Shown here: in pieces, positions 1-64,000 of the stretch | Layout: each line of letters begins with the position of its first letter | Numbering within the stretch: position 1 is the stretch's first letter | DNA from: Clostridia bacterium UC5.1-1E11 | Lineage (GTDB): Bacteria; Bacillota; Clostridia; Oscillospirales; Acutalibacteraceae | DNA: 64,000 nucleotides | Reading direction: 5' to 3' | NCBI GenBank assembly: GCA_001305115.1 | Contig: BCAA01000002.1 | Coordinates: 124,001-188,000, forward strand | The notes under the pieces: model-generated | Seen by the model: the letters and a program-made list of their open reading frames with translations, nothing else | Told to the model about the DNA's origin: nothing | The model's database searches: none | Program-made: the position numbers and the translations under genes

Positions 1-282
1 GACAATATGCATCCCCATGCGTTTTCGTGCATATGCTGCTCCAAAAATCGCAAGATTGTTGCTTTCCGTCCCTCCAGAAGTAAAAAACACCTCGTCCTCT
101 TTGGCGCCCAAGGCTGCGGCGATATTGCGGCGCGCCTCGGTCAGCGCCTGCTCGGCGCGGAAGCCCAGGGTATGAAGGGATGAAGGGTTTCCATAGTTTT
201 CCGTCATCAGCTCCATCACCTTTGCAGCAGCTGGCTCGCACACGCGGGTGGTGGAGGAATTGTCAAGATACGCTTCTTTCAA
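1..282 (-). CDS. Cysteine desulfurase (NifS/IscS family), N-terminal part
   Basis: A PLP-dependent enzyme that takes sulfur from L-cysteine for Fe-S cluster or tRNA thiolation pathways. Only the first 94 codons are inside the window; the rest lies beyond base 1. The protein begins with the family signature YLDNSSTT, followed by NPSSLH and the TSGGTESNN cofactor-binding stretch near residues 70-80. The start is a TTG at 282, chosen because GGAGGT lies 8 bases upstream and because the reading matches the usual family N-terminus. It is transcribed divergently from the Fur-family gene. The role (housekeeping IscS or a tRNA-specific NifS) cannot be decided from this fragment. Confidence 0.88.
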   Translation of the reverse strand, partial: MKEAYLDNSSTTRVCEPAAAKVMELMTENYGNPSSLHTLGFRAEQALTEARRNIAAALGAKEDEVFFTSGGTESNNLAIFGAAYARKRMGMHIV

Positions 283-319
283 AGGACAGGACCTCCGATA
301 TATGAATTCATGAATCCAT

Positions 320-348
320 ATTATACACCATCCTGGCAGCCAGAGCAA
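320..348 (-). promoter_or_regulatory. Promoter of the cysteine desulfurase gene
   Basis: On the minus strand TTGCTC (343-348) and a perfect TATAAT (320-325) are separated by 17 bases, placing transcription about 30 bases before the TTG start. It lies back to back with the promoter of the Fur-family gene. Confidence 0.6.
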
Positions 349-357
349 CGCGCGCCA

Positions 358-385
358 TTGCATTTTTGCATTTTCCGTTTATAAT
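358..385 (+). promoter_or_regulatory. Promoter of the Fur-family gene
   Basis: TTGCAT (358-363) and TATAAT (380-385) are 16 bases apart. A start near 391-393 would give a leader of about 135 bases, containing the folded region at 412-491. Confidence 0.6.
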
Positions 386-411
386 AAGAATCAATCTAGG
401 AAGAGGTTTTC

Positions 412-491
412 GGGGACGCCCGCCCGGCAGAAGCCGGGCACTCCGGCATAAGGCCGATATGTGGCGCAACATTTGCGCCACAGGCGTCCCC
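412..491 (+). promoter_or_regulatory. Structured leader, predicted four-way junction
   Basis: An outer 9-base stem (GGGGACGCC 412-420 with GGCGTCCCC 483-491) encloses three hairpins: GCCCGGC/GCCGGGC (422-428, 433-439), CGGC/GCCG (444-447, 453-456) and a perfect 10-base arm pair TGTGGCGCAA/TTGCGCCACA (460-469, 473-482). The ribosome site of the Fur-family gene begins about 22 bases later. It could be a cis-regulatory RNA or a palindromic DNA element. It matches no riboswitch class that I can name with confidence. Confidence 0.55.
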
Positions 492-526
492 TCCCGGAAT
501 TTCCTCCGGTTGAAAGGAGTGCCGCC

Positions 527-937
527 ATGAAAAATACCAAACAGCGCGAGGCCATGCTGTGCGTTCTGCGTCAGAGCACAGAGCCATTGAGCGCCGAGGA
601 CATCTTTGCACAGATGAAGGCGGCGTTTCCCTCCCTGGCGTTGTCCACCATCTACCGCAATCTGGAACGCTTCGCTGCCAGCGCACTTGTTGAGCGCAAC
701 GACTTTGGCGACGGTATTGTACGGTATTCGTTGGCCCGGGAACAGCACGGCCATTACTTGGTCTGCACCGGATGCCATGCAAAAATAAAGCTCTGTGATT
801 GTCCGCTCTCCGGGATGGAGCGCACCATTGCGGAAGAAACCGGCTTTACGGTGGAGAGCCATACCCTGACGATCTACGGGAAATGTCCCAAATGCGCAAA
901 AAAAGAGGAACAGGAGGAAACTGTCCATGGAATTTGA
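527..937 (+). CDS. Fur-family metal or peroxide regulator (PerR/Zur-like)
   Basis: Predicted cytoplasmic dimeric repressor of 136 residues, a normal length for Fur, PerR and Zur. The N-terminal winged helix covers about residues 1-80 and includes the typical LSTIYRNLE recognition helix. The C-terminal metal and dimer domain has QHGHYLVCTGC followed by a second CPKC pair, the structural zinc Cys4 arrangement of PerR/Zur/Fur. The start at 527 is set by AAAGGAG (513-519) and by family length; the frame is open 22 codons further upstream. Its last 11 bases overlap the following acetyltransferase gene. Which metal it senses cannot be told from sequence. The folded leader and own promoter upstream suggest it is itself regulated. 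Confidence 0.88.
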   Translation: MKNTKQREAMLCVLRQSTEPLSAEDIFAQMKAAFPSLALSTIYRNLERFAASALVERNDFGDGIVRYSLAREQHGHYLVCTGCHAKIKLCDCPLSGMERTIAEETGFTVESHTLTIYGKCPKCAKKEEQEETVHGI

Positions 938-1460
938 ACTGCGCCCCTGGCGGATGGAAGATGTGGAAGCCGTCGCCCGGTATGCCAACAACCCGAAAGT
1001 TGCCGCCAATCTACGCGACATATTTCCCTATCCATACACGCGGCAGGACGCCGAGGAGTTTCTTCAAAGCTGTATCCATGCAGACCCCTCCCGGCAATGT
1101 TTCCGCGCTATTGTGATTCAAGGGGAAGCGGCGGGCAGCATCAGTCTTTCGTTTGGAAGCGATATTGCACGTAGGTCGGCAGAATTGGGATATTGGCTGG
1201 CCGAGCCTTTCTGGGGCCAGGGGATTATGACTGCGGCTGTCCGGCAGTTCTGCGAGTACGGCTTTGCGTCGTATGATCTTGTTCGGATCCATGCGGAACC
1301 GTTCGTCTACAATCTCGCTTCGTGCCGTGTCCTGGAAAAGGCGGGATTTCAAAAGGAGGGCACTATGCGATGCAGTGTCTATAAACGCGGCGTTCTGTGG
1401 GATTCCTATCTATATGCACGGCTCAAAACCGGCTGCGTTTCCGGCGGCCCTCATTCGTGA
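927..1460 (+). CDS. GNAT acetyltransferase, RimJ/RimL type
   Basis: Predicted cytoplasmic acetyl-CoA-dependent N-acetyltransferase, 177 residues. Visible family features are the N-terminal LRPWRMEDVEAVARYANNP, the WLAEPFWGQGIMTAAV acetyl-CoA loop (QGIMT in place of R/QxxGxG/A) and the NLASCRVLEKAGF C-terminal segment found in RimL-like enzymes. The start lies inside the end of the Fur-family gene, with AGGAGG about 10 bases before it, so the two are translationally coupled. The substrate may be a ribosomal protein N-terminus or a small amine; this cannot be decided here. Confidence 0.85.
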   Translation: MEFELRPWRMEDVEAVARYANNPKVAANLRDIFPYPYTRQDAEEFLQSCIHADPSRQCFRAIVIQGEAAGSISLSFGSDIARRSAELGYWLAEPFWGQGIMTAAVRQFCEYGFASYDLVRIHAEPFVYNLASCRVLEKAGFQKEGTMRCSVYKRGVLWDSYLYARLKTGCVSGGPHS

Positions 1461-1846
1461 GGTCTTGGTTCATACAAAACAGCGCCCTATGTAAACCTTA
1501 TTTTTGGTTTAGATATTTTGCGAATGACACTGTATAAATATTCTTGTATTCAACTATTTTTAATAGAAAAGTGCCTTGTTGGAAGCCGCGACACATTTTC
1601 CTGTCATGCGAAGCTCCCTCCATTGCAGTAAATTCATGGTAAAATCATTTTTTAAATGTAAGCAAACCTGATATAAAAATCCGATTATCTGCGTAAATAC
1701 AGCGTTTAAGGACTATTCATCAACTAAAAAATCAACTATTTTACCACGAATTTACTATGATTGAATGAGCTTTGATATGACAGAAAAAGAGCAGGGCGAT
1801 TGCACAAAAAGCGTGTATTTCCCTTGCTCTTTTATTGTTTTCTAAA
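1461..1846. other. Intergenic region, AT-rich
   Basis: No gene is recognised. Composition drops sharply here and stays AT-rich to about 4100. Near its right end an imperfect hairpin (AAAGAGCAGGG with CCCTTGCTCTTT, about 1785-1833) could end transcription of the minus-strand amidohydrolase gene. Confidence 0.4.
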
Positions 1847-3005
1847 TTATTCCCAATCCATAGCCACACACGCATATGCCGCAGTTTCGATTGGCAAAAC
1901 TTGTTCATTGAAGCATACTTTCGGATTATGATGCGCGTAAATAGTGTCTGAATCCTCTTTAGCTCCAATTACAAAGTAAGAAGACGGTATTTTATTTGCA
2001 AATATTGCAAAATCATCAGACGCAGTTATATGTAGTCCAGATACTATATTAAATTCTGGATTCATAGATTCTAACGCTTTGACGATTTCCTGGTTTCTTT
2101 TTTCATCACAACAGAGGACAGGTGTATCGGTTAAAGTATCTATTTTGCTTTCTGCGTGAAAGGCACTAGAGATATTTTTTACGATTTCATTAATCCTTGT
2201 AATTAAATATTGTTTTATTTCACTGTTAAATGTACGAAGTGTTCCCTGCAAAACAGCCGTTTCTGGAATAATGTTGCCTACTGTTCCAGAACTGAATTGC
2301 CCTATTGTCAATGTTACTTCCTTATCAGGAGCGCATTCACGCGCAATTAGCTCCTGCAATGCCTGATAAATGTGAACTCCAACATTGATAGGGTCTACTC
2401 CATTCTGAGGCATGGCACCATGCGTACCTTTTCCCGTTATCGTTATTTTAAAGCCCCAAATAGAAGCAGCCGTCAAAGTGCCATAAGCGATTGTTCCTAC
2501 GGGAATAACGGACGCTACATGGGTTGCAAAAGCTGAATCTACCTTAGGATTTTCCAGTACTCCTTCAGACATAACAGCCTGTGCGCCTCCAAATGTTTCC
2601 TCCCCAGGCTGAAACAATAATTTTATTTTTCCTTTTTAATTCCTTTTCGTGCTTTTTCAATATCTTGGCGGCTCCTAACAAAGCAGTCGTATGTATATCA
2701 TGCCCACAAGCGTGCATATTGCCATTTTGTGAAGCAAAAGACAGATGACTTTCTTCACGCATAGGCAATCCGTCCATATCTGCTCTAAGAAGTAAACATC
2801 TATCTCCTGAACCCACATAACCAATAACACAATTTCCGTTGACCTTTGTCTCAAATGGAATACCAAATTCTGTCAACTTTTTTCTCACAAAAGAAACAGT
2901 TTGAGGAAGTTCAAGTCCCAATTCAGGTATTTTGTGAAGTTCTCTGCGCCATTCTATAAGCTCATTATACATCACTGTACTTTCAGTATAAATTGAAGAA
3001 TACAT
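1847..3005 (-). CDS. M20-family amidohydrolase (N-acyl-amino acid hydrolase type), frameshifted
   Basis: A zinc-dependent cytoplasmic peptidase/aminoacylase of the M20D type, read here as two overlapping frames of 146 and 256 residues. The first frame carries WRRELHKIPELG and the metal motif MHACGHDIHTT. The second carries PGEE (catalytic and metal glutamates), the dimerisation segment ITGKGTHGAMP and the final AHHNPKV metal histidine. The frames join cleanly (LKGKIKLLFQPGEE) if one base is removed from the five-T run at 2633-2637, so a single inserted base breaks the gene. This may be a sequence error or a genuine inactivation. AT-rich composition and the divergent LysR gene suggest a transferred regulator-enzyme pair. 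The substrate is unknown. Confidence 0.82.
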
Positions 3006-3087
3006 ATTCTCACTCTCTTTCTTGAAATTTTTACAATAATTATTTTATCTCTTTTTTATATGTTTGTCTTAAAGTATAATTTTATAT

Positions 3088-3113
3088 CAGTTATAACATA
3101 TACATTATAACTG
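3088..3113. promoter_or_regulatory. Inverted repeat between amidohydrolase and LysR gene
   Basis: CAGTTATAA and TTATAACTG form perfect 9-base arms with an 8-base spacer, ending 16 bases before the LysR start codon. Position and form fit a LysR-type binding site controlling both divergent genes. Confidence 0.5.
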
Positions 3114-3129
3114 AAAGGAAATTAAAATT

Positions 3130-4005
3130 ATGGAAATACATCATTTAAAACAACTCATTGCTATTTCTCAATGTGGTTCCATTAACAAAGCTTCACAAAG
3201 GCTGTATATTTCTCAACCCTCATTAAATAACATTGTAAAACGATGTGAGAAAGAATTAGGATTTACAATTTTTATGAGGACACCAAAAGGTGTGAAATTA
3301 ACTGAAAAAGGAGAGGAATTTATCAAAATAGCTCAAAATATTATTGCAGAATATAAAAAAATAGAAGACCTGTCCTCCACTAATAATAAAACAGTTTCTA
3401 TTTCATTTATTTATTTATCATATATTCTTGAAGCACTTCTTAAATTTCAAGATCAGGGCTTTTTAGTTTCTGATATGCTCCGCAGGACAGAGCCATCTGA
3501 AACAATAAATGACGTTGTATCTCAAAAGGTTCGTATAGGAATTATGCCAGTATATCAAGCAGATTTAAACGAATTTGCAGAGGAAATAAGGCAATATAGT
3601 TTGCAGTATCTTATGCTTTTTGAAGCCGTACAAATATACGCTATTGTTAGCCAGACTCATTCCCTTGCTGGTAAAAAAAGTATTTCTATCAGTGAAACCC
3701 TTGAATATCCTTTAACTTATTATACAGCAGTGCCTGAAAAATCTGTGCTTAGAAATATATATGACTCTAAGCGTTCTCTAAAAGTACAGAATAGAGATGA
3801 ATTATTTTTAGTACTGAAAAATAATAAACATATTTCTCTTTTAACCCTTACATCTCATTCAAAAAATCCAGAATTTTATTATATTCCGGTAATAGGTAAT
3901 GAGTTCAAGATGAATATATGTGCGATTTTTCTTTCTGATACTATACCTACTAAACAAGAAATTGAGATGATTAAATTTTTAAAAAGCACCATACATTTCA
4001 TATAA
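3130..4005 (+). CDS. LysR-family transcriptional regulator
   Basis: DNA-binding regulator of 291 residues, a typical LysR length. The N-terminal winged helix-turn-helix reads FxxxSQCGSINKASQRLYISQPSLNNIVKRCEKELG (shown with gaps in mind, residues about 10-45) and is followed by RTPKGVKLTEKG. The C-terminal part would be the ligand-binding domain but is weakly conserved. The start has AAAGGA about 9 bases upstream. It is divergent from the M20 amidohydrolase gene with an inverted repeat between them, so it probably regulates that gene in response to an acylated amino acid or related compound; that link is inference. It shares the AT-rich composition of its partner. Confidence 0.85.
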   Translation: MEIHHLKQLIAISQCGSINKASQRLYISQPSLNNIVKRCEKELGFTIFMRTPKGVKLTEKGEEFIKIAQNIIAEYKKIEDLSSTNNKTVSISFIYLSYILEALLKFQDQGFLVSDMLRRTEPSETINDVVSQKVRIGIMPVYQADLNEFAEEIRQYSLQYLMLFEAVQIYAIVSQTHSLAGKKSISISETLEYPLTYYTAVPEKSVLRNIYDSKRSLKVQNRDELFLVLKNNKHISLLTLTSHSKNPEFYYIPVIGNEFKMNICAIFLSDTIPTKQEIEMIKFLKSTIHFI

Positions 4006-4102
4006 TTTGTTTTTATATAAACTTTAAAAAACTGTATTTTGCAATAATTTATTTTTAATATCCAACGCAAGGATAAATGTATCTATAATTTCCCAAAAAG
4101 AA

Positions 4103-4228
4103 GAGGGTATCCCAAAAGTCATGAAGTGACTTGAAAGATACCCTCGCTTTTTTAAACGCAAATATTTTTCCGGAAAGAGGATGCCCCTTTCCTATGACTC
4201 GAAAAATTCATAGTTTTGGGCCACCCTC
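4103..4228 (+). repeat. Dispersed ~130-bp repeat, copy A
   Basis: Bounded by GAGGGTATCCCAAAA and TTTTGGGCCACCCTC, terminal inverted repeats of 15 bases with two mismatches. The left half folds into a hairpin (GAGGGTATCCCAAAAGTCA with TGACTTGAAAGATACCCTC) followed by GCTTTTTT, a terminator-like signal. Related copies lie at 28175-28304 (inverted) and 37175-37305. It sits between the convergent LysR and membrane-protein genes. Confidence 0.75.
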
Positions 4229-4328
4229 TTTTCCATGTTCCGCGGGTTCACCCGCTGTTTTCCATATGTAATCAGGAAACCACACCGATTTTCCCTCGAC
4301 AAGGCAACCTCCTTGTCCATAACGTTTT

Positions 4329-4526
4329 TTATTTTTTCTTGGTGGACGAATCCTTGCCGGTACTATTCACGCCTTTATAGATCATATAGACGATAAAGGC
4401 CAGCAAAAATACATCCAGACCGATCATCGGGGCGTTTCCATCTTTGATCTCAAACAGCATCAGGACCAGGACGGCAACCCCTAAAATACCGTAGCCAAAC
4501 AGGCTGATTCGAAATTTTGGTTTCAA
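4329..4526 (-). CDS. Small two-helix membrane protein, unknown
   Basis: A 65-residue protein with two hydrophobic segments (about residues 10-25 and 33-50) and a lysine-rich C-terminus ending STKKK. It matches no family I know. Its start overlaps the stop of the upstream glycosyltransferase gene by four bases, implying translational coupling. It may assist or anchor the membrane lipid glycosyltransferase, but this is only inferred from position. Confidence 0.6.
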   Translation of the reverse strand: MKPKFRISLFGYGILGVAVLVLMLFEIKDGNAPMIGLDVFLLAFIVYMIYKGVNSTGKDSSTKKK

Positions 4527-5653
4527 ATTGACTCCCTCTTCCCATTCGTTAGTTTCTGTAGCAACAACAGGATATTTTTACAACAATCCGACTTGTCAAA
4601 CGCTTTGCAAGCAGCGCGCATATCCGCCAAACGGCGTGGGTCCTGTAAAAGGGACCGCACCGCAAACGCACAGCTCGCACCGCTCTTGAGCCGAATCCCC
4701 ATACTGTGCGCCTGCAAAAATTGTGCATTGTCCTCCTCCTGCCCCGGAATCGCATCAAATACAGCCATAGGTAACCCGCTGGCCAACGCTTCTGAAACCG
4801 TCAGCCCGCCGGGCTTCGTAATGAGCAGGTCGGACGCATGCATATACGTTTGTACTTCTGTTGTAAATTCGACCAAGTGGGTCGGTTTCGGACTGTTCGG
4901 CAGTTCCCTGCGAAATGCCTCATAAAGTTTCCGATTCTTGCCGGTAATGACAATCACCTGGAAATCCGTACCAAGCGTGGAAATATCGCGGTATACGCCT
5001 AGAATATTTTTCACTCCAAAGCTTCCCGCCATAATCAACACCGTGGGCAGATCCGGCGAAAGGTTCATTCCGCGCAAAAGCTCGGCCCGATCCTCCTCCC
5101 GATAAAAGGACTCGAATACCGGGATTCCAAACGGATAAATTCTCTCCTGGGGCGCGCCCATCTGTACAAAGTCATCGCGCAGGGACTCTGTCGCTACCAC
5201 ATAGGCATCCACCTCCGGCGCAAGCCACGCCATGTGGGGTCCATAGTCGGTCACAACGTTTACCAGAGGCGCCGAAACCCGGCCCTGCTCCTTTAAGCGG
5301 GAAACCATCTGCCCGGCAAAATGATACGTATCCAGGATCACATCCGGTTGGAATTCCTCGATCAATGGCAAGAGCTTCCGGGCCAACATTCCATTGACGC
5401 GCGGCAACAAACCGGCAAATTTGGTATCGCGGTTGGTGCTGTGGTACAGGGAGCCGAAGATTTGTGGAGCATGTTTTGCGGAAAATTTATATCCATCGCA
5501 ACAGAGCGCGTTCACCGCGCGTCCCACATGCTGAAGCGCGTCCTCCACTCGGACCTGCGCACCCGGCAGATGCTCCTGAAAATAGGCCTCCATCGCCTGT
5601 GCAGCACGTTTATGTCCGCCCCCCGCAGCGGCATACAAAAGTAAGATTTTCAT
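4523..5653 (-). CDS. Processive diacylglycerol glycosyltransferase (MGDG synthase/UgtP family)
   Basis: Peripheral membrane enzyme of the GT28 type that transfers a sugar from a UDP-sugar to diacylglycerol, giving glycolipids and lipoteichoic acid anchors. The 376 residues begin with the MGDG-synthase glycine loop AAAGGGHKRAAQA. The C-terminal GT28 half contains VLIMAGSFGVKN, the LLITKPGGLTVSEALASGLP nucleotide-sugar motif (about residues 260-285) and PGQEEDNAQFL. It overlaps by four bases the start of the preceding paralogue's stop codon and is followed by a coupled small membrane protein. Sugar identity (glucose or galactose) is not determinable. Confidence 0.88.
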   Translation of the reverse strand: MKILLLYAAAGGGHKRAAQAMEAYFQEHLPGAQVRVEDALQHVGRAVNALCCDGYKFSAKHAPQIFGSLYHSTNRDTKFAGLLPRVNGMLARKLLPLIEEFQPDVILDTYHFAGQMVSRLKEQGRVSAPLVNVVTDYGPHMAWLAPEVDAYVVATESLRDDFVQMGAPQERIYPFGIPVFESFYREEDRAELLRGMNLSPDLPTVLIMAGSFGVKNILGVYRDISTLGTDFQVIVITGKNRKLYEAFRRELPNSPKPTHLVEFTTEVQTYMHASDLLITKPGGLTVSEALASGLPMAVFDAIPGQEEDNAQFLQAHSMGIRLKSGASCAFAVRSLLQDPRRLADMRAACKAFDKSDCCKNILLLLQKLTNGKRESI

Positions 5654-6777
5654 GGGGCGTTCTCCTTTCCGGTGAGTGAACGGATCAACCAGAGAATGTT
5701 TTTCCCGGATTGGGACTTATCAAAACGCTCGCAGGAGGAGCGCATATCCTCTAGCCGCCGGTTGTCCGCCAAAACAATGCGGATGGTCTTTCCGCAGCTC
5801 TCCCCTGCTTGAATACGCACCGCCATATTGTGGGAAAGCAGAAATTGCGCATTATCCTCCTCCTGGCCCGGGATAGCATCAAATACCGCCAGAGGGATGT
5901 CGCACGCCAACGCCTCTGAGACGGTCAGCCCGCCAGGCTTTGTCACCAAAAGATCTGCTGCATGCATATACTTGTCCACTTCATCGGTAAAGTAGACCAG
6001 CTTTGTCCGGCGTTTGCTCTTGGCCAATTCCTCCGCAAATGCCTCGTAGAGCTTTTGGTTTCTTCCTGTGATGACGATAATCTGAAAAACAATGTCCTGT
6101 GCGGCAATTTCGCGGTAAATATCCATGATTCCGGACACCCCAAAGCTTCCCGCCATGAACAGGATCGTCGGCACATCCGGCTCCAGTCCCATCTCCTGGA
6201 GCAGCGCCGCCTTGTTCTCCTTGCTGAAGAACACATCGTTTACCGGAATACCAAACGGATAGATAATATCGCGCGGCGCCCCCATCTCCACCATCTCCGG
6301 CACCATATCTTCATTGCTCACCACATAGGCATCCACTTGCCGCGCAATCCAGGCGCGATGCGGCCCATAGTCCGTCATCAAACAAATCAAAGGCGCCTGT
6401 ACAAGGCCCTTCTCCTTCAAATGGGAGATCATTTCTGTGGCAAACGGGTGTGTGGATAAAATGAGATCCGGCGCCTGTTCACGGAGCATCGGCAACAACC
6501 GCAGGCCGAGCAGGCCGCTGAAATGCGTCATCAGTGTATTGAGAACGCTCTCCTCGTTTGTTGCACGATATAGTTGTCCAAAGACCTTTGGCGTTTTTGT
6601 TGCCAAGAAGCGGTAGCCATCGCAGCATGTCTTATCCAATAGGGACCCTACACATTTGAGTGCGTCCACCACTTCGACACGCCATTGCGGTTCGTTTTCC
6701 CGCAGGCATGTCTGAACGGCCTGCGCGGCGCGCAGATGCCCACCTCCTGTAGCGGCGGATAGAATCAATATTTTCAC
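5650..6777 (-). CDS. Processive diacylglycerol glycosyltransferase, tandem paralogue
   Basis: Same family as the gene downstream and clearly a tandem duplicate: it has AATGGGHLRAAQA at the N-terminus, FMAGSFGVSG, LLVTKPGGLTVSEALACDIP and PGQEEDNAQFL. I choose the GTG at 6777 (375 residues) because GAAGGAGGG lies just upstream and because the length then equals its paralogue; the frame is open ten codons further. It is the first gene of a three-gene operon with four-base overlaps. Divergence between the two copies suggests they add successive sugars or use different sugars. Confidence 0.88.
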   Translation of the reverse strand: MKILILSAATGGGHLRAAQAVQTCLRENEPQWRVEVVDALKCVGSLLDKTCCDGYRFLATKTPKVFGQLYRATNEESVLNTLMTHFSGLLGLRLLPMLREQAPDLILSTHPFATEMISHLKEKGLVQAPLICLMTDYGPHRAWIARQVDAYVVSNEDMVPEMVEMGAPRDIIYPFGIPVNDVFFSKENKAALLQEMGLEPDVPTILFMAGSFGVSGIMDIYREIAAQDIVFQIIVITGRNQKLYEAFAEELAKSKRRTKLVYFTDEVDKYMHAADLLVTKPGGLTVSEALACDIPLAVFDAIPGQEEDNAQFLLSHNMAVRIQAGESCGKTIRIVLADNRRLEDMRSSCERFDKSQSGKNILWLIRSLTGKENAP

Positions 6778-6864
6778 AATGACCCTCCTTCGGACAGCGA
6801 AACCCATTTTCTTTCGCGATTTTATTCCGCCCTGGATGATTTCGACAACTCTTTTGATTCCTTT

Positions 6865-6892
6865 ATTATATCATATATTCAAGGCGATTCAA
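6865..6892 (-). promoter_or_regulatory. Promoter of the glycosyltransferase operon
   Basis: On the minus strand TTGAAT (6887-6892) and TATAAT (6865-6870) are 16 bases apart, about 90 bases before the GTG start. The rest of the intergenic stretch up to 7176 holds no gene; it is AT-rich and must also hold the promoter of the VanW gene. Confidence 0.6.
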
Positions 6893-7176
6893 CACGAACC
6901 AGGAAATCTTCTCAATATGGGGACTTTGGGAACTGTTTCCGTGCAATAGCTCGCCGGAATATTCCTGAGCCTTATTCATTTTTTCTCTGGATCTCCATCT
7001 TTTTCCTGCAAAAATGGAATGGTAAGTATTCCGCCAGGAATTGGCGTGATTAATGATAAAGCTGTAACTTTACTTTTTTCAAAAAAAGTTATATCATACT
7101 ATTAAATCCGCAGGGACTTCCGTTGGCGCGCCAAAACGCGGCCGCGGACAGCTGATACAAGAGAGGGAGGCACCGA

Positions 7177-8946
7177 ATGGGCGGTAGAAGATATTACAGA
7201 GGCCAAAAAGACAGTGGACGCGACATTTACTCCGGTGCGTCCCATCTAGACCGCAAAAAATGGTGGATTATCGGCGGCTGTGTTCTTGCAGCGGTCCTAG
7301 TGATCTGCGTGATCGGCGCCGGCATTCAGATGCTCGGCAGTCCACAGGATTCCTCCACTGAGCCAGGTGAAGGGCAAATCACTGAGCGAACCACATTCCC
7401 AAAGGGGATTGTAGTCGAAGGCATTGATCTCAACGGAATGACCTTGGAAGAAGCTACCGCGGCGGTCAAGGCCGTAGAACCTTCGCTGGCTATCTGCGAC
7501 ATCACTCTCACATATGGCGAGAAAAGTTGGGCTCTCACCGGGTCCGATCTTTCCTTTACGTATAACACAGATGCTGTGCTTCAGGAAGCTTTTGGGTTTG
7601 TTAAGCAGGCGGATGCAGCCACGCTCTCCGACTTGGAAACACAGCCTAAATCCTATGAAATTACAGCGACACCCGATACCACCTCCTTGAAAGAAACTCT
7701 GACTACACTCACGCAGGAGGTCAACCAACCGGCCAAGGATGCGACCGTTCAGTCGTTTGATCCGGCCAGCGAAACCTTTACCTTCGAGGAAGGACAGAAT
7801 GGCGTTTCCGTAGACATCGATGCACTCACCGCACAGGTGGAGGCTCTCCTTCAAAAAGAGGAAGCCGGGACCGTCGCCATTCCTGTGGCAGAAACCTCCT
7901 ATCAAGTTTCAGCGGCCGATCTCAAAGCCAATATGAAAAAACTGGGGACCTACAGTACCGTATCGACCAACACCAGTGATGGAAATATTAATATGAAGCT
8001 TGCATTAGAAGCTGTGAACGGCACTTGCATCCCCGCGGGGGGATCCTTTGATTATTGGCAGGTGGTTGGAAATACAACGCCAGAAAAAGGATACAAAAAG
8101 GCGAATGCGATTGTCAACGGCAAGTTTGTTCCATCCTATGGCGGCGGCGTCTGCCAGACGAGCACCACGATTTATGGAGCCGCTCTTCGGTCAGCTATGG
8201 AGATTGTTCAGCGCTCGTCCCATTCGATTAAGGCGACGTATTGCCCAATCGGCCAGGACGCTGCTGTTAGTTATCCAGATTTAAACTTTGTGTTTAAAAA
8301 CCCAACAAATTACCCTTTGTATATTTCTGCAGGTATGAGTGGGAAAACATTGACCGTCACCATGTATGGATATCAATCTCCGGATTATGATAATATCGAG
8401 ATTACATCCCAGTTGACAGAAACCATTCCGCCTGTATCCGAACCGAAGTATACCGTGGATAAATCCATGGCCAAGGGAACCAAGCATTACGATGCGAAAC
8501 CGCGCGAAGGATACCGCGCCAGTGCGCAGCGTATTTATTACAAAAACGGCCAGGTAGTCAAGACCGAAAAGCTCCCGAATTCTTATTATCGTCCGGCGCC
8601 GGCTTACTACTCGATCGGGCCGGACACCGATCCTAAGACTGCGGTTCTGGTGGATTATACGGGCAAGCCAGTAAACGGCACGCCATCCAACAGCCAGACG
8701 CCGAGTTCGTCGGCCCCGGAATCCACTGCGCCGCCAGCTTCTTCTACACCGGGGGCAACTACTCCACCGGCGACTTCCACTCCGCCAGCGGCGAGCAGTG
8801 AGCCCGCCGTTACGACGCCACCGACAACGGAACAGCCCCCTGCGGCGACAGATGGTACCGTTGTGCCCGCCGTTCCAGAAACGGGGACCTCTTCCGCAGC
8901 GGATGTACAACCGGACCCGGAGGCGTCAATCACCCCCGTCGGATAA
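7177..8946 (+). CDS. VanW-family membrane-anchored cell wall protein
   Basis: A 589-residue envelope protein. After a basic N-terminus comes one membrane segment (about residues 27-50). The extracellular part has a peptidoglycan-binding-4-like region (about 60-265), then the VanW domain with AGGSFDYWQVVG and GGGVCQTSTT (about 275-400), a G5-like beta segment, and a tail of about 90 residues rich in Pro, Ser and Thr that could cross the wall. GGGAGG precedes the ATG by six bases. VanW proteins occur in vancomycin-resistance clusters and widely in Clostridia, but their biochemical role is not established. It lies 48 bases before a glycosyltransferase gene, suggesting one operon. Confidence 0.88.
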   Translation: MGGRRYYRGQKDSGRDIYSGASHLDRKKWWIIGGCVLAAVLVICVIGAGIQMLGSPQDSSTEPGEGQITERTTFPKGIVVEGIDLNGMTLEEATAAVKAVEPSLAICDITLTYGEKSWALTGSDLSFTYNTDAVLQEAFGFVKQADAATLSDLETQPKSYEITATPDTTSLKETLTTLTQEVNQPAKDATVQSFDPASETFTFEEGQNGVSVDIDALTAQVEALLQKEEAGTVAIPVAETSYQVSAADLKANMKKLGTYSTVSTNTSDGNINMKLALEAVNGTCIPAGGSFDYWQVVGNTTPEKGYKKANAIVNGKFVPSYGGGVCQTSTTIYGAALRSAMEIVQRSSHSIKATYCPIGQDAAVSYPDLNFVFKNPTNYPLYISAGMSGKTLTVTMYGYQSPDYDNIEITSQLTETIPPVSEPKYTVDKSMAKGTKHYDAKPREGYRASAQRIYYKNGQVVKTEKLPNSYYRPAPAYYSIGPDTDPKTAVLVDYTGKPVNGTPSNSQTPSSSAPESTAPPASSTPGATTPPATSTPPAASSEPAVTTPPTTEQPPAATDGTVVPAVPETGTSSAADVQPDPEASITPVG

Positions 8947-8994
8947 TCCCGTACGGAAGTAACCCGAGATCAAAGAAAGGAGGCCTGTCTAAAG

Positions 8995-9975
8995 ATGGAA
9001 GCAAAAGCGCCCACGGTCAGCATTATTATTCCTGTTTATAACGTGGAAAAATTTCTGCGCAAATGCCTTACCAGCCTTGTAGAACAGACCTTTCAGGATC
9101 GTGAAATCATTGCTGTAAACGATGGTTCCACCGATCGTTCCCTGGACATTTTGCGCGAGTTTGAGCAAAAATATGAGTTTGTCACGGTGGTCGATCAGGA
9201 AAACCGGGGCATGTCCAAGGCGCGCAACCGCGGTTTAAGCCTTGCGCGTGGAGAATACATCTGTTTTATTGACAGCGACGACTATGTGGCGCCGAACTTT
9301 CTAGAGCGTCTTTACGGTGCTTGCGTTGAAAACGATGCGCAGATTGCCTGCTGTTATTACTATTATCAATATGCCAGTTCGGGGTTCACGATGGAATATC
9401 CCTTTCGATGCAGAGGGGTTTTGACCCGCGAAGAGGCGATGAATAAACTTTTGCGCGATCTACAGATTCAGAGCCTTGTGTGGAATAAGATGTACAAGCG
9501 TTCTCTGTTTACCGACTATAACATCCAATTTCCCAGCATTGCCTTTGAAGATATGGCTACTGCAAATCGTGTCTTTGCACATGCCGAACGCGTTGTCGTT
9601 TTGGATGAGCCGCTTTACTATTATGTACAGCGCAGCGGAAGCACGCTCGCCACCATCAATGCCAGTAAGATCAATGATTTTATCCGAGCTGTCGCAATGG
9701 TCCGCGTCTCTCTGGAAAAGAGCGGCCAGTTCGAAAAGTACCGCAAAAGCTATCTGGCATTGACGCGAAAGACTTCTCTATGTTGTTACTGGTATGTCCT
9801 TCGCATGCACAACGAAAAGAAATCCATCCGTGGATGTATTGCAAACATGCGGCGTATCAACCGCGCAATGCGGCACTACACTGCGGAAACTTTTGATCCT
9901 CTATCCCCGCAGTTGCCGGACGTTGTGTGTACACCAACGGATAAAAAATTGGAAAAGGACTATTCCGTCCGCTGA
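8995..9975 (+). CDS. Family 2 glycosyltransferase
   Basis: A 326-residue GT-A fold enzyme that moves a sugar from a nucleotide-sugar to an acceptor. It starts with VSIIIPVYNVEKFLRKCL, has NDGSTDRS, and carries the metal-binding DxD in CFIDSDDYV (about residues 90-98); these are the hallmarks of EpsJ/WcaA-like enzymes for capsule, teichoic acid or exopolysaccharide. AAAGGAGG is upstream. The gene follows the VanW gene and ends at a clear terminator. The acceptor and sugar are unknown. Confidence 0.88.
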   Translation: MEAKAPTVSIIIPVYNVEKFLRKCLTSLVEQTFQDREIIAVNDGSTDRSLDILREFEQKYEFVTVVDQENRGMSKARNRGLSLARGEYICFIDSDDYVAPNFLERLYGACVENDAQIACCYYYYQYASSGFTMEYPFRCRGVLTREEAMNKLLRDLQIQSLVWNKMYKRSLFTDYNIQFPSIAFEDMATANRVFAHAERVVVLDEPLYYYVQRSGSTLATINASKINDFIRAVAMVRVSLEKSGQFEKYRKSYLALTRKTSLCCYWYVLRMHNEKKSIRGCIANMRRINRAMRHYTAETFDPLSPQLPDVVCTPTDKKLEKDYSVR

Positions 9976-9988
9976 TACGGACGTCATC

Positions 9989-10020
9989 GGCGATGCAGGC
10001 GTCTGCATCGCCTTTTTCTT
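9989..10020 (+). terminator. Rho-independent terminator after VanW-GT2 operon
   Basis: Perfect 10-base stem GGCGATGCAG/CTGCATCGCC with a four-base loop, followed by TTTTTCTT. Confidence 0.9.
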
Positions 10021-10213
10021 GCGTAAAACCACTGGAAAACAGTCCCGGTTATTCTATATTTTTCCAAGGGGATTCGCCTTCGGTACCCTGAACAAAAGGT
10101 CCTCTGTTGTTTTTCAACCGGACCGGATATAGGCGGTTTTCTTTCTTCTGAATGGAAATGCTAATCTATATTTCATGAATCTCAGGAAATTGGAACGAGA
10201 AAGGATGTCTATT

Positions 10214-12150
10214 ATGAAAAATGACGGTTTCCTTCGAGTTGCAGCAGCTACTCCGCACATTCGTGTGGCTGATTGTGATTTTAACAAGGAGGCAATATCG
10301 GCGCTTTTGCATACCGCTGCCGAACAGCATGTTGGCGCCATTGTATTTCCGGAACTTTGCCTGACCGGATATACGTGTGGTGATCTCTTTCACGATACGA
10401 CCCTGCTCCAGGCAGCTGAACAAGCGCTTGGTGAATTGTTGGAGGAGAGCAAAGCATACCCGCTGCTCGCCGTCGTAGGGCTTCCCGCCGCATTCGGCTC
10501 CTCTCTCTACAATGTCGCTGCGGTGTTCTGCCAGGGAAAACTTTTGGGCCTTACTGCCAAAAGCCATATTCCGAACTACAGTGAATTCTATGAGGCGCGT
10601 CACTTTGCTCCTGCGCCCCATACCCTGGTTCCGGTCACATTTTGCGGGCAAGAGACCGTTTTGGGATGTGAACTCGTCTACACTTGTATGGAAACGCCGG
10701 AATTCACCGTGGGAGTTGAGATTTGTGAGGATCTTTGGGTGCCAGAACCGCCTTGCGCCCATATGGCCCAGGCAGGTGCAACGCTGTTGCTGAACACCTC
10801 TGCCAGCGATGAAGTCATCGGCAAGGCAAATTACCGCCGCGGCCTGGTGCGCGATCAATCCGCACGCCTCTTCTGCGCCTATGCCTATGCGGATGCCGGG
10901 GAGGGGGAATCCACCACCGATCTGGTCTTTGCCGGTCACAATCTAATCGCAGAGAACGGCGGCATCCTTGCGGAGAGCCAGCCATTCACCACAGGGCTAA
11001 CCTGCGCAGAAATCGATCTACAGCGTCTGATGCAGGAGCGCCGGCGCGCCAATACTTGGAACAACCGTTTCGATGGACCGGCTCCCATTCCTTTCTCGTT
11101 GGAACTTCCGGACTTTCCCATAACACGCTCATTTGCGCGTTTGCCATTTGTCCCACAGGATGCACAGGACCTCTTTGGGCGCTGTGAAATGATCCTGCAC
11201 CTGCAAGCGGCGGGATTAAAAACCCGCCTGGAACACACGGGTGTTCGCCACGCAGTGGTAGGCCTTTCCGGAGGATTGGATTCTACTCTGGCCTTATTGG
11301 TAACGGTGCGGGCCTTTGACGCGCTCCAGCTTCCGCGCAAGGGCATCCTGGCTGTCACGATCCCGGTTTTGGGACAACCGGGCGCACAAAAGGCAATGCA
11401 GAACAGCTCGCCGGTCTCCTGGGAGTGGCCTTCGACACAGTATCCATCCACGATGCTGTGAGCGGGCATTTTCGCGACATCGGCCACGACCCGTCTGTGC
11501 ACGATGTAACCTATGAAAACGCACAGGCGCGCGAGCGCACGCAGATCTTGATGGATTTGGCCAATCAAAACGGCGGCCTGGTCATCGGTACGGGGGACCT
11601 CTCAGAATTGGCACTCGGTTGGGCGACCTACAACGGGGACCACATGTCCATGTATGCGGTCAATGCATCCATCCCCAAAACTTTGGTACGCCATCTGGTG
11701 CACTATGCGGCCCAGCAAGCGGGCGGAGCGCTCTGTGATGTATTGGAAGATATTCTGGACACGCCTGTCAGTCCGGAACTGCTTCCCCCTGTGGATGGCG
11801 TAATCTCACAAAAGACGGAGAACCTTGTCGGTCCTTATGAGCTGCACGACTTTTTCCTTTACCACATGCTTCGCTTTGGATTTTCACCGGCAAAAATCCA
11901 TCGCATGGCGCTTCGCACATTTGCCGGCACTTATGATGCAGAAACGATCCAAAAATGGCTGCTTATTTTTTACCGGCGTTTCTTTGCGCAGCAGTTTAAG
12001 CGCTCTTGTTTGCCGGATGGACCAAAGGTGGGCAGCGTAGCGCTCTCTCCACGCGGCGATTGGCGCATGCCCAGCGATGCAAGCGCAAAGCTGTGGTTAC
12101 AACAAATCGAGGCACTTTCCAATCGCACACCAGAAAGGGTATCAAATTAG
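10214..12150 (+). CDS. nadE: Glutamine-dependent NAD+ synthetase, frameshifted
   Basis: Makes NAD+ from nicotinate adenine dinucleotide using ammonia released from glutamine. The first half is the nitrilase-like glutaminase, with the triad visible as Glu (FPELCLTGY), Lys (AKSHIPNY) and Cys ([10 protein letters not shown]). The second half is the synthetase with the ATP loop [13 protein letters not shown] and [20 protein letters not shown]. The two halves lie in different frames; they join as [15 protein letters not shown] if one base is restored near 11360-11365. Together they make about 645 residues, the normal length. The start at 10214 follows AAAGGA by eight bases. As an essential core enzyme, a sequence error is more likely than loss. 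Confidence 0.9.
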
Positions 12151-12170
12151 TCTATCAGGGGGGATCTTGT

Positions 12171-12515
12171 ATGAAAAAAGTACGGATTACCGTATTAAAA
12201 ACCACGTTGGACAAAGAATTGGCAAACGAGTATGGAATAGAAGGTCTGACTGCCTGTCCCATGCTGAAGGCAGGGCAGGTATTCTATGCGGATTATGCCA
12301 AGCCGGAAGGGCTCTGCGACGAAGCTTGGAAAGCCATTTACCAGTACGTATTCGCTCTAGCACATGGCGCTGGAGAGGGCCTCTTTTACTATGGCGACTG
12401 GATTCGCAAGCCGGGGGTAGCCATTTGTAGCTGCAACGACGGCCTACGCCCAGTCATCTTTAAATTGGAGGCAACGGAAGAAGAGGCCGTTATCGACTAC
12501 ATACCTGTGCGGTAA
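12171..12515 (+). CDS. TIGR04076-like protein of unknown function
   Basis: A 114-residue cytoplasmic protein matching the pattern of the TIGR04076 family: MKKVRITVLKTTLDKELANEY, a CPML segment, then RKPGVAICSCNDGLRPVIFKLE. The start at 12171 is supported by GGGGGG about 10 bases upstream; the frame runs open further left but without a ribosome site. It lies 20 bases after nadE and probably shares its transcript. Conserved cysteines suggest a metal or redox role, but none is proven. Confidence 0.78.
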   Translation: MKKVRITVLKTTLDKELANEYGIEGLTACPMLKAGQVFYADYAKPEGLCDEAWKAIYQYVFALAHGAGEGLFYYGDWIRKPGVAICSCNDGLRPVIFKLEATEEEAVIDYIPVR

Positions 12516-12611
12516 TTTCCGCTACTTTCGACCGCCCGCTTTCCTGGCGCTACCAAAGGCAAGCCCCATAGAGCAGAGCCCTCCCGTCAAAAACCTACTA
12601 CCGGTACACAA

Positions 12612-12652
12612 ACGATGCCCTGCGGAATTTCCCGCTGGGCGTCTTTTTTATT
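12612..12652 (+). terminator. Terminator after nadE operon
   Basis: GCCCTGCGG pairs with CCGCTGGGC (one mismatch) around AATTT and is followed by GTCTTTTTTA. Confidence 0.75.
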
Positions 12653-12926
12653 TCCATTCTTCCACCACTCCGCCTTTTTGGGAACGACATCCTGTTTTCC
12701 TTTTTAATTTGCTAGCCGTTTTCCTTTCCGATTCCTTTTTGGTCTCCCCTTTCCCCGATCTCCCGAAGGCCACTTTTCACCGCCTTTCCCCTCCGTTCGT
12801 CCAGTCGGTTTCTTTGCGATGTTTTCCGGCCGCCCTTTTGCACTTTGTATTCCATTTTGAAAACCTTTGTATTGTTTCCTGAATGAATTACTTACTGTTT
12901 CTTTGTGGGAACCCTGCATAAAGCCG
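12653..12926. other. Intergenic low-complexity region
   Basis: A pyrimidine-rich stretch (repeated TTTCC, CCTTT and TTCCG words) on the plus strand. A minus-strand frame at 12704-13003 of about 99 codons is low-complexity (Lys, Gly, Arg, Pro) and lacks a ribosome site; it is not called. No gene is recognised. Confidence 0.4.
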
Positions 12927-12956
12927 AAAGGGGCGGAGCCGTATGGCCCCGCCCCT
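12927..12956 (-). terminator. Terminator after htrA
   Basis: On the minus strand GGGGCGGGGCC and GGCTCCGCCCC form a strong GC-rich stem with a short loop, followed by TTTC. It lies about 50 bases beyond the htrA stop codon. Confidence 0.7.
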
Positions 12957-13003
12957 CCCGGTTTGGATAAGGAAGAATTTATGAAAAAGAGTCTTGTAAG
13001 CAA

Positions 13004-14679
13004 TTATTGGCCACTGGCCTGTACCAGTGTCACTTCTGCAGTGAAAGTCTTACCGGTTAAATCGTTGACGACTGTCAGGGTTACCTTATCACCTGGCTTT
13101 TTCTTGCTGACATAGGAGGTGATGGTCGTACTGTTGGTAACTTCCGTATCGTCAATCTTGGTGATGATGCATCCCTGAGTGATCCCCGCATTCGCAACGG
13201 ACTCATTGTTGATGGATGCCACATACATGCCCGGCGTCAAACCGTAGAAACGGGCCGACATGCTGTCCAGATATTGGCCAGTAATCCCGAGCACCGCTCT
13301 GTCTTTGACATAACCGTACTCCTTCAGGTTGCTGATGACAGATTGGGCATCGTCAATCGGGATAGCAAATCCCAATCCCTCAAAGCCCTCTGCCACGATC
13401 TTACTCGAGTTAATGCCGACCACTTGGCCGTACATGTTCACCAGAGCACCGCCGGAATTTCCGGGATTGATCGCTGTATCCGTCTGAATGCAGTCCATGG
13501 TGTAACCTGAATCGCTGCTGGTGATCTGGCGGTTCAACGCTGAAACAATTCCTTGCGTTACGCTGGAACTCAGTTCCAGACCGCCTGGATTGCCAATTGC
13601 CATCACAGTATCGCCAACCTCCAAATCGCTGGAAGAACCAAATTCAGCGGCTTGCAAACCGGTGGCCTCTATTTTGATGACGGCCAAGTCTGTGATATTA
13701 TCGCTGCCAACCAGCTTTGCCTCATAACTTTTGCCGTCAGACATAATCACTTTCAGAGAAGAGGCTCCTTCTACCACATGCGCATTGGTGATGATATATC
13801 CATCGCTTGTGGCAATGATTCCAGAACCTTCGCTTGCCGGGGATACTTCATCGCCGGCCTGCCCATTCTGCGGTACCCCATTAAAGAAGTACAGAATGTT
13901 GCTATTGTTGGTGTTTTGATAGTTTTGGATACACACGACGGAAGGAATGACTTTCTTCGCCACCTCCTGGGGTGTGAGTTCCCCCGAAACCGTGCTAGTC
14001 GGTTGACTGTTTCCCACCAATTTATTGATGGTAAACGCGGGTTCCGTAGAACTGCCAGAGTTATTGACGGAAATGTATCCGTTGTTGATGAGGGCAACAA
14101 AGCCGCCGATCGAACCAACCGAAACCATCAAACACGCCATAACCCCTGCAAGAACCTTCAAGGCGGTTTTTTACCCTTGGACATCGGCTTCTTTTCTCTC
14201 TTAGGTTTTTGCGGCTTTGGCGCGGCCTGTGCATATGGGTTTTGGTAGCTGTGGTAGTAGTCGCCCTGCCACATCACCTGATTCTGATGGCCGCTGTACT
14301 CATGCTGCCCGTTTGCATTGGGATAGGCGCCATAAGTGTTTTGATAGGGTCCATTCCCCGGTTGATTGTTGTAAGCATTGTACGGCTGCTGGCCATAGTT
14401 TGCCTGATAACTGGTATAGCTGGCTGGATTCGTATAAGCAGAATGATAAGACGGCGCCTGCGGCTGTCCGGCAGGCATTTCGTTTGAGGCCGGTTTTGTA
14501 TGGCCTTCCTGACCCTGTACAGCTTCCGGAGCTGTCTGTACCGGCTCGTTCTTTTCTTCCGCCACAGCCTTTTCAGCGGCATTCTGCTCTGTGGAAGCGG
14601 CGTCCGCCTCCAACTTGTTTTCCTGCGGGATGTTTAACCCTTCGTTTTGAGTATTGTCCATTTCATTCGGATTATACAT
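13004..14679 (-). CDS. htrA: HtrA/DegP-type membrane-anchored serine protease, frameshifted
   Basis: A trypsin-like protease and chaperone for misfolded envelope proteins. The catalytic part (385 residues) has one membrane segment, then the triad His in TNAHVVEG, Asp in NITDLAVIK and Ser in NPGNSGGAL, and a C-terminal PDZ domain. The preceding 173-residue frame (14158-14679) is a disordered, Gln/Asn/Tyr-rich cytoplasmic tail ending in a basic stretch. The frames fuse as KGKKTALKVLAGV if one base is added to the six-T run at 14167-14172. Alternatively the TTG at 14161 overlaps the upstream TGA and permits coupled translation of a short form. The start at 14679 follows AAAGGA. Confidence 0.88.
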
Positions 14680-15096
14680 AAGCTCATTTCCTTTCCCAGA
14701 GAACCTTTATCGCAAGTCGATTGTTTTCTTCATGCACCCTTGGGTTTCTTTCGTTCCCCTCGGTGTGCTTTTATTATGCCAATACAATGTGACCGCTGTG
14801 TGAAGGCTATTTTATGTTTTTCTGATAACTTGCGGAAGAGTCTCTGTCGAAAGAACTTCTTCACTCCATTGTTTCCAGACACTCTCTTCACTTATGATAC
14901 CTATTATAAAAGCTATTTTACGGCTACTTTTGAAAAGGACGCCTTACCAATTTCTTAAATTTTAAGGGAGAATTGTATTTCCTACCAAATTGTGCTATTC
15001 TAAATTTTGTTGGACCACTGTGACAATCGGCAGTGTATCCGAAATGGAACCCATACAAACGAAAAGGTTTTGTTTCTATGAAGGAGGTAAAACAGA
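14680..15096. other. Intergenic region between htrA and 5'-nucleotidase
   Basis: Holds the divergent promoters. On the plus strand TTGTAT (14973-14978) and TATTCT (14996-15001), 17 bases apart, suit the nucleotidase gene. No gene is recognised. Confidence 0.5.
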
Positions 15097-17325
15097 ATGT
15101 CTGTAAAGCAGAGTTCCCGGTTCGTTTCCCTAATGCTTATATTGACCCTAGTATTCGGTACATTTTGTGGTACGGCCGCTTTTGCTGCGAGTTCCACAAC
15201 CGTGACGATCTATCATACCAACGACATCCACGGAAAAGTGAACAGCACTTATGCGGAGGACGGGACGCTCACACAGATCGGTATGGATGTATTGAAAAAC
15301 GTCAAGGCCAACACGCCGAACTCCCTGCTGATCGACGCGGGCGACGCCACCCAAGGCGTTGCCTTGGCTACCTACAGCCAAGGCGCAGACATCATCAAAC
15401 TGATGAATGCGGCTGGTTACGACGGTATGACATTGGGCAACCATGAATTCGATTATGGCCGCGATGCGGCACTGTCGAACGCCAAGTTGGCCGGTTTCCC
15501 CGTTGTGGCTGCAAATGCAATGGACAACGGCCAGACTCTTCTAAAAGGGGTCAACAGCGCCAAGACAAAGGGTTCGGGAGACCTCTATGATGAAAATGGC
15601 GGCTGGTTTATAAAAACTGTCGCAGGTAAGAAAATCGGTTTCTTTGGTATCTCTACCACAGAGACCGCTTATAAAACCAATCCGAACAACCTAAAGGGTG
15701 TAACATTCGCCGACGAAATTGCAACTGCAAAAGCCCAAGTTTCGGCCTTACAGGCGCAGAAAGCAGATGCAATCATCGGCATCATGCATGTGGGAATCGA
15801 CGGGGCCAGCAAGCCCACCAGCCATGAAATCGCGCAACAGGTGGCAGGAATTGACGCGATTATCGATGGGCATAGCCACAGCACCGAAAGCACCAAAGTC
15901 GGCAATACGGTCATCCAGCAGACGGGTACCGGCGCCGCCAACCTTGGAAAGATGGTGCTCTCCTTTGATTCGTCCGGCAATCTGACGATTACGGCGTCGA
16001 ACCTCACCCCCGCCGAGGTGGGAAAACAGTTCCAGGCAGACGCAACCGTCACCGCCCTGTATGATCGTATGGCTGAGGCTCTGGCTCCCACGCTGGAGCA
16101 GGAGGTCGGTTTTACCGATACCAGCTTGTATGGAGGCACCTACCATGGAATGAACATTTGCCGTGTGGGTGAGACAAACCTTGGTAGCCTCATTGCGGAT
16201 GCAATGATCTATGGAGGAAAAGAGCTGATTGCCGGTCAAACGCAGTATGAAAACCTGCCGATGGTCTCCCTGGAAAATGGTGGCGGCGTGCGTACGACCA
16301 TTCCCGCCGGAAAGATTACCGTCGGTGATGTCATCAATGTCCTTCCTTTTGGCAACTCCTTGTCTGTGAAGGAAGTGACGCCCGATAAACTCTATGCTGC
16401 TTTGGAAAATGGCGTAAAAAATGAGGCAAAAGATGGTGCATTTACCTCTGCCGAGGGTTCGTTCCCGCAGGTCGGCGGCATGCGCTTTACCTTTGACATC
16501 GCCAAGCCAGTCGGAAGCCGTGTGACCGAAATTGTGTTGTTGGATTCCAATGGAAAGGACACCCAAAAATTGAACCGTAACGACACAACCACAAAACTCC
16601 TACTTGTCTCCAACGATTTTGAGGTTGCCGGAGGCGATGGTTATACCATGCTGGCCGGTCTGCCCTATGTGGCGGAAGGTTCTGCGTTGGACCTTGTCAC
16701 GGCAGATTATATCCGCCAACTTACCGAGCAGGGTGGTGGAAGTTTTACCTATGCGTTACAAAAGCGCATCCGTATGGTGAACAACGGTCAGATCCCCGCC
16801 AATTATGAAACAACCATTCAAGTGATGGACGGTTCCAGCCCGCTGGGCAATGCTACCATTTCTGTACAGGTAGATGGCGGAAAATCCGTCCAGGCCAAGA
16901 CCAATTCTGTGGGCAAGATTCTGGTCAAGAACCTTTCTTCCGGTGGCCACAACATTTCTGTGACATACAATGGTAAATATGGGGATGCGTTCGTCAGTGA
17001 CGCCGCACAGCTCACAGAGGGCCAGGCGAACCTAGCCGCCGTGAATTCACCTGCTAAACAGATAAAGGCCGTTAGCGACACCACTGCTCCGGTTTCTTTG
17101 CCAAAAAATGCGGCCTACACTTTGAAAGTAACGGTACCACAGGGAACTACCCCGCATTTTTCGGTTGGCAACGGTGAAGTGCTGGGCGCAACCATCGTTC
17201 GCCGCTCCGGTAATGATTACTACTACCAGATTCACGCGGTTGGCAACCCCGGAGAAAAGACCGGCGTCTATTGTACATTCGACGGGCAGGCTGCTCAATT
17301 GCTTTGCTATGCGTCAGTCGCATAA
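15097..17325 (+). CDS. Secreted 5'-nucleotidase/2',3'-cyclic phosphodiesterase (UshA-like)
   Basis: Extracellular metallophosphatase of 742 residues that removes phosphate from nucleotides. A signal peptide (residues 1-30, cut after AFA) is followed by the calcineurin-like domain with NDIHGK, GDATQG, GNHEFDYG, MHVG and GHSHS metal ligands (about 35-260). The 5'-nucleotidase C-terminal domain holds LENGGGVR and FGNSL (about 310-540). Then come a carboxypeptidase-regulatory-like beta segment (about 570-640) and an ~85-residue C-terminal domain (about 658-742) shared with two other secreted proteins here. GAAGGAGG precedes the start. Likely supplies nucleosides and phosphate from outside the cell. 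Confidence 0.9.
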   Translation: MSVKQSSRFVSLMLILTLVFGTFCGTAAFAASSTTVTIYHTNDIHGKVNSTYAEDGTLTQIGMDVLKNVKANTPNSLLIDAGDATQGVALATYSQGADIIKLMNAAGYDGMTLGNHEFDYGRDAALSNAKLAGFPVVAANAMDNGQTLLKGVNSAKTKGSGDLYDENGGWFIKTVAGKKIGFFGISTTETAYKTNPNNLKGVTFADEIATAKAQVSALQAQKADAIIGIMHVGIDGASKPTSHEIAQQVAGIDAIIDGHSHSTESTKVGNTVIQQTGTGAANLGKMVLSFDSSGNLTITASNLTPAEVGKQFQADATVTALYDRMAEALAPTLEQEVGFTDTSLYGGTYHGMNICRVGETNLGSLIADAMIYGGKELIAGQTQYENLPMVSLENGGGVRTTIPAGKITVGDVINVLPFGNSLSVKEVTPDKLYAALENGVKNEAKDGAFTSAEGSFPQVGGMRFTFDIAKPVGSRVTEIVLLDSNGKDTQKLNRNDTTTKLLLVSNDFEVAGGDGYTMLAGLPYVAEGSALDLVTADYIRQLTEQGGGSFTYALQKRIRMVNNGQIPANYETTIQVMDGSSPLGNATISVQVDGGKSVQAKTNSVGKILVKNLSSGGHNISVTYNGKYGDAFVSDAAQLTEGQANLAAVNSPAKQIKAVSDTTAPVSLPKNAAYTLKVTVPQGTTPHFSVGNGEVLGATIVRRSGNDYYYQIHAVGNPGEKTGVYCTFDGQAAQLLCYASVA

Positions 17326-17380
17326 TCTAAATTCTTTGCCGGCCTTCCAACCACTTGTTGGAAATCTAAATTGGCTAACC

Positions 17381-17514
17381 GTATTTGCCTATTAGGATAT
17401 AGGCAAATACAAGTCATAACGGATTTGACGATCGGACTCGCTTGCCTACATTCCGATATAGGAAAACCTGACACGCCATCGTGATAGTCTGTCTTGCTTG
17501 CCTCTATAGGCAAA
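17381..17514. repeat. Three related palindromes, TTGCCT...AGGCAA
   Basis: The first is a perfect 12-base inverted repeat (GTATTTGCCTAT 17381-17392 with ATAGGCAAATAC 17399-17410). The second (about 17442-17465) is degenerate: TTGCCTA and TATAGGAAA. The third is TTGCCTCTATAGGCAA (17498-17513). They lie after the nucleotidase stop codon. They may be regulator sites, transcript processing hairpins or decayed repeats. Confidence 0.5.
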
Positions 17515-17561
17515 TTTATCCAACTACCATGATCGCATCATAAACACAAGATATTGTAAAG

Positions 17562-17605
17562 GGCGCCTTCCTTCGCTTTTAAGCGGTTGGAGGGCGTCTT
17601 TTTTG
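17562..17605 (+). terminator. Terminator downstream of the 5'-nucleotidase region
   Basis: CGCCTTCC pairs with GGAGGGCG across an inner CGCTTTTAAGCG hairpin, followed by TCTTTTTTG. Confidence 0.7.
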
Positions 17606-17973
17606 TATATATTTTTTGCAGGCGTATTGGCAGAAATTCGTCGCACCAGTTGCGTTCCCTTCCAAGGGTAAAGAATTTCCTTTTACTGAACCACATCCAA
17701 CCAAACCCCGCCACGAACGTCCATTGTTCAGAAAAATGGAAACCTCCCCTTAGTATTTTGGGCTTCGATCCAGGAGCAGCCGGCGGCATATCGAAGGAAG
17801 TGGGAAACCCCCATTCTACGGCTATGGGAGGACCGCTCCATGCCTCTCTGGCACAGTACAACTTCAAAACCGAATCGTTTTTGTGGAAATATTTTCCCGA
17901 TAGGAACTGCCTTTACACACAAGTGGTTTTGAAAATCATCTGTATGCCGGTTGTTGCGTCTGACCGTACACCC
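17606..17973. other. Intergenic region without recognised gene
   Basis: Open frames on both strands (17587-18027 plus, 17538-17867 minus) have no ribosome site and no family resemblance, and are not called. Confidence 0.35.
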
Positions 17974-18002
17974 TTGTATAAACCCGCTCTTTATCTTATA
18001 AT
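17974..18002 (+). promoter_or_regulatory. Promoter of the ECF sigma operon
   Basis: TTGTAT (17974-17979) and TATAAT (17997-18002) are exactly 17 bases apart, a near-consensus vegetative promoter. The leader of about 135 bases folds: TCCGGCC (18045-18051) pairs with GGCCGGA (18102-18108) around a hairpin at 18068-18092. Confidence 0.65.
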
Positions 18003-18145
18003 TAATAAAAGCAATTCCGTTGGATGATCCCGAAAGGGTTTCCCTCCGGCCACAGCGAATGCTTCTCCATAGGAGGATTTTGTCATCCTATGAAAAGTTT
18101 GGGCCGGATCGCTTGTATTATCATTAGAGGAGAGGAGGACGCAAG

Positions 18146-18625
18146 GTGGAACATAAGGAGCAGGCGGAATTCGCCGAGCTGCTGCAAAAATATTCCGCTA
18201 TGGTACTGCGCATCGCTTTCTCCAATGTAAAGAATTTACAGGACGCTCAGGACATTGCTCAGGACGTCTTTATGAGTGTATTGACAAAGCAGCCTCATTT
18301 TGACAGCGAAGAGCATGAAAAGGCATGGCTCATACGTGTCACCATCAATCGTTGCAAAAACCATGTTAAGAGCTTTTGGAACCGCCGTACCGAGGGCCTT
18401 TCTGAGGATCTTAGTTACATGCCCAAGGAAGAAACTGGGGTGATGGAGGCGGTCCTTGCTTTGCCACAAAATTACCGCAACGTAATTTATCTTCACTATT
18501 ACGAAGGTTACAGCATCAATGAGATTTCAGAAATTCTACATAAAAAGCCCGCTACAGTGGGCACTTGGCTTGCACGCGGCCGTGCAGCCTTAAAAAACAC
18601 ATTGAAAGGAGGGTTTGACGAATGA
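18146..18625 (+). CDS. ECF-type sigma-70 factor
   Basis: RNA polymerase sigma factor of 159 residues. Region 2 (about residues 10-75) contains DAQDIAQDVFMSVL and the WLIRVTINRCKNH segment; region 4 (about 105-155) contains LPQNYRNVIYLHYYEGYSI and a helix-turn-helix ending in KPATVGTWLARGRAALK. The GTG start follows GAGAGGAGG. Its stop overlaps the next gene by four bases, the usual sigma/anti-sigma pairing. Target promoters are unknown; the vegetative promoter upstream means it need not drive itself. Confidence 0.9.
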   Translation: MEHKEQAEFAELLQKYSAMVLRIAFSNVKNLQDAQDIAQDVFMSVLTKQPHFDSEEHEKAWLIRVTINRCKNHVKSFWNRRTEGLSEDLSYMPKEETGVMEAVLALPQNYRNVIYLHYYEGYSINEISEILHKKPATVGTWLARGRAALKNTLKGGFDE

Positions 18626-20259
18626 AGCCGGAAGAAAATCATCGTTCTCGAGAAAACATAGATCGGTATCGGGCTGCAATGGATCATCTCCGATTGCCGG
18701 AGGACTTTGAACAGCGCACTTTGGAGCTGGCAAAACAGCATATGGAATGTACTAAGGGAAAACAATCCTCTCGTGACATCTGGCGCGCCAAGCCCTTCTA
18801 TCGCCGGCCGGCCGCACAGGTGTGCTTTGTTCTACTGTTATTCCTGGTGATCGGCATATTTCCGGTATTGCACTTCACACAGCCTTTTCTGGCCACACGT
18901 AGTAACGATTCCGCCGCCGTTACACAGTATGACGGTGGGGAAAACGGTGCTTTATGCGGCGGCGTTCCCTCCGGCCCTGTAAGCGGCGAAATCGAGAGAA
19001 CCGATGGCACCGCAGAGGCCGCGAACGCCAGCGAGATTCCCACAGAAAACAGCGCTTCGAGCGCTAATTCCCCAGAGACTGCCTCTGCGCCAGCAGCCGG
19101 CGCTGGAATCGAAGAGCAAGCGTTTCTGGCTGATCCGGATGAACCTGCGGAAAAACGCTCTCGGAACACAATTCCCGGCGACGGAACAATGGATACGGAC
19201 ACGGGGCTGCCGTCTGACGAATCTGTACCATCTCCGTCACAACCGCAACTATTTCAGGAAAATGGCGCTGCGTCCGCCCAATCAGGGCAAAATACCGGCG
19301 AGGACAGCGCGCAAACACCTGCTCCCAGCGCATTGCTTCGTTCCGCCCCAGAGAATGCTTATGAAGAACCTGGATTACCATTGGTTGCTTCCGACGGAGA
19401 AAAGCTGTATTTTCAGCCGTATCCATCCCAGAAGAACGGCGGTTCTTTGATGGTATGGGATGGGACGGCTCTATCTTCCACAGGAATTTCGCATGCGGAC
19501 AGCCTGATCGCTGTCAATGGCGGATATTCTTATACCATCGAGAATAAACTGTATCATGGATCGTCGCTGGTGCGCGACTTTTCCGACGAGGCGCTTCTTG
19601 GGACTCACGCTTTCTCACTGCGAGTATTTGGCTCCGACAGTTCTTATTTTTATCTTTATGCGAACGCTGCCGACTCGGTTTCCGGGGAGGTTTCCCCCTA
19701 TGCCATCCTGCGCGTATCGCTCGATGGTCAAGCGGAACAGCTTTTGTTTGGCGCCGATGGTCTTTCTACCGGCGGACGGATCTCGCAGGCCATTCTGGCG
19801 GAAAACACGGTGTATTATTCTTTATCAGCGGGCAACAGCGGCATTTATGCATTGGACTCTGCCGGTGGGCAGCCACGGCAGCTTTCCTCCATGAGTGTGT
19901 CTGGTTCCTTCTGCTATTGGAATGGCGAGTTGATCTTTACCGATACAGGTACAAACTTGTGTGCTATGCAGTCGGAGAGCGGCAGCAATCGACAGCTCGT
20001 AGAGGGCGGCGTTCTATCTCCGCCGGTAGTCCGCGGCGGAACGGTCTATTACAGTGCAAAATCTCCGAACGCCGCCACAGGTGCAATCTATGCATACGAC
20101 CTGGCGGGGGGAGAATCCCGTCGATTGCTGGAAGAACAAGGCACGGCCGGTGGCTTTTGCCAGCTTCTCCCCGCATCCGACGGCCTATTCCTGGTAAACG
20201 CCTCCGGAGATGTATTCCACTATCATATACAGACAGGGATTCTCACCGAAATTACCTGA
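18622..20259 (+). CDS. Membrane-bound anti-sigma-like protein with extracellular propeller-like domain
   Basis: 545 residues, translationally coupled to the ECF sigma gene, so probably its anti-sigma partner. The cytoplasmic N-terminus (about 1-60) has LRLPEDFEQRTLELAKQH, resembling short anti-sigma tails. One membrane segment (about 67-90) follows. Then there is an acidic, Ala/Ser/Pro-rich linker of about 150 residues and a C-terminal half with repeating beta motifs such as YALDSAGGQPRQL and YAYDLAGGESRRL, typical of DUF5050/beta-propeller sensor domains. I infer that the outer domain senses an envelope signal and releases the sigma factor. No zinc-binding HxxxCxxC anti-sigma motif is seen. 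Confidence 0.72.
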   Translation: MKPEENHRSRENIDRYRAAMDHLRLPEDFEQRTLELAKQHMECTKGKQSSRDIWRAKPFYRRPAAQVCFVLLLFLVIGIFPVLHFTQPFLATRSNDSAAVTQYDGGENGALCGGVPSGPVSGEIERTDGTAEAANASEIPTENSASSANSPETASAPAAGAGIEEQAFLADPDEPAEKRSRNTIPGDGTMDTDTGLPSDESVPSPSQPQLFQENGAASAQSGQNTGEDSAQTPAPSALLRSAPENAYEEPGLPLVASDGEKLYFQPYPSQKNGGSLMVWDGTALSSTGISHADSLIAVNGGYSYTIENKLYHGSSLVRDFSDEALLGTHAFSLRVFGSDSSYFYLYANAADSVSGEVSPYAILRVSLDGQAEQLLFGADGLSTGGRISQAILAENTVYYSLSAGNSGIYALDSAGGQPRQLSSMSVSGSFCYWNGELIFTDTGTNLCAMQSESGSNRQLVEGGVLSPPVVRGGTVYYSAKSPNAATGAIYAYDLAGGESRRLLEEQGTAGGFCQLLPASDGLFLVNASGDVFHYHIQTGILTEIT

Positions 20260-20271
20260 TGGGAGGCCATT

Positions 20272-20799
20272 ATGGAAAAGGGATTGATACACATCTACTG
20301 CGGCGACGGCAAAGGGAAAACCACCGCAGCCGTTGGCTTATGTGTGCGTGCCTGTGGATGCGGCAAGAAAGTCCTGCTCGCACAGTTTTTGAAGGACGAT
20401 TCCTCGGGGGAACTTGTTTCTCTTGGCTTGCTTCCTGGCTTCTCCAGGATACCAGCGCCCAAAAGAGTCAAATTTACCTTTCAGATGAACGAGGAAGAAC
20501 GCCGGGAATCGGCCAAACGGTGTGCACAAATGTTGCAAGATGCACGCCGTGCCGCAGAAGCGGGCGCGTGTGACCTGTTGGTTTTGGATGAATGTTTTGG
20601 CGCGCTCTCCACTGGCATGTTGAATATGGAAGCGCTGCTGGATTTTGTCGAGCATAAGCCGCCAAAGCTCGAGCTGATTCTGACTGGACGCAATCCACCG
20701 GAGGAGTTTATGGCCCTTGCAGATTATGTATCCGAGGTCCGCAAGGTCAAGCATCCCTATGATGTTGGGACTCCGGCACGGCGCGGAATCGAATACTAA
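20272..20799 (+). CDS. Cob(I)yrinic acid a,c-diamide adenosyltransferase (CobO/BtuR type)
   Basis: Adds the adenosyl group to cobalt(I) corrinoids to form coenzyme B12. The 175 residues fit the CobO/CobA class: N-terminal P-loop YCGDGKGKTTAAVGL, then QFLKD, DLLVLDECFGAL (Walker B-like) and LTGRNPPEEFMALADYVSEV. GGGAGG lies before the ATG, 12 bases after the anti-sigma-like gene. No other cobalamin synthesis gene is in the window, so it probably serves corrinoid salvage. Confidence 0.92.
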   Translation: MEKGLIHIYCGDGKGKTTAAVGLCVRACGCGKKVLLAQFLKDDSSGELVSLGLLPGFSRIPAPKRVKFTFQMNEEERRESAKRCAQMLQDARRAAEAGACDLLVLDECFGALSTGMLNMEALLDFVEHKPPKLELILTGRNPPEEFMALADYVSEVRKVKHPYDVGTPARRGIEY

Positions 20800-20852
20800 A
20801 TGAGCAGGAAATAAGGGAAGCCCTTTGGGGCGAATGGGGAGAGCGAACCGAC

Positions 20853-21560
20853 ATGCAAATGGATATGCGGGGTGCCGCTTGGCGCAGATGGGCCATCGCG
20901 GTACCCATCCTTGTTTTTGCCGTCGTCGTGACGGCATTTCTTGTTGTAACCCTTGTCAACAGCCACCAACCAGAACCACAGGATGGTGTATATCCGGAGG
21001 AAGTTTTTGGTATCCCAGTACATACAGAATTGATTCCGGAAACCTTGCCAGCCCGCCCCTGTGAAAAGCGGACCATCAAATATGTGGTTATCCACGAGAC
21101 TGGGAATACCGCGGAGGGGTCGAACGCCGCAGGCCACAGCGCCTATCTACTGAGTGGAAAGAGCGGCGATACCTCTTGGCATTATACGGTGGACGACCAC
21201 GAAATCTATCATCACATTCCCGACGATGAAATCGCTTGGCATGCGGGGGACCGGCGTACACGTGACGGCGGTAATCTCTGCGGAATTGGGGTAGAACTCT
21301 GTGTCAATGCGGACGGCGATTTTGAAAAGACCTTCGACAATGCGGCACGTTTGACGGCATATTTGCTTCAAACCTACGGCCTCAAGCTGGGAGCCGTAAA
21401 ACAACACGCCGACTTTATGGACAAAAACTGCCCGCAGACCATACGGGACAATGACCGTTGGCCAGAGTTTCTGGAAAAGGTTCACGAATACAAAAATCTA
21501 CTATACGATACGGAATCACAGGATGTTGCCAAAGCAAAGCAACCGTCATCCCCTGAATGA
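20853..21560 (+). CDS. Membrane-anchored N-acetylmuramoyl-L-alanine amidase (Amidase_2)
   Basis: Peptidoglycan hydrolase cutting between MurNAc and L-alanine. The 235 residues have an N-terminal membrane anchor (about 12-36) and an extracellular amidase-2 domain. Zinc ligands and catalytic positions are seen in YVVIHETGNT, EIAWHAGD and VKQHADFMDKNCP (about residues 73-195). GGGGAGAG precedes the ATG. Lack of a wall-binding domain suggests action close to the membrane, for example in remodelling or spore-related steps. It ends at a strong terminator. Confidence 0.88.
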   Translation: MQMDMRGAAWRRWAIAVPILVFAVVVTAFLVVTLVNSHQPEPQDGVYPEEVFGIPVHTELIPETLPARPCEKRTIKYVVIHETGNTAEGSNAAGHSAYLLSGKSGDTSWHYTVDDHEIYHHIPDDEIAWHAGDRRTRDGGNLCGIGVELCVNADGDFEKTFDNAARLTAYLLQTYGLKLGAVKQHADFMDKNCPQTIRDNDRWPEFLEKVHEYKNLLYDTESQDVAKAKQPSSPE

Positions 21561-21577
21561 AAGGGGTAATCCCCCCG

Positions 21578-21623
21578 GGCGCCTGGAACCTGGCCAGCTG
21601 GCCGGATTCCAGGCGCCTTTTTT
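21578..21623 (+). terminator. Terminator after the amidase gene
   Basis: Perfect 10-base arms GGCGCCTGGA/TCCAGGCGCC, with an inner GGCCAGCTGGCC palindrome, followed by TTTTTTG. Confidence 0.9.
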
Positions 21624-21803
21624 GCAAAGACTGTACTAGGAATATTAAACAGCCGCTCCTTCTAAACGGATAAGCCCCCAACAGATGAACGCGGTACAAA
21701 GCCCTTTTGTAGGACTTATTTCCAAGTCAATGTCTGGAATAGGTTGACAAATCCGTTTTCTTAGAGCGAATCGATCATACGATAACTCACCTGATTTCCC
21801 GAC

Positions 21804-22475
21804 TTAATACCCAGCCAATTTTCCTGTGGATTTATCAAAACGTCCGCAGCTGGTACATAGACCAGCTGCGGACATCCTCTTTATTTTACTCCTGCACTCC
21901 TTAAAAAAAGATGTTCCAATTCCTTTTGGCTTTTTTAGCCCCAGCTTTTTTAGGAGCGCAGTCTTTTGATTGGCAATCGTTTTTTGCGAGGACTGTAGAT
22001 GTACATCTCCCCCCAGCATGATGGAAAAGACCGATCGTTCGGCTGGCGACAGGTCGGCCTGTATCAGTGAAAAAATCAGCATCTCCTGTGGTGTAGGCCC
22101 TTCTGCGGTCTTTCGCACCGTTTCCGTAAGAATGCTAAATTGACTTTTAAACACATATGCGGAAGCAAAGGAACGTTTACAAGCATCGGTCACAATATGT
22201 TGCGACTCAAACGCCGTCACCAAAATCACTTTTGCATAGGTAGTCAACCGAATCTTGCGGGCTGCTTCAATGCCATCCAATTCAGCCAAGGAAAGATTTA
22301 GGTCCATCAGGACAATGTCCGGTTCCCATTTCTTGGCAAGTGCAACCGCCTCTTCCCCATTGGCAGTAGTGCCCAATATCCGCATGCCGGGTTCTCTTCC
22401 GAGCGTATTGCGGATTAAATAACAGAAATCCTCGTCATCCTCAACCACTAGAACTCCAATTGTTCCATCCTTCAT
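21804..22475 (-). CDS. Two-component response regulator with GerE-like output
   Basis: 223 residues. The receiver domain (about 1-120) shows VLVVEDDEDF, the phospho-acceptor Asp in DIVLMDLNLS and a conserved Lys in VFKSQ. The C-terminal part LSPAERSVFSIMLGGD ... KTIANQKTALLKKLGL resembles a diverged LuxR/GerE helix-turn-helix. Start choice among 22490 (GTG), 22481 and 22475 is uncertain; I prefer 22475 with GGGGGA seven bases upstream. It lies about 100 bases downstream of the sensor kinase gene and is presumably its partner. Confidence 0.8.
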   Translation of the reverse strand: MKDGTIGVLVVEDDEDFCYLIRNTLGREPGMRILGTTANGEEAVALAKKWEPDIVLMDLNLSLAELDGIEAARKIRLTTYAKVILVTAFESQHIVTDACKRSFASAYVFKSQFSILTETVRKTAEGPTPQEMLIFSLIQADLSPAERSVFSIMLGGDVHLQSSQKTIANQKTALLKKLGLKKPKGIGTSFFKECRSKIKRMSAAGLCTSCGRFDKSTGKLAGY

Positions 22476-22576
22476 CCTCATATCCCCCACTTTGCCCTTT
22501 CAGTTCCTTTTTACAATACTGAGAAGCTTTTCACATTCTCTTCTCCCACCTATTTCTGTTCTTGGATTGTAAAAAG

Positions 22577-23984
22577 TTATAAGCCGGGAAATCGCAGAAC
22601 AAAAGTCGTCCCGCGCCCCTTATTTTGCTTTGCCTCAATGCTTCCGCCATGTTTAAGCATCACATTACGGCAATAATAAAGCCCCAATCCCATGTGATGG
22701 TTGCTAGTCTTTGTTGTGTAGTATGGCGAAAAGAGCTGTCCCCATTCTTCCTTTGGAATTCCGTCGCCTGTGTCCGATACACAGATCGCATAGCCAGTTT
22801 TCCCAAACCGTTTCCCCTCTATAACAATGCTACCCTGTCCGTGCATAGCTTCATCGGCGTTGCTCAAAAGGTTATTCATCACTTCTGTCAAGTGCGCACG
22901 GTCACAAAGCAGTTCATCCGTTTCATCGCAGAGGATTTCGACCTCTATGTCAGGCGACAGCTTGTGAAAATCCGACACGCAATCCCGCAAAAGCGGCGCG
23001 GCCAAATACACCTGCCGGTCCAGAACAATGTCCTTCGAATAATCCAATGCCTTGGTAGCCAAACCTTTGAGACGGGCAGTTGACCGCAGAATGATGCCGG
23101 CAAAGTCTGCGGATTCTCCATAGGCGGATTCCTGAATATTTTTCGCGCACCACTCCACTTTAATCACTTTCATTTTTCAGCATATGCTGTAAAAACTGCG
23201 CGCTCTGATTGACCAGCTTTCCATCCTTATCCCAATCATAGGCCTCATGCTTGAAGCGCGCCCCCATAAAACCACCCTTAAAGGCATTGTATAGATAGAA
23301 GATAATCAAAATCAATATGATTAAAAGGTTTCCCTGCCATGCCTTGAAAAAATCTTTTAACCCCAACAGGTGAATCAAAAAGGCGCTAATCAATTCATAC
23401 CAAATCGGCACCAAAACCAGGACCGATACCATCATCTTCTGCCGGTAGACAGGGGTCCCCCTTTCCCTCCAAAGGGTTCCCAACAAAAGGACCGTCAATA
23501 GAACCCCATATATCCAGTTGTAAATCGCTGCACAGAGATAATACGTCCGGTCATACAACTGATAATAGCGCGTATCCCAGTATGGATACAGGATGCCGAA
23601 TACAAGAGCTGGCACAAACACCAAGACGCGCGCCCAGCGAAATAGGATTGGCCGGCGTTCCTCCATATGGCTGAAATAGAAACCAAAAACCAGCGCGGCC
23701 GGCATTGCAAAATAATATAGAACCGCTGTGAGTATGGAATAAATCCGCACAGAGAGCGCCTCGGTCATCCAACCAGGCCATACCTGCATGATATAGGGAA
23801 ACAACGTGAAATAGAGGTATTCCTTGAATACCCCCATACTGAAACACATCCCACTGATAAAACACCAGCGATTCAATTTGTTTTGCCGGTTTCCCAGATA
23901 GATCAGGAAAAACAGTACCCAAATGAGAACAGCAAACAGCAATAGGAATTCGCCCGGTAATCCCTTCGAAGTTCCAATCAACAT
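22577..23984 (-). CDS. Multi-pass membrane sensor histidine kinase, frameshifted
   Basis: The N-terminal frame (23160 leftmost base) has about seven hydrophobic segments and ends with the phospho-acceptor box QHMLKNE. The next frame (22577-23173) begins VEWCAKNIQ and carries the ATP-binding domain: EVMNNLLSNADEAM (N box), SDTGDGIP (G1), MGLGLYYCR (G2) and GTTFVLRFP. Because the H-box and its following helix are in different frames, one extra base near 23168-23170 is implied (HMLKNE-VIKVEWCAKNI). The start at 23984 follows GAGGG; a longer reading starts within a TATAAT-like element. The multi-helix input suggests a membrane-borne signal. Partner of the response regulator downstream. Confidence 0.78.
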
Positions 23985-24291
23985 TCCCAACACCCTCAAA
24001 TGGTTTTCTTTCATTATACACGATTTTTCAAACTTCCGGGTCCGGGGGATGTAAAAAGAGGGACTGGTATTCCCAAAGTTTTTAGGAAGACAGAAATAAA
24101 AAGATATGCTATAATGAAGTCCGCTAAATGGACAACATGTTTCGACACTTTTCAACGTCTCCGGTACTGTAAAAAGCGTATGACCAAACATTATTCACAT
24201 TTTTTCGGTTGAAATTCCTATCTTTATCCGATATGATGAAGTGTACAGGAAATGAATGATACGATTTGATGTAGAAGGTGAAACACAGGAT

Positions 24292-25479
24292 ATGAACAAC
24301 AAGTGGATGCTTCTCCCATTGGCGGCGGCCCTTCTTTTGACTTCCTGCCAAAGCGCCAGTGGCGCTGTAATCTACCACAACCAATCGCTCGCGCTTGCAG
24401 AACGGGTGGAACAAACAGTCCGCAAATCGACCGAAATTCAGCTATCTGCCAACCTGGGGACCGGCAATCCGGATGCACCCGAACAGGAGGCTTTTTCTTC
24501 GTGTCTGCACTTTGTGGAAGCCAACCGTGAACGCTACTTGCTTTATCAAGAGGCGCATCCCGATTTAAATGAATGGGATATTGTCACGCAGGTGAATATC
24601 GGTTTGGACCATCCTTATTATACAAACGTCCAGACGGTCAGTGACCCCAACAGCCTGCTGGTGTTGTGCAACAAATACTGGAAATTGCCGGATGGATACG
24701 AACCCTCGGACCTGCGCAAGCTTTCTTCCAAAGTTGCTGTGGGGTCGGCTAACCAGATGCGAGCAGAGGCGGCTGACGCATTCGAGCGACTCTGTGCGGA
24801 TGCTAAAAAAGAGGGATATACCATCTTCGCACAGTCCGCCTACCGCAGTTATTCCCGGCAAGTCTCCCTGTATAATCAATATGCTGCCCGGGATGGCATT
24901 GAAGGAGCGGACACTTACAGTTCGCGTGCAGGCCACTCCGATCATCAGACAGGTTTGGTGGTGGATGTCAAGAATGCAAGCCTGCCTTACAACCGCTTTG
25001 GTGAGACCGCAGAATATCAGTGGGCCAAGGACAACATACACAAGTACGGTTTTATCATCCACTATCCCCCTGGGAAAGAGGGAATCACCGGCTATCAGAC
25101 CGAAGAATGGCATTGGCGTTATGTGGGCCAAAAGGCTGCAACGGAAATCTACAACCTGGGGTTGACGTTGGATGAATACTGCGCAATCTTTTTGGCCAAT
25201 TCATCCGACGAGATTCCTTCCCTGCTTTCAGATACACCGGATGCCCTCACCCTTTCACAGGGAAGTTCCTATACGTTTTCTTTCCAGCCGGCCGGTGCAT
25301 TGGCTGTTCCCACTTTCACCACCGGCGATGGAACCATCGTAACTACGTCTGGTTTTCAATATCGCAGCGGCTCTTACTTGCTCTCGGTTCAGGGATTGGC
25401 CCCAGGAAGCACCAATCTATATGCTACTTTTGATGGACAAGCTCCTATCCGGCTTTGTTCCATCACGGTAAGAGCATGA
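24292..25479 (+). CDS. VanY-type D-alanyl-D-alanine carboxypeptidase lipoprotein
   Basis: Zinc peptidase that trims the terminal D-Ala of peptidoglycan stems. 395 residues with a lipoprotein signal (LLLTSC lipobox at about residues 15-20). The VanY/M15B domain (about 140-300) shows SAYRSYSRQ, SRAGHSDHQTGLVVDV with His and Asp ligands, and the EWHWRYVG motif with the third ligand. After it comes an ~83-residue C-terminal domain of the kind found in the 5'-nucleotidase and the giant esterase in this window. AGAAGG lies upstream of the chosen ATG; twelve earlier codons are open but would disrupt the lipoprotein signal. Confidence 0.87.
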   Translation: MNNKWMLLPLAAALLLTSCQSASGAVIYHNQSLALAERVEQTVRKSTEIQLSANLGTGNPDAPEQEAFSSCLHFVEANRERYLLYQEAHPDLNEWDIVTQVNIGLDHPYYTNVQTVSDPNSLLVLCNKYWKLPDGYEPSDLRKLSSKVAVGSANQMRAEAADAFERLCADAKKEGYTIFAQSAYRSYSRQVSLYNQYAARDGIEGADTYSSRAGHSDHQTGLVVDVKNASLPYNRFGETAEYQWAKDNIHKYGFIIHYPPGKEGITGYQTEEWHWRYVGQKAATEIYNLGLTLDEYCAIFLANSSDEIPSLLSDTPDALTLSQGSSYTFSFQPAGALAVPTFTTGDGTIVTTSGFQYRSGSYLLSVQGLAPGSTNLYATFDGQAPIRLCSITVRA

Positions 25480-25553
25480 GCCTCTTGAATAGGGTGCGTT
25501 TTTTGTCTGGAATTCTTGTTTTTACGCAGAAGATCTGCAAATACAACTTTTTA

Positions 25554-25589
25554 AATAGGCGGTATAGCCATGCGGCTGTACCGCCTATT
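25554..25589 (+). terminator. Strong hairpin after the VanY gene
   Basis: Arms AATAGGCGGTA/TACCGCCTATT (11 bases) continue into AGCC/GGCT around a four-base loop. No T-run follows, so it may be a processing or mRNA-stabilising hairpin instead of a terminator. Confidence 0.45.
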
Positions 25590-25646
25590 GGTTTCCTGGA
25601 AAAGGGATCGTACTGTAGTTGATCAAATGCGAAGCCTTTTCTACGC

Positions 25647-25713
25647 CCTTGACAAAACCGCATTTTTCGCAAATAATAGAGGCATACCCCCAACCGTATA
25701 GGAGGTGTTAAGG
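25647..25713 (+). promoter_or_regulatory. csoR promoter and operator region
   Basis: TTGACA followed 17 bases later by AATAAT, then ATACCCCCAACCGTAT, an ATAC...GTAT element like those at the ATPase promoter. AGGAGG precedes the csoR ATG. Confidence 0.45.
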
Positions 25714-25988
25714 ATGAGACAATGTATGGATGCTGACAATTTGCATCGCCGCCTGAAAAAATTATTGGGCAGGTGCAGGCCATTGATCGAATGGTCGACG
25801 AGGACGTCCCGTGCGAGGATATTCTTTCGCAAATCAACGCAGCAAAATCAGCGCTGCACAGGGTTGGCCAAGTCGTTTTGGAGGGGCATATCCAGCACTG
25901 TGTGCGCGATGGAATTGAGCATGGAGATGCGGATAAGACCATTGAAAACTTCACGAAAGCTGTTGAACGTTTTTCAAATATGACTTAA
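25714..25988 (+). CDS. CsoR/RcnR-family metal-sensing repressor, frameshifted
   Basis: A small all-helical DNA-binding repressor, about 91 residues if repaired. The first frame gives MDADNLHRRLKK; the rest continues in the next frame as IIGQVQAIDRMVDEDVPCEDILSQ once one base is added to the six-A run at 25756-25761. Ligand positions of copper-type CsoR are all present: Cys in DVPCEDIL, then His and Cys in EGHIQHC. It precedes a P1B-type ATPase whose promoter carries similar ATAC/GTAT sites. Copper is the best guess, but other metals or persulfide sensing (CstR) remain possible. Confidence 0.82.
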
Positions 25989-26004
25989 TAAGCATATATT
26001 CGCT

Positions 26005-26036
26005 AAACTGACCGTTTTTAATCGGTCAGTTTTTTG
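26005..26036 (+). terminator. Terminator after csoR
   Basis: Perfect 10-base stem AAACTGACCG/CGGTCAGTTT followed by a T-run. Confidence 0.9.
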
Positions 26037-26126
26037 TTTATATAGAAATTTAATCATTGGCCGTTCATCAATATCATATACTCCTTGGTACAAATGCAAG
26101 AATCTTTATAGAAATACGTTTGTTTC

Positions 26127-26178
26127 TTGACAACCCATACCCGTATAAGTATAATATACATATACCCCCATAGGTATA
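26127..26178 (+). promoter_or_regulatory. P1B-ATPase promoter with candidate CsoR operators
   Basis: Consensus TTGACA (26127-26132), 17-base spacer and TATAAT (26150-26155). ATACCCGTAT lies inside the spacer and TATACCCCCATAGGTATA just after the -10 box. Both are inverted repeats placed where a repressor would block polymerase. Confidence 0.65.
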
Positions 26179-26195
26179 GAAAGGATGACGTACAT

Positions 26196-28100
26196 ATGCA
26201 TACGTTAGAGCGCTTTTTGGAATGGGGCGGAACCAAAAAGGATGTCACCTGTCTGGTGATCTCCGGGCTTGCACTAATCGTCAGCATCTTGGATCGATTC
26301 CCCCTGCCCTTTGATGCAGCCTGGATCGCAATTATCTTATGCGGCATCCCTATTCTCTTGGAAGCCTTTATCGGTCTGGTGACCGCCTTTGACATTAAAG
26401 CAGATGTTTTGGTTTCCATCGCCCTGATTGCTTCGATAGGTATTGGGGAGGCCTTCGCTGCTGGGGAAATTGCATTTATCATGCAGCTGGGCGCTCTCTT
26501 GGAAGATTTAACCGTGGCAAAAGCACGGGCTGGTATTGAAAAACTGGTACACTTGACCCCGCAGACAGCCCGCCGGATAATCGGTGGCACAGAGCAGGTC
26601 ATCCCTGCCGAGGATGTCCATGTAGGAGATTTCCTCCGAGTACTTCCCGGGGAGACCATTCCGGTCGATGGAGAAATTCTTTCGGGTGAAACCTCTATCA
26701 ATCAGGCGGTGATGACGGGAGAATCCCTCCCCGTGGATAAACATGCCGGAGATTCGGTTTCCAGCGGTACAGTCAATCAGTTTGGTTCCTTCGATATGAA
26801 GGCGACCAAGGTAGGAGAGGACAGTTCCATTCAGCGGATGATTCGTCTGGTGCAATCTGCCGATGCTGGAAAAGCAAAAATTGTCGGTATTGCGGACCGA
26901 TGGGCTACTTGGATTGTAGTCATTGCCCTAAGTACAGCTGCTCTTACCTGGTTGATTACTGGGCAGATCATTCGGGCCGTAACCATTTTGGTTGTCTTTT
27001 GCCCGTGCGCTCTGGTTCTCGCCACCCCAACCGCCATTATGGCCGCTATTGGGAATGCCACCAAACACAGTTTTTTAGTGCGGGAAGGAGATGCTCTTGA
27101 GCGTTTGGCAACGGTTTCAAACATTGCCTTTGATAAGACAGGGACGCTCACCTATGGAAAACCGGAAGTCACCGCCATCCAAAACGATTCTAACGAACTT
27201 TCTGACGAGGATTTATTCTTTTATGTGGCCAGTGTTGAATCTCACTCGGAGCATCCGCTGGGAAAAGCCATCGTCGCCAGTTTTCGTGACTCCCAACACC
27301 GAGAACTTGCTGCTGTAGAGTACTTCCAATTGCTCCCAGGACGCGGGGTGAAAGGCTTTGTCCATGGAAAGGAAATTCTGGCAGGAAACCTGGAGATGAT
27401 GGCAGAAGAGGCAATTCCTGTTTGTTCTGCGGATCTCGCTAAAGTTACCCCATACCTCAACCAGGGGTGTACCGTTATTTATTTAGCCGTCAATCGTATT
27501 TTGGTTGGATTCGTCGCACTTGCCGATACACTGCGGGAAGATTCCAAGGAGACAATTCATGCGATCAAGGAAACGGGAGTAACTCCTGTGCTTTTGACTG
27601 GCGACCATGAAAATGCAGCGAAACACATTGCTGAACAACTGCAGATTAGCGATGTACATGCAGGTTGTTTGCCTGAAGATAAATTGAAGTGGATCGACAT
27701 CTATCAGAAGGAGCAAAAATATGTCTGTATGATCGGCGATGGAATCAACGATGCCCCCGCACTGAAAAAAGCTTACGTGGGCATTGCCATGGGTGGTGTT
27801 GGAAGTGACATTGCGGTGGACGCAGCAGACATAGTTCTCGTAAACGACGATATTAAGGAGCTTCCCCATTTACTCCGCCTCGCAAAACGGATGATGATTA
27901 CGATCAAATGCAACCTGACCTTCTCCATGACACTCAACTTCATTGCCATTATCTTGGCAATGACAGGGATTTTAAATCCCGTAGTGGGGGCGTTGGTTCA
28001 TAACGCCGGTTCCGTATTGGTAATCATCCATTCCTCCCTGTTGCTAAAGTGGGGAAAAAGACGTAAACGGTACGGGGACAGCCAATTGGCACAGCTTTAA
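26196..28100 (+). CDS. Heavy-metal-translocating P1B-type ATPase
   Basis: Membrane pump of 634 residues using ATP to export a transition metal. Visible are the actuator motif MTGESLPV (TGE), the transmembrane metal site FCPCALVLATPTA (about residue 268), phosphorylation motif DKTGTLTYG (about 312), an HP-type motif in ESHSEHPLG and GDGINDAPAL. The last membrane helices read LNPVVGALVHNAGSVLVII, an HN..GS pattern unlike classical copper (MSxSS) or zinc (D-containing) pumps. No N-terminal metal-binding domain is present. Start at 26196 follows AAAGGA. Control by the adjacent CsoR-like repressor is likely; the metal is uncertain. Confidence 0.9.
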   Translation: MHTLERFLEWGGTKKDVTCLVISGLALIVSILDRFPLPFDAAWIAIILCGIPILLEAFIGLVTAFDIKADVLVSIALIASIGIGEAFAAGEIAFIMQLGALLEDLTVAKARAGIEKLVHLTPQTARRIIGGTEQVIPAEDVHVGDFLRVLPGETIPVDGEILSGETSINQAVMTGESLPVDKHAGDSVSSGTVNQFGSFDMKATKVGEDSSIQRMIRLVQSADAGKAKIVGIADRWATWIVVIALSTAALTWLITGQIIRAVTILVVFCPCALVLATPTAIMAAIGNATKHSFLVREGDALERLATVSNIAFDKTGTLTYGKPEVTAIQNDSNELSDEDLFFYVASVESHSEHPLGKAIVASFRDSQHRELAAVEYFQLLPGRGVKGFVHGKEILAGNLEMMAEEAIPVCSADLAKVTPYLNQGCTVIYLAVNRILVGFVALADTLREDSKETIHAIKETGVTPVLLTGDHENAAKHIAEQLQISDVHAGCLPEDKLKWIDIYQKEQKYVCMIGDGINDAPALKKAYVGIAMGGVGSDIAVDAADIVLVNDDIKELPHLLRLAKRMMITIKCNLTFSMTLNFIAIILAMTGILNPVVGALVHNAGSVLVIIHSSLLLKWGKRRKRYGDSQLAQL

Positions 28101-28174
28101 AGGGACGAACAGCTGTTGCAAGATTTTCGATGGATTGGCGGGACAAAAACAATTTCACGATACAATTGTAAGAT

Positions 28175-28304
28175 GAGGGTATCCCAAAACTCCAAATTTT
28201 TTAGATTCATAGGAAGGGGGCGTTCCCTTTCTATCTGCAAAAATATCTGAGTTTCTAAAAAGCGAGGGGCTCCTTCGTCCATTCATGGCTCTTGGGACAC
28301 CCTC
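28175..28304 (-). repeat. Dispersed ~130-bp repeat, copy B (inverted)
   Basis: Reverse complement aligns along its length with copies A and C, including GCTTTTTAGAAACTCAGATATTTT, seen nearly unchanged in copy C. Ends GAGGGTRTCCCAA are inverted repeats. It lies between the convergent ATPase and acetyltransferase genes. Confidence 0.72.
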
Positions 28305-28459
28305 ACCTTTTCTACATTATGCAGATAAAATCCGCCGGTGATTCCAGCTTTTTTGCGTTCCTGTTTTCAAGTTGCGCTATCAAAAACACAGTCCTTTCTA
28401 CCCGTCATAGTTTTTCCCTCTGGCACGGTGTCCAGATCCCCATTTCTGAGTTTCCAATC

Positions 28460-28933
28460 CTATTCCTTCTGCAACGGCCAGTCCATCTCGTGTTTCATGG
28501 TTTGAAATCCGTACCGTTCGTAAAGGGGCCGTCCCATTTCCGTTGCCTCCAAAGATATAGCTGCTATTCCTCTTTTACTGACCTCCTGCATCAAGAGATC
28601 CAACGTATGCAGGGCGATGCCTTTTCTGCGGTAGGCTGGGGCAGTGTACATATTCATAATATAAGCTTTCTTCCCTGAGGGGTTCCGATAAGTCGGCATC
28701 ACTTGATAAAAGCTGACTCCGCCTGTCCCCACAACGGTATTTGAATCCCAGACCAAAAGTGCAATATGCTGACCGTTTTGAAGCGATTCCTTATAGTACC
28801 TGCGTGTATGTTCCTCCACTTCTTGTAATCCAACAGAGGAGTCCAATCGATTGGCTGCCCGAAGGACTTCTATTCGTGTCTTTACCAGAAGTTCCAGTTC
28901 CTCAATGGCCGCTCTTTTGTAGAGAAAATGCAT
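28460..28933 (-). CDS. GNAT-family N-acetyltransferase
   Basis: 157-residue acetyl-CoA-dependent enzyme. The acetyl-CoA loop is MYTAPAYRRKGIALHTLDLL (RxxGIA pattern, about residues 95-110), followed by ISLEATEMGRPLYERYGF, a typical C-terminal GNAT segment. AAAGGAGAAAAG precedes the ATG. It stands alone, convergent with the ATPase gene, between the repeat and PFOR. Substrate unknown. Confidence 0.87.
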   Translation of the reverse strand: MHFLYKRAAIEELELLVKTRIEVLRAANRLDSSVGLQEVEEHTRRYYKESLQNGQHIALLVWDSNTVVGTGGVSFYQVMPTYRNPSGKKAYIMNMYTAPAYRRKGIALHTLDLLMQEVSKRGIAAISLEATEMGRPLYERYGFQTMKHEMDWPLQKE

Positions 28934-29183
28934 TGTCTTTTCTCCTTTCTTTTCATTTAGAATAAATCATACATATGGATATTGCTTGTACGGATGGATA
29001 ACCAACCCGGCATCCGTATCGTTCTTCCGCTTTTCAGCCACCGCTAAATCGCTTCAAATTGTAACGAAAGGTTCCGGCAATTTTTTGTGTTATACAAAGA
29101 TACGATTCGTAATCCCTTTTTAAATGGGTGTCCAAGCGGTCATACAGCCGCAAGAGCCTTTGTCAAAAAACGATTCCCTATAA
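28934..29183. other. Intergenic region
   Basis: Contains the start region of the acetyltransferase gene on the minus strand. No further gene or clear element is seen before the PFOR terminator. Confidence 0.35.
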
Positions 29184-29218
29184 AAAATCCCCTGCTGCAA
29201 TCATGCAGCAGGGGATTT
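29184..29218 (-). terminator. Terminator after PFOR
   Basis: Perfect 15-base stem AAATCCCCTGCTGCA/TGCAGCAGGGGATTT with a four-base loop; on the minus strand a run of T follows. Confidence 0.92.
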
Positions 29219-29262
29219 CACCTGTTGTATCATAAAGGGATATGCCTGGAAATTGCACGAAA

Positions 29263-32846
<3,584 letters not shown>

Positions 32847-32869
32847 TTAAGGATCTTGATATTTCTCCC

Positions 32870-32893
32870 GGTACAATACACCCACACTGTACC
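32870..32893. promoter_or_regulatory. Inverted repeat upstream of PFOR
   Basis: GGTACA (32870-32875) and TGTACC (32888-32893) flank a 12-base spacer about 45 bases before the PFOR start codon; a candidate operator. Confidence 0.35.
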
Positions 32894-33096
32894 AATCTAA
32901 ATTTTAGCATCTTTTATGGCGCATGTAAAGGAAAAAACCGCATTTATCCAGAGAAATAAACAGAATATCGTCCATATCAGAGGGAAAGATTTTCCTAAAC
33001 CATCTGTCAACTGCAAGCTTCCTGTTCGCGCTGCTGCCAGGGGATGATTCCTTCGCAAAATAGGTCTCTCACACATTCTACAGGGCCGTATGACGA

Positions 33097-33126
33097 TTGA
33101 CAGCAACCCATCGTATAGGATAAAAT
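33097..33126 (+). promoter_or_regulatory. Promoter of the CorC-like gene
   Basis: TTGACA (33097-33102) and TAAAAT (33121-33126) with an 18-base spacer. Between here and the PFOR control region (about 32894-33096) no gene is recognised. Confidence 0.5.
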
Positions 33127-33185
33127 AAGAATTACCATAATAACATTATACTATGCAGGTTCTGCCTGCCGAAAGGGGAAAATTT

Positions 33186-34583
33186 ATGCCTCCGGAACCC
33201 GTAGGCCATTTATGGCCGCTGTCTACAAGCGTGCAAACGGCTTCGGCCCAAACGTCCTTCTCTGCCTTTTCCATTGTGCTCCTGATTGTTCTCATTTTAA
33301 TCAACGCTTTCTTCGCGGCTTCTGAGATTGCGATTATCACATTGAACGACAATAAGGTGCGTAAAATGGCGGAGGATGGCGACAAACGCGCCAAACGTGT
33401 CCTCAAGCTCACCAAGGATTCCAGCCGGTTTTTGGCCACCATTCAGGTCGGCGTCACGTTGGCGGGCTTTTTGACCTCAGCAGCGGCTTCCCAGACGTTT
33501 GCCGGAAAACTGGCAGACGCCTTTGCGTTTTTGCCAATTCCATATGATGTGCTCTTCGGTATATCCACGGTATTGGTCACTTTGTTCCTGTCCTATTTCT
33601 CACTGGTCTTTGGCGAGCTGGTTCCGAAGAAGATTGCCATGCAGCGTGCAGAGGCGCTGTCCTTTAAATTTGCAGGCATCTTGAACGGCATCTCCTCCTT
33701 CTTCCACCCGTTCATTTCCTTTTTGACGGTTTCTACCAACCTGGTCCTCAAACTGATGGGATACGACCCACACCAGAATGAGCAAACTGTCACCGAGGAG
33801 GAAATCCTGATGATGGTCGATCAAGGGGAAGAAAAAGGTGTGATCGGCGAGAGCGCCAAAGATATGATTTCCAATATTTTTGATTTCAGCGATGCAACGG
33901 TCGATGAAGCCATGACCCATCGCACCGACGTCACGGCGGTCGAGGATACGGCGACGATTCAGGATGTGGTAAACCTTTCCTTGGAAGAAGGCTTTTCCCG
34001 CATCCCCGTGTATCACGAAGACCTCGACAATATCGTTGGAATCCTCTATGTGAAAGATCTCCTGAAATATGTAGGAAAGCAAACAAACGATCACATTCCG
34101 TTGACCAGTTTGATGCGGAGTGTTTACTTCGTCCCGGAAACGAAACAGTGCAGCCAACTCTTAGCGGAAATGATCGAGCGCAAGCTGCAAATCGCCATCA
34201 TTGTGGATGAATACGGCGGTACCGAAGGTCTGATTACCATGGAAGACCTGTTGGAATCCATTGTAGGCAATATCCAGGATGAGTACGACCACGAAGAGGA
34301 GGACATCTACCAGGTTGGCGAAAACAAGTTTACCGTGGACGGCACCACGCCGATCGATGAGATTTCCGACCTGGTGGGCGTAGAGCTTCCGGAAGGGGAA
34401 TACGACACGGTCGCCGGCTTAATTGTAGAAAATCTGGGGCATATTCCGAAACCGGAGGAGCATCCGAGCATCGACATCGACTGTCTGACTTTGACGGTTC
34501 TCGCGGTGGAAGACCGCCGGATTGCAAAAGTTTTGATTGAAAAGCATGTCCCGTTAAGGACTGGGGATGAGGAAGAACGCTGA
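33186..34583 (+). CDS. CNNM/CBS/CorC-domain membrane protein (hemolysin C/CorC family)
   Basis: 465 residues. N-terminal CNNM (DUF21) membrane domain with about three to four helices (about 25-190, including NAFFAASEIAIITLN), then two CBS domains (about 210-330, with MTHRTDVTAVE and DEYGGTEGLITMEDLLE), and a C-terminal CorC_HlyC transporter-associated domain (about 350-440, with DGTTPIDEISDLVG). Such proteins are linked to magnesium or cobalt export; the hemolysin name is historic. The start at 33186 is chosen for AAAGGGG upstream; eleven earlier codons are open. Confidence 0.88.
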   Translation: MPPEPVGHLWPLSTSVQTASAQTSFSAFSIVLLIVLILINAFFAASEIAIITLNDNKVRKMAEDGDKRAKRVLKLTKDSSRFLATIQVGVTLAGFLTSAAASQTFAGKLADAFAFLPIPYDVLFGISTVLVTLFLSYFSLVFGELVPKKIAMQRAEALSFKFAGILNGISSFFHPFISFLTVSTNLVLKLMGYDPHQNEQTVTEEEILMMVDQGEEKGVIGESAKDMISNIFDFSDATVDEAMTHRTDVTAVEDTATIQDVVNLSLEEGFSRIPVYHEDLDNIVGILYVKDLLKYVGKQTNDHIPLTSLMRSVYFVPETKQCSQLLAEMIERKLQIAIIVDEYGGTEGLITMEDLLESIVGNIQDEYDHEEEDIYQVGENKFTVDGTTPIDEISDLVGVELPEGEYDTVAGLIVENLGHIPKPEEHPSIDIDCLTLTVLAVEDRRIAKVLIEKHVPLRTGDEEER

Positions 34584-34650
34584 TAGGAGATCCCTTTCCT
34601 TACATCAAAATCAACCCCGTTTTTGATTCGATCTGAAATTCCCTGAAAAG

Positions 34651-34688
34651 AAACGCCGGACACAGAGCATTCTGTGCCTGGCGTTTTT
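34651..34688 (+). terminator. Terminator after the CorC-like gene
   Basis: AACGCCGGACACAGA pairs with TCTGTGCCTGGCGTT (one mismatch) and is followed by TTTTTTC. Confidence 0.9.
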
Positions 34689-34850
34689 TCTTTGGACACT
34701 TTTGTGCAAGTTTCAGCTTGGGTACATTCCCCCTTTATACTCAATTTGCTCTTTCCATGGAAAGGCAATGTTTACCGGCTTTTTCTGCAAAATCCTTAAT
34801 GAAATCTTTATGCATATCTTGCTTTTCTCTACGAATTGTAGTACATTAAA

Positions 34851-34926
34851 GGGACTGCTCAGGGTATTTTCTACTGGGTGAGCAGGGTCAGTCGCAAGCT
34901 CCTGACCTAAAAGAAAACTACGGAGG
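34851..34926 (+). promoter_or_regulatory. preQ1 riboswitch, class III-like, upstream of queT
   Basis: Stem CTGCTC/GAGCAG (34855-34860, 34880-34885) has a loop containing TTTTCT (34867-34872), which can pair with AGAAAA (34912-34917) to form a pseudoknot. A second hairpin GGTCAG/CTGACC (34886-34891, 34902-34907) sits between. GGAGG follows the pseudoknot strand by five bases. This outward-looped pseudoknot before queT fits the preQ1-III class, known from Ruminococcaceae-type bacteria. Class assignment is by remembered architecture, not a model search. Confidence 0.75.
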
Positions 34927-34934
34927 AATCACAA

Positions 34935-35480
34935 ATGAAAAAACAAACTCGCAGCGCGGTCTTCTTGGCGCAGGGCGCCATGATTGCCGCCATCTACACG
35001 GTACTGACGCTTCTAGCCGCTACCATGAACCTCGCCTATGGACCGGTACAATTTCGGTTTTCTGAGGCGCTCACCATCCTGCCGATGTTTACTCCGGCAG
35101 CGGTCCCCGGTCTGACGATCGGGTGCCTGCTGAGTAATATCTTCAGCGGATACGGGGCGGCTGATATGATCTTTGGAACGCTTGCCACCTTATTGGCGGC
35201 GATTTCCACACGGATGTTGCGAACTGTCCGGATAAAGGATATTCCCTGGCTTGCTCCACTGCCGCCGGTGCTGTTCAACGCCGTAATCATCGGGGCGGAA
35301 ATCGCGTTTTTTGCCCCGGAAGGCTTCCTTTGGACTGGATTTGCAGCTTCCGCCCTCTCGGTTGGCCTGGGAGAACTGGCCGTCTGTTATGTGTTGGGGC
35401 TTCCACTTGCGATTTTCTTGGAACGTTCGGGCCTCAGCCGCTATCTCTCCGAAGGCCCTTTACGCCTCTCCAATCGTTGA
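34935..35480 (+). CDS. queT: QueT-family queuosine precursor ECF transporter S component
   Basis: Integral membrane substrate-binding subunit of an energy-coupling-factor transporter for queuosine precursors such as preQ1. The 181 residues have about five to six hydrophobic segments and family features such as GAMIAAIYTVLTLL, YGPVQFRFSEALTILP and GCLLSNIFSG. The upstream riboswitch-like leader supports a preQ1-related substrate. GGAGG is nine bases before the ATG. The shared ECF energising module is not in the window. Confidence 0.92.
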   Translation: MKKQTRSAVFLAQGAMIAAIYTVLTLLAATMNLAYGPVQFRFSEALTILPMFTPAAVPGLTIGCLLSNIFSGYGAADMIFGTLATLLAAISTRMLRTVRIKDIPWLAPLPPVLFNAVIIGAEIAFFAPEGFLWTGFAASALSVGLGELAVCYVLGLPLAIFLERSGLSRYLSEGPLRLSNR

Positions 35481-35534
35481 CTTTTCCGCAAATGCTTTTA
35501 ATTTTATGAATAACATCGCTGTCCGCTCAGGAAT

Positions 35535-36947
35535 GTGTGGGCTGTGTATTTCGGGGTGATCGAATTGCAGGAGGGCTTTCCTTTAACGAAACGTCTAAAA
35601 AACATGCCGCCTGTCCGTCTCATCGTCTCCAGCTTTTTTGCCGTCATTCTCTTGGGCGCTGTTCTGCTTACGCTTCCGATCATGAGTCGGAGCGGTAACG
35701 CAACATCCATGATTGATGCCCTGTTTACGGCGACATCGGCGACCTGTGTGACTGGTTTGGTTCCTTTTGACTCCTGGACGCACTGGAATGGTTTGGGGCA
35801 GGTTGTCATCCTGTTTCTCATTCAGATTGGGGGCCTGGGCGTTATCACGTTTACCACCGGTTTTACGCTGCTTTCGCGCCGGAAGCTTGGCCTGCGGGAA
35901 TTACAGCTTGCAACGGAAAATACCGCGGGCAATGCTATGGATATTTACCATTTGGTAAAGATCATTTTGACTTTTACCCTCAGCAGCGAACTGATCGGAG
36001 CGGCTATTCTTGCCCTTCGTTTTGTCCCGAAGTTTGGGCTTCATGGAATTTGGATTTCCATCTTCACCGCTGTTTCGTCCTACTGCAACGCCGGATTCGA
36101 CATCCTTGGATTTGAAAAACCGGACAACAGCCTCATCGGGTATGCCAACGATCCGTTGGTCTGTATCCCGGTGGCCCTGTTGATTATTGTGGGCGGCCTT
36201 GGCTTTATTGTCATCAGCAATATTTATTTTGCCAAGCTTTCCCCGCTTTTTCACAAGAAAAAGCCCACCTCCTTGAACCTACATTCCAGCATTGTTCTTC
36301 GTATGACCCTGATCCTTTTGGTAATCGGTACCATTGGCTTTTTGTTCTTTGAATGGGATAACACCTTAGAAGGCAAGAATATCTTTCAGAAAATTTTGAC
36401 AGCCTTTTTTCAATCCACCAGCGCCCGTACCGCCGGCTTTGCCTCGGTTGACATTGCCAGCGAACACGACATCACCAAACTGTTTACGGTCTTTCTGATG
36501 TTTATTGGCGCCGCGCCTGCCGGTACCGGCGGCGGTGTCAAAGTGACTACCTTTGTTGTTTTGATCGCAACGGTAATCAGCGTTATGGCTGGTAAAGAAG
36601 ATACAACCTTACACCATCGCCGTGTGGAAAAAGGGACGGTATACCGTTCCCTTGCCATTGTAACGGTCGCGATTCTGGTTGTCGTCTGCACAACCGGCGT
36701 CATTCTTTCCACCAATGCGCATCCCATCAGCGCCATTGACGCGCTATTTGAAGCAACTTCTGCATTTGGAACCGTGGGACTGACGGCTGGATTAACCCCC
36801 TCTTTGAGTGCTATCTCAAAATTTGTACTTTGTTTAACCATGTTTATCGGGCGTGTAGGGCCGATCTCCTTGGCGCTGGCCATAGCAATCAAACGTGCAC
36901 ACAACAAGGGCGCTGTCCTTCCCGAAGGAAAAATTATTGTCGGATAG
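35535..36947 (+). CDS. TrkH/KtrB-type potassium uptake channel subunit
   Basis: About 470 residues with eight or more membrane segments and four selectivity-filter-like loops: SATCVTGLV, SSYCNAGFD, SARTAGFAS and SAFGTVGLT, the repeated glycine loops of the Trk/Ktr/HKT superfamily. The start is uncertain: 35535 is a GTG with a weak ribosome site, while a better GGAGGG lies about 35 bases later with no standard start codon after it. The KtrB/TrkH pore works with cytoplasmic TrkA/KtrA subunits; two such genes lie 3-5 kb away on the other strand. Confidence 0.88.
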   Translation: MWAVYFGVIELQEGFPLTKRLKNMPPVRLIVSSFFAVILLGAVLLTLPIMSRSGNATSMIDALFTATSATCVTGLVPFDSWTHWNGLGQVVILFLIQIGGLGVITFTTGFTLLSRRKLGLRELQLATENTAGNAMDIYHLVKIILTFTLSSELIGAAILALRFVPKFGLHGIWISIFTAVSSYCNAGFDILGFEKPDNSLIGYANDPLVCIPVALLIIVGGLGFIVISNIYFAKLSPLFHKKKPTSLNLHSSIVLRMTLILLVIGTIGFLFFEWDNTLEGKNIFQKILTAFFQSTSARTAGFASVDIASEHDITKLFTVFLMFIGAAPAGTGGGVKVTTFVVLIATVISVMAGKEDTTLHHRRVEKGTVYRSLAIVTVAILVVVCTTGVILSTNAHPISAIDALFEATSAFGTVGLTAGLTPSLSAISKFVLCLTMFIGRVGPISLALAIAIKRAHNKGAVLPEGKIIVG

Positions 36948-37174
36948 ACATTTGATGTTGTTTCCCGTCGTGTATCCTTACCGTTTATTGGGCTTTTAAG
37001 ATGGGACTCGACACAATCGTTTCCGTAAGATCGATCTACAGGCGTCATGGAGGAAACATTTGAGCATGGATTTCTTTTTTGGGTGTATGGCAAGTCCTGT
37101 CTTTGCAAAACCAGAAGAAGCCGTTTGACAGATTCGGATATGTATTGCCTTTTATAGTTAAAATCATACGACAA

Positions 37175-37305
37175 GAGGGTGTCCCAAAAGTCATTTCATG
37201 ACTTTTGGGACACCCTCGCTTTTTTAGAAACTCAGATATTTTCCAAACAGGTAGAGGTTGCCGCCTTTCTATAAATCGAAAAATTTGTCGTTTTAGGGCA
37301 TCCTC
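37175..37305 (+). repeat. Dispersed ~130-bp repeat, copy C
   Basis: The left half is a perfect 20-base hairpin (37175-37194 with 37198-37217, loop TTC) followed by GCTTTTTT, so it can end transcription from trkH. The right end GGGCATCCTC matches the inverted start less well. It shares an internal GAAACTCAGATATTTT block with copy B. It lies between convergent trkH and the GLUG protein gene. Confidence 0.75.
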
Positions 37306-37407
37306 TTTATTCACGCCTGAAAATTTCCTGGATAAAGGCCCTTTTTCTTTCAGCCCCCGGCACTTTTCAGCATTTTTTACCATCTTCTGCCGGTGCTTAC
37401 CGCGATA

Positions 37408-39237
37408 TTAAGCAAGTGTATTGCCGGATACCTGTCCAATATAGATTTCTTCTGCCTTTCCAGTATTCTGCACTTCTACTTCTGCGGTACAATCCTTTGC
37501 CGGATCACTCAACATGCCCGCCAGGCCGCCTACATAGATCTTTCCTGCTGTACCCGTGCTTTGATTGGTTACCTTTCCCTCTACATGGGAATCGGTAGCC
37601 GTTCCAAGCAGCCATCCAGCCAAACCGCCTACAGCGATGGTCTTGCCTTCCTTCGTACTGCCTGTCATCTGAACATTTCCAGTAAATGTGCAACTGTCAA
37701 TGGTTCCAGAGTAAAGCTCTCCAACCAGACCACCCACATTTACGGTCGATTTCGCCGTTCCTATAGCCGTCACTTCTGCGGAAACAGAACAGTTCTTTGC
37801 AATTGAATCCGAACCGATGAGATCTCCTACTAAGCCGCCCAGTTTACAAGAACCTTTTGTATCGTCCCACACGATTGTACCACCATTTACCGTGCAGTTC
37901 TCTATACGGGTATTATTTGCACACCCTACCAAAGCGCCGCCAAATTCACTTGTTTTTACCTGAGGCGCTTCGATAACAATATTCTTCAACTCTGCACCAT
38001 CACAATAGGCAAACAACCCCGCATATTTCGGCGCGCCCGATTGGCCGCTCGTTTTAACGCTCCGTCCAGTTTGCTCGTCCTGCCCAATATTCAATCCTGT
38101 AATCTGATACCCACATCCATCGAAACCGCCGGTAAAGGTTTCATCCGTTTTTTCTCCGCCAATCGGTTCCCAGTTATAATCGGAAAGGTCAATATCCCCT
38201 CCAAGACGGTAGAATTGATCCAAGCCATTGCCGATACTCATCAGTTCTTCTGCGGAACGAACCCAAATAGCCTCTTCCGCAGAGCTGCCATCCCCATCTT
38301 CTTGAAGCTTCACCTCAAAGGAAACCGTCTTATCCGTCTTGGACACCACTTTCGAGGCATTCGGATCTACCAGTTCATATCCTGCGCCGAGCTTGCTCAA
38401 ATCCGGCGTCAAAGTCATCGTGGTTTCGCCCTCAGGGAACAGCACCAGATAGGAGCCGATCACCTTTCCGTCCATGACCCACTGTACCGTCGCCATATCC
38501 GCTGCGCCCGCACCTTCATCGGTCTGGAAAGCATTTACCACAACATTTCCATGGAAGTGCTTTCCCTGATATGCGTTGCCCGCGGTATCCGGCAAATAGG
38601 CACCGATCACATAGGTCTGTGTGCCGCTCGCCGCTGGAAGTACCATGGCCGGCGTATAGGGTTTTCCGTTGGAATCGGGGTTCAAGTTATCTGATACGAC
38701 TGTCCACGAGCCATTGACCTTTTCAAACAGCACCAACTTCAACACATCGGCCAAGCCGTTTGTACAAGCAACGCGCACATTCGAATGGTCCGGGCTATAA
38801 GCCTGCTTGATCGTCTCTCTGCCCTGGGCATCCTTGACAATCTCGATCTTCTTCTCCCCATTCTCCGGGCATTCTACATCTTTCATATCCAGAGCTTCCA
38901 CCGAAAGCTCTATGTAAACCGGAAGAGTCCCTGCGTTGTTAACAACCACTGGCTGGAAATAAACCGGTTTCGGATCATAGCCATCTACAGATACATTGCC
39001 ATTGCCCGCTTGATTGATCTCTGCCAGAAACTTTTCGTATTCCATGGGACGCAAATTGTCAAAGCTCAAAGGTGTCTCCGCATCTTTGCCCGGCTCTACC
39101 GTAATGTCTAAAACACCTGCTGTGAAGTCCGCATTTACCTTTTCCGTATCCGTAAACCATGCCATGGTTCCACCTGCTAGCAAGCAGAGCATCAACAGAA
39201 TGGATACTCCCGATAACAGCAACCTTCTCTTTTTCAT
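37408..39237 (-). CDS. SipW/TasA-like surface protein with GLUG repeats
   Basis: Predicted secreted protein of 609 residues. The N-terminus is a signal segment ending GGTMAWFTDTEKVNADF, the typical SipW-processed TasA/camelysin pattern. A beta-rich region follows (about 40-270), with a possible MucBP-like part, and the C-terminal third contains three to four GLUG-type repeats (GGLVGDL, GGLVGEL, GGLAGWL, GGLAGML). The start at 39237 has GAGGAGG upstream; the frame is open 39 codons earlier without a ribosome site. No LPXTG motif is seen. Role probably in surface matrix or adhesion; this is inference from GLUG and TasA-like families. Confidence 0.78.
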   Translation of the reverse strand: MKKRRLLLSGVSILLMLCLLAGGTMAWFTDTEKVNADFTAGVLDITVEPGKDAETPLSFDNLRPMEYEKFLAEINQAGNGNVSVDGYDPKPVYFQPVVVNNAGTLPVYIELSVEALDMKDVECPENGEKKIEIVKDAQGRETIKQAYSPDHSNVRVACTNGLADVLKLVLFEKVNGSWTVVSDNLNPDSNGKPYTPAMVLPAASGTQTYVIGAYLPDTAGNAYQGKHFHGNVVVNAFQTDEGAGAADMATVQWVMDGKVIGSYLVLFPEGETTMTLTPDLSKLGAGYELVDPNASKVVSKTDKTVSFEVKLQEDGDGSSAEEAIWVRSAEELMSIGNGLDQFYRLGGDIDLSDYNWEPIGGEKTDETFTGGFDGCGYQITGLNIGQDEQTGRSVKTSGQSGAPKYAGLFAYCDGAELKNIVIEAPQVKTSEFGGALVGCANNTRIENCTVNGGTIVWDDTKGSCKLGGLVGDLIGSDSIAKNCSVSAEVTAIGTAKSTVNVGGLVGELYSGTIDSCTFTGNVQMTGSTKEGKTIAVGGLAGWLLGTATDSHVEGKVTNQSTGTAGKIYVGGLAGMLSDPAKDCTAEVEVQNTGKAEEIYIGQVSGNTLA

Positions 39238-39482
39238 GTCTAGTCCTCCTCTTTCAATCATTGTTTCTACAGCAAATGGAGCTGTAGTTTGAAAAAACTG
39301 CATTACATATTCGCTAATAAATATGCATGTAAATTTATAGGGATATTTTACCATTCCATAGACAGTCTGTCAATCCTGCAAATTTTTTGTATGTTTAGGG
39401 TGTATATTTTTGTTTTATTATATAATATTTATAAAATATTTTTAAATACCACTGGAAAAACAGCGAAAAAAATAAACAAACG

Positions 39483-39520
39483 AAAGGGCACATGTGCATT
39501 TTTATGCACATGTGCCCTTT
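39483..39520 (-). terminator. Terminator after the trkA genes
   Basis: Perfect 17-base arms AAAGGGCACATGTGCAT/ATGCACATGTGCCCTTT with a four-base loop, just past the trkA stop codon. Confidence 0.9.
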
Positions 39521-39527
39521 TGGGCGT

Positions 39528-40189
39528 TTATCTGCGTTCCCGTAAAATCTTTAAGAGTTGTTTTTGACTCTTGCCTTCACACACCGCGACTATTTCATCA
39601 TTCGCATGAATCACTGTATTGCCGTTTGGAATCATCATAGACTCCCCACGAAGAATGGAGATAACCAGTGAACTATCCGGTAAATCAATATCCTTCAGCA
39701 TCACACCCTCCAAGGCTGTATCCGCTGGAAGCGTCATCGCACAGATTCCCGCGCGCCCTTTGTTCAGGGTTGCCAAAAGATGCATTTCCGCCACATCAAC
39801 TTCTTGCTCAATCAAATTTGTGATGATTTCTGTGCTGCTGACGGCAATGTCCGCCCCCAAAATACGCAACGCATCCATGTTTCTCGGGTCGTTTGCGCGG
39901 GCAATCACCTTTACTGCCTTAAACTGCCTTTTCGCCAACTGTGCTGCTACTAGATTGTCTTGGTCTTGACCGGTAACTGCGATAAAACAATCTGCGTTCT
40001 GCGTACCCGCCTCTTCCAGCGTTTCGATTTCTGTTCCATCGCCACAGATCACTTCTACGTCCAGTTCATTTGCCAATCGCATACAACGGAGTTTATTTTT
40101 TCGATCAAACGAACGTCGTGTTTGCTCTCCAACATATTCGTAGCCAGATGATACCCTAGCTTTCCGCCTCCAACGATCACAATTCGCAT
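39528..40189 (-). CDS. TrkA/KtrA-type potassium regulatory subunit, frameshifted
   Basis: Cytoplasmic RCK protein that gates a Trk/Ktr pore according to nucleotide. With the start at 40189 the N-terminus reads MRIVIVGGGKLGYHLATNML, the Rossmann NAD-binding loop. The frame then shifts at the six-T run 40096-40101 (one base lost) and continues LEEAGTQNADCFIAVTGQDQDN with a TrkA_C domain (about 140-215, GVMLKDIDLPDSSLVISI). Repaired length is about 220 residues, the normal size. It is second in a pair with another TrkA-like gene upstream. Confidence 0.87.
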
Positions 40190-40385
40190 CGTTTTTCCTC
40201 CCGAATTATACGGTTTGTATATTTTATTTATTTAATACAATTCATTAATTCCCTATAAAAATCAGGCCGTTTTCCCCGAGGGCCCTTTTATCAAACATGC
40301 GCTTACCTTTTATACATTTGCGCACAGCAAAGTTTTCCACACATTCTCTGCGATAAAAGTTATACGAGGAAGTCTTTCCTCATTG

Positions 40386-41007
40386 TCAATCAATAATGTT
40401 GGAGAAGACCAAACGGTCATTTTCTCCGATCAGCTGATCGTGTCGCCCCGTATTGAGCACCATTGTGCCGTCCGCATGAACCAATCCAAAGAGCTGTTCC
40501 CCATCTTTTACAGGGAATTGGCTGAGCGAAAGTCCATACCAAGAGCGGTCTGCCTCCTTCACATGGAAAGCCACCGTTGCCGTTCCGATGGTCAGCTCCT
40601 TGGAATCCCAAGGCTGTGTCAATGCCGTAAACATTGCGTCTCCCGCCAATTTTGTATGGCACACCGTCTTGAGGCCAAAGCGCTTAAAGACCTTTTCGCG
40701 CGCGGGGTCCGAAATGCGGGCCACTACATTGCGCACACCAAAAACTCCTTCGCAATCTGCGAATGGTGATGTTTAAATTGTCATCCGGCGTACAGACTGC
40801 CACCGCATCGCAGCTTTCAATCCCTGCATTCTTCAACACTTTGGTATCCATTGGAAAACCGGTAACGGTCATCCCATTAAAATCCTTCTCCAACATGCGA
40901 AATGCATCCGCATCCGAATCGACTACAGCGACATCATGTCCATGGTGATCCAGCAGTTCTGCCAGACGCCTCCCCAGCCGACCACATCCAATTACTAAAA
41001 CGTTCAC
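40386..41007 (-). CDS. Second TrkA/KtrA-type subunit, frameshifted twice
   Basis: Starts at a GTG (41007) after GGGAGGAG and reads VNVLVIGCGRLGRRLAELL, the nucleotide-binding loop, then DAVAVCTPDDNLNITI. It continues as VRNVVARISDPAREKVFKRFG in another frame. The join needs two restored bases, one near 40759-40765 and one in the A-run at 40740-40744. C-terminal TrkA_C-like region ends ENDRLVFSNIID. Repaired length is about 208 residues. Pairing with the next trkA gene suggests the two RCK proteins form a hetero-oligomer or act on the same TrkH. Confidence 0.83.
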
Positions 41008-41191
41008 CCAGAATCTCCTCCCGGTATTAAAATAATCCTTTTCTTCCATACCGCGGTATAAAAGCGGATGCTTCCACACCGCCTATTCTCTGATGAAATT
41101 CTCTAAAAATGCCCCGATTGCAATGATTCCTCAAAGCGGGCCAACCAAGGCCCCCATGTTAAAACGTTTCCCCTCAAAAAGTTCCACACAA

Positions 41192-41223
41192 TAAAAATAC
41201 CCTCTCCTACCAAGGGAAAGGGT
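41192..41223 (-). terminator. Terminator-like hairpin upstream of trkA
   Basis: On the minus strand ACCCTTTCC and GGAGAGGGT form nine pairs (one G-T), followed by ATTTTTATT. It may end the tRNA transcript or attenuate trkA. Confidence 0.6.
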
Positions 41224-41575
41224 TTCCAACATGGCGCAATACGCCATCCTCTATACAAAATTGGCTCAACCGGTTGCACACGGAGCAACCGCTCTCATCT
41301 GCTTTTTTCTCCTTTGCGCAATACAAGGCTACGTCCTCCATTCCTTGTACACGGCAGTTTCCTTTTTCCAACGGCTTTTTCCGTTGAATCAACAAACGTC
41401 CGGAGAAATATCCTCGTGCTACAACCGCCAAACCCAATGAAATCTCTATATTCGCGGCCCTGCACAATCTCCCGTTTCCAAGAATACCGTCCCCTTCTCG
41501 CCTGAATCCTTTCAGATTCAGGCGCCCATAAAGAGGGCAAAGAAGGAGCACGCTGTGTGAAACTTCACACACATC
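41224..41575 (-). other. Segment between tRNA-Arg and a terminator
   Basis: Contains a perfect 10-base hairpin (41499-41508 with 41515-41524). A minus-strand frame (41207-41572) starts right after the tRNA CCA but ends inside the terminator, with no ribosome site and no known family; not called as a gene. Confidence 0.35.
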
Positions 41576-41652
41576 TGGCCCGCCCGGAGGGATTCGAACC
41601 CCCGGCCTTCAGAATCGGAATCTGCTGCGATATCCAGCTTCGCTACGGGCGG
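41576..41652 (-). tRNA. tRNA-Arg (anticodon CCG)
   Basis: Cloverleaf on the minus strand, with encoded CCA. Acceptor CCGCCCG/CGGGCGG, D arm GCGA/TCGC, anticodon loop TTCCGAT giving CCG (reads CGG, Arg), and T arm with loop TTCGAAT. The outermost anticodon-stem pair is a G-A mismatch. It stands alone, with no other tRNA nearby. Confidence 0.92.
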
Positions 41653-41986
41653 ATATGAAAACTGATAGTAATTATAACACGCTGTAGCATAAATTTCAAT
41701 CATTGTTTGGAGAAACCATCCGATTTTTCCATTCTTTTGCCCAAGCGCCAAATAAAAAGAATAGCAGAAGCCATTCAACCTCGGAAAACCGATGCTGCTG
41801 CCTTCTGCCGTTCTTTTATAAAAATGGGTTAAGGAAGATGAAAAAGAAAAGGAATAAGTAAATTGATTTGATGCTCCCTTTTCCCTGGTTGCCGCCCGGA
41901 AAATCCGGGCGGCCCCAAGAGAAAAGCAGCTTTGCTGGGCAGTAGATTTCTGTTGCCCATCAACCGCGCCCAGCCTAGAGAAGTCC
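41653..41986. other. Intergenic region
   Basis: Lies between the giant esterase stop and the tRNA. A GC-rich hairpin-like stretch GCCGCCCGG ... CCGGGCGGC (about 41890-41913) could end the esterase transcript. No gene is recognised. Confidence 0.4.
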
Positions 41987-44900
41987 TTACGCTGCAATGG
42001 TTACTACACAGTGCTGCTGTGCGGCCTGACCTGTCAACGTGGTGTACACGCCGGTGGACTCGCCCACATCACCGATTGCCCAAATGCGGAAGTAGTAGTC
42101 ATTGCCAATCTGCGTTACAAACTGAGTCTTAAATACGCTGCCATCGCCAACGGTGAAGAGCGGCAAAATATTGCTGCCATTCACCAGTGTCATCTTGAAG
42201 CAATATGCCTGGCCCTGCTTGACTGTAAACGGAAGCGTCGTGTCAGATTTCACATATGGACCAGTGACCGTTGTACCAGTACCCGTTCCTGGTGTTGTTG
42301 GCACACCGCTTCCGTCTTCACCATAGGTACTATCCGCAGGCACATAAACAGTCGTGGAACCGCCGCCAGAAGAGGAAGAACTGCTTCTCGGAACCAACGC
42401 CTTGATGGCGTCGTTGATCGCCTGTACGGCAGCATCCACTGTGGGCTGTGTTGCTGTAGACGGCAGGGCCTTTGCTGCTGCAACCGCCTCTTGCAATTTT
42501 GCCCAAGAGTCGCTGGTATACTTGCTGGAAGAGCGGGATTCCGCATCCTGAATAGCTTCATTCAGATCTGTGAAGTCTGCATCGAAGATCTGATACGGAT
42601 AGTAGACGATGTTCGCTCTGCCGTAAGAGGCATAGCTTGCATCTCTTCTTGGATAGACGGTGGGTTCAATGCTGCCGTCGATGATGCCTTCTGCACAATT
42701 CATCAAGTCATCGAGGTATTCCTCTGTGAACGGCTCCAGGTTTTCCGCGTGGCCGGTACGTAGCATCATTTGGCGGCCGTTTACCTTATCGATAAAGTGC
42801 TGCAAAGACTTGGTGTAGGTCTGAATCGAACACATGCCGATCTGCATCCATAGGTCTCCGGAACCCACAGCGTCGCCGGTAAATACGTCCTCATCGCCAT
42901 AGAACAGAACAATGGAGCCTGCCGTGTGGCCGGGAACTGCGACAACCTCTAGGTTTTCACCGTTACCAATACTGATAAAATCACCATCTTTGACAATGGA
43001 AACTTTATCGGCATCCGGTCCCATCTTCTTAATGATTGCGTCCTTATCTCCCTCTGCGACATAAACGTTCTTCACCTGGTCCTTGCCGACAAAGTCGTCC
43101 AGACATCCGATGTGGTCACCATGGTTGTGTGTCAGAACCACATTCATGTTCGCATTTTTGTTTTCCAGGACATTGTTGACAATGTAATCAAACAGATCAC
43201 CTGCGCCCATACCGGTATCGATTACCGTGGCGCCATCCTTGTTTTCGAGCACCCAAATCTGGCCGAGTTCATAGTCGCGCACAACCGTCATACCCGGTTT
43301 GATTGTCTCCTTGGTGTACTCCAAGGACGGATTCTGTGTATGATTCTTCGAACGGCTCAACGACTGCTGGAACAGCCAGTTGTACGGTGTGCCATTGCGG
43401 TCGCTGTACACATACTTCCAAACCTGATGCGGGTCCGGAGTGGTAGAGCCGGCACTGTACTCTTCATACTTGATACACTGGCTACCAACTGCCTTCAGAG
43501 CCTCCACCACTTTGCGGGTATTTTCCACCGGAACAGTGCTGTCATCCGCATTGTGGAAGGTCCAGATTGCCATATTTTTGATCTTCTGGAACGCTTCGTT
43601 GTTGTTTGCATAGTAGCTATCGTCCACGCCACCGCACATCGGCATTGCTGCTGCAAAGATTTCCGGATGGTCGAGGATGATCTTCCAGGTGCCGTAACCG
43701 CCCATAGACAGGCCCTGGATGTAGATGCGATCTGTGTCGATGGTGGCTGCATGCTCTGCGATGAACTCATCGAGCATCTGCATGACAAGCGCTTCGTTGT
43801 CCTCCTGAACCCAGCCTTCGGCCATGCTCGGGCACTGCGGCGCCAGCACATAGCACGGGTTCATGTCCACACGGTCTGCCCAAACGACGGCGCCCTTGTT
43901 CGCGATGATATGGGACAAATTATTGTCGCCGGATTCACCCGCTCCGTGCAGGAAGATTACCACCGGATACTTGCCGTCTGCATCCTTACCAGCGGACTGG
44001 ATCGGGTCGTAGTAACGATATGGGATCGTCTTGCCCGCTTTGTTCGTAACTTCTGCCTCCTGGAAGTCGTCCACGGTCAGGTTCGTAATCGAAGTATTTG
44101 CATAGGTCCCGCCTGCTGCTACAGTCTCGCCGTTGGCCAGCTCGACATCGCGCAGCTGGGTAACCTCATAGGAAAGGTCAAACATGAAGGTCTGGAACGC
44201 ATTGTAATCGAAATAACTGGTGCCTGCGATCGTATCCGTGGGGTCGAGGGAGATCGTAACCTGATTCCCATCCACCTGCACACCGGTGATAGTCCGCATG
44301 CCGACGTTGTTAAAGGTTGGGTTATCCGCTGTCTGCTCCGCACGTACCTGATAGGTCGCTGTAGAGATAGAATCCGGATTGACATCTTCTGGGTAGGTGA
44401 CAACCGCTTCAATTACCTTCTGGCCGTCGTCCATCACCTTCGTGACGAGTTCCACCTCACAGGTGTCGGTCACCTTCGCAGGATCATAAACGATGGAAGC
44501 CGTGCCATAGGTTGCGATCTTCGCATCGCGGACATTGCCGCGGATATACTGCTCACCTTCGATAGATCCATCCACAATTCCCTTCGCACATTCGAGAATA
44601 TCGCGGACATATTGGTCGGTCATTGTGCCGCGATACTGCGTGTGGCCGCCATAAACGGTCAGGTCACGGTCGCCGATGGAATCGTTGAGGTGCTGCAGGG
44701 AGTTCACATATTCTTCAATGGAGCACATGCCGATCTGCATCCAGACATACCCGGAACCAATCGCATCACCAGTGAAGAGCTTGTCTTCGATCATGTAGCC
44801 AACGGAACCAGCCGTATGTCCCACAATATCGATGACCTGGAAATACTTGTCGCCGAACGGGATCTTATCGCCGTCGTTGACCGCTGTGAGCTTCTCAGTG

Positions 44901-47900
44901 CTGACGCCCTGACGCTCCATCATCGATTTCACTGTGGCTTCGTCCGCTGCGCCGATGTAGATATGTTCCACATCTTCTTTATCTGCGAACTGATAGGCCT
45001 GAGCAGTGTGGTCTCCGTGGCTGTGGGTCAGTAGGACATCAATCTTGGTCACTGTTTCGGGCAACATGGCCTTGAGCTCGTCATAGAGATTGCCCTGGCC
45101 CATGCCGGTATCGATCAGAACCGCGCGGTCACCATTGACCATCACATACATCGGATCGACATCGTAATCCCAAATGGCCTGTACACCGTCGCCATAGTCC
45201 TTGACCGTGTAAAGGGTCTTCGGGTTGATCGTGCCATTCTCGGTTCTGGACTTATTCTGTTCGAACAGCCAGTTATAAATTTCTTCATCTTCATACACGG
45301 CCTTCCAGCTGTGATGATGATTCGGCCAAATGGATTCCGGCAAATATTTATAATATTTTACAGAAGTGTTGCCGTGTGCCTGTAAGGCTGCAACTGCATC
45401 GTCCGAGCCCTGAACGTTGACGGACGGGTCATCCTCTGCATGGGCAACCCAAATCGGCATATTTGCCAATGCGTCAAACTTCTTGCCGCCATCTTCATAA
45501 TAGCTGGTAGAAACACGCCCGCAAATCGGGATTGCTGCTGCGAAGAGGTCCGGGTGTTCCAGGATCATTTCCCAAGTGCCCATGCCTCCCATCGACATAC
45601 CCTCGATGTAGATGCGGTCCGTATCCACCTGCGGATGTTCCTGGATAAATTCCTCCAGAATTTGAACCACCAGGTCCTGGTTTTCCTTGTTGATCCACCC
45701 AGAGGGTTCGGTCGGACACTGCGGCGCCAATACATAGACCGGATTGCGCGCAACGCGGTCCGGCTCTACCCAAGCGACGGCGCCCTTGTTTGCGATCAAG
45801 TGGGACAAATTGTTGTCGCCCTTTTCTCCGCCGCCGTGCAGGAACAGGATCAGCGGATATTTGCCATCCTCACTCACACCATTGACCTTGATCGGGTCAT
45901 AATAGCGATAGTTGAGGGATCTTCCGTTGACATTGCCGCCCGTTGCACTCTGGAAGTCATCTACAATGCGGTTGGTGATGGAGGTATCCTTGTATTTTGC
46001 GGGTTCAACAGTCCCCTCCGCTGTTTCGATTTCTCCCTTTTGTGTTACAAGATACGAAATATCGTACGGGGTCGTCAAAGAACTATAGAAGCTTGTCACG
46101 GCTGTTTCATCCTCGGGATCGAGTTCAATGGTCACAACATTGCCATTGACATCGATGTCCGTGATGGTGCGGTAACCTTCCAGATCGTTGGAACCGTCTC
46201 CATAGGTAAGGGTTGCCTTGATCTTGTAATCATCCTTGGAAACGCTGTCCTCATCGACTGCACTGTCGTAAGTCAAGTTGATTTCGACTACGCGCTGCCC
46301 ATCGTCCAGTACTTCTGTGACGATTTCTGTGGGAATGTCGCCATAGGGGATATTATACGACATCTGCAAATCGTCCTCGGTCAGGTCGAAGGAATCCAGG
46401 TTTGCCGCCATCATCAGGCGGTCGCGCGCCGGATAATCGGATTTTGTTGTGCAGACAGCCGCTACGCCGTCCTCCACGTCCTTAAAGTGCATGAATGCAC
46501 CGTTCGTATCCGAGGTACATTCTTCCCAAACCGGGAGGCCCTCCCCATTTGGATCGCCGGTCTTGACAAAGTTTGCCCAGTAGGTGGACATCATATCGCC
46601 CAACTCGTGATCCGCATCGGTCCAGTTGCGTTGGCCTTCAATGTCGTCCCGCATGGAGTTGAACATATACCACAGCTCACTGGAATGGAAGGAACCGTAG
46701 AAATCCTCATCACGGTTGCCTACGATCTCCGGATCGTGTGGCGCCAAGTCGTGATCGAAATAGTAAACATAAGCGTTGTGATCTTCGTTGTGCGTCTTGC
46801 CGTATTCAGCGGAGATCCGGTACTTCGCCAAACTGCTGTCGCTGGTGGAACGCAGGTTCATGCGATAAGCCTGTTTCTCGTTGAGCGCATTGTAGATGGA
46901 GCGATTGTACAGCTCTCCGTACTGATTTTCCATCTTTTCCTGGAATGCTTCGACATCCATCGTGCCATCCGGCGTACCGGACAGGGAGGTATACTCATCC
47001 GCCGTACCGCCGATCATGATGTCGATGCCGTCGAGCGCACCCTCAAGGGTCAAATCGATGGATTCCTCTGTAAAGACATAGTTATCCAACGTATTGTTGC
47101 CGGCCGCACTCTTGAGGGAACTGTAAACGTCATCCGCCAGGAAATCTTTCGCATCCTTTGCGCGAAGCTCTTCCAGGGTGACGCCCTCTCCGAATGCTTT
47201 TTCAATAGCGTTTTGGCAAGTTTCTTCCTTCTCCTCCAAGGATTTATAGCTGCCAGGTGCTGCATAACCGCCAAAACCACTCTGGATAATCGCACGGTTA
47301 AACAGCCCGTCCGTCATATCTGTGGAAAGCAGCGCTGTTACAGACATGGCGCCTGCGGACTGGCCGCAGATGGTGACGTTCTCTGGATCGCCACCGAATC
47401 CTGCAATATTCTCATTCACCCATTCCAGCGCCTTGATCTGATCCAATGTACCGTAGTTACCGGAAACGCCTTCCTCATTTTCTGCGCTGAGTTCCGGCAG
47501 AGCCAGGAAACCAAATACATTGACACGGTACTGGATACATACCACGATGATCCCCTGCGCTGCCAATTTGGAAGCATTGAACTCCATTTCGGATGCATGG
47601 CCATGGTCGTAACCGCCGCCATGAATCCAAACCATGACCGGAAGCTGCTCGTCTTCCGCATGTTCCGGTGCATAGACGTTCAAATACAGGCAATCTTCGC
47701 TGATTTCGGGATTGTAATCTTCGTCAAAATAGAACTCGTCGCCCCAGAATTCGCCAACGGGGTTCAAGTTTTCTGGCTGCATCGCCTGGTTGCCCCATTT
47801 GTCGCAAACGCGCACATCATCCCACGTCTCTGTGAGATCCTGCGGCGCTTTCCAGCGCAATTCTCCCACCGGGGGCTCCGCAAATGGAACACCCTTGTAG

Positions 47901-48100
47901 ACGGTGACACCCTCCGTATCGGATGGGACGCCCTGAATCTTACCATTTACATTGTCGCCACTGCGAATGGTGACAATGCCCGGTTCTTTCATCTCCGGTT
48001 CTTCCGCGCGCGAGGTTGCTGCAAATGCGCTGGTACACGTGCCCAGCAGCATTGTAAAGGTCAGAACCAATGCCCAAATAGATCGATGGATCTTTTTCAT
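41987..48100 (-). CDS. Giant secreted multi-esterase with duplicated esterase-metallohydrolase module
   Basis: 2,037 residues with a signal peptide (MKKIHRSIWALV..., cut after AFA). Domains in order: type-B carboxylesterase (about 40-580; GQSAGAMS nucleophile near 245); module 1 (about 590-1214) with an EstA-like Ig domain, an alpha/beta hydrolase (GMSMGGMG near 835) and a metallo-beta-lactamase fold (LTHSHGDHT near 1022); module 2 (about 1215-1840), the same order (GLSMGGYG near 1462, LTHNHGDHI near 1654). Then a FIVAR-like helical segment (about 1842-1900), a Ser/Gly linker and the ~85-residue C-terminal domain shared with other secreted proteins. The start is set by AAAGGAGA. Probably removes ester groups from plant or host polymers; substrates are unknown. 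Confidence 0.88.
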   Translation of the reverse strand: MKKIHRSIWALVLTFTMLLGTCTSAFAATSRAEEPEMKEPGIVTIRSGDNVNGKIQGVPSDTEGVTVYKGVPFAEPPVGELRWKAPQDLTETWDDVRVCDKWGNQAMQPENLNPVGEFWGDEFYFDEDYNPEISEDCLYLNVYAPEHAEDEQLPVMVWIHGGGYDHGHASEMEFNASKLAAQGIIVVCIQYRVNVFGFLALPELSAENEEGVSGNYGTLDQIKALEWVNENIAGFGGDPENVTICGQSAGAMSVTALLSTDMTDGLFNRAIIQSGFGGYAAPGSYKSLEEKEETCQNAIEKAFGEGVTLEELRAKDAKDFLADDVYSSLKSAAGNNTLDNYVFTEESIDLTLEGALDGIDIMIGGTADEYTSLSGTPDGTMDVEAFQEKMENQYGELYNRSIYNALNEKQAYRMNLRSTSDSSLAKYRISAEYGKTHNEDHNAYVYYFDHDLAPHDPEIVGNRDEDFYGSFHSSELWYMFNSMRDDIEGQRNWTDADHELGDMMSTYWANFVKTGDPNGEGLPVWEECTSDTNGAFMHFKDVEDGVAAVCTTKSDYPARDRLMMAANLDSFDLTEDDLQMSYNIPYGDIPTEIVTEVLDDGQRVVEINLTYDSAVDEDSVSKDDYKIKATLTYGDGSNDLEGYRTITDIDVNGNVVTIELDPEDETAVTSFYSSLTTPYDISYLVTQKGEIETAEGTVEPAKYKDTSITNRIVDDFQSATGGNVNGRSLNYRYYDPIKVNGVSEDGKYPLILFLHGGGEKGDNNLSHLIANKGAVAWVEPDRVARNPVYVLAPQCPTEPSGWINKENQDLVVQILEEFIQEHPQVDTDRIYIEGMSMGGMGTWEMILEHPDLFAAAIPICGRVSTSYYEDGGKKFDALANMPIWVAHAEDDPSVNVQGSDDAVAALQAHGNTSVKYYKYLPESIWPNHHHSWKAVYEDEEIYNWLFEQNKSRTENGTINPKTLYTVKDYGDGVQAIWDYDVDPMYVMVNGDRAVLIDTGMGQGNLYDELKAMLPETVTKIDVLLTHSHGDHTAQAYQFADKEDVEHIYIGAADEATVKSMMERQGVSTEKLTAVNDGDKIPFGDKYFQVIDIVGHTAGSVGYMIEDKLFTGDAIGSGYVWMQIGMCSIEEYVNSLQHLNDSIGDRDLTVYGGHTQYRGTMTDQYVRDILECAKGIVDGSIEGEQYIRGNVRDAKIATYGTASIVYDPAKVTDTCEVELVTKVMDDGQKVIEAVVTYPEDVNPDSISTATYQVRAEQTADNPTFNNVGMRTITGVQVDGNQVTISLDPTDTIAGTSYFDYNAFQTFMFDLSYEVTQLRDVELANGETVAAGGTYANTSITNLTVDDFQEAEVTNKAGKTIPYRYYDPIQSAGKDADGKYPVVIFLHGAGESGDNNLSHIIANKGAVVWADRVDMNPCYVLAPQCPSMAEGWVQEDNEALVMQMLDEFIAEHAATIDTDRIYIQGLSMGGYGTWKIILDHPEIFAAAMPMCGGVDDSYYANNNEAFQKIKNMAIWTFHNADDSTVPVENTRKVVEALKAVGSQCIKYEEYSAGSTTPDPHQVWKYVYSDRNGTPYNWLFQQSLSRSKNHTQNPSLEYTKETIKPGMTVVRDYELGQIWVLENKDGATVIDTGMGAGDLFDYIVNNVLENKNANMNVVLTHNHGDHIGCLDDFVGKDQVKNVYVAEGDKDAIIKKMGPDADKVSIVKDGDFISIGNGENLEVVAVPGHTAGSIVLFYGDEDVFTGDAVGSGDLWMQIGMCSIQTYTKSLQHFIDKVNGRQMMLRTGHAENLEPFTEEYLDDLMNCAEGIIDGSIEPTVYPRRDASYASYGRANIVYYPYQIFDADFTDLNEAIQDAESRSSSKYTSDSWAKLQEAVAAAKALPSTATQPTVDAAVQAINDAIKALVPRSSSSSSGGGSTTVYVPADSTYGEDGSGVPTTPGTGTGTTVTGPYVKSDTTLPFTVKQGQAYCFKMTLVNGSNILPLFTVGDGSVFKTQFVTQIGNDYYFRIWAIGDVGESTGVYTTLTGQAAQQHCVVTIAA

Positions 48101-48332
48101 TCTGCTTTTCTCTCCTTTTCCTAAAATGTAACCGTTAACTCTGGTCCGCTCGTATGTCCTGCATGGGCATCCCTCCATTCTAAAAAAATGTGTAGAAAAG
48201 AAAGCCTGCCAAAGATTTGCTTTTGACAAGCATGGGTGCGCGTATATAATGCTATCCATAAATGGCCTTTCGGCCCGATCCTTCGTCTTTCATCCAGCGA
48301 ATGACGCCGCTGTAAAACGGTACTTCTACTTT

Positions 48333-49835
48333 CTACGATGAACGTCGCTCTGCCAACCAGTGGTCTAATTGTTTTTGCTTCTCTGCAAGGATTTTGTCAA
48401 TACCCGCTGCTCTGAGTTCTTGGTTCATACGCGGCAATGTGACTGCCGGGTCGAGAGAACCACATTCCAGGGCATTACGATATTCGTCCAACACCGCATT
48501 GCAGGCGCTGACCTCTCCAAGCACCTCGGTGTTATCCCATACAAATCCGCGTGCTGGGGATGGGTGTGCCTCTTGATTAAAGGTCTCCACCTGCTGCCAA
48601 ACATCCGGCGGATCTTTCTGCCATACATGGGCGATTAACTCATTAGGCCATGACCAAATAATAAACCCATAGGGTACATTGTCACTGTCAATCCCCTTTG
48701 GAAATCCGACAATATTTTGCTCATGGTCCAGTATTTGATAGGTTTTCCCCTCAATTCCATAGGTGAGCAGGTTTGCCAGTTCTGGATTGGTGTACATCTC
48801 GTTGAGTACCCGCATGGCTTTGTCGGGCTGCTCGCTGGTATGACCGATGCTCCACATCGAAGAAACCAATGTGGTCTCGCTATACGGCGGGACAATTGAA
48901 AAAATCCCAATTTCATATCCCACACTCCGGATGACCTCACCATATTTATCGGGTTTTACATTGGCAAAGTGCCCAAATCCCTTTCCTGCCCGCATCAGTG
49001 AAAACTCGTTGTCCGTATTGGACGCGCCGTCCGGCATCAGCAGACCTTTCTGCGCCCAATCCCACTGGAGCTCCACCATCTGCCGGTAGGAATCCGTCTC
49101 AAACAGATTGACAACCTCCGTGGAATCCGTAAAGCTGTTCTCCAGCACACCTAAGTCGTCTCCCAACCGGTCATATGGCATTGGGAGCCTTGCCAAGCCA
49201 CTGCTGGTAACGACCGGATACATGTCCGGATATGCATCCCGTACTTTTAGCAGAAGATCTTCAAGATCCTGTATGGTCTGCAAATCCTCTTCCTGATACC
49301 CCAACGCCTCTGCTAAATCTTTCCGGTAAACAAACCCGCGCCCGGTCGCTTTCTCCCGGTTGATCGGTACGCCACAGATCATTCCATTGAACGTGACGCA
49401 CTGCCAGTCCTCCGGTGAAATGTCCTCTTGAATCTCCGGGCCACACAAAGACAGATAATCGTTTAAGGGGGTAACCAGGCCATAGTTCACCATAACAGCC
49501 ACGCCCGTTTCAAAAGTCGGGAAAAGGTCCACTTTTTTTCCGGTGGAAACCGCCAGTTTCACCTGTTGGAGGCAATTTTCCTTTGTCCCCTGATAGGTCA
49601 AACGGATCTTGGCCTCGCAAGATTCTTGAAGGATGGCGTTTGCACGCTCTTCGATTTCTTTTCTCAGCGGTTCAGAAGCCCTTCCCAACGCATACACATC
49701 CACCGTATAAAAATCCTCAGAAGAACTCTGCGAAGAAGGTGTTTGCTCTGTCCCAGTTGTTCCATTTGTACAGGCTGTCAAATTCCACAGTAGAACTCCC
49801 GCCAGCAACATCGCCAGCCATCCTGTCCGCTTCAT
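48333..49835 (-). CDS. Extracellular solute-binding lipoprotein (ABC sugar-binding type)
   Basis: 500-residue lipoprotein with lipobox LWNLTAC (about residues 17-23), a Ser/Thr-rich linker and a periplasmic-binding-protein fold resembling family-1 solute binders with a DUF3502-like C-terminus (PSPARGFVWD). It would bind an oligosaccharide outside the cell. The start at 49835 is chosen because it gives the lipoprotein signal; the frame is open 82 codons further upstream. No permease or ATPase gene is adjacent, so it either uses permeases elsewhere or serves as a sensor. The promoter region has direct repeats suited to an AraC-type activator. Confidence 0.82.
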   Translation of the reverse strand: MKRTGWLAMLLAGVLLWNLTACTNGTTGTEQTPSSQSSSEDFYTVDVYALGRASEPLRKEIEERANAILQESCEAKIRLTYQGTKENCLQQVKLAVSTGKKVDLFPTFETGVAVMVNYGLVTPLNDYLSLCGPEIQEDISPEDWQCVTFNGMICGVPINREKATGRGFVYRKDLAEALGYQEEDLQTIQDLEDLLLKVRDAYPDMYPVVTSSGLARLPMPYDRLGDDLGVLENSFTDSTEVVNLFETDSYRQMVELQWDWAQKGLLMPDGASNTDNEFSLMRAGKGFGHFANVKPDKYGEVIRSVGYEIGIFSIVPPYSETTLVSSMWSIGHTSEQPDKAMRVLNEMYTNPELANLLTYGIEGKTYQILDHEQNIVGFPKGIDSDNVPYGFIIWSWPNELIAHVWQKDPPDVWQQVETFNQEAHPSPARGFVWDNTEVLGEVSACNAVLDEYRNALECGSLDPAVTLPRMNQELRAAGIDKILAEKQKQLDHWLAERRSS

Positions 49836-49976
49836 GATTGGCCCCCTTGCTCTCTTTTTATCGGGGCAACTCTCCAAAATACTATCGGAATTCCTTTTTG
49901 AAGCCTCGCAAGGTTTCAGCCGTTTGTTTTGCAATCCCCCTTTTTTCATTTGATCTTTTTGATTCATTGTATTTAT

Positions 49977-50116
49977 ATTATACTCGGTTGATTTTTTGAT
50001 TTCTGCCAAAATCCTGACCTCCACTATCAAAAAACTGACAACTTTTCTATAATTTTCTGCCTTCGAACCATTCATTATCAAAAATCCGACCTCGTCTTAT
50101 CACAAATCAGACCTAC
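49977..50116 (-). promoter_or_regulatory. Promoter with four direct repeats (candidate AraC-type sites)
   Basis: A minus-strand TATAAT (49977-49982) lacks a good -35 box. Directly upstream lie four related 18-base repeats of the form TATCAAAAATCCGACCTC, at about 50004-50021, 50025-50042, 50076-50093 and 50098-50115. Within each pair they are 21-22 bases apart, two helical turns, as for AraC-family dimers. Confidence 0.55.
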
Positions 50117-50449
50117 TATGTTTGTGATTGGGATCTCCTCCCGTTTCACCGTGTCTATCATATCCTGGCGGTTCCCATTACAATGATTTATTACTCGATA
50201 AGCAATAGGAGCCGCTTCCCGTTTTATAGCCGTCCTTTGATGACGGTTGCCTTAGTCACATCTGCCCGTTTGCCCATCTGCGACAGGGATATGAGGCAAT
50301 AGTAGGGCTCATCCGATTGCGAATATACTTCGACAGTTTTATTTTAATGCAAAAGAGGGACAAATTGAATAACTTTTTCAAAAGCAAAATCTAGGAAAAA
50401 GGTTCCATATGAAGAAGGGCCGTTTTAACAATATCCACGGAGACAACAA

Positions 50450-50488
50450 AAAGCCCACCTTCCAGCATTTTACTGGAAGGTGGGCTTT
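50450..50488 (-). terminator. Terminator after the dapA operon
   Basis: Perfect 16-base stem AAAGCCCACCTTCCAG/CTGGAAGGTGGGCTTT with a short loop and T-run on the minus strand. Confidence 0.9.
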
Positions 50489-50514
50489 GAAATTTCATGG
50501 GACAGTGTACTCAA

Positions 50515-50868
50515 TTAAGAAGCATAAGCATCCTGCAAGATCGAACGTACTACGAACTCGCCCGGTGCATTTGTGGGACCCTCGACAAAAGTCTTTTCTG
50601 CGGAAACACGGTGCTTCTCCAAAATATAACGCAGGATGCTCCATCCAGCATCCAAAACACAGATTGCGTATACGTGGCCGCTGCATTTATCGCGGATACA
50701 TTCCGCAATGGATGCGACATCCCCTTTGTGCTCGCCATCGCGAATCTGCGGAATGACCACATGATATTTGTCCTCCAACTCTTTGAGGTCCGAAATTTTT
50801 GTCCAATCGCCTGGATATACCATCAGGACGGTCGGTCCGTCCGCCTTTCCAATCTCAACAAAGTTCAT
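50515..50868 (-). CDS. Short alpha/beta-hydrolase-like protein, unknown
   Basis: 117 residues starting MNFVEIGKADGPTVLMVYPG, with GGGAG upstream. The order of predicted strands and helices (VLMVYPG, YHVVIPQI, HKGDVASIAECI, HVYAICVLDAGWSILRYIL) recalls the first half of an alpha/beta hydrolase. The usual nucleophile elbow GxSxG is replaced by VLDAGWS, and the second half is absent. It probably lacks hydrolase activity and may be a degenerate or regulatory protein. It follows dapA by 77 bases in one operon. Confidence 0.6.
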   Translation of the reverse strand: MNFVEIGKADGPTVLMVYPGDWTKISDLKELEDKYHVVIPQIRDGEHKGDVASIAECIRDKCSGHVYAICVLDAGWSILRYILEKHRVSAEKTFVEGPTNAPGEFVVRSILQDAYAS

Positions 50869-50945
50869 ATGATAACGCTCCCTTTTCGTCGATCCGGTTC
50901 TATCACCGGTATGATTTGATTGGATCTCGATTCGTCGATCCATTT

Positions 50946-51881
50946 TTACATTCCCACACAGCGGGCGGACTGTCCCTCAAACAAGTGGACATTTCCGCTC
51001 AAACAATACTGCTGTAGTACGGACCACAGCTTTTCTATATCGTGTTTTTCCATCGCACACAGCGGTGGCCTACACGGTCCTACGTCCATTCCCATCATGC
51101 AGAGCGCCTGCTTTACAGGGATGGGATTGACGTCCATAAACAAAGCCTGCATCAGATTCGTATATTGCAGCTGCAATTCACGACTGCGGGCAACATCTCC
51201 GTCAAAGAAACTCTGGCAGATCGAATGCATCACACTCGGCGCCAAATTCGATAACACAGAGATGATTCCCTTTGCCCCCAGCGCCAAGGCGGGAAGCGTC
51301 TGATCGTCGTTTCCAGAATAAATGTCCAGACGGTCACCACACAGGGCAGCAATGGTTGCCATTTGCGAAAAGTTCCCGCTGGCCTCCTTCACTCCCACAA
51401 TGCGGTCATTTTCACAGAGCGCCAAATACGTTTCTGGCTGGATATTGACGCCTGTACGCGATGGAATATTGTATAGGATGACCGGCAGATCGGTTGCGTT
51501 TGCACATGCATTGAAGTGCTGCACCAGCCCCCGCTGCGATGCCTTGTTGTAATAAGGCGTCACATGCAGAAGCGCATCTGCACCCGCTCGGGCCGCCCCC
51601 TTTGAAAGCTCCACCGCATGTGACGTGTTGTTGGAGCCTACGCCGGCGATCACCGGAATCCGGTGGTTGACACGGCGTACAGTGTGTTCTACCACTTCAC
51701 AGTGTTCTTCATCGGTAAGCGTGGACCCTTCTCCCGACGTACCGACCACCACAATGGCGTCCGTATGTCCGGTGAGCTGGCGGTCAATCATTTGATCCAG
51801 CATGCTGTAGTTGATGCGAAGGTCCGGGTACATCGGGGTGACCAGCGCCACTCCCGCGCCTTGGAAGACCGTTTTTCCCAT
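50946..51881 (-). CDS. dapA: 4-hydroxy-tetrahydrodipicolinate synthase
   Basis: First committed enzyme of lysine and diaminopimelate synthesis, joining pyruvate with aspartate semialdehyde. The 311 residues show GAGVALVTPM, GTSGEGSTLTDEEH, the catalytic Tyr in ILYNIPSRTG and the Schiff-base Lys in IVGVKEASGN. ATG at 51881 is chosen to match the family N-terminus; AAAGGA is 11 bases upstream. A second dapA-like paralogue role (such as N-acetylneuraminate lyase) is possible, since dapB is not adjacent, but the motifs fit DapA best. Confidence 0.9.
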   Translation of the reverse strand: MGKTVFQGAGVALVTPMYPDLRINYSMLDQMIDRQLTGHTDAIVVVGTSGEGSTLTDEEHCEVVEHTVRRVNHRIPVIAGVGSNNTSHAVELSKGAARAGADALLHVTPYYNKASQRGLVQHFNACANATDLPVILYNIPSRTGVNIQPETYLALCENDRIVGVKEASGNFSQMATIAALCGDRLDIYSGNDDQTLPALALGAKGIISVLSNLAPSVMHSICQSFFDGDVARSRELQLQYTNLMQALFMDVNPIPVKQALCMMGMDVGPCRPPLCAMEKHDIEKLWSVLQQYCLSGNVHLFEGQSARCVGM

Positions 51882-52990
51882 CTGTGCTGACATCCTTTCT
51901 AGGGTGGCCACAGTTTTTCTCTGTCTGGGGGAGGCGTTCTTTCATACAGCGGCTATGGAAAGCCCCAATCGCCCTCAAATCTTCCCCAATGAAGATTGAG
52001 GCTGTCACCGCCATCCCGCCAGATCTTTCTGGCCATGCCCTGACAAAGCTTTTTGGCTTTCTTTCCTAAGGGAAACCCCTCAGAAATTGCCCCTATTATA
52101 CGTCCGTCCTTCCAAAAAGGGAATCAAGAACACATTAAGAACCCTTCTTCTTCATAAAGACTTCATTAAAATTTGCTGGCCTTTCCGTTCTTCTGATAGG
52201 TCTGTCTGTTTCTTCCAAATTATTATCCAATTCCTTGTTCGTTTCCCATAAAAGGACTGGTGAATGACGTGATTCATGTGTACCCAAAAGAATTTTTTAA
52301 CCCGCTTGCCCTTTGCCTAAAAAGCTTCTATTGGACAAATCGTCATGAATACAAAACGCTTCGATAGATTTGAAACAATAAACATTGAGCTATATTTTAT
52401 GAAATCTGAAGCGGTGGAACTACAAGGCCGATCAAACGTCTTGGGCACCCATAAGACTGCTTCAAGACACAGGGCCCTTATAATCGTGATACAAATCGTA
52501 TCCGGCTTTCCAAACTACCCCGAAAGGTTATAAACCATTATTAAAGTGTTATAATGGCGCGGCGAGACCCCACCCTTGCGATCCTTGTCTATAGGCCATC
52601 CTTTGGTGTCCTGGATGTGTTACACCACCAAACATTTCTTTCATAAACAAAAACGTAGTATCTTATCTAGGGTTTCGGTGTGTCTATCAATTCTTTATTT
52701 CCATCCCCCTTTCCCTATCATGCAACAGGGTTCGGTAGCTAAAATGGGATGATCCAAAGCCTCATAAAAAGATTCCATTTCGTCCTGTGTTGTACGATAT
52801 GTGATTCCATTCTGAGCGGCAAAGAATCCCATCAAATTGCCTCCATCGACTTTTACAAAACCAATCTCTACGAAATAGAAACGCAATAAAAACAGGGCAG
52901 GAAGTACGAGCAAAAGGCTTGATTTTGTGCATTTTCCAACATGTTCCATACATATGGATAAATATTACTCTGGTCGTGTTTTTCTCTTCA
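51882..52990. other. Long intergenic region
   Basis: About 1.1 kb with no gene called. A minus-strand frame at 52695-52949 (84 codons, one hydrophobic N-terminal segment) has no clear ribosome site. A plus-strand TATAAT at 52550-52555 could start an unknown transcript. The AT-rich left part probably holds the dapA promoter. No riboswitch or T-box signature is seen. Confidence 0.4.
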
Positions 52991-53037
52991 AACAATAAAA
53001 ATTGCGCTGCGAAAACCGCAGCGCAATTTTTATTGTT
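52991..53037 (-). terminator. Terminator after the gal genes
   Basis: Perfect 21-base inverted repeat (52991-53011 with 53017-53037) around a five-base loop, with A- and T-rich ends that would work in both directions. Confidence 0.92.
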
Positions 53038-53066
53038 TCATTCATTTTATCAGACGATAAAAGCCA

Positions 53067-54068
53067 TCACTTCTGATTTTTCGTAAAGTTCCAGGAATCC
53101 CGGCACATATCGTCCAACGTATATTTGGCTTCCCAACCGAGCTCCTTCTTTGCTTTCGAAGCATCCGCATAACACTCCGCGATGTCACCCGGACGGCGCG
53201 GTGCAATCTTGTAATTGATCTTTACACCGGAGGCCTTTTCAAAGGCTTTTACGACATCCAGAACCGAGCTGCCTTTTCCAGTGCCCAAATTGTAGATTTC
53301 CGCCCCCTGGACGCTGTCCAATTTTTCCAGTGCCTTGATGTGGCCGACTGCCAGGTCGCACACATGGATGTAATCGCGTACACCGGTGCCATCTGGGGTT
53401 GGATAGTCGTCTCCATAAACCGAGAGGCACGGCAGCTTACCAGCCGCTACACGCGCAATATACGGCATAAGATTGTTCGGAATGCCGTTTGGATTCTCAC
53501 CAATCAGCCCGGACGGATGGGCGCCAATCGGGTTAAAGTAGCGCAACAGCGCAACCTTCAGGTCCTTATCCGCAACACAGACATCCTGCATGATCTGTTC
53601 GATAAAGAACTTCGTGGTGCCGTATGGATTCGTGGTGCCGCCTGCCGGCATATCCTCCTTAAACGGAACCTTGTTGTTCATCCCGTAGACGGTCGCAGAA
53701 GAACTGAATACGATCTTCTTGACCTGATATTTGCGCATGAGATCGAGCAGGTGCAATGTTCCCGTGATATTGTTGTGGTAATATTCCAACGGCTTCTGGA
53801 CAGATTCGCCCACCGCTTTAAGTCCTGCAAAATGGATCACTGCGTCGATCTTGTGCTCTTTGAAAATCTTTTCAAAGTTGTCGTAATCGAGCATATCACA
53901 TTCATAGCTGGGGAAGGTCTTCCCTGTGATCTTCTCTACGGCACGCAGTGCGTCGGGAGAGGAGTTCACATAGTTATCCATCACAACAATGTCAAAACCA
54001 TTGTTGAGCAGCTCCACACAGGTGTGGGAACCGATAAATCCGGCGCCGCCGGTCACCAGTACTGTCAT
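53067..54068 (-). CDS. galE: UDP-glucose 4-epimerase
   Basis: Interconverts UDP-galactose and UDP-glucose, last step of the Leloir route. 333 residues: N-terminal NAD loop VTGGAGFIGSHTC, SSSATVYG with catalytic Ser/Thr, the YxxxK catalytic pair in PYGTTKFFIEQ (about residue 148), and the C-terminal RRPGDIAECYADASKAKKELGW. ATG at 54068 follows AAAGGA by nine bases. It is the last of the three gal genes. UDP-galactose from it may also feed the envelope glycosyltransferases. Confidence 0.95.
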   Translation of the reverse strand: MTVLVTGGAGFIGSHTCVELLNNGFDIVVMDNYVNSSPDALRAVEKITGKTFPSYECDMLDYDNFEKIFKEHKIDAVIHFAGLKAVGESVQKPLEYYHNNITGTLHLLDLMRKYQVKKIVFSSSATVYGMNNKVPFKEDMPAGGTTNPYGTTKFFIEQIMQDVCVADKDLKVALLRYFNPIGAHPSGLIGENPNGIPNNLMPYIARVAAGKLPCLSVYGDDYPTPDGTGVRDYIHVCDLAVGHIKALEKLDSVQGAEIYNLGTGKGSSVLDVVKAFEKASGVKINYKIAPRRPGDIAECYADASKAKKELGWEAKYTLDDMCRDSWNFTKNQK

Positions 54069-54210
54069 AATCAATCATCCTTTCTGGTATCCGGCCGTCA
54101 TTGGACGCCCGACACACTTTTGCGCCAGGGGCGGCAACCGCCGGTAATCTGATCTTGATGGACCATACAGCGCATTGCTTTCAGCCAACCATTTTTACAC
54201 GCCAGCTGCC

Positions 54211-55211
54211 CTACAAGCGCCATCTTACAATTTTATTCGCCCTTTTTGCTTTCCATAAACTTCGCGTAGCTGCGCGGAGTTCCTTGGAAGTTTCCTCTGG
54301 GCAGGTCGGGTTGCAGTGAGCCCATGCGCCCGTCTCGCTGGAAGCGTTAAACTTCTGCTTGTCAGCACTGCGCATTGGTGGGAAGAACTCAATGTGGAAA
54401 TGGAAATCCTTGGAGTAATCGCCCGAATTGACCGGCGCATTGTGCATGCACATCATATAGGGGAAACGGTAGTCAAATAGGCTGTCGAGCATCCCCACGG
54501 TGTCGCGGATAGTAACACCAAGGCTGTACTTTTCTTCCTCCGTAAGGTCTGTAATATACTGCACATGGCGGTTTGCCATGATATAGACGCCATAGGGATA
54601 TTCGCAATAGAACGGGAGATAAACCGTGAAGTGCTCATTCTGGAAGATGATGCGCTTTTCTGCCTCGAGTTCATGTTTCAACGTATCACAGAACAGGCAG
54701 TTGCCGGTTTTTCCAAATATTCCTTTGCGGACGCGGTTTCCAGCGCAAGCTTCTTCGGAATAAAAGAATAACCATACATCTGGCCGTGCGGATGGGGCAT
54801 GGTCACACCCACCACTTCGCCGCGATTTTCAAAGGGGAACACATATTTGATCTTTTCGTCGGAACGCATTACATTGAACCGTTCACACCACAGGTCCACC
54901 AGCTTCTTCATGTGGTCATAGGACAGCTCCGGCATGGTCACCGTATGGCCGGGAGAATACAGGATGACTTCACACTTGCCGTAGGACGGTTTTACCTTGA
55001 AAAAGTCGTTTGCAATCCCCTCGTCCGGCTCCGGCGGATTTTGGGAAAGCGCCGGGAAGTCGTTGTCGTACTCCAACACTTCATAATCCGGTACATTGCC
55101 AAAGCTGGGGCAAAACGGGCAGTAGTCCTTGGGCATCTGGGGGCGTCCCTGCCGGTTCGACGCAATCATCACCCAGTCCTGAATCAACGGATGCCATCTC
55201 AATTCTGCCAT
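54211..55211 (-). CDS. galT: Galactose-1-phosphate uridylyltransferase, frameshifted
   Basis: Swaps UMP between UDP-glucose and galactose 1-phosphate. The N-terminal frame (54678-55211) has LRWHPLIQDWVMIASNRQGRPQ, the zinc CPFCP and the active-site GVTMPHPHGQ. The second frame (54211-54681) has the zinc/substrate segment FHFHIEFFPP near its end. They join as YLEKTGNCLFCDTLKHE if one base is added to the five-T run at 54708-54712. Repaired length is about 333 residues, normal for the class-I enzyme. It lies between galK and galE in the same direction. Confidence 0.93.
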
Positions 55212-55277
55212 AATTCATTTCCTCCTATATCCCTATGTATTTGAAAATATAAATTTGATACAAAAAGCAGGTCTGTA

Positions 55278-56562
55278 TTACAGGATACGCGTGCCGCCTA
55301 CCGGGCGGATGCGCAGGTTGTGGCAGCTCCCCTCTCCGGTGACCGCCTCCATTGCTTTCACAAACTCTGGCAGATAATCCACCGGAACAAAGGTCTGCAC
55401 GGTGCCGGCAAAACCGCCGCCGTGTACACGGTAAGCACCGCCGCGCTTTTCCAACAGGCGCTGGGCAAGCGCCAGGACAATCGACACACCCTGCTGCTGC
55501 GGATGGCTCGCCGAGAACACATTCTGCAAATACATGTAGCTGGAATAGCCGGATTCGACAATCAGCTTTTTAAACGTATCAAAATCATTTGCCTTCAGAG
55601 CCGCGGCTTCGTCGAGCACACGGGCGTTGTCCGCAAAGAAGTGCATCGCACGCAGCACGCAACGGTCGCCCATCTTCTGGCGAAGCGCTGCAATATTGGC
55701 ATAAAACTCCTCTTCATCGACTTCGCGCAGAACCTCTTTGCCAAAGAATGCCGCAACTTCTTTCATCTCTGCCGGCACCGCCGCGTAATCGGGCGTCAGG
55801 TCGGAGTGGCTGCCCTTGGTGTCAATGATGCAGAGTGCATAACCGCACTTTGTGAAGTCAAAATCCACTTTCTGCGCTTCTGGATGGTCTTTATCTTTGA
55901 AATCAATCTGGACAAAGCCGCCCACCGAACTGGCCGCCTGGTCCATCAGCCCACAGGGCTTTCCAAAGTATACGTTTTCTGCGTACTGGCCGATCTGAGC
56001 AATGGAAAGCGCGCTTTCCTTTCCCTCGCAGAACAATTCATTGACGATGGTCCCTACAAGCACTTCAAAAGCCGCGGAAGAAGAAAGACCGGAACCCGTC
56101 AGAACATTGGACGTCGTGTAAGCGTCAAAGCCGCCCACTGTATAACCCAACTGCTGATAGCGTGCACAGATCCCACGAATCAAAGCACGGGACGTATTCA
56201 TCTCAGAGGGATTGACCTCCTGGTTTTTGGCGTCGATTTCATCCCCTCTGTGACCCTCGGACTTGATACGCACCTTGGTGTCCGGGTTCAACGCTACAAT
56301 AGCGATGACATCCAAGTTGACGCTCGCCGCCAGCACGCGCCCGCGCTGATGGTCGGTATGATTCCCGCCAATTTCGGTGCGTCCAGGTGCGCTGAAGATC
56401 GAGATATCGCGGTCTGCGCCATAGAGTTCTTCAAACGTCTCAATCGCATGTACGAATCTCTCACGATAGCCAGCGACATCCGCCGTGCTGCAAGCGTAGA
56501 TGTAAGCCATCTTTTCATCCAGCCCACCGCTGGAGATCATTTTTTACTTCTGCTGAAAGCAT
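55278..56562 (-). CDS. galK: Galactokinase, likely frameshifted near the start
   Basis: Phosphorylates galactose with ATP. Family signatures are all present: galactose motif SAPGRTEIGGNHTDHQRG, ATP loop GSGLSSSAAFEVLVG, GKPCGLMDQAASSVG and VHGGGFAGTVQ. The long frame opens at 56540 without a ribosome site. An ATG at 56562 has perfect GGGAGG spacing and reads MLSAEVKNDLQ, the expected N-terminus, but needs two restored bases near 56527-56532 to join SGGLDEK. Total about 428 residues. First gene of galK-galT-galE, with its own promoter upstream. Confidence 0.92.
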
Positions 56563-56646
56563 GATTGGTACCTCCCGTTTTCATATGTTTTTCCAGAGCG
56601 GAACGCGCGATCCGCCATCCGGTTTATTTCCCTTTGTCTTGCTTTC

Positions 56647-56675
56647 ATTGTATCCCCATTGGGACGCGCAAACAA
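56647..56675 (-). promoter_or_regulatory. Promoter of the gal operon
   Basis: On the minus strand TTGTTT (56670-56675) and TACAAT (56647-56652) with a 17-base spacer. GCGGA/TCCGC arms (56598-56615) just downstream may be an operator. Confidence 0.5.
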
Positions 56676-56957
56676 GGGCAATCCGTATCAATTTTATGGA
56701 TATTTGATGCAGGATTCCAGTTTTTCCCCGATATGCACCATTCCCTCCTACAAAGGGACGCACTTTTTGAAAAAATGCTATATTTATTAAATTATACCAT
56801 AATTTCCACAGATTACCACTGCTTTTTAGAAAAACATCTCATCCTTTCCCGTAAAATGGTCGATTCTTCCCAGAACCACTGTATTGATCTATCCAAATTT
56901 TTATCTGTACTTTTTCCCTATATTTTTTGTATATTCTGCGATAAATCGGTAAAGAAC

Positions 56958-56985
56958 TTGCTTCGTTGTCAATTTATGATAAAAT
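56958..56985 (+). promoter_or_regulatory. Promoter of the YesM/YesN-type genes
   Basis: TTGCTT (56958-56963), 16 bases, TAAAAT (56980-56985). A direct repeat AAATCGGTA occurs on each side (56943-56951, 56991-56999). Confidence 0.45.
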
Positions 56986-57030
56986 AATAGAAATCGGTAG
57001 AATAACAGGAGAGGAAACGGCACGTGCGCT

Positions 57031-58749
57031 ATGAAAATTCACATTTCCTCCAAAAAGCAAATTATTCAGGTTTTGATGCTCTTTGTTGTGCCCCTGGTTT
57101 TGTTCCTGGTCGGTTACAATTTTTATACGATGCAGGCCATGAACGAGCGCGTGGCGGAGAGCAACCGCAGCACGGTATACCTATATAAGAGTTCTCTGGA
57201 AAAAGACCTACAGGATATTGATCTCTTCCTTGCCAACCTTGTGGTAGGCGATACCAATTTTCAACGTTTGCGCAGTCCCATGGACCCGCTGGAAGCACAC
57301 CTCTGTTCCAAGCAAATCATCAACCGGTATCAGGAAATGATCGCTACCAAGCGGATCATCGGAGGTATGTTCCTTTTCACAGAGCCGAACGGACTGCATC
57401 GGGAAGCCTATGGCGGTTCCTACACCTACACCGTCAAAGAGCAGCTGCGCTCCTATCTGGAAGAACTCACTGGCTCCGGAGAGATAGACCGCAGCCGTTG
57501 GCAGATCTATTCCATGGGAGACGAGGCCTTTTTGCTGCGAATTCTCGGCAGCGGTGGGGTCTATTCCGTCTGTGCTGTGGATCTAAATCGGTCGCTGCGG
57601 CCGCAGGATTCCACGGACCCACAGAATGGCGTATTGTTGTATGCGGCTCCGGATGGGCAGCTGTTGACTTCACAGGAATGGGCAAAGCAGGAGGAGGTTC
57701 AAATTCAGTGGACTTCGGATTCCTTCTATCAGGCTGGAAATGGCCAATATCTCGCTGTGCAACAGTACTCCGAGGTGGCAGGGGTCTGGTTCGTCTATCT
57801 GACCCCCTATCGAGATCTTCTTCACCATATGGATTTCGCTCAGCTTTTGCTGTTGATGGCTTCGATCGCCCTGCTGGTACTTCTTCCCATCTGTTACTAT
57901 ATTTTAAAACGGCTGTTCTTTAAGCCTATGGAACAGTTGGTACAAACCATGAACGCTATTAAATGTGGCGACTTGGATGCTAAAATGGAAACCGACTATC
58001 GTGTGGTGGAATTTAAGCAGTTGAGCGATACCTTCAATGGCATGATGGAGGAGATTAAATCCCTCAAAATTGCCGCCTACGAAAAAGGATTGGAGCTACA
58101 GAAGGCACAACTACAATATTTGCAGATTCAGATACGCCCGCACTTCTTCTTGAACTGTCTAAAAAATCTGTATGCACTCGCGCAGGAGAGGCGTTTTGAA
58201 CAGATTCAACAGATGATTCTGGCCCTGTCCGACTATCTGCGCTATCTATTTTCTGATAATATGACACTGGTCCCTCTGCGGGACGAGCTACAAAGTGTCA
58301 GGCGCTATCTGCTTTTACAACAGATGAGCGCCTCCTGCCCTCCCACCTGCGACATCGACGCGGATGAACAACTTTTTGATTTTCAAGTGCCTCCGATGTC
58401 CATTTTGACCTTTGTGGAGAATTCTGTTAAGCATGCCTCTCTACCTGGCGAACCCCTCGCAATCTATATAAAGGTCATGGCACTCAAAACGGAAGAGGCG
58501 CGATATATCAATATTTCCATCTCCGACAATGGAAGTGGGTTTCCACCGGAAATGCTGGAAGCGCTTAACCAAGCGGGGAAATTTGAATACACGGGGCAGC
58601 ATGTCGGTATCCTTAACGTGAAGCATCGTTTTGCGTTGCTCTATAAAGGTAAGAGCATTTTCTCGTTCAGTAATCTGAAAAGAGGTTCCCGAATCGAAAT
58701 TTTTATTCCAGAAGAAGGTGACAGCGATGACCGTTCTTGTGGTCGATGA
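57031..58749 (+). CDS. YesM-type sensor histidine kinase
   Basis: 572 residues: membrane helix (about 12-32), extracellular sensory region (about 35-270), second helix (about 272-298), HAMP domain (about 300-355), the His_kinase domain with phospho-acceptor His in QIRPHFFLNCLKN (about 375) and an ATP-binding domain (FVENSVKHA as N box, ISDNGSGFP as G1). Its end overlaps the response regulator gene. Such LytS/YesM kinases in Clostridia usually control carbohydrate uptake. The ribosome site (GGAGAGG) is rather far from the ATG. Placed between gal genes and sugar-binding proteins, it probably senses a sugar. Confidence 0.87.
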   Translation: MKIHISSKKQIIQVLMLFVVPLVLFLVGYNFYTMQAMNERVAESNRSTVYLYKSSLEKDLQDIDLFLANLVVGDTNFQRLRSPMDPLEAHLCSKQIINRYQEMIATKRIIGGMFLFTEPNGLHREAYGGSYTYTVKEQLRSYLEELTGSGEIDRSRWQIYSMGDEAFLLRILGSGGVYSVCAVDLNRSLRPQDSTDPQNGVLLYAAPDGQLLTSQEWAKQEEVQIQWTSDSFYQAGNGQYLAVQQYSEVAGVWFVYLTPYRDLLHHMDFAQLLLLMASIALLVLLPICYYILKRLFFKPMEQLVQTMNAIKCGDLDAKMETDYRVVEFKQLSDTFNGMMEEIKSLKIAAYEKGLELQKAQLQYLQIQIRPHFFLNCLKNLYALAQERRFEQIQQMILALSDYLRYLFSDNMTLVPLRDELQSVRRYLLLQQMSASCPPTCDIDADEQLFDFQVPPMSILTFVENSVKHASLPGEPLAIYIKVMALKTEEARYINISISDNGSGFPPEMLEALNQAGKFEYTGQHVGILNVKHRFALLYKGKSIFSFSNLKRGSRIEIFIPEEGDSDDRSCGR

Positions 58750-60328
58750 TCAATCCAATGTGGTTGGTGGAATCATCTCCGGCGTGCATTGGAGTGATAT
58801 TGGGGTGACAAAGGTTGTCCCAGCATATAACGCCTTTGAGGCAAAGCAGATTCTATTGACACAGCGGGTTGACATTATGCTCTGCGACATTGAAATGCCT
58901 GTGGAAAATGGGCTTGCTCTTTTCCGTTGGGTTCAGGAACAAGGCCTGGACACCGAATGCATTTTTTTGACAGCGCACGCAGATTTCTATTATGCCAAGG
59001 AGGCTGTTCGCCTGGGTGGATTCGATTACATCCTTCAGCCTGCCCGTTATGAAGATATCCAAGCATCTGTCCTTCGGGCCATACACAAGGTGGAGACCCG
59101 CCGGGAACTTCAAGAGTATTCCTCCTATGGAAAAATGATGTATCGACGCCGCGATGTTCTGTTGGAAGGAATGCTCAAAGGTTGGTATTGTGGGGAAGAG
59201 GTTCAACTCTCCACCATCCTAGAGGACTTCGAAAAGTTAGAAATACCTATCCACGGCGACACGCCGGCCTATTATGTTTTGATCCAGCTTCTCCGATGGA
59301 ACGATTGTACAAACGGGTGGAACCGTGACCTTGTAAAATATGCCTTTGCAAATATCTTATCTGAATTGTTTGCCCAGTACGGCCAAAAGATTCTTTTGGT
59401 TCAGCTGGATCGCTCTTCTTTTGCCTTTCTCTCCTATGCAGAGGAAAGCATCTTTATGGATGAATCGGCTTTAAAAAGACAGCTGACCTCCTTTTGGGAG
59501 GCTTGTGCCAATCACTTCCATTGCGAAGTCGCGTGCTATGCCGGCCCTCGTCTGTTCCCTTCCGAATTGACCGGCCGTGCGCGTGTACTCCTGCATCTGC
59601 GCGAACAAAATGTTGCGTTGGCCAGCGGGGTCTTTTTTCCTGGGGACATCGCTGAGACCCCACATGAGCACAAAGAGTCTCCCAATTTCAAACGTTGGGA
59701 GAGCCTATTGACCAGTGGATATGCGCCCCTAGTCGGTCGTGAAGCCAAGGGATATTTGGACAATCTGGCGCAAGCCGGGACATTGGATGCCGACACCCTT
59801 CAGTGCTTTTATCAATCTATGTTACAAATCCTGTGCAGCGCTGCTGAGGATGCCTCCATTCCTCCGGGAGAATTCCTTCCCGAAAAGAAATACAGCCAGC
59901 GTTCTCTGAACAACTACCTGACCATCGACGATGTGAAGGGTTGGCTGGATCGTGCCACCAGAGCCTTCCAGACGGATGTCCATTCAGACAAAGATACGAA
60001 GGGGCAGATGGAACAGATTGTTCAGTACATTCAGAATCATATCGAACGGGACATTCGTCGTACAGAAATTGCAGAGGAGTTCTACCTGAATCCCGACTAT
60101 CTCTCCCGCCTTTTCAAAAAAGAGATGGGTGTACAGCTCAAAGATTTTATTGTAGCTGAAAAAATGAAGGTAGCGCAGGACCTTTTGCGCACCACAGCGT
60201 TGCCTGTAAGCATGGTTGCAGCAAAGGTCGGATATTCCAACTTCTCCCATTTTTCACAGGTTTATAAAAAAGTGATCGGCCGTTCGCCAGCCGAGGATCG
60301 CGCGTCGCAGGGGGAAAACGTCCTTTAA
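58727..60328 (+). CDS. YesN-type response regulator with AraC output domain
   Basis: 533 residues: receiver domain (about 1-125; phospho-acceptor Asp in IMLCDIEMPVENG), a long middle region (about 130-420) of uncertain fold, and a C-terminal AraC-type double helix-turn-helix (about 430-525), with EIAEEFYLNPDYLSRLFKKEMG and AKVGYSNFSHFSQVYKK. The start at 58727 follows AGAAGG; it overlaps the kinase gene by 23 bases. The direct repeats upstream of the lipoprotein gene at 48-50 kb are plausible targets, but so are sites outside the window. Confidence 0.88.
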   Translation: MTVLVVDDQSNVVGGIISGVHWSDIGVTKVVPAYNAFEAKQILLTQRVDIMLCDIEMPVENGLALFRWVQEQGLDTECIFLTAHADFYYAKEAVRLGGFDYILQPARYEDIQASVLRAIHKVETRRELQEYSSYGKMMYRRRDVLLEGMLKGWYCGEEVQLSTILEDFEKLEIPIHGDTPAYYVLIQLLRWNDCTNGWNRDLVKYAFANILSELFAQYGQKILLVQLDRSSFAFLSYAEESIFMDESALKRQLTSFWEACANHFHCEVACYAGPRLFPSELTGRARVLLHLREQNVALASGVFFPGDIAETPHEHKESPNFKRWESLLTSGYAPLVGREAKGYLDNLAQAGTLDADTLQCFYQSMLQILCSAAEDASIPPGEFLPEKKYSQRSLNNYLTIDDVKGWLDRATRAFQTDVHSDKDTKGQMEQIVQYIQNHIERDIRRTEIAEEFYLNPDYLSRLFKKEMGVQLKDFIVAEKMKVAQDLLRTTALPVSMVAAKVGYSNFSHFSQVYKKVIGRSPAEDRASQGENVL

Positions 60329-60434
60329 ACTGGCAAGAATTGTCGCTACATTTTCGTTTTATCAACAAGAATCTGTTTGGGAATGAAGAACTCTATGCGC
60401 CCTGCCGCCAACATTTCCTTTTGGACAACCGTAA

Positions 60435-60466
60435 AAAGGCCCGCGGAGAACCATCCGCGGGCCTTT
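60435..60466. terminator. Bidirectional terminator between convergent genes
   Basis: Perfect 13-base stem AAAGGCCCGCGGA/TCCGCGGGCCTTT with A/T runs on both sides, between the response regulator and the sugar-binding protein genes. Confidence 0.88.
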
Positions 60467-60472
60467 GCTATT

Positions 60473-61534
60473 TTATTCCGTTTGTGTGAGATAATCCATC
60501 TCTTCCTGCACATTCTCTTGCGTGACAATTCGATGCGGCGCCCGCACATATTGACCGTTCATCCGCTGTACCGTTGCCTGTGGATCTTCACCGTCCGCCA
60601 ATGTGCAGGCAATGTCCAACATTGCTTGAGCCTGAATCTGCGCGTCATTGACCACAGAACCGAGCATTTCTCCATTTTGAATCGCCTCTAGGGCAGACAT
60701 TGTGCCGTCCACTCCTACGACCACCGGACCGTTCTCCAACATGTCCCGCTCCTTCAGAGCATCGATCGCGCCAAGTGCCATATCGTCGTTGTTGCTGAGC
60801 ACCACTTCAATTTCGTCACCGAATTGGTCCAGCCAGGCAAGCATTTTCGCTGATCCAAGGGACCTCTGCCAGTTCGCCGTGTCATTCGCCAACTTCTCCA
60901 TTTGAATGCCTGTGGCCGTGATGGTCTTAACCGAATATTCGGTTCGGATCAGGGAATCTTGATGGGCCTGTTCCCCTTCCAACATTACATATTGCAGCTT
61001 ACCATCGCCATTTTTATCAATTTCTGGATTCTTTTGTACGGCATCCAGAATAATCTGGCCCTGCATGATGCCGGATTCCTTGGCATCCGTTCCCACATAG
61101 TAAGCGCGGTTCCACATCCGGATGTCCTCCTCCACTGGCTCCCGGTTGAAAAAGATCACTGGGATGTCCGCACGCTTGGCCTTATCGATGATGACCGCAG
61201 CGACCGTACGATCTACCATATTGACACAAATGACATCATACGACTGTGAAATGAAGTTGTCCACCTGATCGTTTTGATTGGACTGGCTGTTTTTCCCATC
61301 CGTAATATTCAGAATGATTTTCTTCCCCGTCTCTGCCTCCTTGTCCTTGGACAGCCGTTCCAGATCATCACACAGGGCCGCAATGAATGTATCATCGCTC
61401 CGGTAAGTTGCCACGCCAATTTTGACGGTCTGTATCGGATGCGAGTTCCCGTCAACATGACAGGCGGTGGCCCCGAAAAGACAAGCCATACTGAGCAACA
61501 GGCAAAGTACACTTTTCACGAGTCTCTGTGTCAC
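60473..61534 (-). CDS. Galactose/glucose-binding lipoprotein (MglB-like)
   Basis: 353 residues with a lipoprotein signal (lipobox FGATAC, about residue 25). The fold is the periplasmic-binding-protein type of galactose/methyl-galactoside binders: VKIGVATYRSDDTFIAAL, an EF-hand-like calcium loop DKNGDGKLQY (about residue 180) as in MglB, and SNNDDMALGAIDALK. GTG start after AAAGGGA. No mglA or mglC follows; instead the gene is last in a row of kinase and binding-protein genes, so it may present galactose to the adjacent kinase in place of, or as well as, transport. Confidence 0.87.
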   Translation of the reverse strand: MTQRLVKSVLCLLLSMACLFGATACHVDGNSHPIQTVKIGVATYRSDDTFIAALCDDLERLSKDKEAETGKKIILNITDGKNSQSNQNDQVDNFISQSYDVICVNMVDRTVAAVIIDKAKRADIPVIFFNREPVEEDIRMWNRAYYVGTDAKESGIMQGQIILDAVQKNPEIDKNGDGKLQYVMLEGEQAHQDSLIRTEYSVKTITATGIQMEKLANDTANWQRSLGSAKMLAWLDQFGDEIEVVLSNNDDMALGAIDALKERDMLENGPVVVGVDGTMSALEAIQNGEMLGSVVNDAQIQAQAMLDIACTLADGEDPQATVQRMNGQYVRAPHRIVTQENVQEEMDYLTQTE

Positions 61535-61558
61535 AGGATCATCCCTTTCTGCGGCTGC

Positions 61559-62530
61559 TCATCGAACAAACGGAAATAGCAGCCTCTGATTTTCTGGAGT
61601 ATACATGTCCGCATAATTGACAATTGCAAAGTTTATGGTGGCGTTTTCGCTCCAGTCCCCCTTGATCTGGCTGACCGCAGTTGTCACCCCCAGATAGCCA
61701 ATATTAAATTCGTTTTGCACTCCAATGGAGGTGATGACTTTTTCTTCCAGATAGGAAACAACCTGGTTGGTGCGTCCCACGCCAAATATATCGACTGTAG
61801 TCACTCCCGGCGGGCTGAGCTCCTTCTCCGCACGGGCAACCGCCTCCAAGGTAGCTCCATCCAACGCCACAGCCTTGTTGACATCCCTCTTCTGCAGGAG
61901 CTTTTTGGCGGTTTCATACGCTTGCGTCGGGTCATCCGGGATCTCCCAAAAGCTTAGTTCCATCCCATTCTGTTGTAAGACCTCCAACATTCCTTGGTAC
62001 CGCTCATATACGCTGGAACAAGAAAGGCTACTTTGTAAAATAGCCACTTTATTTCCCTTTGCGCCTTGTTTGAATATTTCTTCCCCTAAGGCTCTCCCCA
62101 GGGCAAAATTGTCGCATCCAATATAGGGGAGGTTTTCCAGTCCTTCCACAGTAGATTCAATGGCAACAACCGGCACAAATTTCTGCGCTTCCTCAATCGG
62201 AGCCCGCAGATCCTGCGAATTGACCGGCGCAATCATCACAGCGTCTGCGCCGTTCTGCACCTCACGCTTTAACAGTGCGACCTGCTCCTCCACATTGTTT
62301 TCGCTGGACAGATAGATGGACGTGATCTCAACGTTCAGATCATTGGCGGCCTGTTCAATCCCCTGTTCGATTGTACTCCAACTTTCCGTTTTTATCCCTC
62401 GGGCAATAAAAGAAATCTGAATGGGTTCCTCATATCTTTTATTCCAGCCGCTGTCGCCGGACAACCCAATCAAGGATACCCCCAATAGGATAAACACGAC
62501 GGCAACCACCAATATTTTCTTCTTACTCAT
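61559..62530 (-). CDS. Membrane-anchored sugar-binding protein (periplasmic-binding-protein-like)
   Basis: 323 residues with an N-terminal uncleaved-looking membrane helix (about 5-25) and a substrate-binding domain of the RbsB/LacI type (QISFIARGIKTESWSTIEQGIEQAA, VMIAPVNSQDL, VAIESTVEG, YIGCDNFALGRALGE). There is no lipobox cysteine, so it is a membrane-tethered binder, as in XylFII-type co-sensors for LytS kinases. ATG at 62530 follows GGGAGG by six bases. It lies 46 bases after the kinase gene and 24 before the MglB-like gene. Confidence 0.85.
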   Translation of the reverse strand: MSKKKILVVAVVFILLGVSLIGLSGDSGWNKRYEEPIQISFIARGIKTESWSTIEQGIEQAANDLNVEITSIYLSSENNVEEQVALLKREVQNGADAVMIAPVNSQDLRAPIEEAQKFVPVVAIESTVEGLENLPYIGCDNFALGRALGEEIFKQGAKGNKVAILQSSLSCSSVYERYQGMLEVLQQNGMELSFWEIPDDPTQAYETAKKLLQKRDVNKAVALDGATLEAVARAEKELSPPGVTTVDIFGVGRTNQVVSYLEEKVITSIGVQNEFNIGYLGVTTAVSQIKGDWSENATINFAIVNYADMYTPENQRLLFPFVR

Positions 62531-62575
62531 CAAAGGCCTCCCAAATGGTTTCCGGTCGGAGCAAGCTCCTTCCCT

Positions 62576-64000
62576 TTATTTGGCAGGAAGATGGATTCGG
62601 GCCGTAGTTCCCTCATCCGGTTCACTGTACAGGGAAAGGCCGTAATCTGGGCCAAAGTAAAGTTGTATGCGCTCCTGTACATTTTTCAACCCAATGCCAG
62701 AGCCCTTGCCGCGCACCTTCCCGGTGTCCTTGGTCAGCAGAGCATCCGCCTGTTCCTGTGGCATCCCCAAGCCATTGTCCACTACATCGATATAGAGGTC
62801 CCCATCCTTGCGATACGCACGGATATAAATTTCACCGTCTCCGTCCATAAACTCCATTCCATGGTAAATCGCGTTTTCTACCAATGGCTGTACAATCAGT
62901 TTGATGGTCTGGCAATGAAGTGTCTCGGGTTCCGCCGTAATCTCATACGTAAATTTATTTTTGTAGCGAATTTTCTGAATTGTTAAATAATTTCGGACAT
63001 GTTCCAGCTCGTCCGCAACGGTAATGATATTTTTTCCCTTCGAAAGGCTAATTCGGAACAATTTTGCCAGAGATGTCACCATTTGAATAGCGCCTTCGTA
63101 GCGCTCATTTTCCACCATCCAAACAATCGAATCCAGGGTATTGTAAAGGAAATGGGGATTGATCTGCGATTGCAGCGCATCCATTTCACTTTTTCGTTTG
63201 CTCTCCTGCTCTGTAACTACGTCGTCCATCAGTTTTCGCATCTGTTCGGCCATGGAACGGATTGCTTTTCCAAGATGCTGAATTTCGTAGGAACCTTTGA
63301 TACTGATATGAGCATCCAGGTTCCCCTTTTCCAGTTCCTTAACCGAACGTTCCAGAGATTTTACCGGATTGGCGATTCTCTGAGAGAGAAACATGTTCAC
63401 TGTAATCAACAAAAAGATGGCAAAGCAAACAAAGAACATGGAAAACAGCTGGAATTGACTGTAATCGTTTGTAATATCCGACATGGGCACCACGCCGACA
63501 ATCCGCCAGCCCGTGTATCCTACCGTCTTGACGGTCACCAAACGTTGCTGCCCCTCGAAGTCCTCTGTATGGGTGCCATCCTCGTAGGCAGCCGCCTGCA
63601 AATTGTTTTCATGGATTAAATTGGAGTAGATCAACTGTTGGCGCGGATGATAGATGATTTCCCCATTCGCGTCTATAAGATACAGGTATCCCGATTCCCC
63701 CAGATCGACATTCTTGCAAATCTGTTCGATGCCGCTAAAATTCATATCGACCAATAGCACCCCATGCACAATGGAACCACTTCGCGTAAGCTCGACTGAA
63801 CGGCTCAACGAGACAACCCAGCTGTACCGGTTATCCGAATTGGTAAACAAATTCTGTACATGCGGTGTAGAAAAATGTAAGTTTTCAATCCGCTCATTTG
63901 CAACAACGAACCAGTCCTGGCTCTTGGGGTCCACTGTAAATTTCAGCTGAGAGAGCGGCTCCGCAGCGACTACTTCACCGCTGTCTGTAAAAACGGCCAC
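62576..64000 (-). CDS. Sensor histidine kinase (YesM/LytS type), N-terminus outside window
   Basis: The visible 474 residues hold the end of an extracellular Cache-like domain (about 1-170), a membrane helix (about 180-205), a HAMP domain (about 205-260), the kinase core with QINPHFLYNTLDS (phospho-acceptor His) and LVENAIYHGM, and the ATP lid VDNGLGMP with GSGIGLKN. The N-terminus continues past base 64000. It heads a row with two sugar-binding proteins, so the three probably form one sugar-sensing unit. The partner response regulator is either the YesN-like gene nearby or lies beyond the window. Confidence 0.88.
   Translation of the reverse strand: MAVFTDSGEVVAAEPLSQLKFTVDPKSQDWFVVANERIENLHFSTPHVQNLFTNSDNRYSWVVSLSRSVELTRSGSIVHGVLLVDMNFSGIEQICKNVDLGESGYLYLIDANGEIIYHPRQQLIYSNLIHENNLQAAAYEDGTHTEDFEGQQRLVTVKTVGYTGWRIVGVVPMSDITNDYSQFQLFSMFFVCFAIFLLITVNMFLSQRIANPVKSLERSVKELEKGNLDAHISIKGSYEIQHLGKAIRSMAEQMRKLMDDVVTEQESKRKSEMDALQSQINPHFLYNTLDSIVWMVENERYEGAIQMVTSLAKLFRISLSKGKNIITVADELEHVRNYLTIQKIRYKNKFTYEITAEPETLHCQTIKLIVQPLVENAIYHGMEFMDGDGEIYIRAYRKDGDLYIDVVDNGLGMPQEQADALLTKDTGKVRGKGSGIGLKNVQERIQLYFGPDYGLSLYSEPDEGTTARIHLPAK

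Follow-up and report, generated by a model that had tools for sequence, protein, structure and literature searches.

Architecture of a protein with five hydrolase domains

Why does a single bacterial gene carry five hydrolase domains, and on what kind of compound might its product act? Within the stretch of DNA that was analysed (64,000 nucleotides, here called the window), the open reading frame listing contains an uninterrupted frame of 2,037 amino acids that runs on the minus strand from 48100 to 41987. Its ATG is preceded by the ribosome-binding-like sequence AAAGGAGAG. From the N terminus, the protein consists of a signal-peptide-like start, a type-B carboxylesterase, two modules, a FIVAR domain, a linker, and an Ig-like C-terminal domain. 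Each module joins an EstA-type Ig-like domain, a serine esterase, and a metallo-beta-lactamase-fold (MBL) hydrolase. The features are as follows.

41987 to 48100, minus strand: whole coding sequence, 2,037 amino acids plus stop; orthologues in the other three genomes of the genus examined
48017 to 48100, minus strand: signal-peptide-like N terminus, residues 1 to 28, recognized by eye; hydrophobic window at residues 8 to 28
46478 to 47977, minus strand: type-B carboxylesterase (PF00135), residues 42 to 541, S248/E369/H472; Pfam and alignment
45968 to 46327, minus strand: EstA-type Ig-like domain of module 1; Pfam and alignment
45227 to 45967, minus strand: EstA-type serine esterase of module 1, S836/D891/H929; Pfam and alignment
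44483 to 45217, minus strand: MBL-fold hydrolase of module 1, seven metal ligands; Pfam and alignment
44117 to 44455, minus strand: EstA-type Ig-like domain of module 2; Pfam and alignment
43343 to 44089, minus strand: EstA-type serine esterase of module 2, S1465/D1520/H1558; Pfam and alignment
42605 to 43327, minus strand: MBL-fold hydrolase of module 2, seven metal ligands; Pfam and alignment
42395 to 42571, minus strand: FIVAR domain; Pfam
42269 to 42388, minus strand: Ser/Gly/Thr-rich linker, dN/dS of 0.37 against An250; sequence and codon comparison
41990 to 42265, minus strand: C-terminal domain of Ig-like type, outside any Pfam family; 35 stretches or more of its own genome carry it, this copy included
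48333 to 50081, minus strand: upstream ABC-type solute-binding protein (SBP_bac_1, DUF3502), a possible partner; profile match and shared position

The original prediction, made from the sequence alone, had described five hydrolase domains in one protein, with two copies of an esterase-MBL module of about 620 residues, and had proposed a domain architecture search. Pfam confirmed the carboxylesterase (COesterase, 344.6 bits) and both modules, with two stretches each for Lactamase_B, alpha/beta-hydrolase (Peptidase_S9, Esterase), and EstA_Ig_like, as well as one for FIVAR; no carbohydrate-binding module was recognized by Pfam. The two modules are 45 to 47% identical to each other (45% over 613 columns, E 0.0). 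The minus-strand orientation, the Ig-like domain in each module, and the FIVAR and Ig-like C terminus go beyond that prediction.

Catalytic sites and family membership

All catalytic residues expected for the five domains are present in native numbering, in agreement with the earlier statement that the motifs are intact. Alignment to 1qe3 places the carboxylesterase triad at S248, E369, and H472, and alignments to 3doh place those of the esterases at S836/D891/H929 in module 1 and S1465/D1520/H1558 in module 2. Both MBL domains carry the seven-ligand set HHDHHDH (H1026, H1028, D1030, H1031, H1095, D1112, and H1153 in the first; H1658, H1660, D1662, H1663, H1725, D1743, and H1784 in the second). 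Together with these residues, the profile scores assign the domains to the type-B carboxylesterases (PF00135, 344.6 bits against a cut-off of 27), the EstA-type Ig-esterases (PF18435, 107.4 against 26.7, in two stretches), and the MBL superfamily (PF00753, 109.5 against 22.7).

Two narrower assignments were rejected on score. The model for extracellular short-chain PHA depolymerase (NF050058) reached 115.9 bits, under its curated cut-off of 150, and that for hydroxyacylglutathione hydrolase GloB (TIGR03413) 94 bits against 200.8. By sequence, the nearest enzymes are p-nitrobenzyl-type and fumonisin esterases and Thermotoga maritima EstA, none of them a dedicated glycan esterase. CE1/feruloyl esterase structures appear among the Foldseek matches only from rank 7 on, and ferulic acid esterase 7xrt, found by phmmer (E 1.1e-4 and 2.1e-5), is a weaker match than EstA.

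Since the carboxylesterase scores near p-nitrobenzyl esterase and fumonisin B1 esterase, and the MBL domains are weakly similar to class B beta-lactamase models, the carboxylesterase and MBL might detoxify a xenobiotic, a mycotoxin, or an antibiotic. We regard this role as quite improbable: a true beta-lactamase is rejected because the class B models listed stay below their curated cut-offs (core, 81.1 against 100; B3, 38.4 against 240; B1, 37.3 against 200), and the C-terminal architecture described below is also found in glycosidases.

Conservation and module history in the genus

The esterase-MBL protein was found in all four Anaeromassilibacillus genomes examined, two of which have three modules and hence seven hydrolases. 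The esterase triad and all seven MBL ligands are kept in each of the 10 aligned genus modules. Against An250, dN/dS lies between 0.04 and 0.13 across the seven Ig and enzyme domains (0.128 and 0.048 for the two EstA-type esterases) and reaches 0.37 in the linker; these values are approximate because dS is near saturation. The enzyme domains are under purifying selection.

Frameshifts were observed in the galT-like and trkA-like genes of the window, which would fit an assembly or annotation artefact that fused separate genes. Nevertheless, the chance of such an artefact is practically negligible given the codon-level constraint, and a chimeric assembly is refuted by orthologues with the same domain order in three named genomes (Pfam was run on two).

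When compared in windows along its length, module 1 looks like a chimera of modules 1 and 2 of the three-module relatives. Its first ~240 residues are closer to module 1 of senegalensis (60 to 80%) than to module 2 (34 to 62%), apart from residues 121 to 180, to which both are almost equally near; in most windows past ~240 it is closer to module 2 of D33t1. Three observations argue against the chimera reading. At residues 521 to 580, the relatives' module 1 is slightly closer (90% against 83 to 87%); at residues 401 to 500, the values for module 2 of senegalensis itself (50 and 47%) are lower than those for module 1 (65 and 53%); and the first module of An250 tracks module 1 further along. These conflicting stretches imply that the breaks do not all lie at the same place, and gene conversion may contribute to the pattern. 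Given the chimera-like module 1, two modules probably arose from three, and loss from a three-module state would be the simplest reading of the module history.

Esterase-MBL fusions outside the genus

We counted a fusion where a listed row had a single open frame over the esterase and MBL positions. With the own genus included each time and with overlapping genome sets, such fusions occur in at least 8 of 300 genomes of the family, 4 of 394 of the order, 4 of 391 of the class, and 3 of 398 of the phylum (the last three likewise being minimum counts). The pairing is indeed unusual, as had been supposed. Among the matches listed, one distant Bacillota genome has the full Ig-esterase-MBL module, and a few other genomes have the fusion without the Ig-like domain.

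Four genomes (G976, G241, G278, and G389) encode pseudo-esterase-MBL fusions in which GxSxG and the catalytic-histidine position are lost and the seven ligands are kept; the alignments of these pseudo-esterases are weak, and that of G241 retains a serine near the lost motif. MBL function therefore needs no working esterase there. The triad is intact in G792, where a single esterase accompanies two MBL domains, and in other fusions of G278 and G976 and in that of G1393.

It had been suggested that the MBL domain may act on the product of the esterase, with a lactone, a sulfate ester, or a phenolic ester as candidates. As stated, this is unsupported, and the fusions with a lost esterase motif speak against a strict dependence. 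Such a sequential scheme, in which the fused MBL would open or cleave whatever the esterase frees, for instance a sugar lactone or the lactone of a hydroxy acid, seems to us rather unlikely, in spite of the recurrence of the fusion in several architectures (the genus, G792, G278, G976, and G1393) and the retention of both sites throughout the aligned genus modules. The setting of stand-alone relatives of the fused MBL is also compatible with it: in G852 the gene adjoins a Gfo/Idh/MocA oxidoreductase and a xylose-isomerase-like gene, the same setting was recognized by eye in G946, and sugar lactones could presumably arise there. Apart from the pseudo-esterases, the single esterase in G792 means that one-to-one coupling is not general, and the AlphaFold model of the module (mean pLDDT of 72, pTM of 0.55) is too weak for domain geometry and so for judging whether the active sites face each other.

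The same pseudo-esterase fusions would suit an MBL acting as the main enzyme, with the EstA-type part serving mainly as a binding scaffold. This is improbable for the protein studied here, whose esterases have low dN/dS and belong to a set of genus modules with fully intact triads, as in G792 and the fusions of G278, G976, and G1393. A broader proposal, which we consider doubtful, is that the pair forms a distinct, reusable unit of a serine esterase and a two-metal hydrolase for one ester-decorated carbohydrate, exported and used two or three times per protein, but signal-less in relatives, in which the esterase could decay to a binding domain; the unit might remove an acyl group and then open a lactone or cyclic ester. 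If the activities are coupled, an MBL branch hitherto without a substrate named here would gain one, and the pair would be a two-step de-esterification catalyst of natural origin. Comparison with the pseudo-esterase fusions offers a way to test the coupling.

The MBL tree was built from 38 rows, excluding L125 (a split hit) and L140 (cut by a contig end); all seven ligands are present in 37 of them, L138 being without one. L132, tagged as stand-alone, has ~168 residues of unassigned sequence before its MBL. From the esterase set, domain hits above an i-E of 1e-4 were removed (one, the second hit of G828). The trees were midpoint-rooted and are compatible with one or several fusion events. A virus or plasmid origin was rejected: viral contigs, scanned with two peptide patterns only, gave no relative, and none of 122 matching plasmid records covered more than 80% of the query, the 15 of these matches that are listed covering 57%, the Ig-esterase part.

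Export, C-terminal domain, and gene neighbourhood

The protein begins with MKKIHRS, followed by a hydrophobic stretch and AFA-A, which by eye resembles a signal peptide. On this basis and on that of the hydrophobic window at residues 8 to 28, the earlier description of the protein as secreted stands as probable export. Neither an LPXTG-type motif nor a C-terminal hydrophobic stretch was found in the 2,037 residues, which counts against attachment to the surface.

The C-terminal Ig-like domain recurs in at least 35 stretches of its own genome, the window copy included, many of them in giant glycosidases. This count derives from 35 scored of 117 candidates, and some are short frames at contig ends. 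No Pfam family matched at cut-off (AlphaC_N, 15.2 bits against 25). Structure searches returned a general Ig-like fold, with the S-layer protein SbsC on top (Z of 10.4, rmsd of 5.7, 94 aligned; Foldseek E 1.7e-4), a fold likeness that carries no function. The Pfam scan covered 13 of 35 other tail-bearing frames listed, and a few of the 35 match in the FIVAR part only. Six of the 13 belong to a glycosidase family (two GH2-type, two GH3, one GH97, and one alpha-galactosidase); the others comprise one MGH1-like/trehalase glycosidase match, two 5'-nucleotidases, one C1 peptidase, and three without a catalytic family. In this gut-type genome, the protein points to a secretome in which a C-terminal domain outside Pfam occurs at least 35 times.

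The neighbours in the window include galE, a galactokinase-like gene, and an MglB-like gene, the last two scoring under curated cut-offs. In An250, senegalensis, and D33t1, too, the neighbour on the upstream side is a homologue of the solute-binding protein. In senegalensis, the frame upstream of it resembles an AraC-type response regulator and not galactose genes; therefore, the galactose setting is not common to all species.

For the protein as a whole, we consider it an even call whether it is an exported multi-catalytic enzyme of Anaeromassilibacillus that de-esterifies glycans, one of many long secreted-type proteins with a FIVAR-linker-Ig-like tail. Its signal peptide would export it, and the C-terminal part would keep it on the cell surface or close to it. 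The two EstA-type esterases, together with the type-B carboxylesterase, would take acyl or aryl ester groups off glycans or glycan-bound phenolics. Each MBL, with its full two-metal site, might hydrolyse a second bond of related chemistry, be it an ester, a lactone, or a thioester, in the same substrate set. Repetition of the module would raise catalytic density, and the freed sugars would be taken up, possibly via the neighbouring solute-binding protein. The complete and conserved catalytic residues, the low dN/dS, the tail-sharing glycosidases, an Ig-esterase in a cohesin/dockerin protein, and the galactose-type neighbours speak for glycan de-esterification. Against it stand the nearest enzymes, which are not glycan esterases, the lack of a recognized carbohydrate-binding module, and the 6 of 13 tail-bearing frames that are not glycosidases.

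Comparison with known systems

The closest counterpart of the half-modules is T. maritima EstA (3doh), the top Foldseek match (E 6.7e-31). It likewise combines an Ig-like N-terminal domain with an alpha/beta-hydrolase, and each half-module aligns to it over nearly the whole length (E 4.6e-59 and 1.1e-56), but its chain stops where the MBL starts in the module, and it has no MBL, carboxylesterase, or repetition. p-Nitrobenzyl esterase (1qe3) and fumonisin B1 esterase (8s6d) share the PF00135 fold and the Ser-Glu-His triad; however, they are stand-alone chains, whereas the carboxylesterase here shares its chain with four other hydrolase domains. Glyoxalase II/GloB-like MBL proteins (6rz0, 2qed) and other MBL enzymes have the same two-metal site of HxHxDH, His, Asp, and His. 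Unlike GloB, the MBL of the esterase-MBL protein is part of an exported-type chain, is fused to an esterase, and scores 94 against the cut-off of 200.8. A cohesin/dockerin protein of another family (G1384, the one scanned with Pfam; a near twin lies in G1303) has the same kind of Ig-esterase in a large protein with FIVAR and, by eye, a glycosidase-like region without a Pfam name, but it contains cohesin and dockerin and no MBL. Each part comes from a known family, but limited literal term searches of open-access full text turned up no account of a serine esterase and an MBL paired in tandem in an exported protein.

Domain layout and catalytic residues

The 2,037-residue protein is encoded by a single gene, whose ATG is preceded by AAAGGAGAG.

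48100 (start codon) to 41987 (end of stop codon), minus strand: single gene, 2,037 residues

An alternative longer frame starts at 48259; the signal-peptide-like sequence that begins with the 48100 ATG is common to the orthologues. The Pfam domains (one COesterase, two EstA_Ig_like, two alpha/beta-hydrolase esterase regions, two Lactamase_B, and one FIVAR) bear out the five hydrolases of the original prediction. Its repeat of approximately 620 residues was also recovered, modules 1 and 2 being 45% identical over 613 columns. That prediction did not include the FIVAR domain, the linker, the C-terminal domain, or the Ig-like domain that each module carries.

Alignment to p-nitrobenzyl esterase (1qe3) placed the carboxylesterase triad at S248/E369/H472, and alignment to the EstA chain 3doh placed the module esterase triads at S836/D891/H929 and S1465/D1520/H1558. 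The seven-ligand metal set is complete in both metallo-beta-lactamase-fold (MBL) domains. The catalytic and ligand roles of these residues are well established. Triad and ligand columns were invariant in an alignment of 10 modules of the genus, to which the window and An250 contributed two modules apiece and senegalensis and D33t1 three apiece. Window modules 1 and 2 share only 47% identity. Comparison with the An250 gene yielded dN/dS values that are rough because dS is near saturation: 0.046 for the carboxylesterase; 0.122, 0.128, and 0.062 for Ig1, Est1, and MBL1; 0.058, 0.048, and 0.038 for Ig2, Est2, and MBL2; and 0.121, 0.37, and 0.09 for FIVAR, linker, and tail, respectively.

Module number within the genus

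The closest named relatives are Anaeromassilibacillus sp. An250, A. senegalensis mt9, and Clostridium sp. D33t1_170424_F3 (Acutalibacteraceae, Clostridia, Bacillota), and the protein is present in all four genus genomes examined. It has two modules in the window (2,037 aa) and An250 (2,031 aa) and three in senegalensis (2,660 aa; domains by Pfam) and D33t1 (2,654 aa). Regarding sliding identity, the Ig domain of window module 1 tracks module 1 of the three-module proteins (79% versus 40% over residues 1 to 60), whereas most of its second half is nearer to D33t1 module 2 (88% versus 63% at 361 to 420; 94% versus 76% for module 1 at 601 to 625). As exceptions, residues 521 to 580 slightly favor module 1, and over 401 to 500 senegalensis module 2 is less similar to window module 1 than module 1 is. 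The Ig regions of modules 1 and 2 are already approximately 60% different, and the duplication would therefore be older than the split. On the simplest reading of these sequences, the two-module gene would have arisen from three modules through recombination.

Esterase-MBL fusions outside the genus

A listed row was counted as a fusion when a single open frame covered both esterase and MBL positions; the genome sets overlap. Such fusions occurred in at least 8 of 300 family genomes (the four genus members, G278, G976, G241, and G389), at least 4 of 394 order genomes, at least 4 of 391 class genomes, and at least 3 of 398 phylum genomes. Among the matches listed, the complete Ig-esterase-MBL module was found beyond the genus only in G792, where a protein of 916 aa combines a single esterase with two MBL domains and is encoded next to a GH1-like gene; no full-length match at E 1e-25 was obtained in the nine other genomes of its order. 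Fusions of approximately 500 aa in G278, G976, and G1393 lack the Ig domain and an obvious signal peptide. G976, G241, G278, and G389 also carry fusions with a degenerate alpha/beta-hydrolase half (L068, L069, L070, and L071); neither GxSxG nor the histidine position is present in this N-terminal pseudo-esterase, and the MBL half retains all ligands.

The suggestion that the MBL acts on the product of its fused esterase may hold, as the two are physically paired and were duplicated together. A strict one-to-one relay is, however, disfavored by the pseudo-esterase fusions and by G792, whose protein has one esterase for two MBL domains.

In the MBL tree, the 10 genus domains form a single clade (100/100). 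A supported split (95/84) has a 25-row side holding the fused MBLs plus some stand-alone MBLs. The fusion could have arisen once, with the esterase lost later, or more than once. One fused-branch MBL (L132, G906:C119:3200-5000) is preceded by approximately 168 residues. Two separate partial matches to the query MBL parts fall within one frame of 692 aa (G074:C103:11858-12673, minus strand), possibly another MBL fusion.

C-terminal tail domain

The protein ends in an Ig-like domain that recurs in the window:

41990-42265, minus strand: tail domain of approximately 90 residues, Ig-like, without a Pfam family
17053-17322, plus strand: the same domain
25207-25476, plus strand: the same domain

At least 35 stretches were found in the source genome, the studied protein counted, and at least 35 in D33t1 (G001), both among the 8 of 150 family genomes with the tail; G028 and G889 have tandem copies. 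The structure model is confident (pLDDT, 88.9; pTM, 0.76) and Ig-like, with the S-layer protein SbsC as the nearest structure. A Pfam scan took in 13 other tail-bearing frames of the source genome, of 35 others listed. Six contained glycosidase families (L079, L080, L083, L088, L089, and L099), two a 5'-nucleotidase (window 15097-17325 and L096), one an MGH1-like/trehalase match (L084), and one both a C1 peptidase and a lectin-like domain (L091); three had no catalytic family by Pfam (L082, L092, and L098). A tail-bearing 1,360-aa D33t1 protein (L074, G001:C33, 1129-5208, plus strand) carries an esterase of EstA-like type, and its N-terminal domains look repeated by eye; some of its sequence reads N.

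Gene neighborhood

An ABC solute-binding protein lies upstream (SBP_bac_1 with DUF3502 in the window); its counterparts, likewise upstream neighbors of the orthologues, are 76% (An250), 63% (D33t1), and 62% (senegalensis) identical to the window copy. Further window neighbors are dapA, galE, a galT-like gene that was named by eye and lies in two frames, two genes scoring under their curated cutoffs (one galactokinase-like, one for an MglB-like protein), and a sensor-kinase/AraC-regulator-like pair. In senegalensis, an AraC-type response regulator-like frame lies upstream of the solute-binding protein. The galT-like gene (54211-55211, minus strand) occupies two overlapping frames, and the An250 part compared is one continuous frame. 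Of two genes named trkA-like by eye, the first (40386-41079, minus strand) is split over two frames where the senegalensis and An250 copies are continuous; the second, as listed (39528-40082), starts later than its An250 copy. At 37408-39354 (minus strand), a SipW/camelysin-like N terminus is fused, by eye, to GLUG-like repeats.

Proposed function and relation to known families

The residues of the domains are intact, and the domains are repeated and conserved. The protein would be exported and retained at the surface, where its enzyme domains may act on glycan esters with the five catalytic sites co-operating. Ester removal from glycans is the likeliest job, because glycosidases share the tail and a related Ig-esterase occurs in a cohesin/dockerin protein elsewhere.

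The protein scored below the curated cutoffs for GloB, class B beta-lactamase, and PHA depolymerase. No description of the domain order and repetition was found in the open-access literature searched. Within that literature, the protein thus appears to present known families in an undescribed order and repetition; judged by sequence, each domain clearly falls within a known family, namely carboxylesterase PF00135, the EstA-type esterases, and the MBL superfamily.
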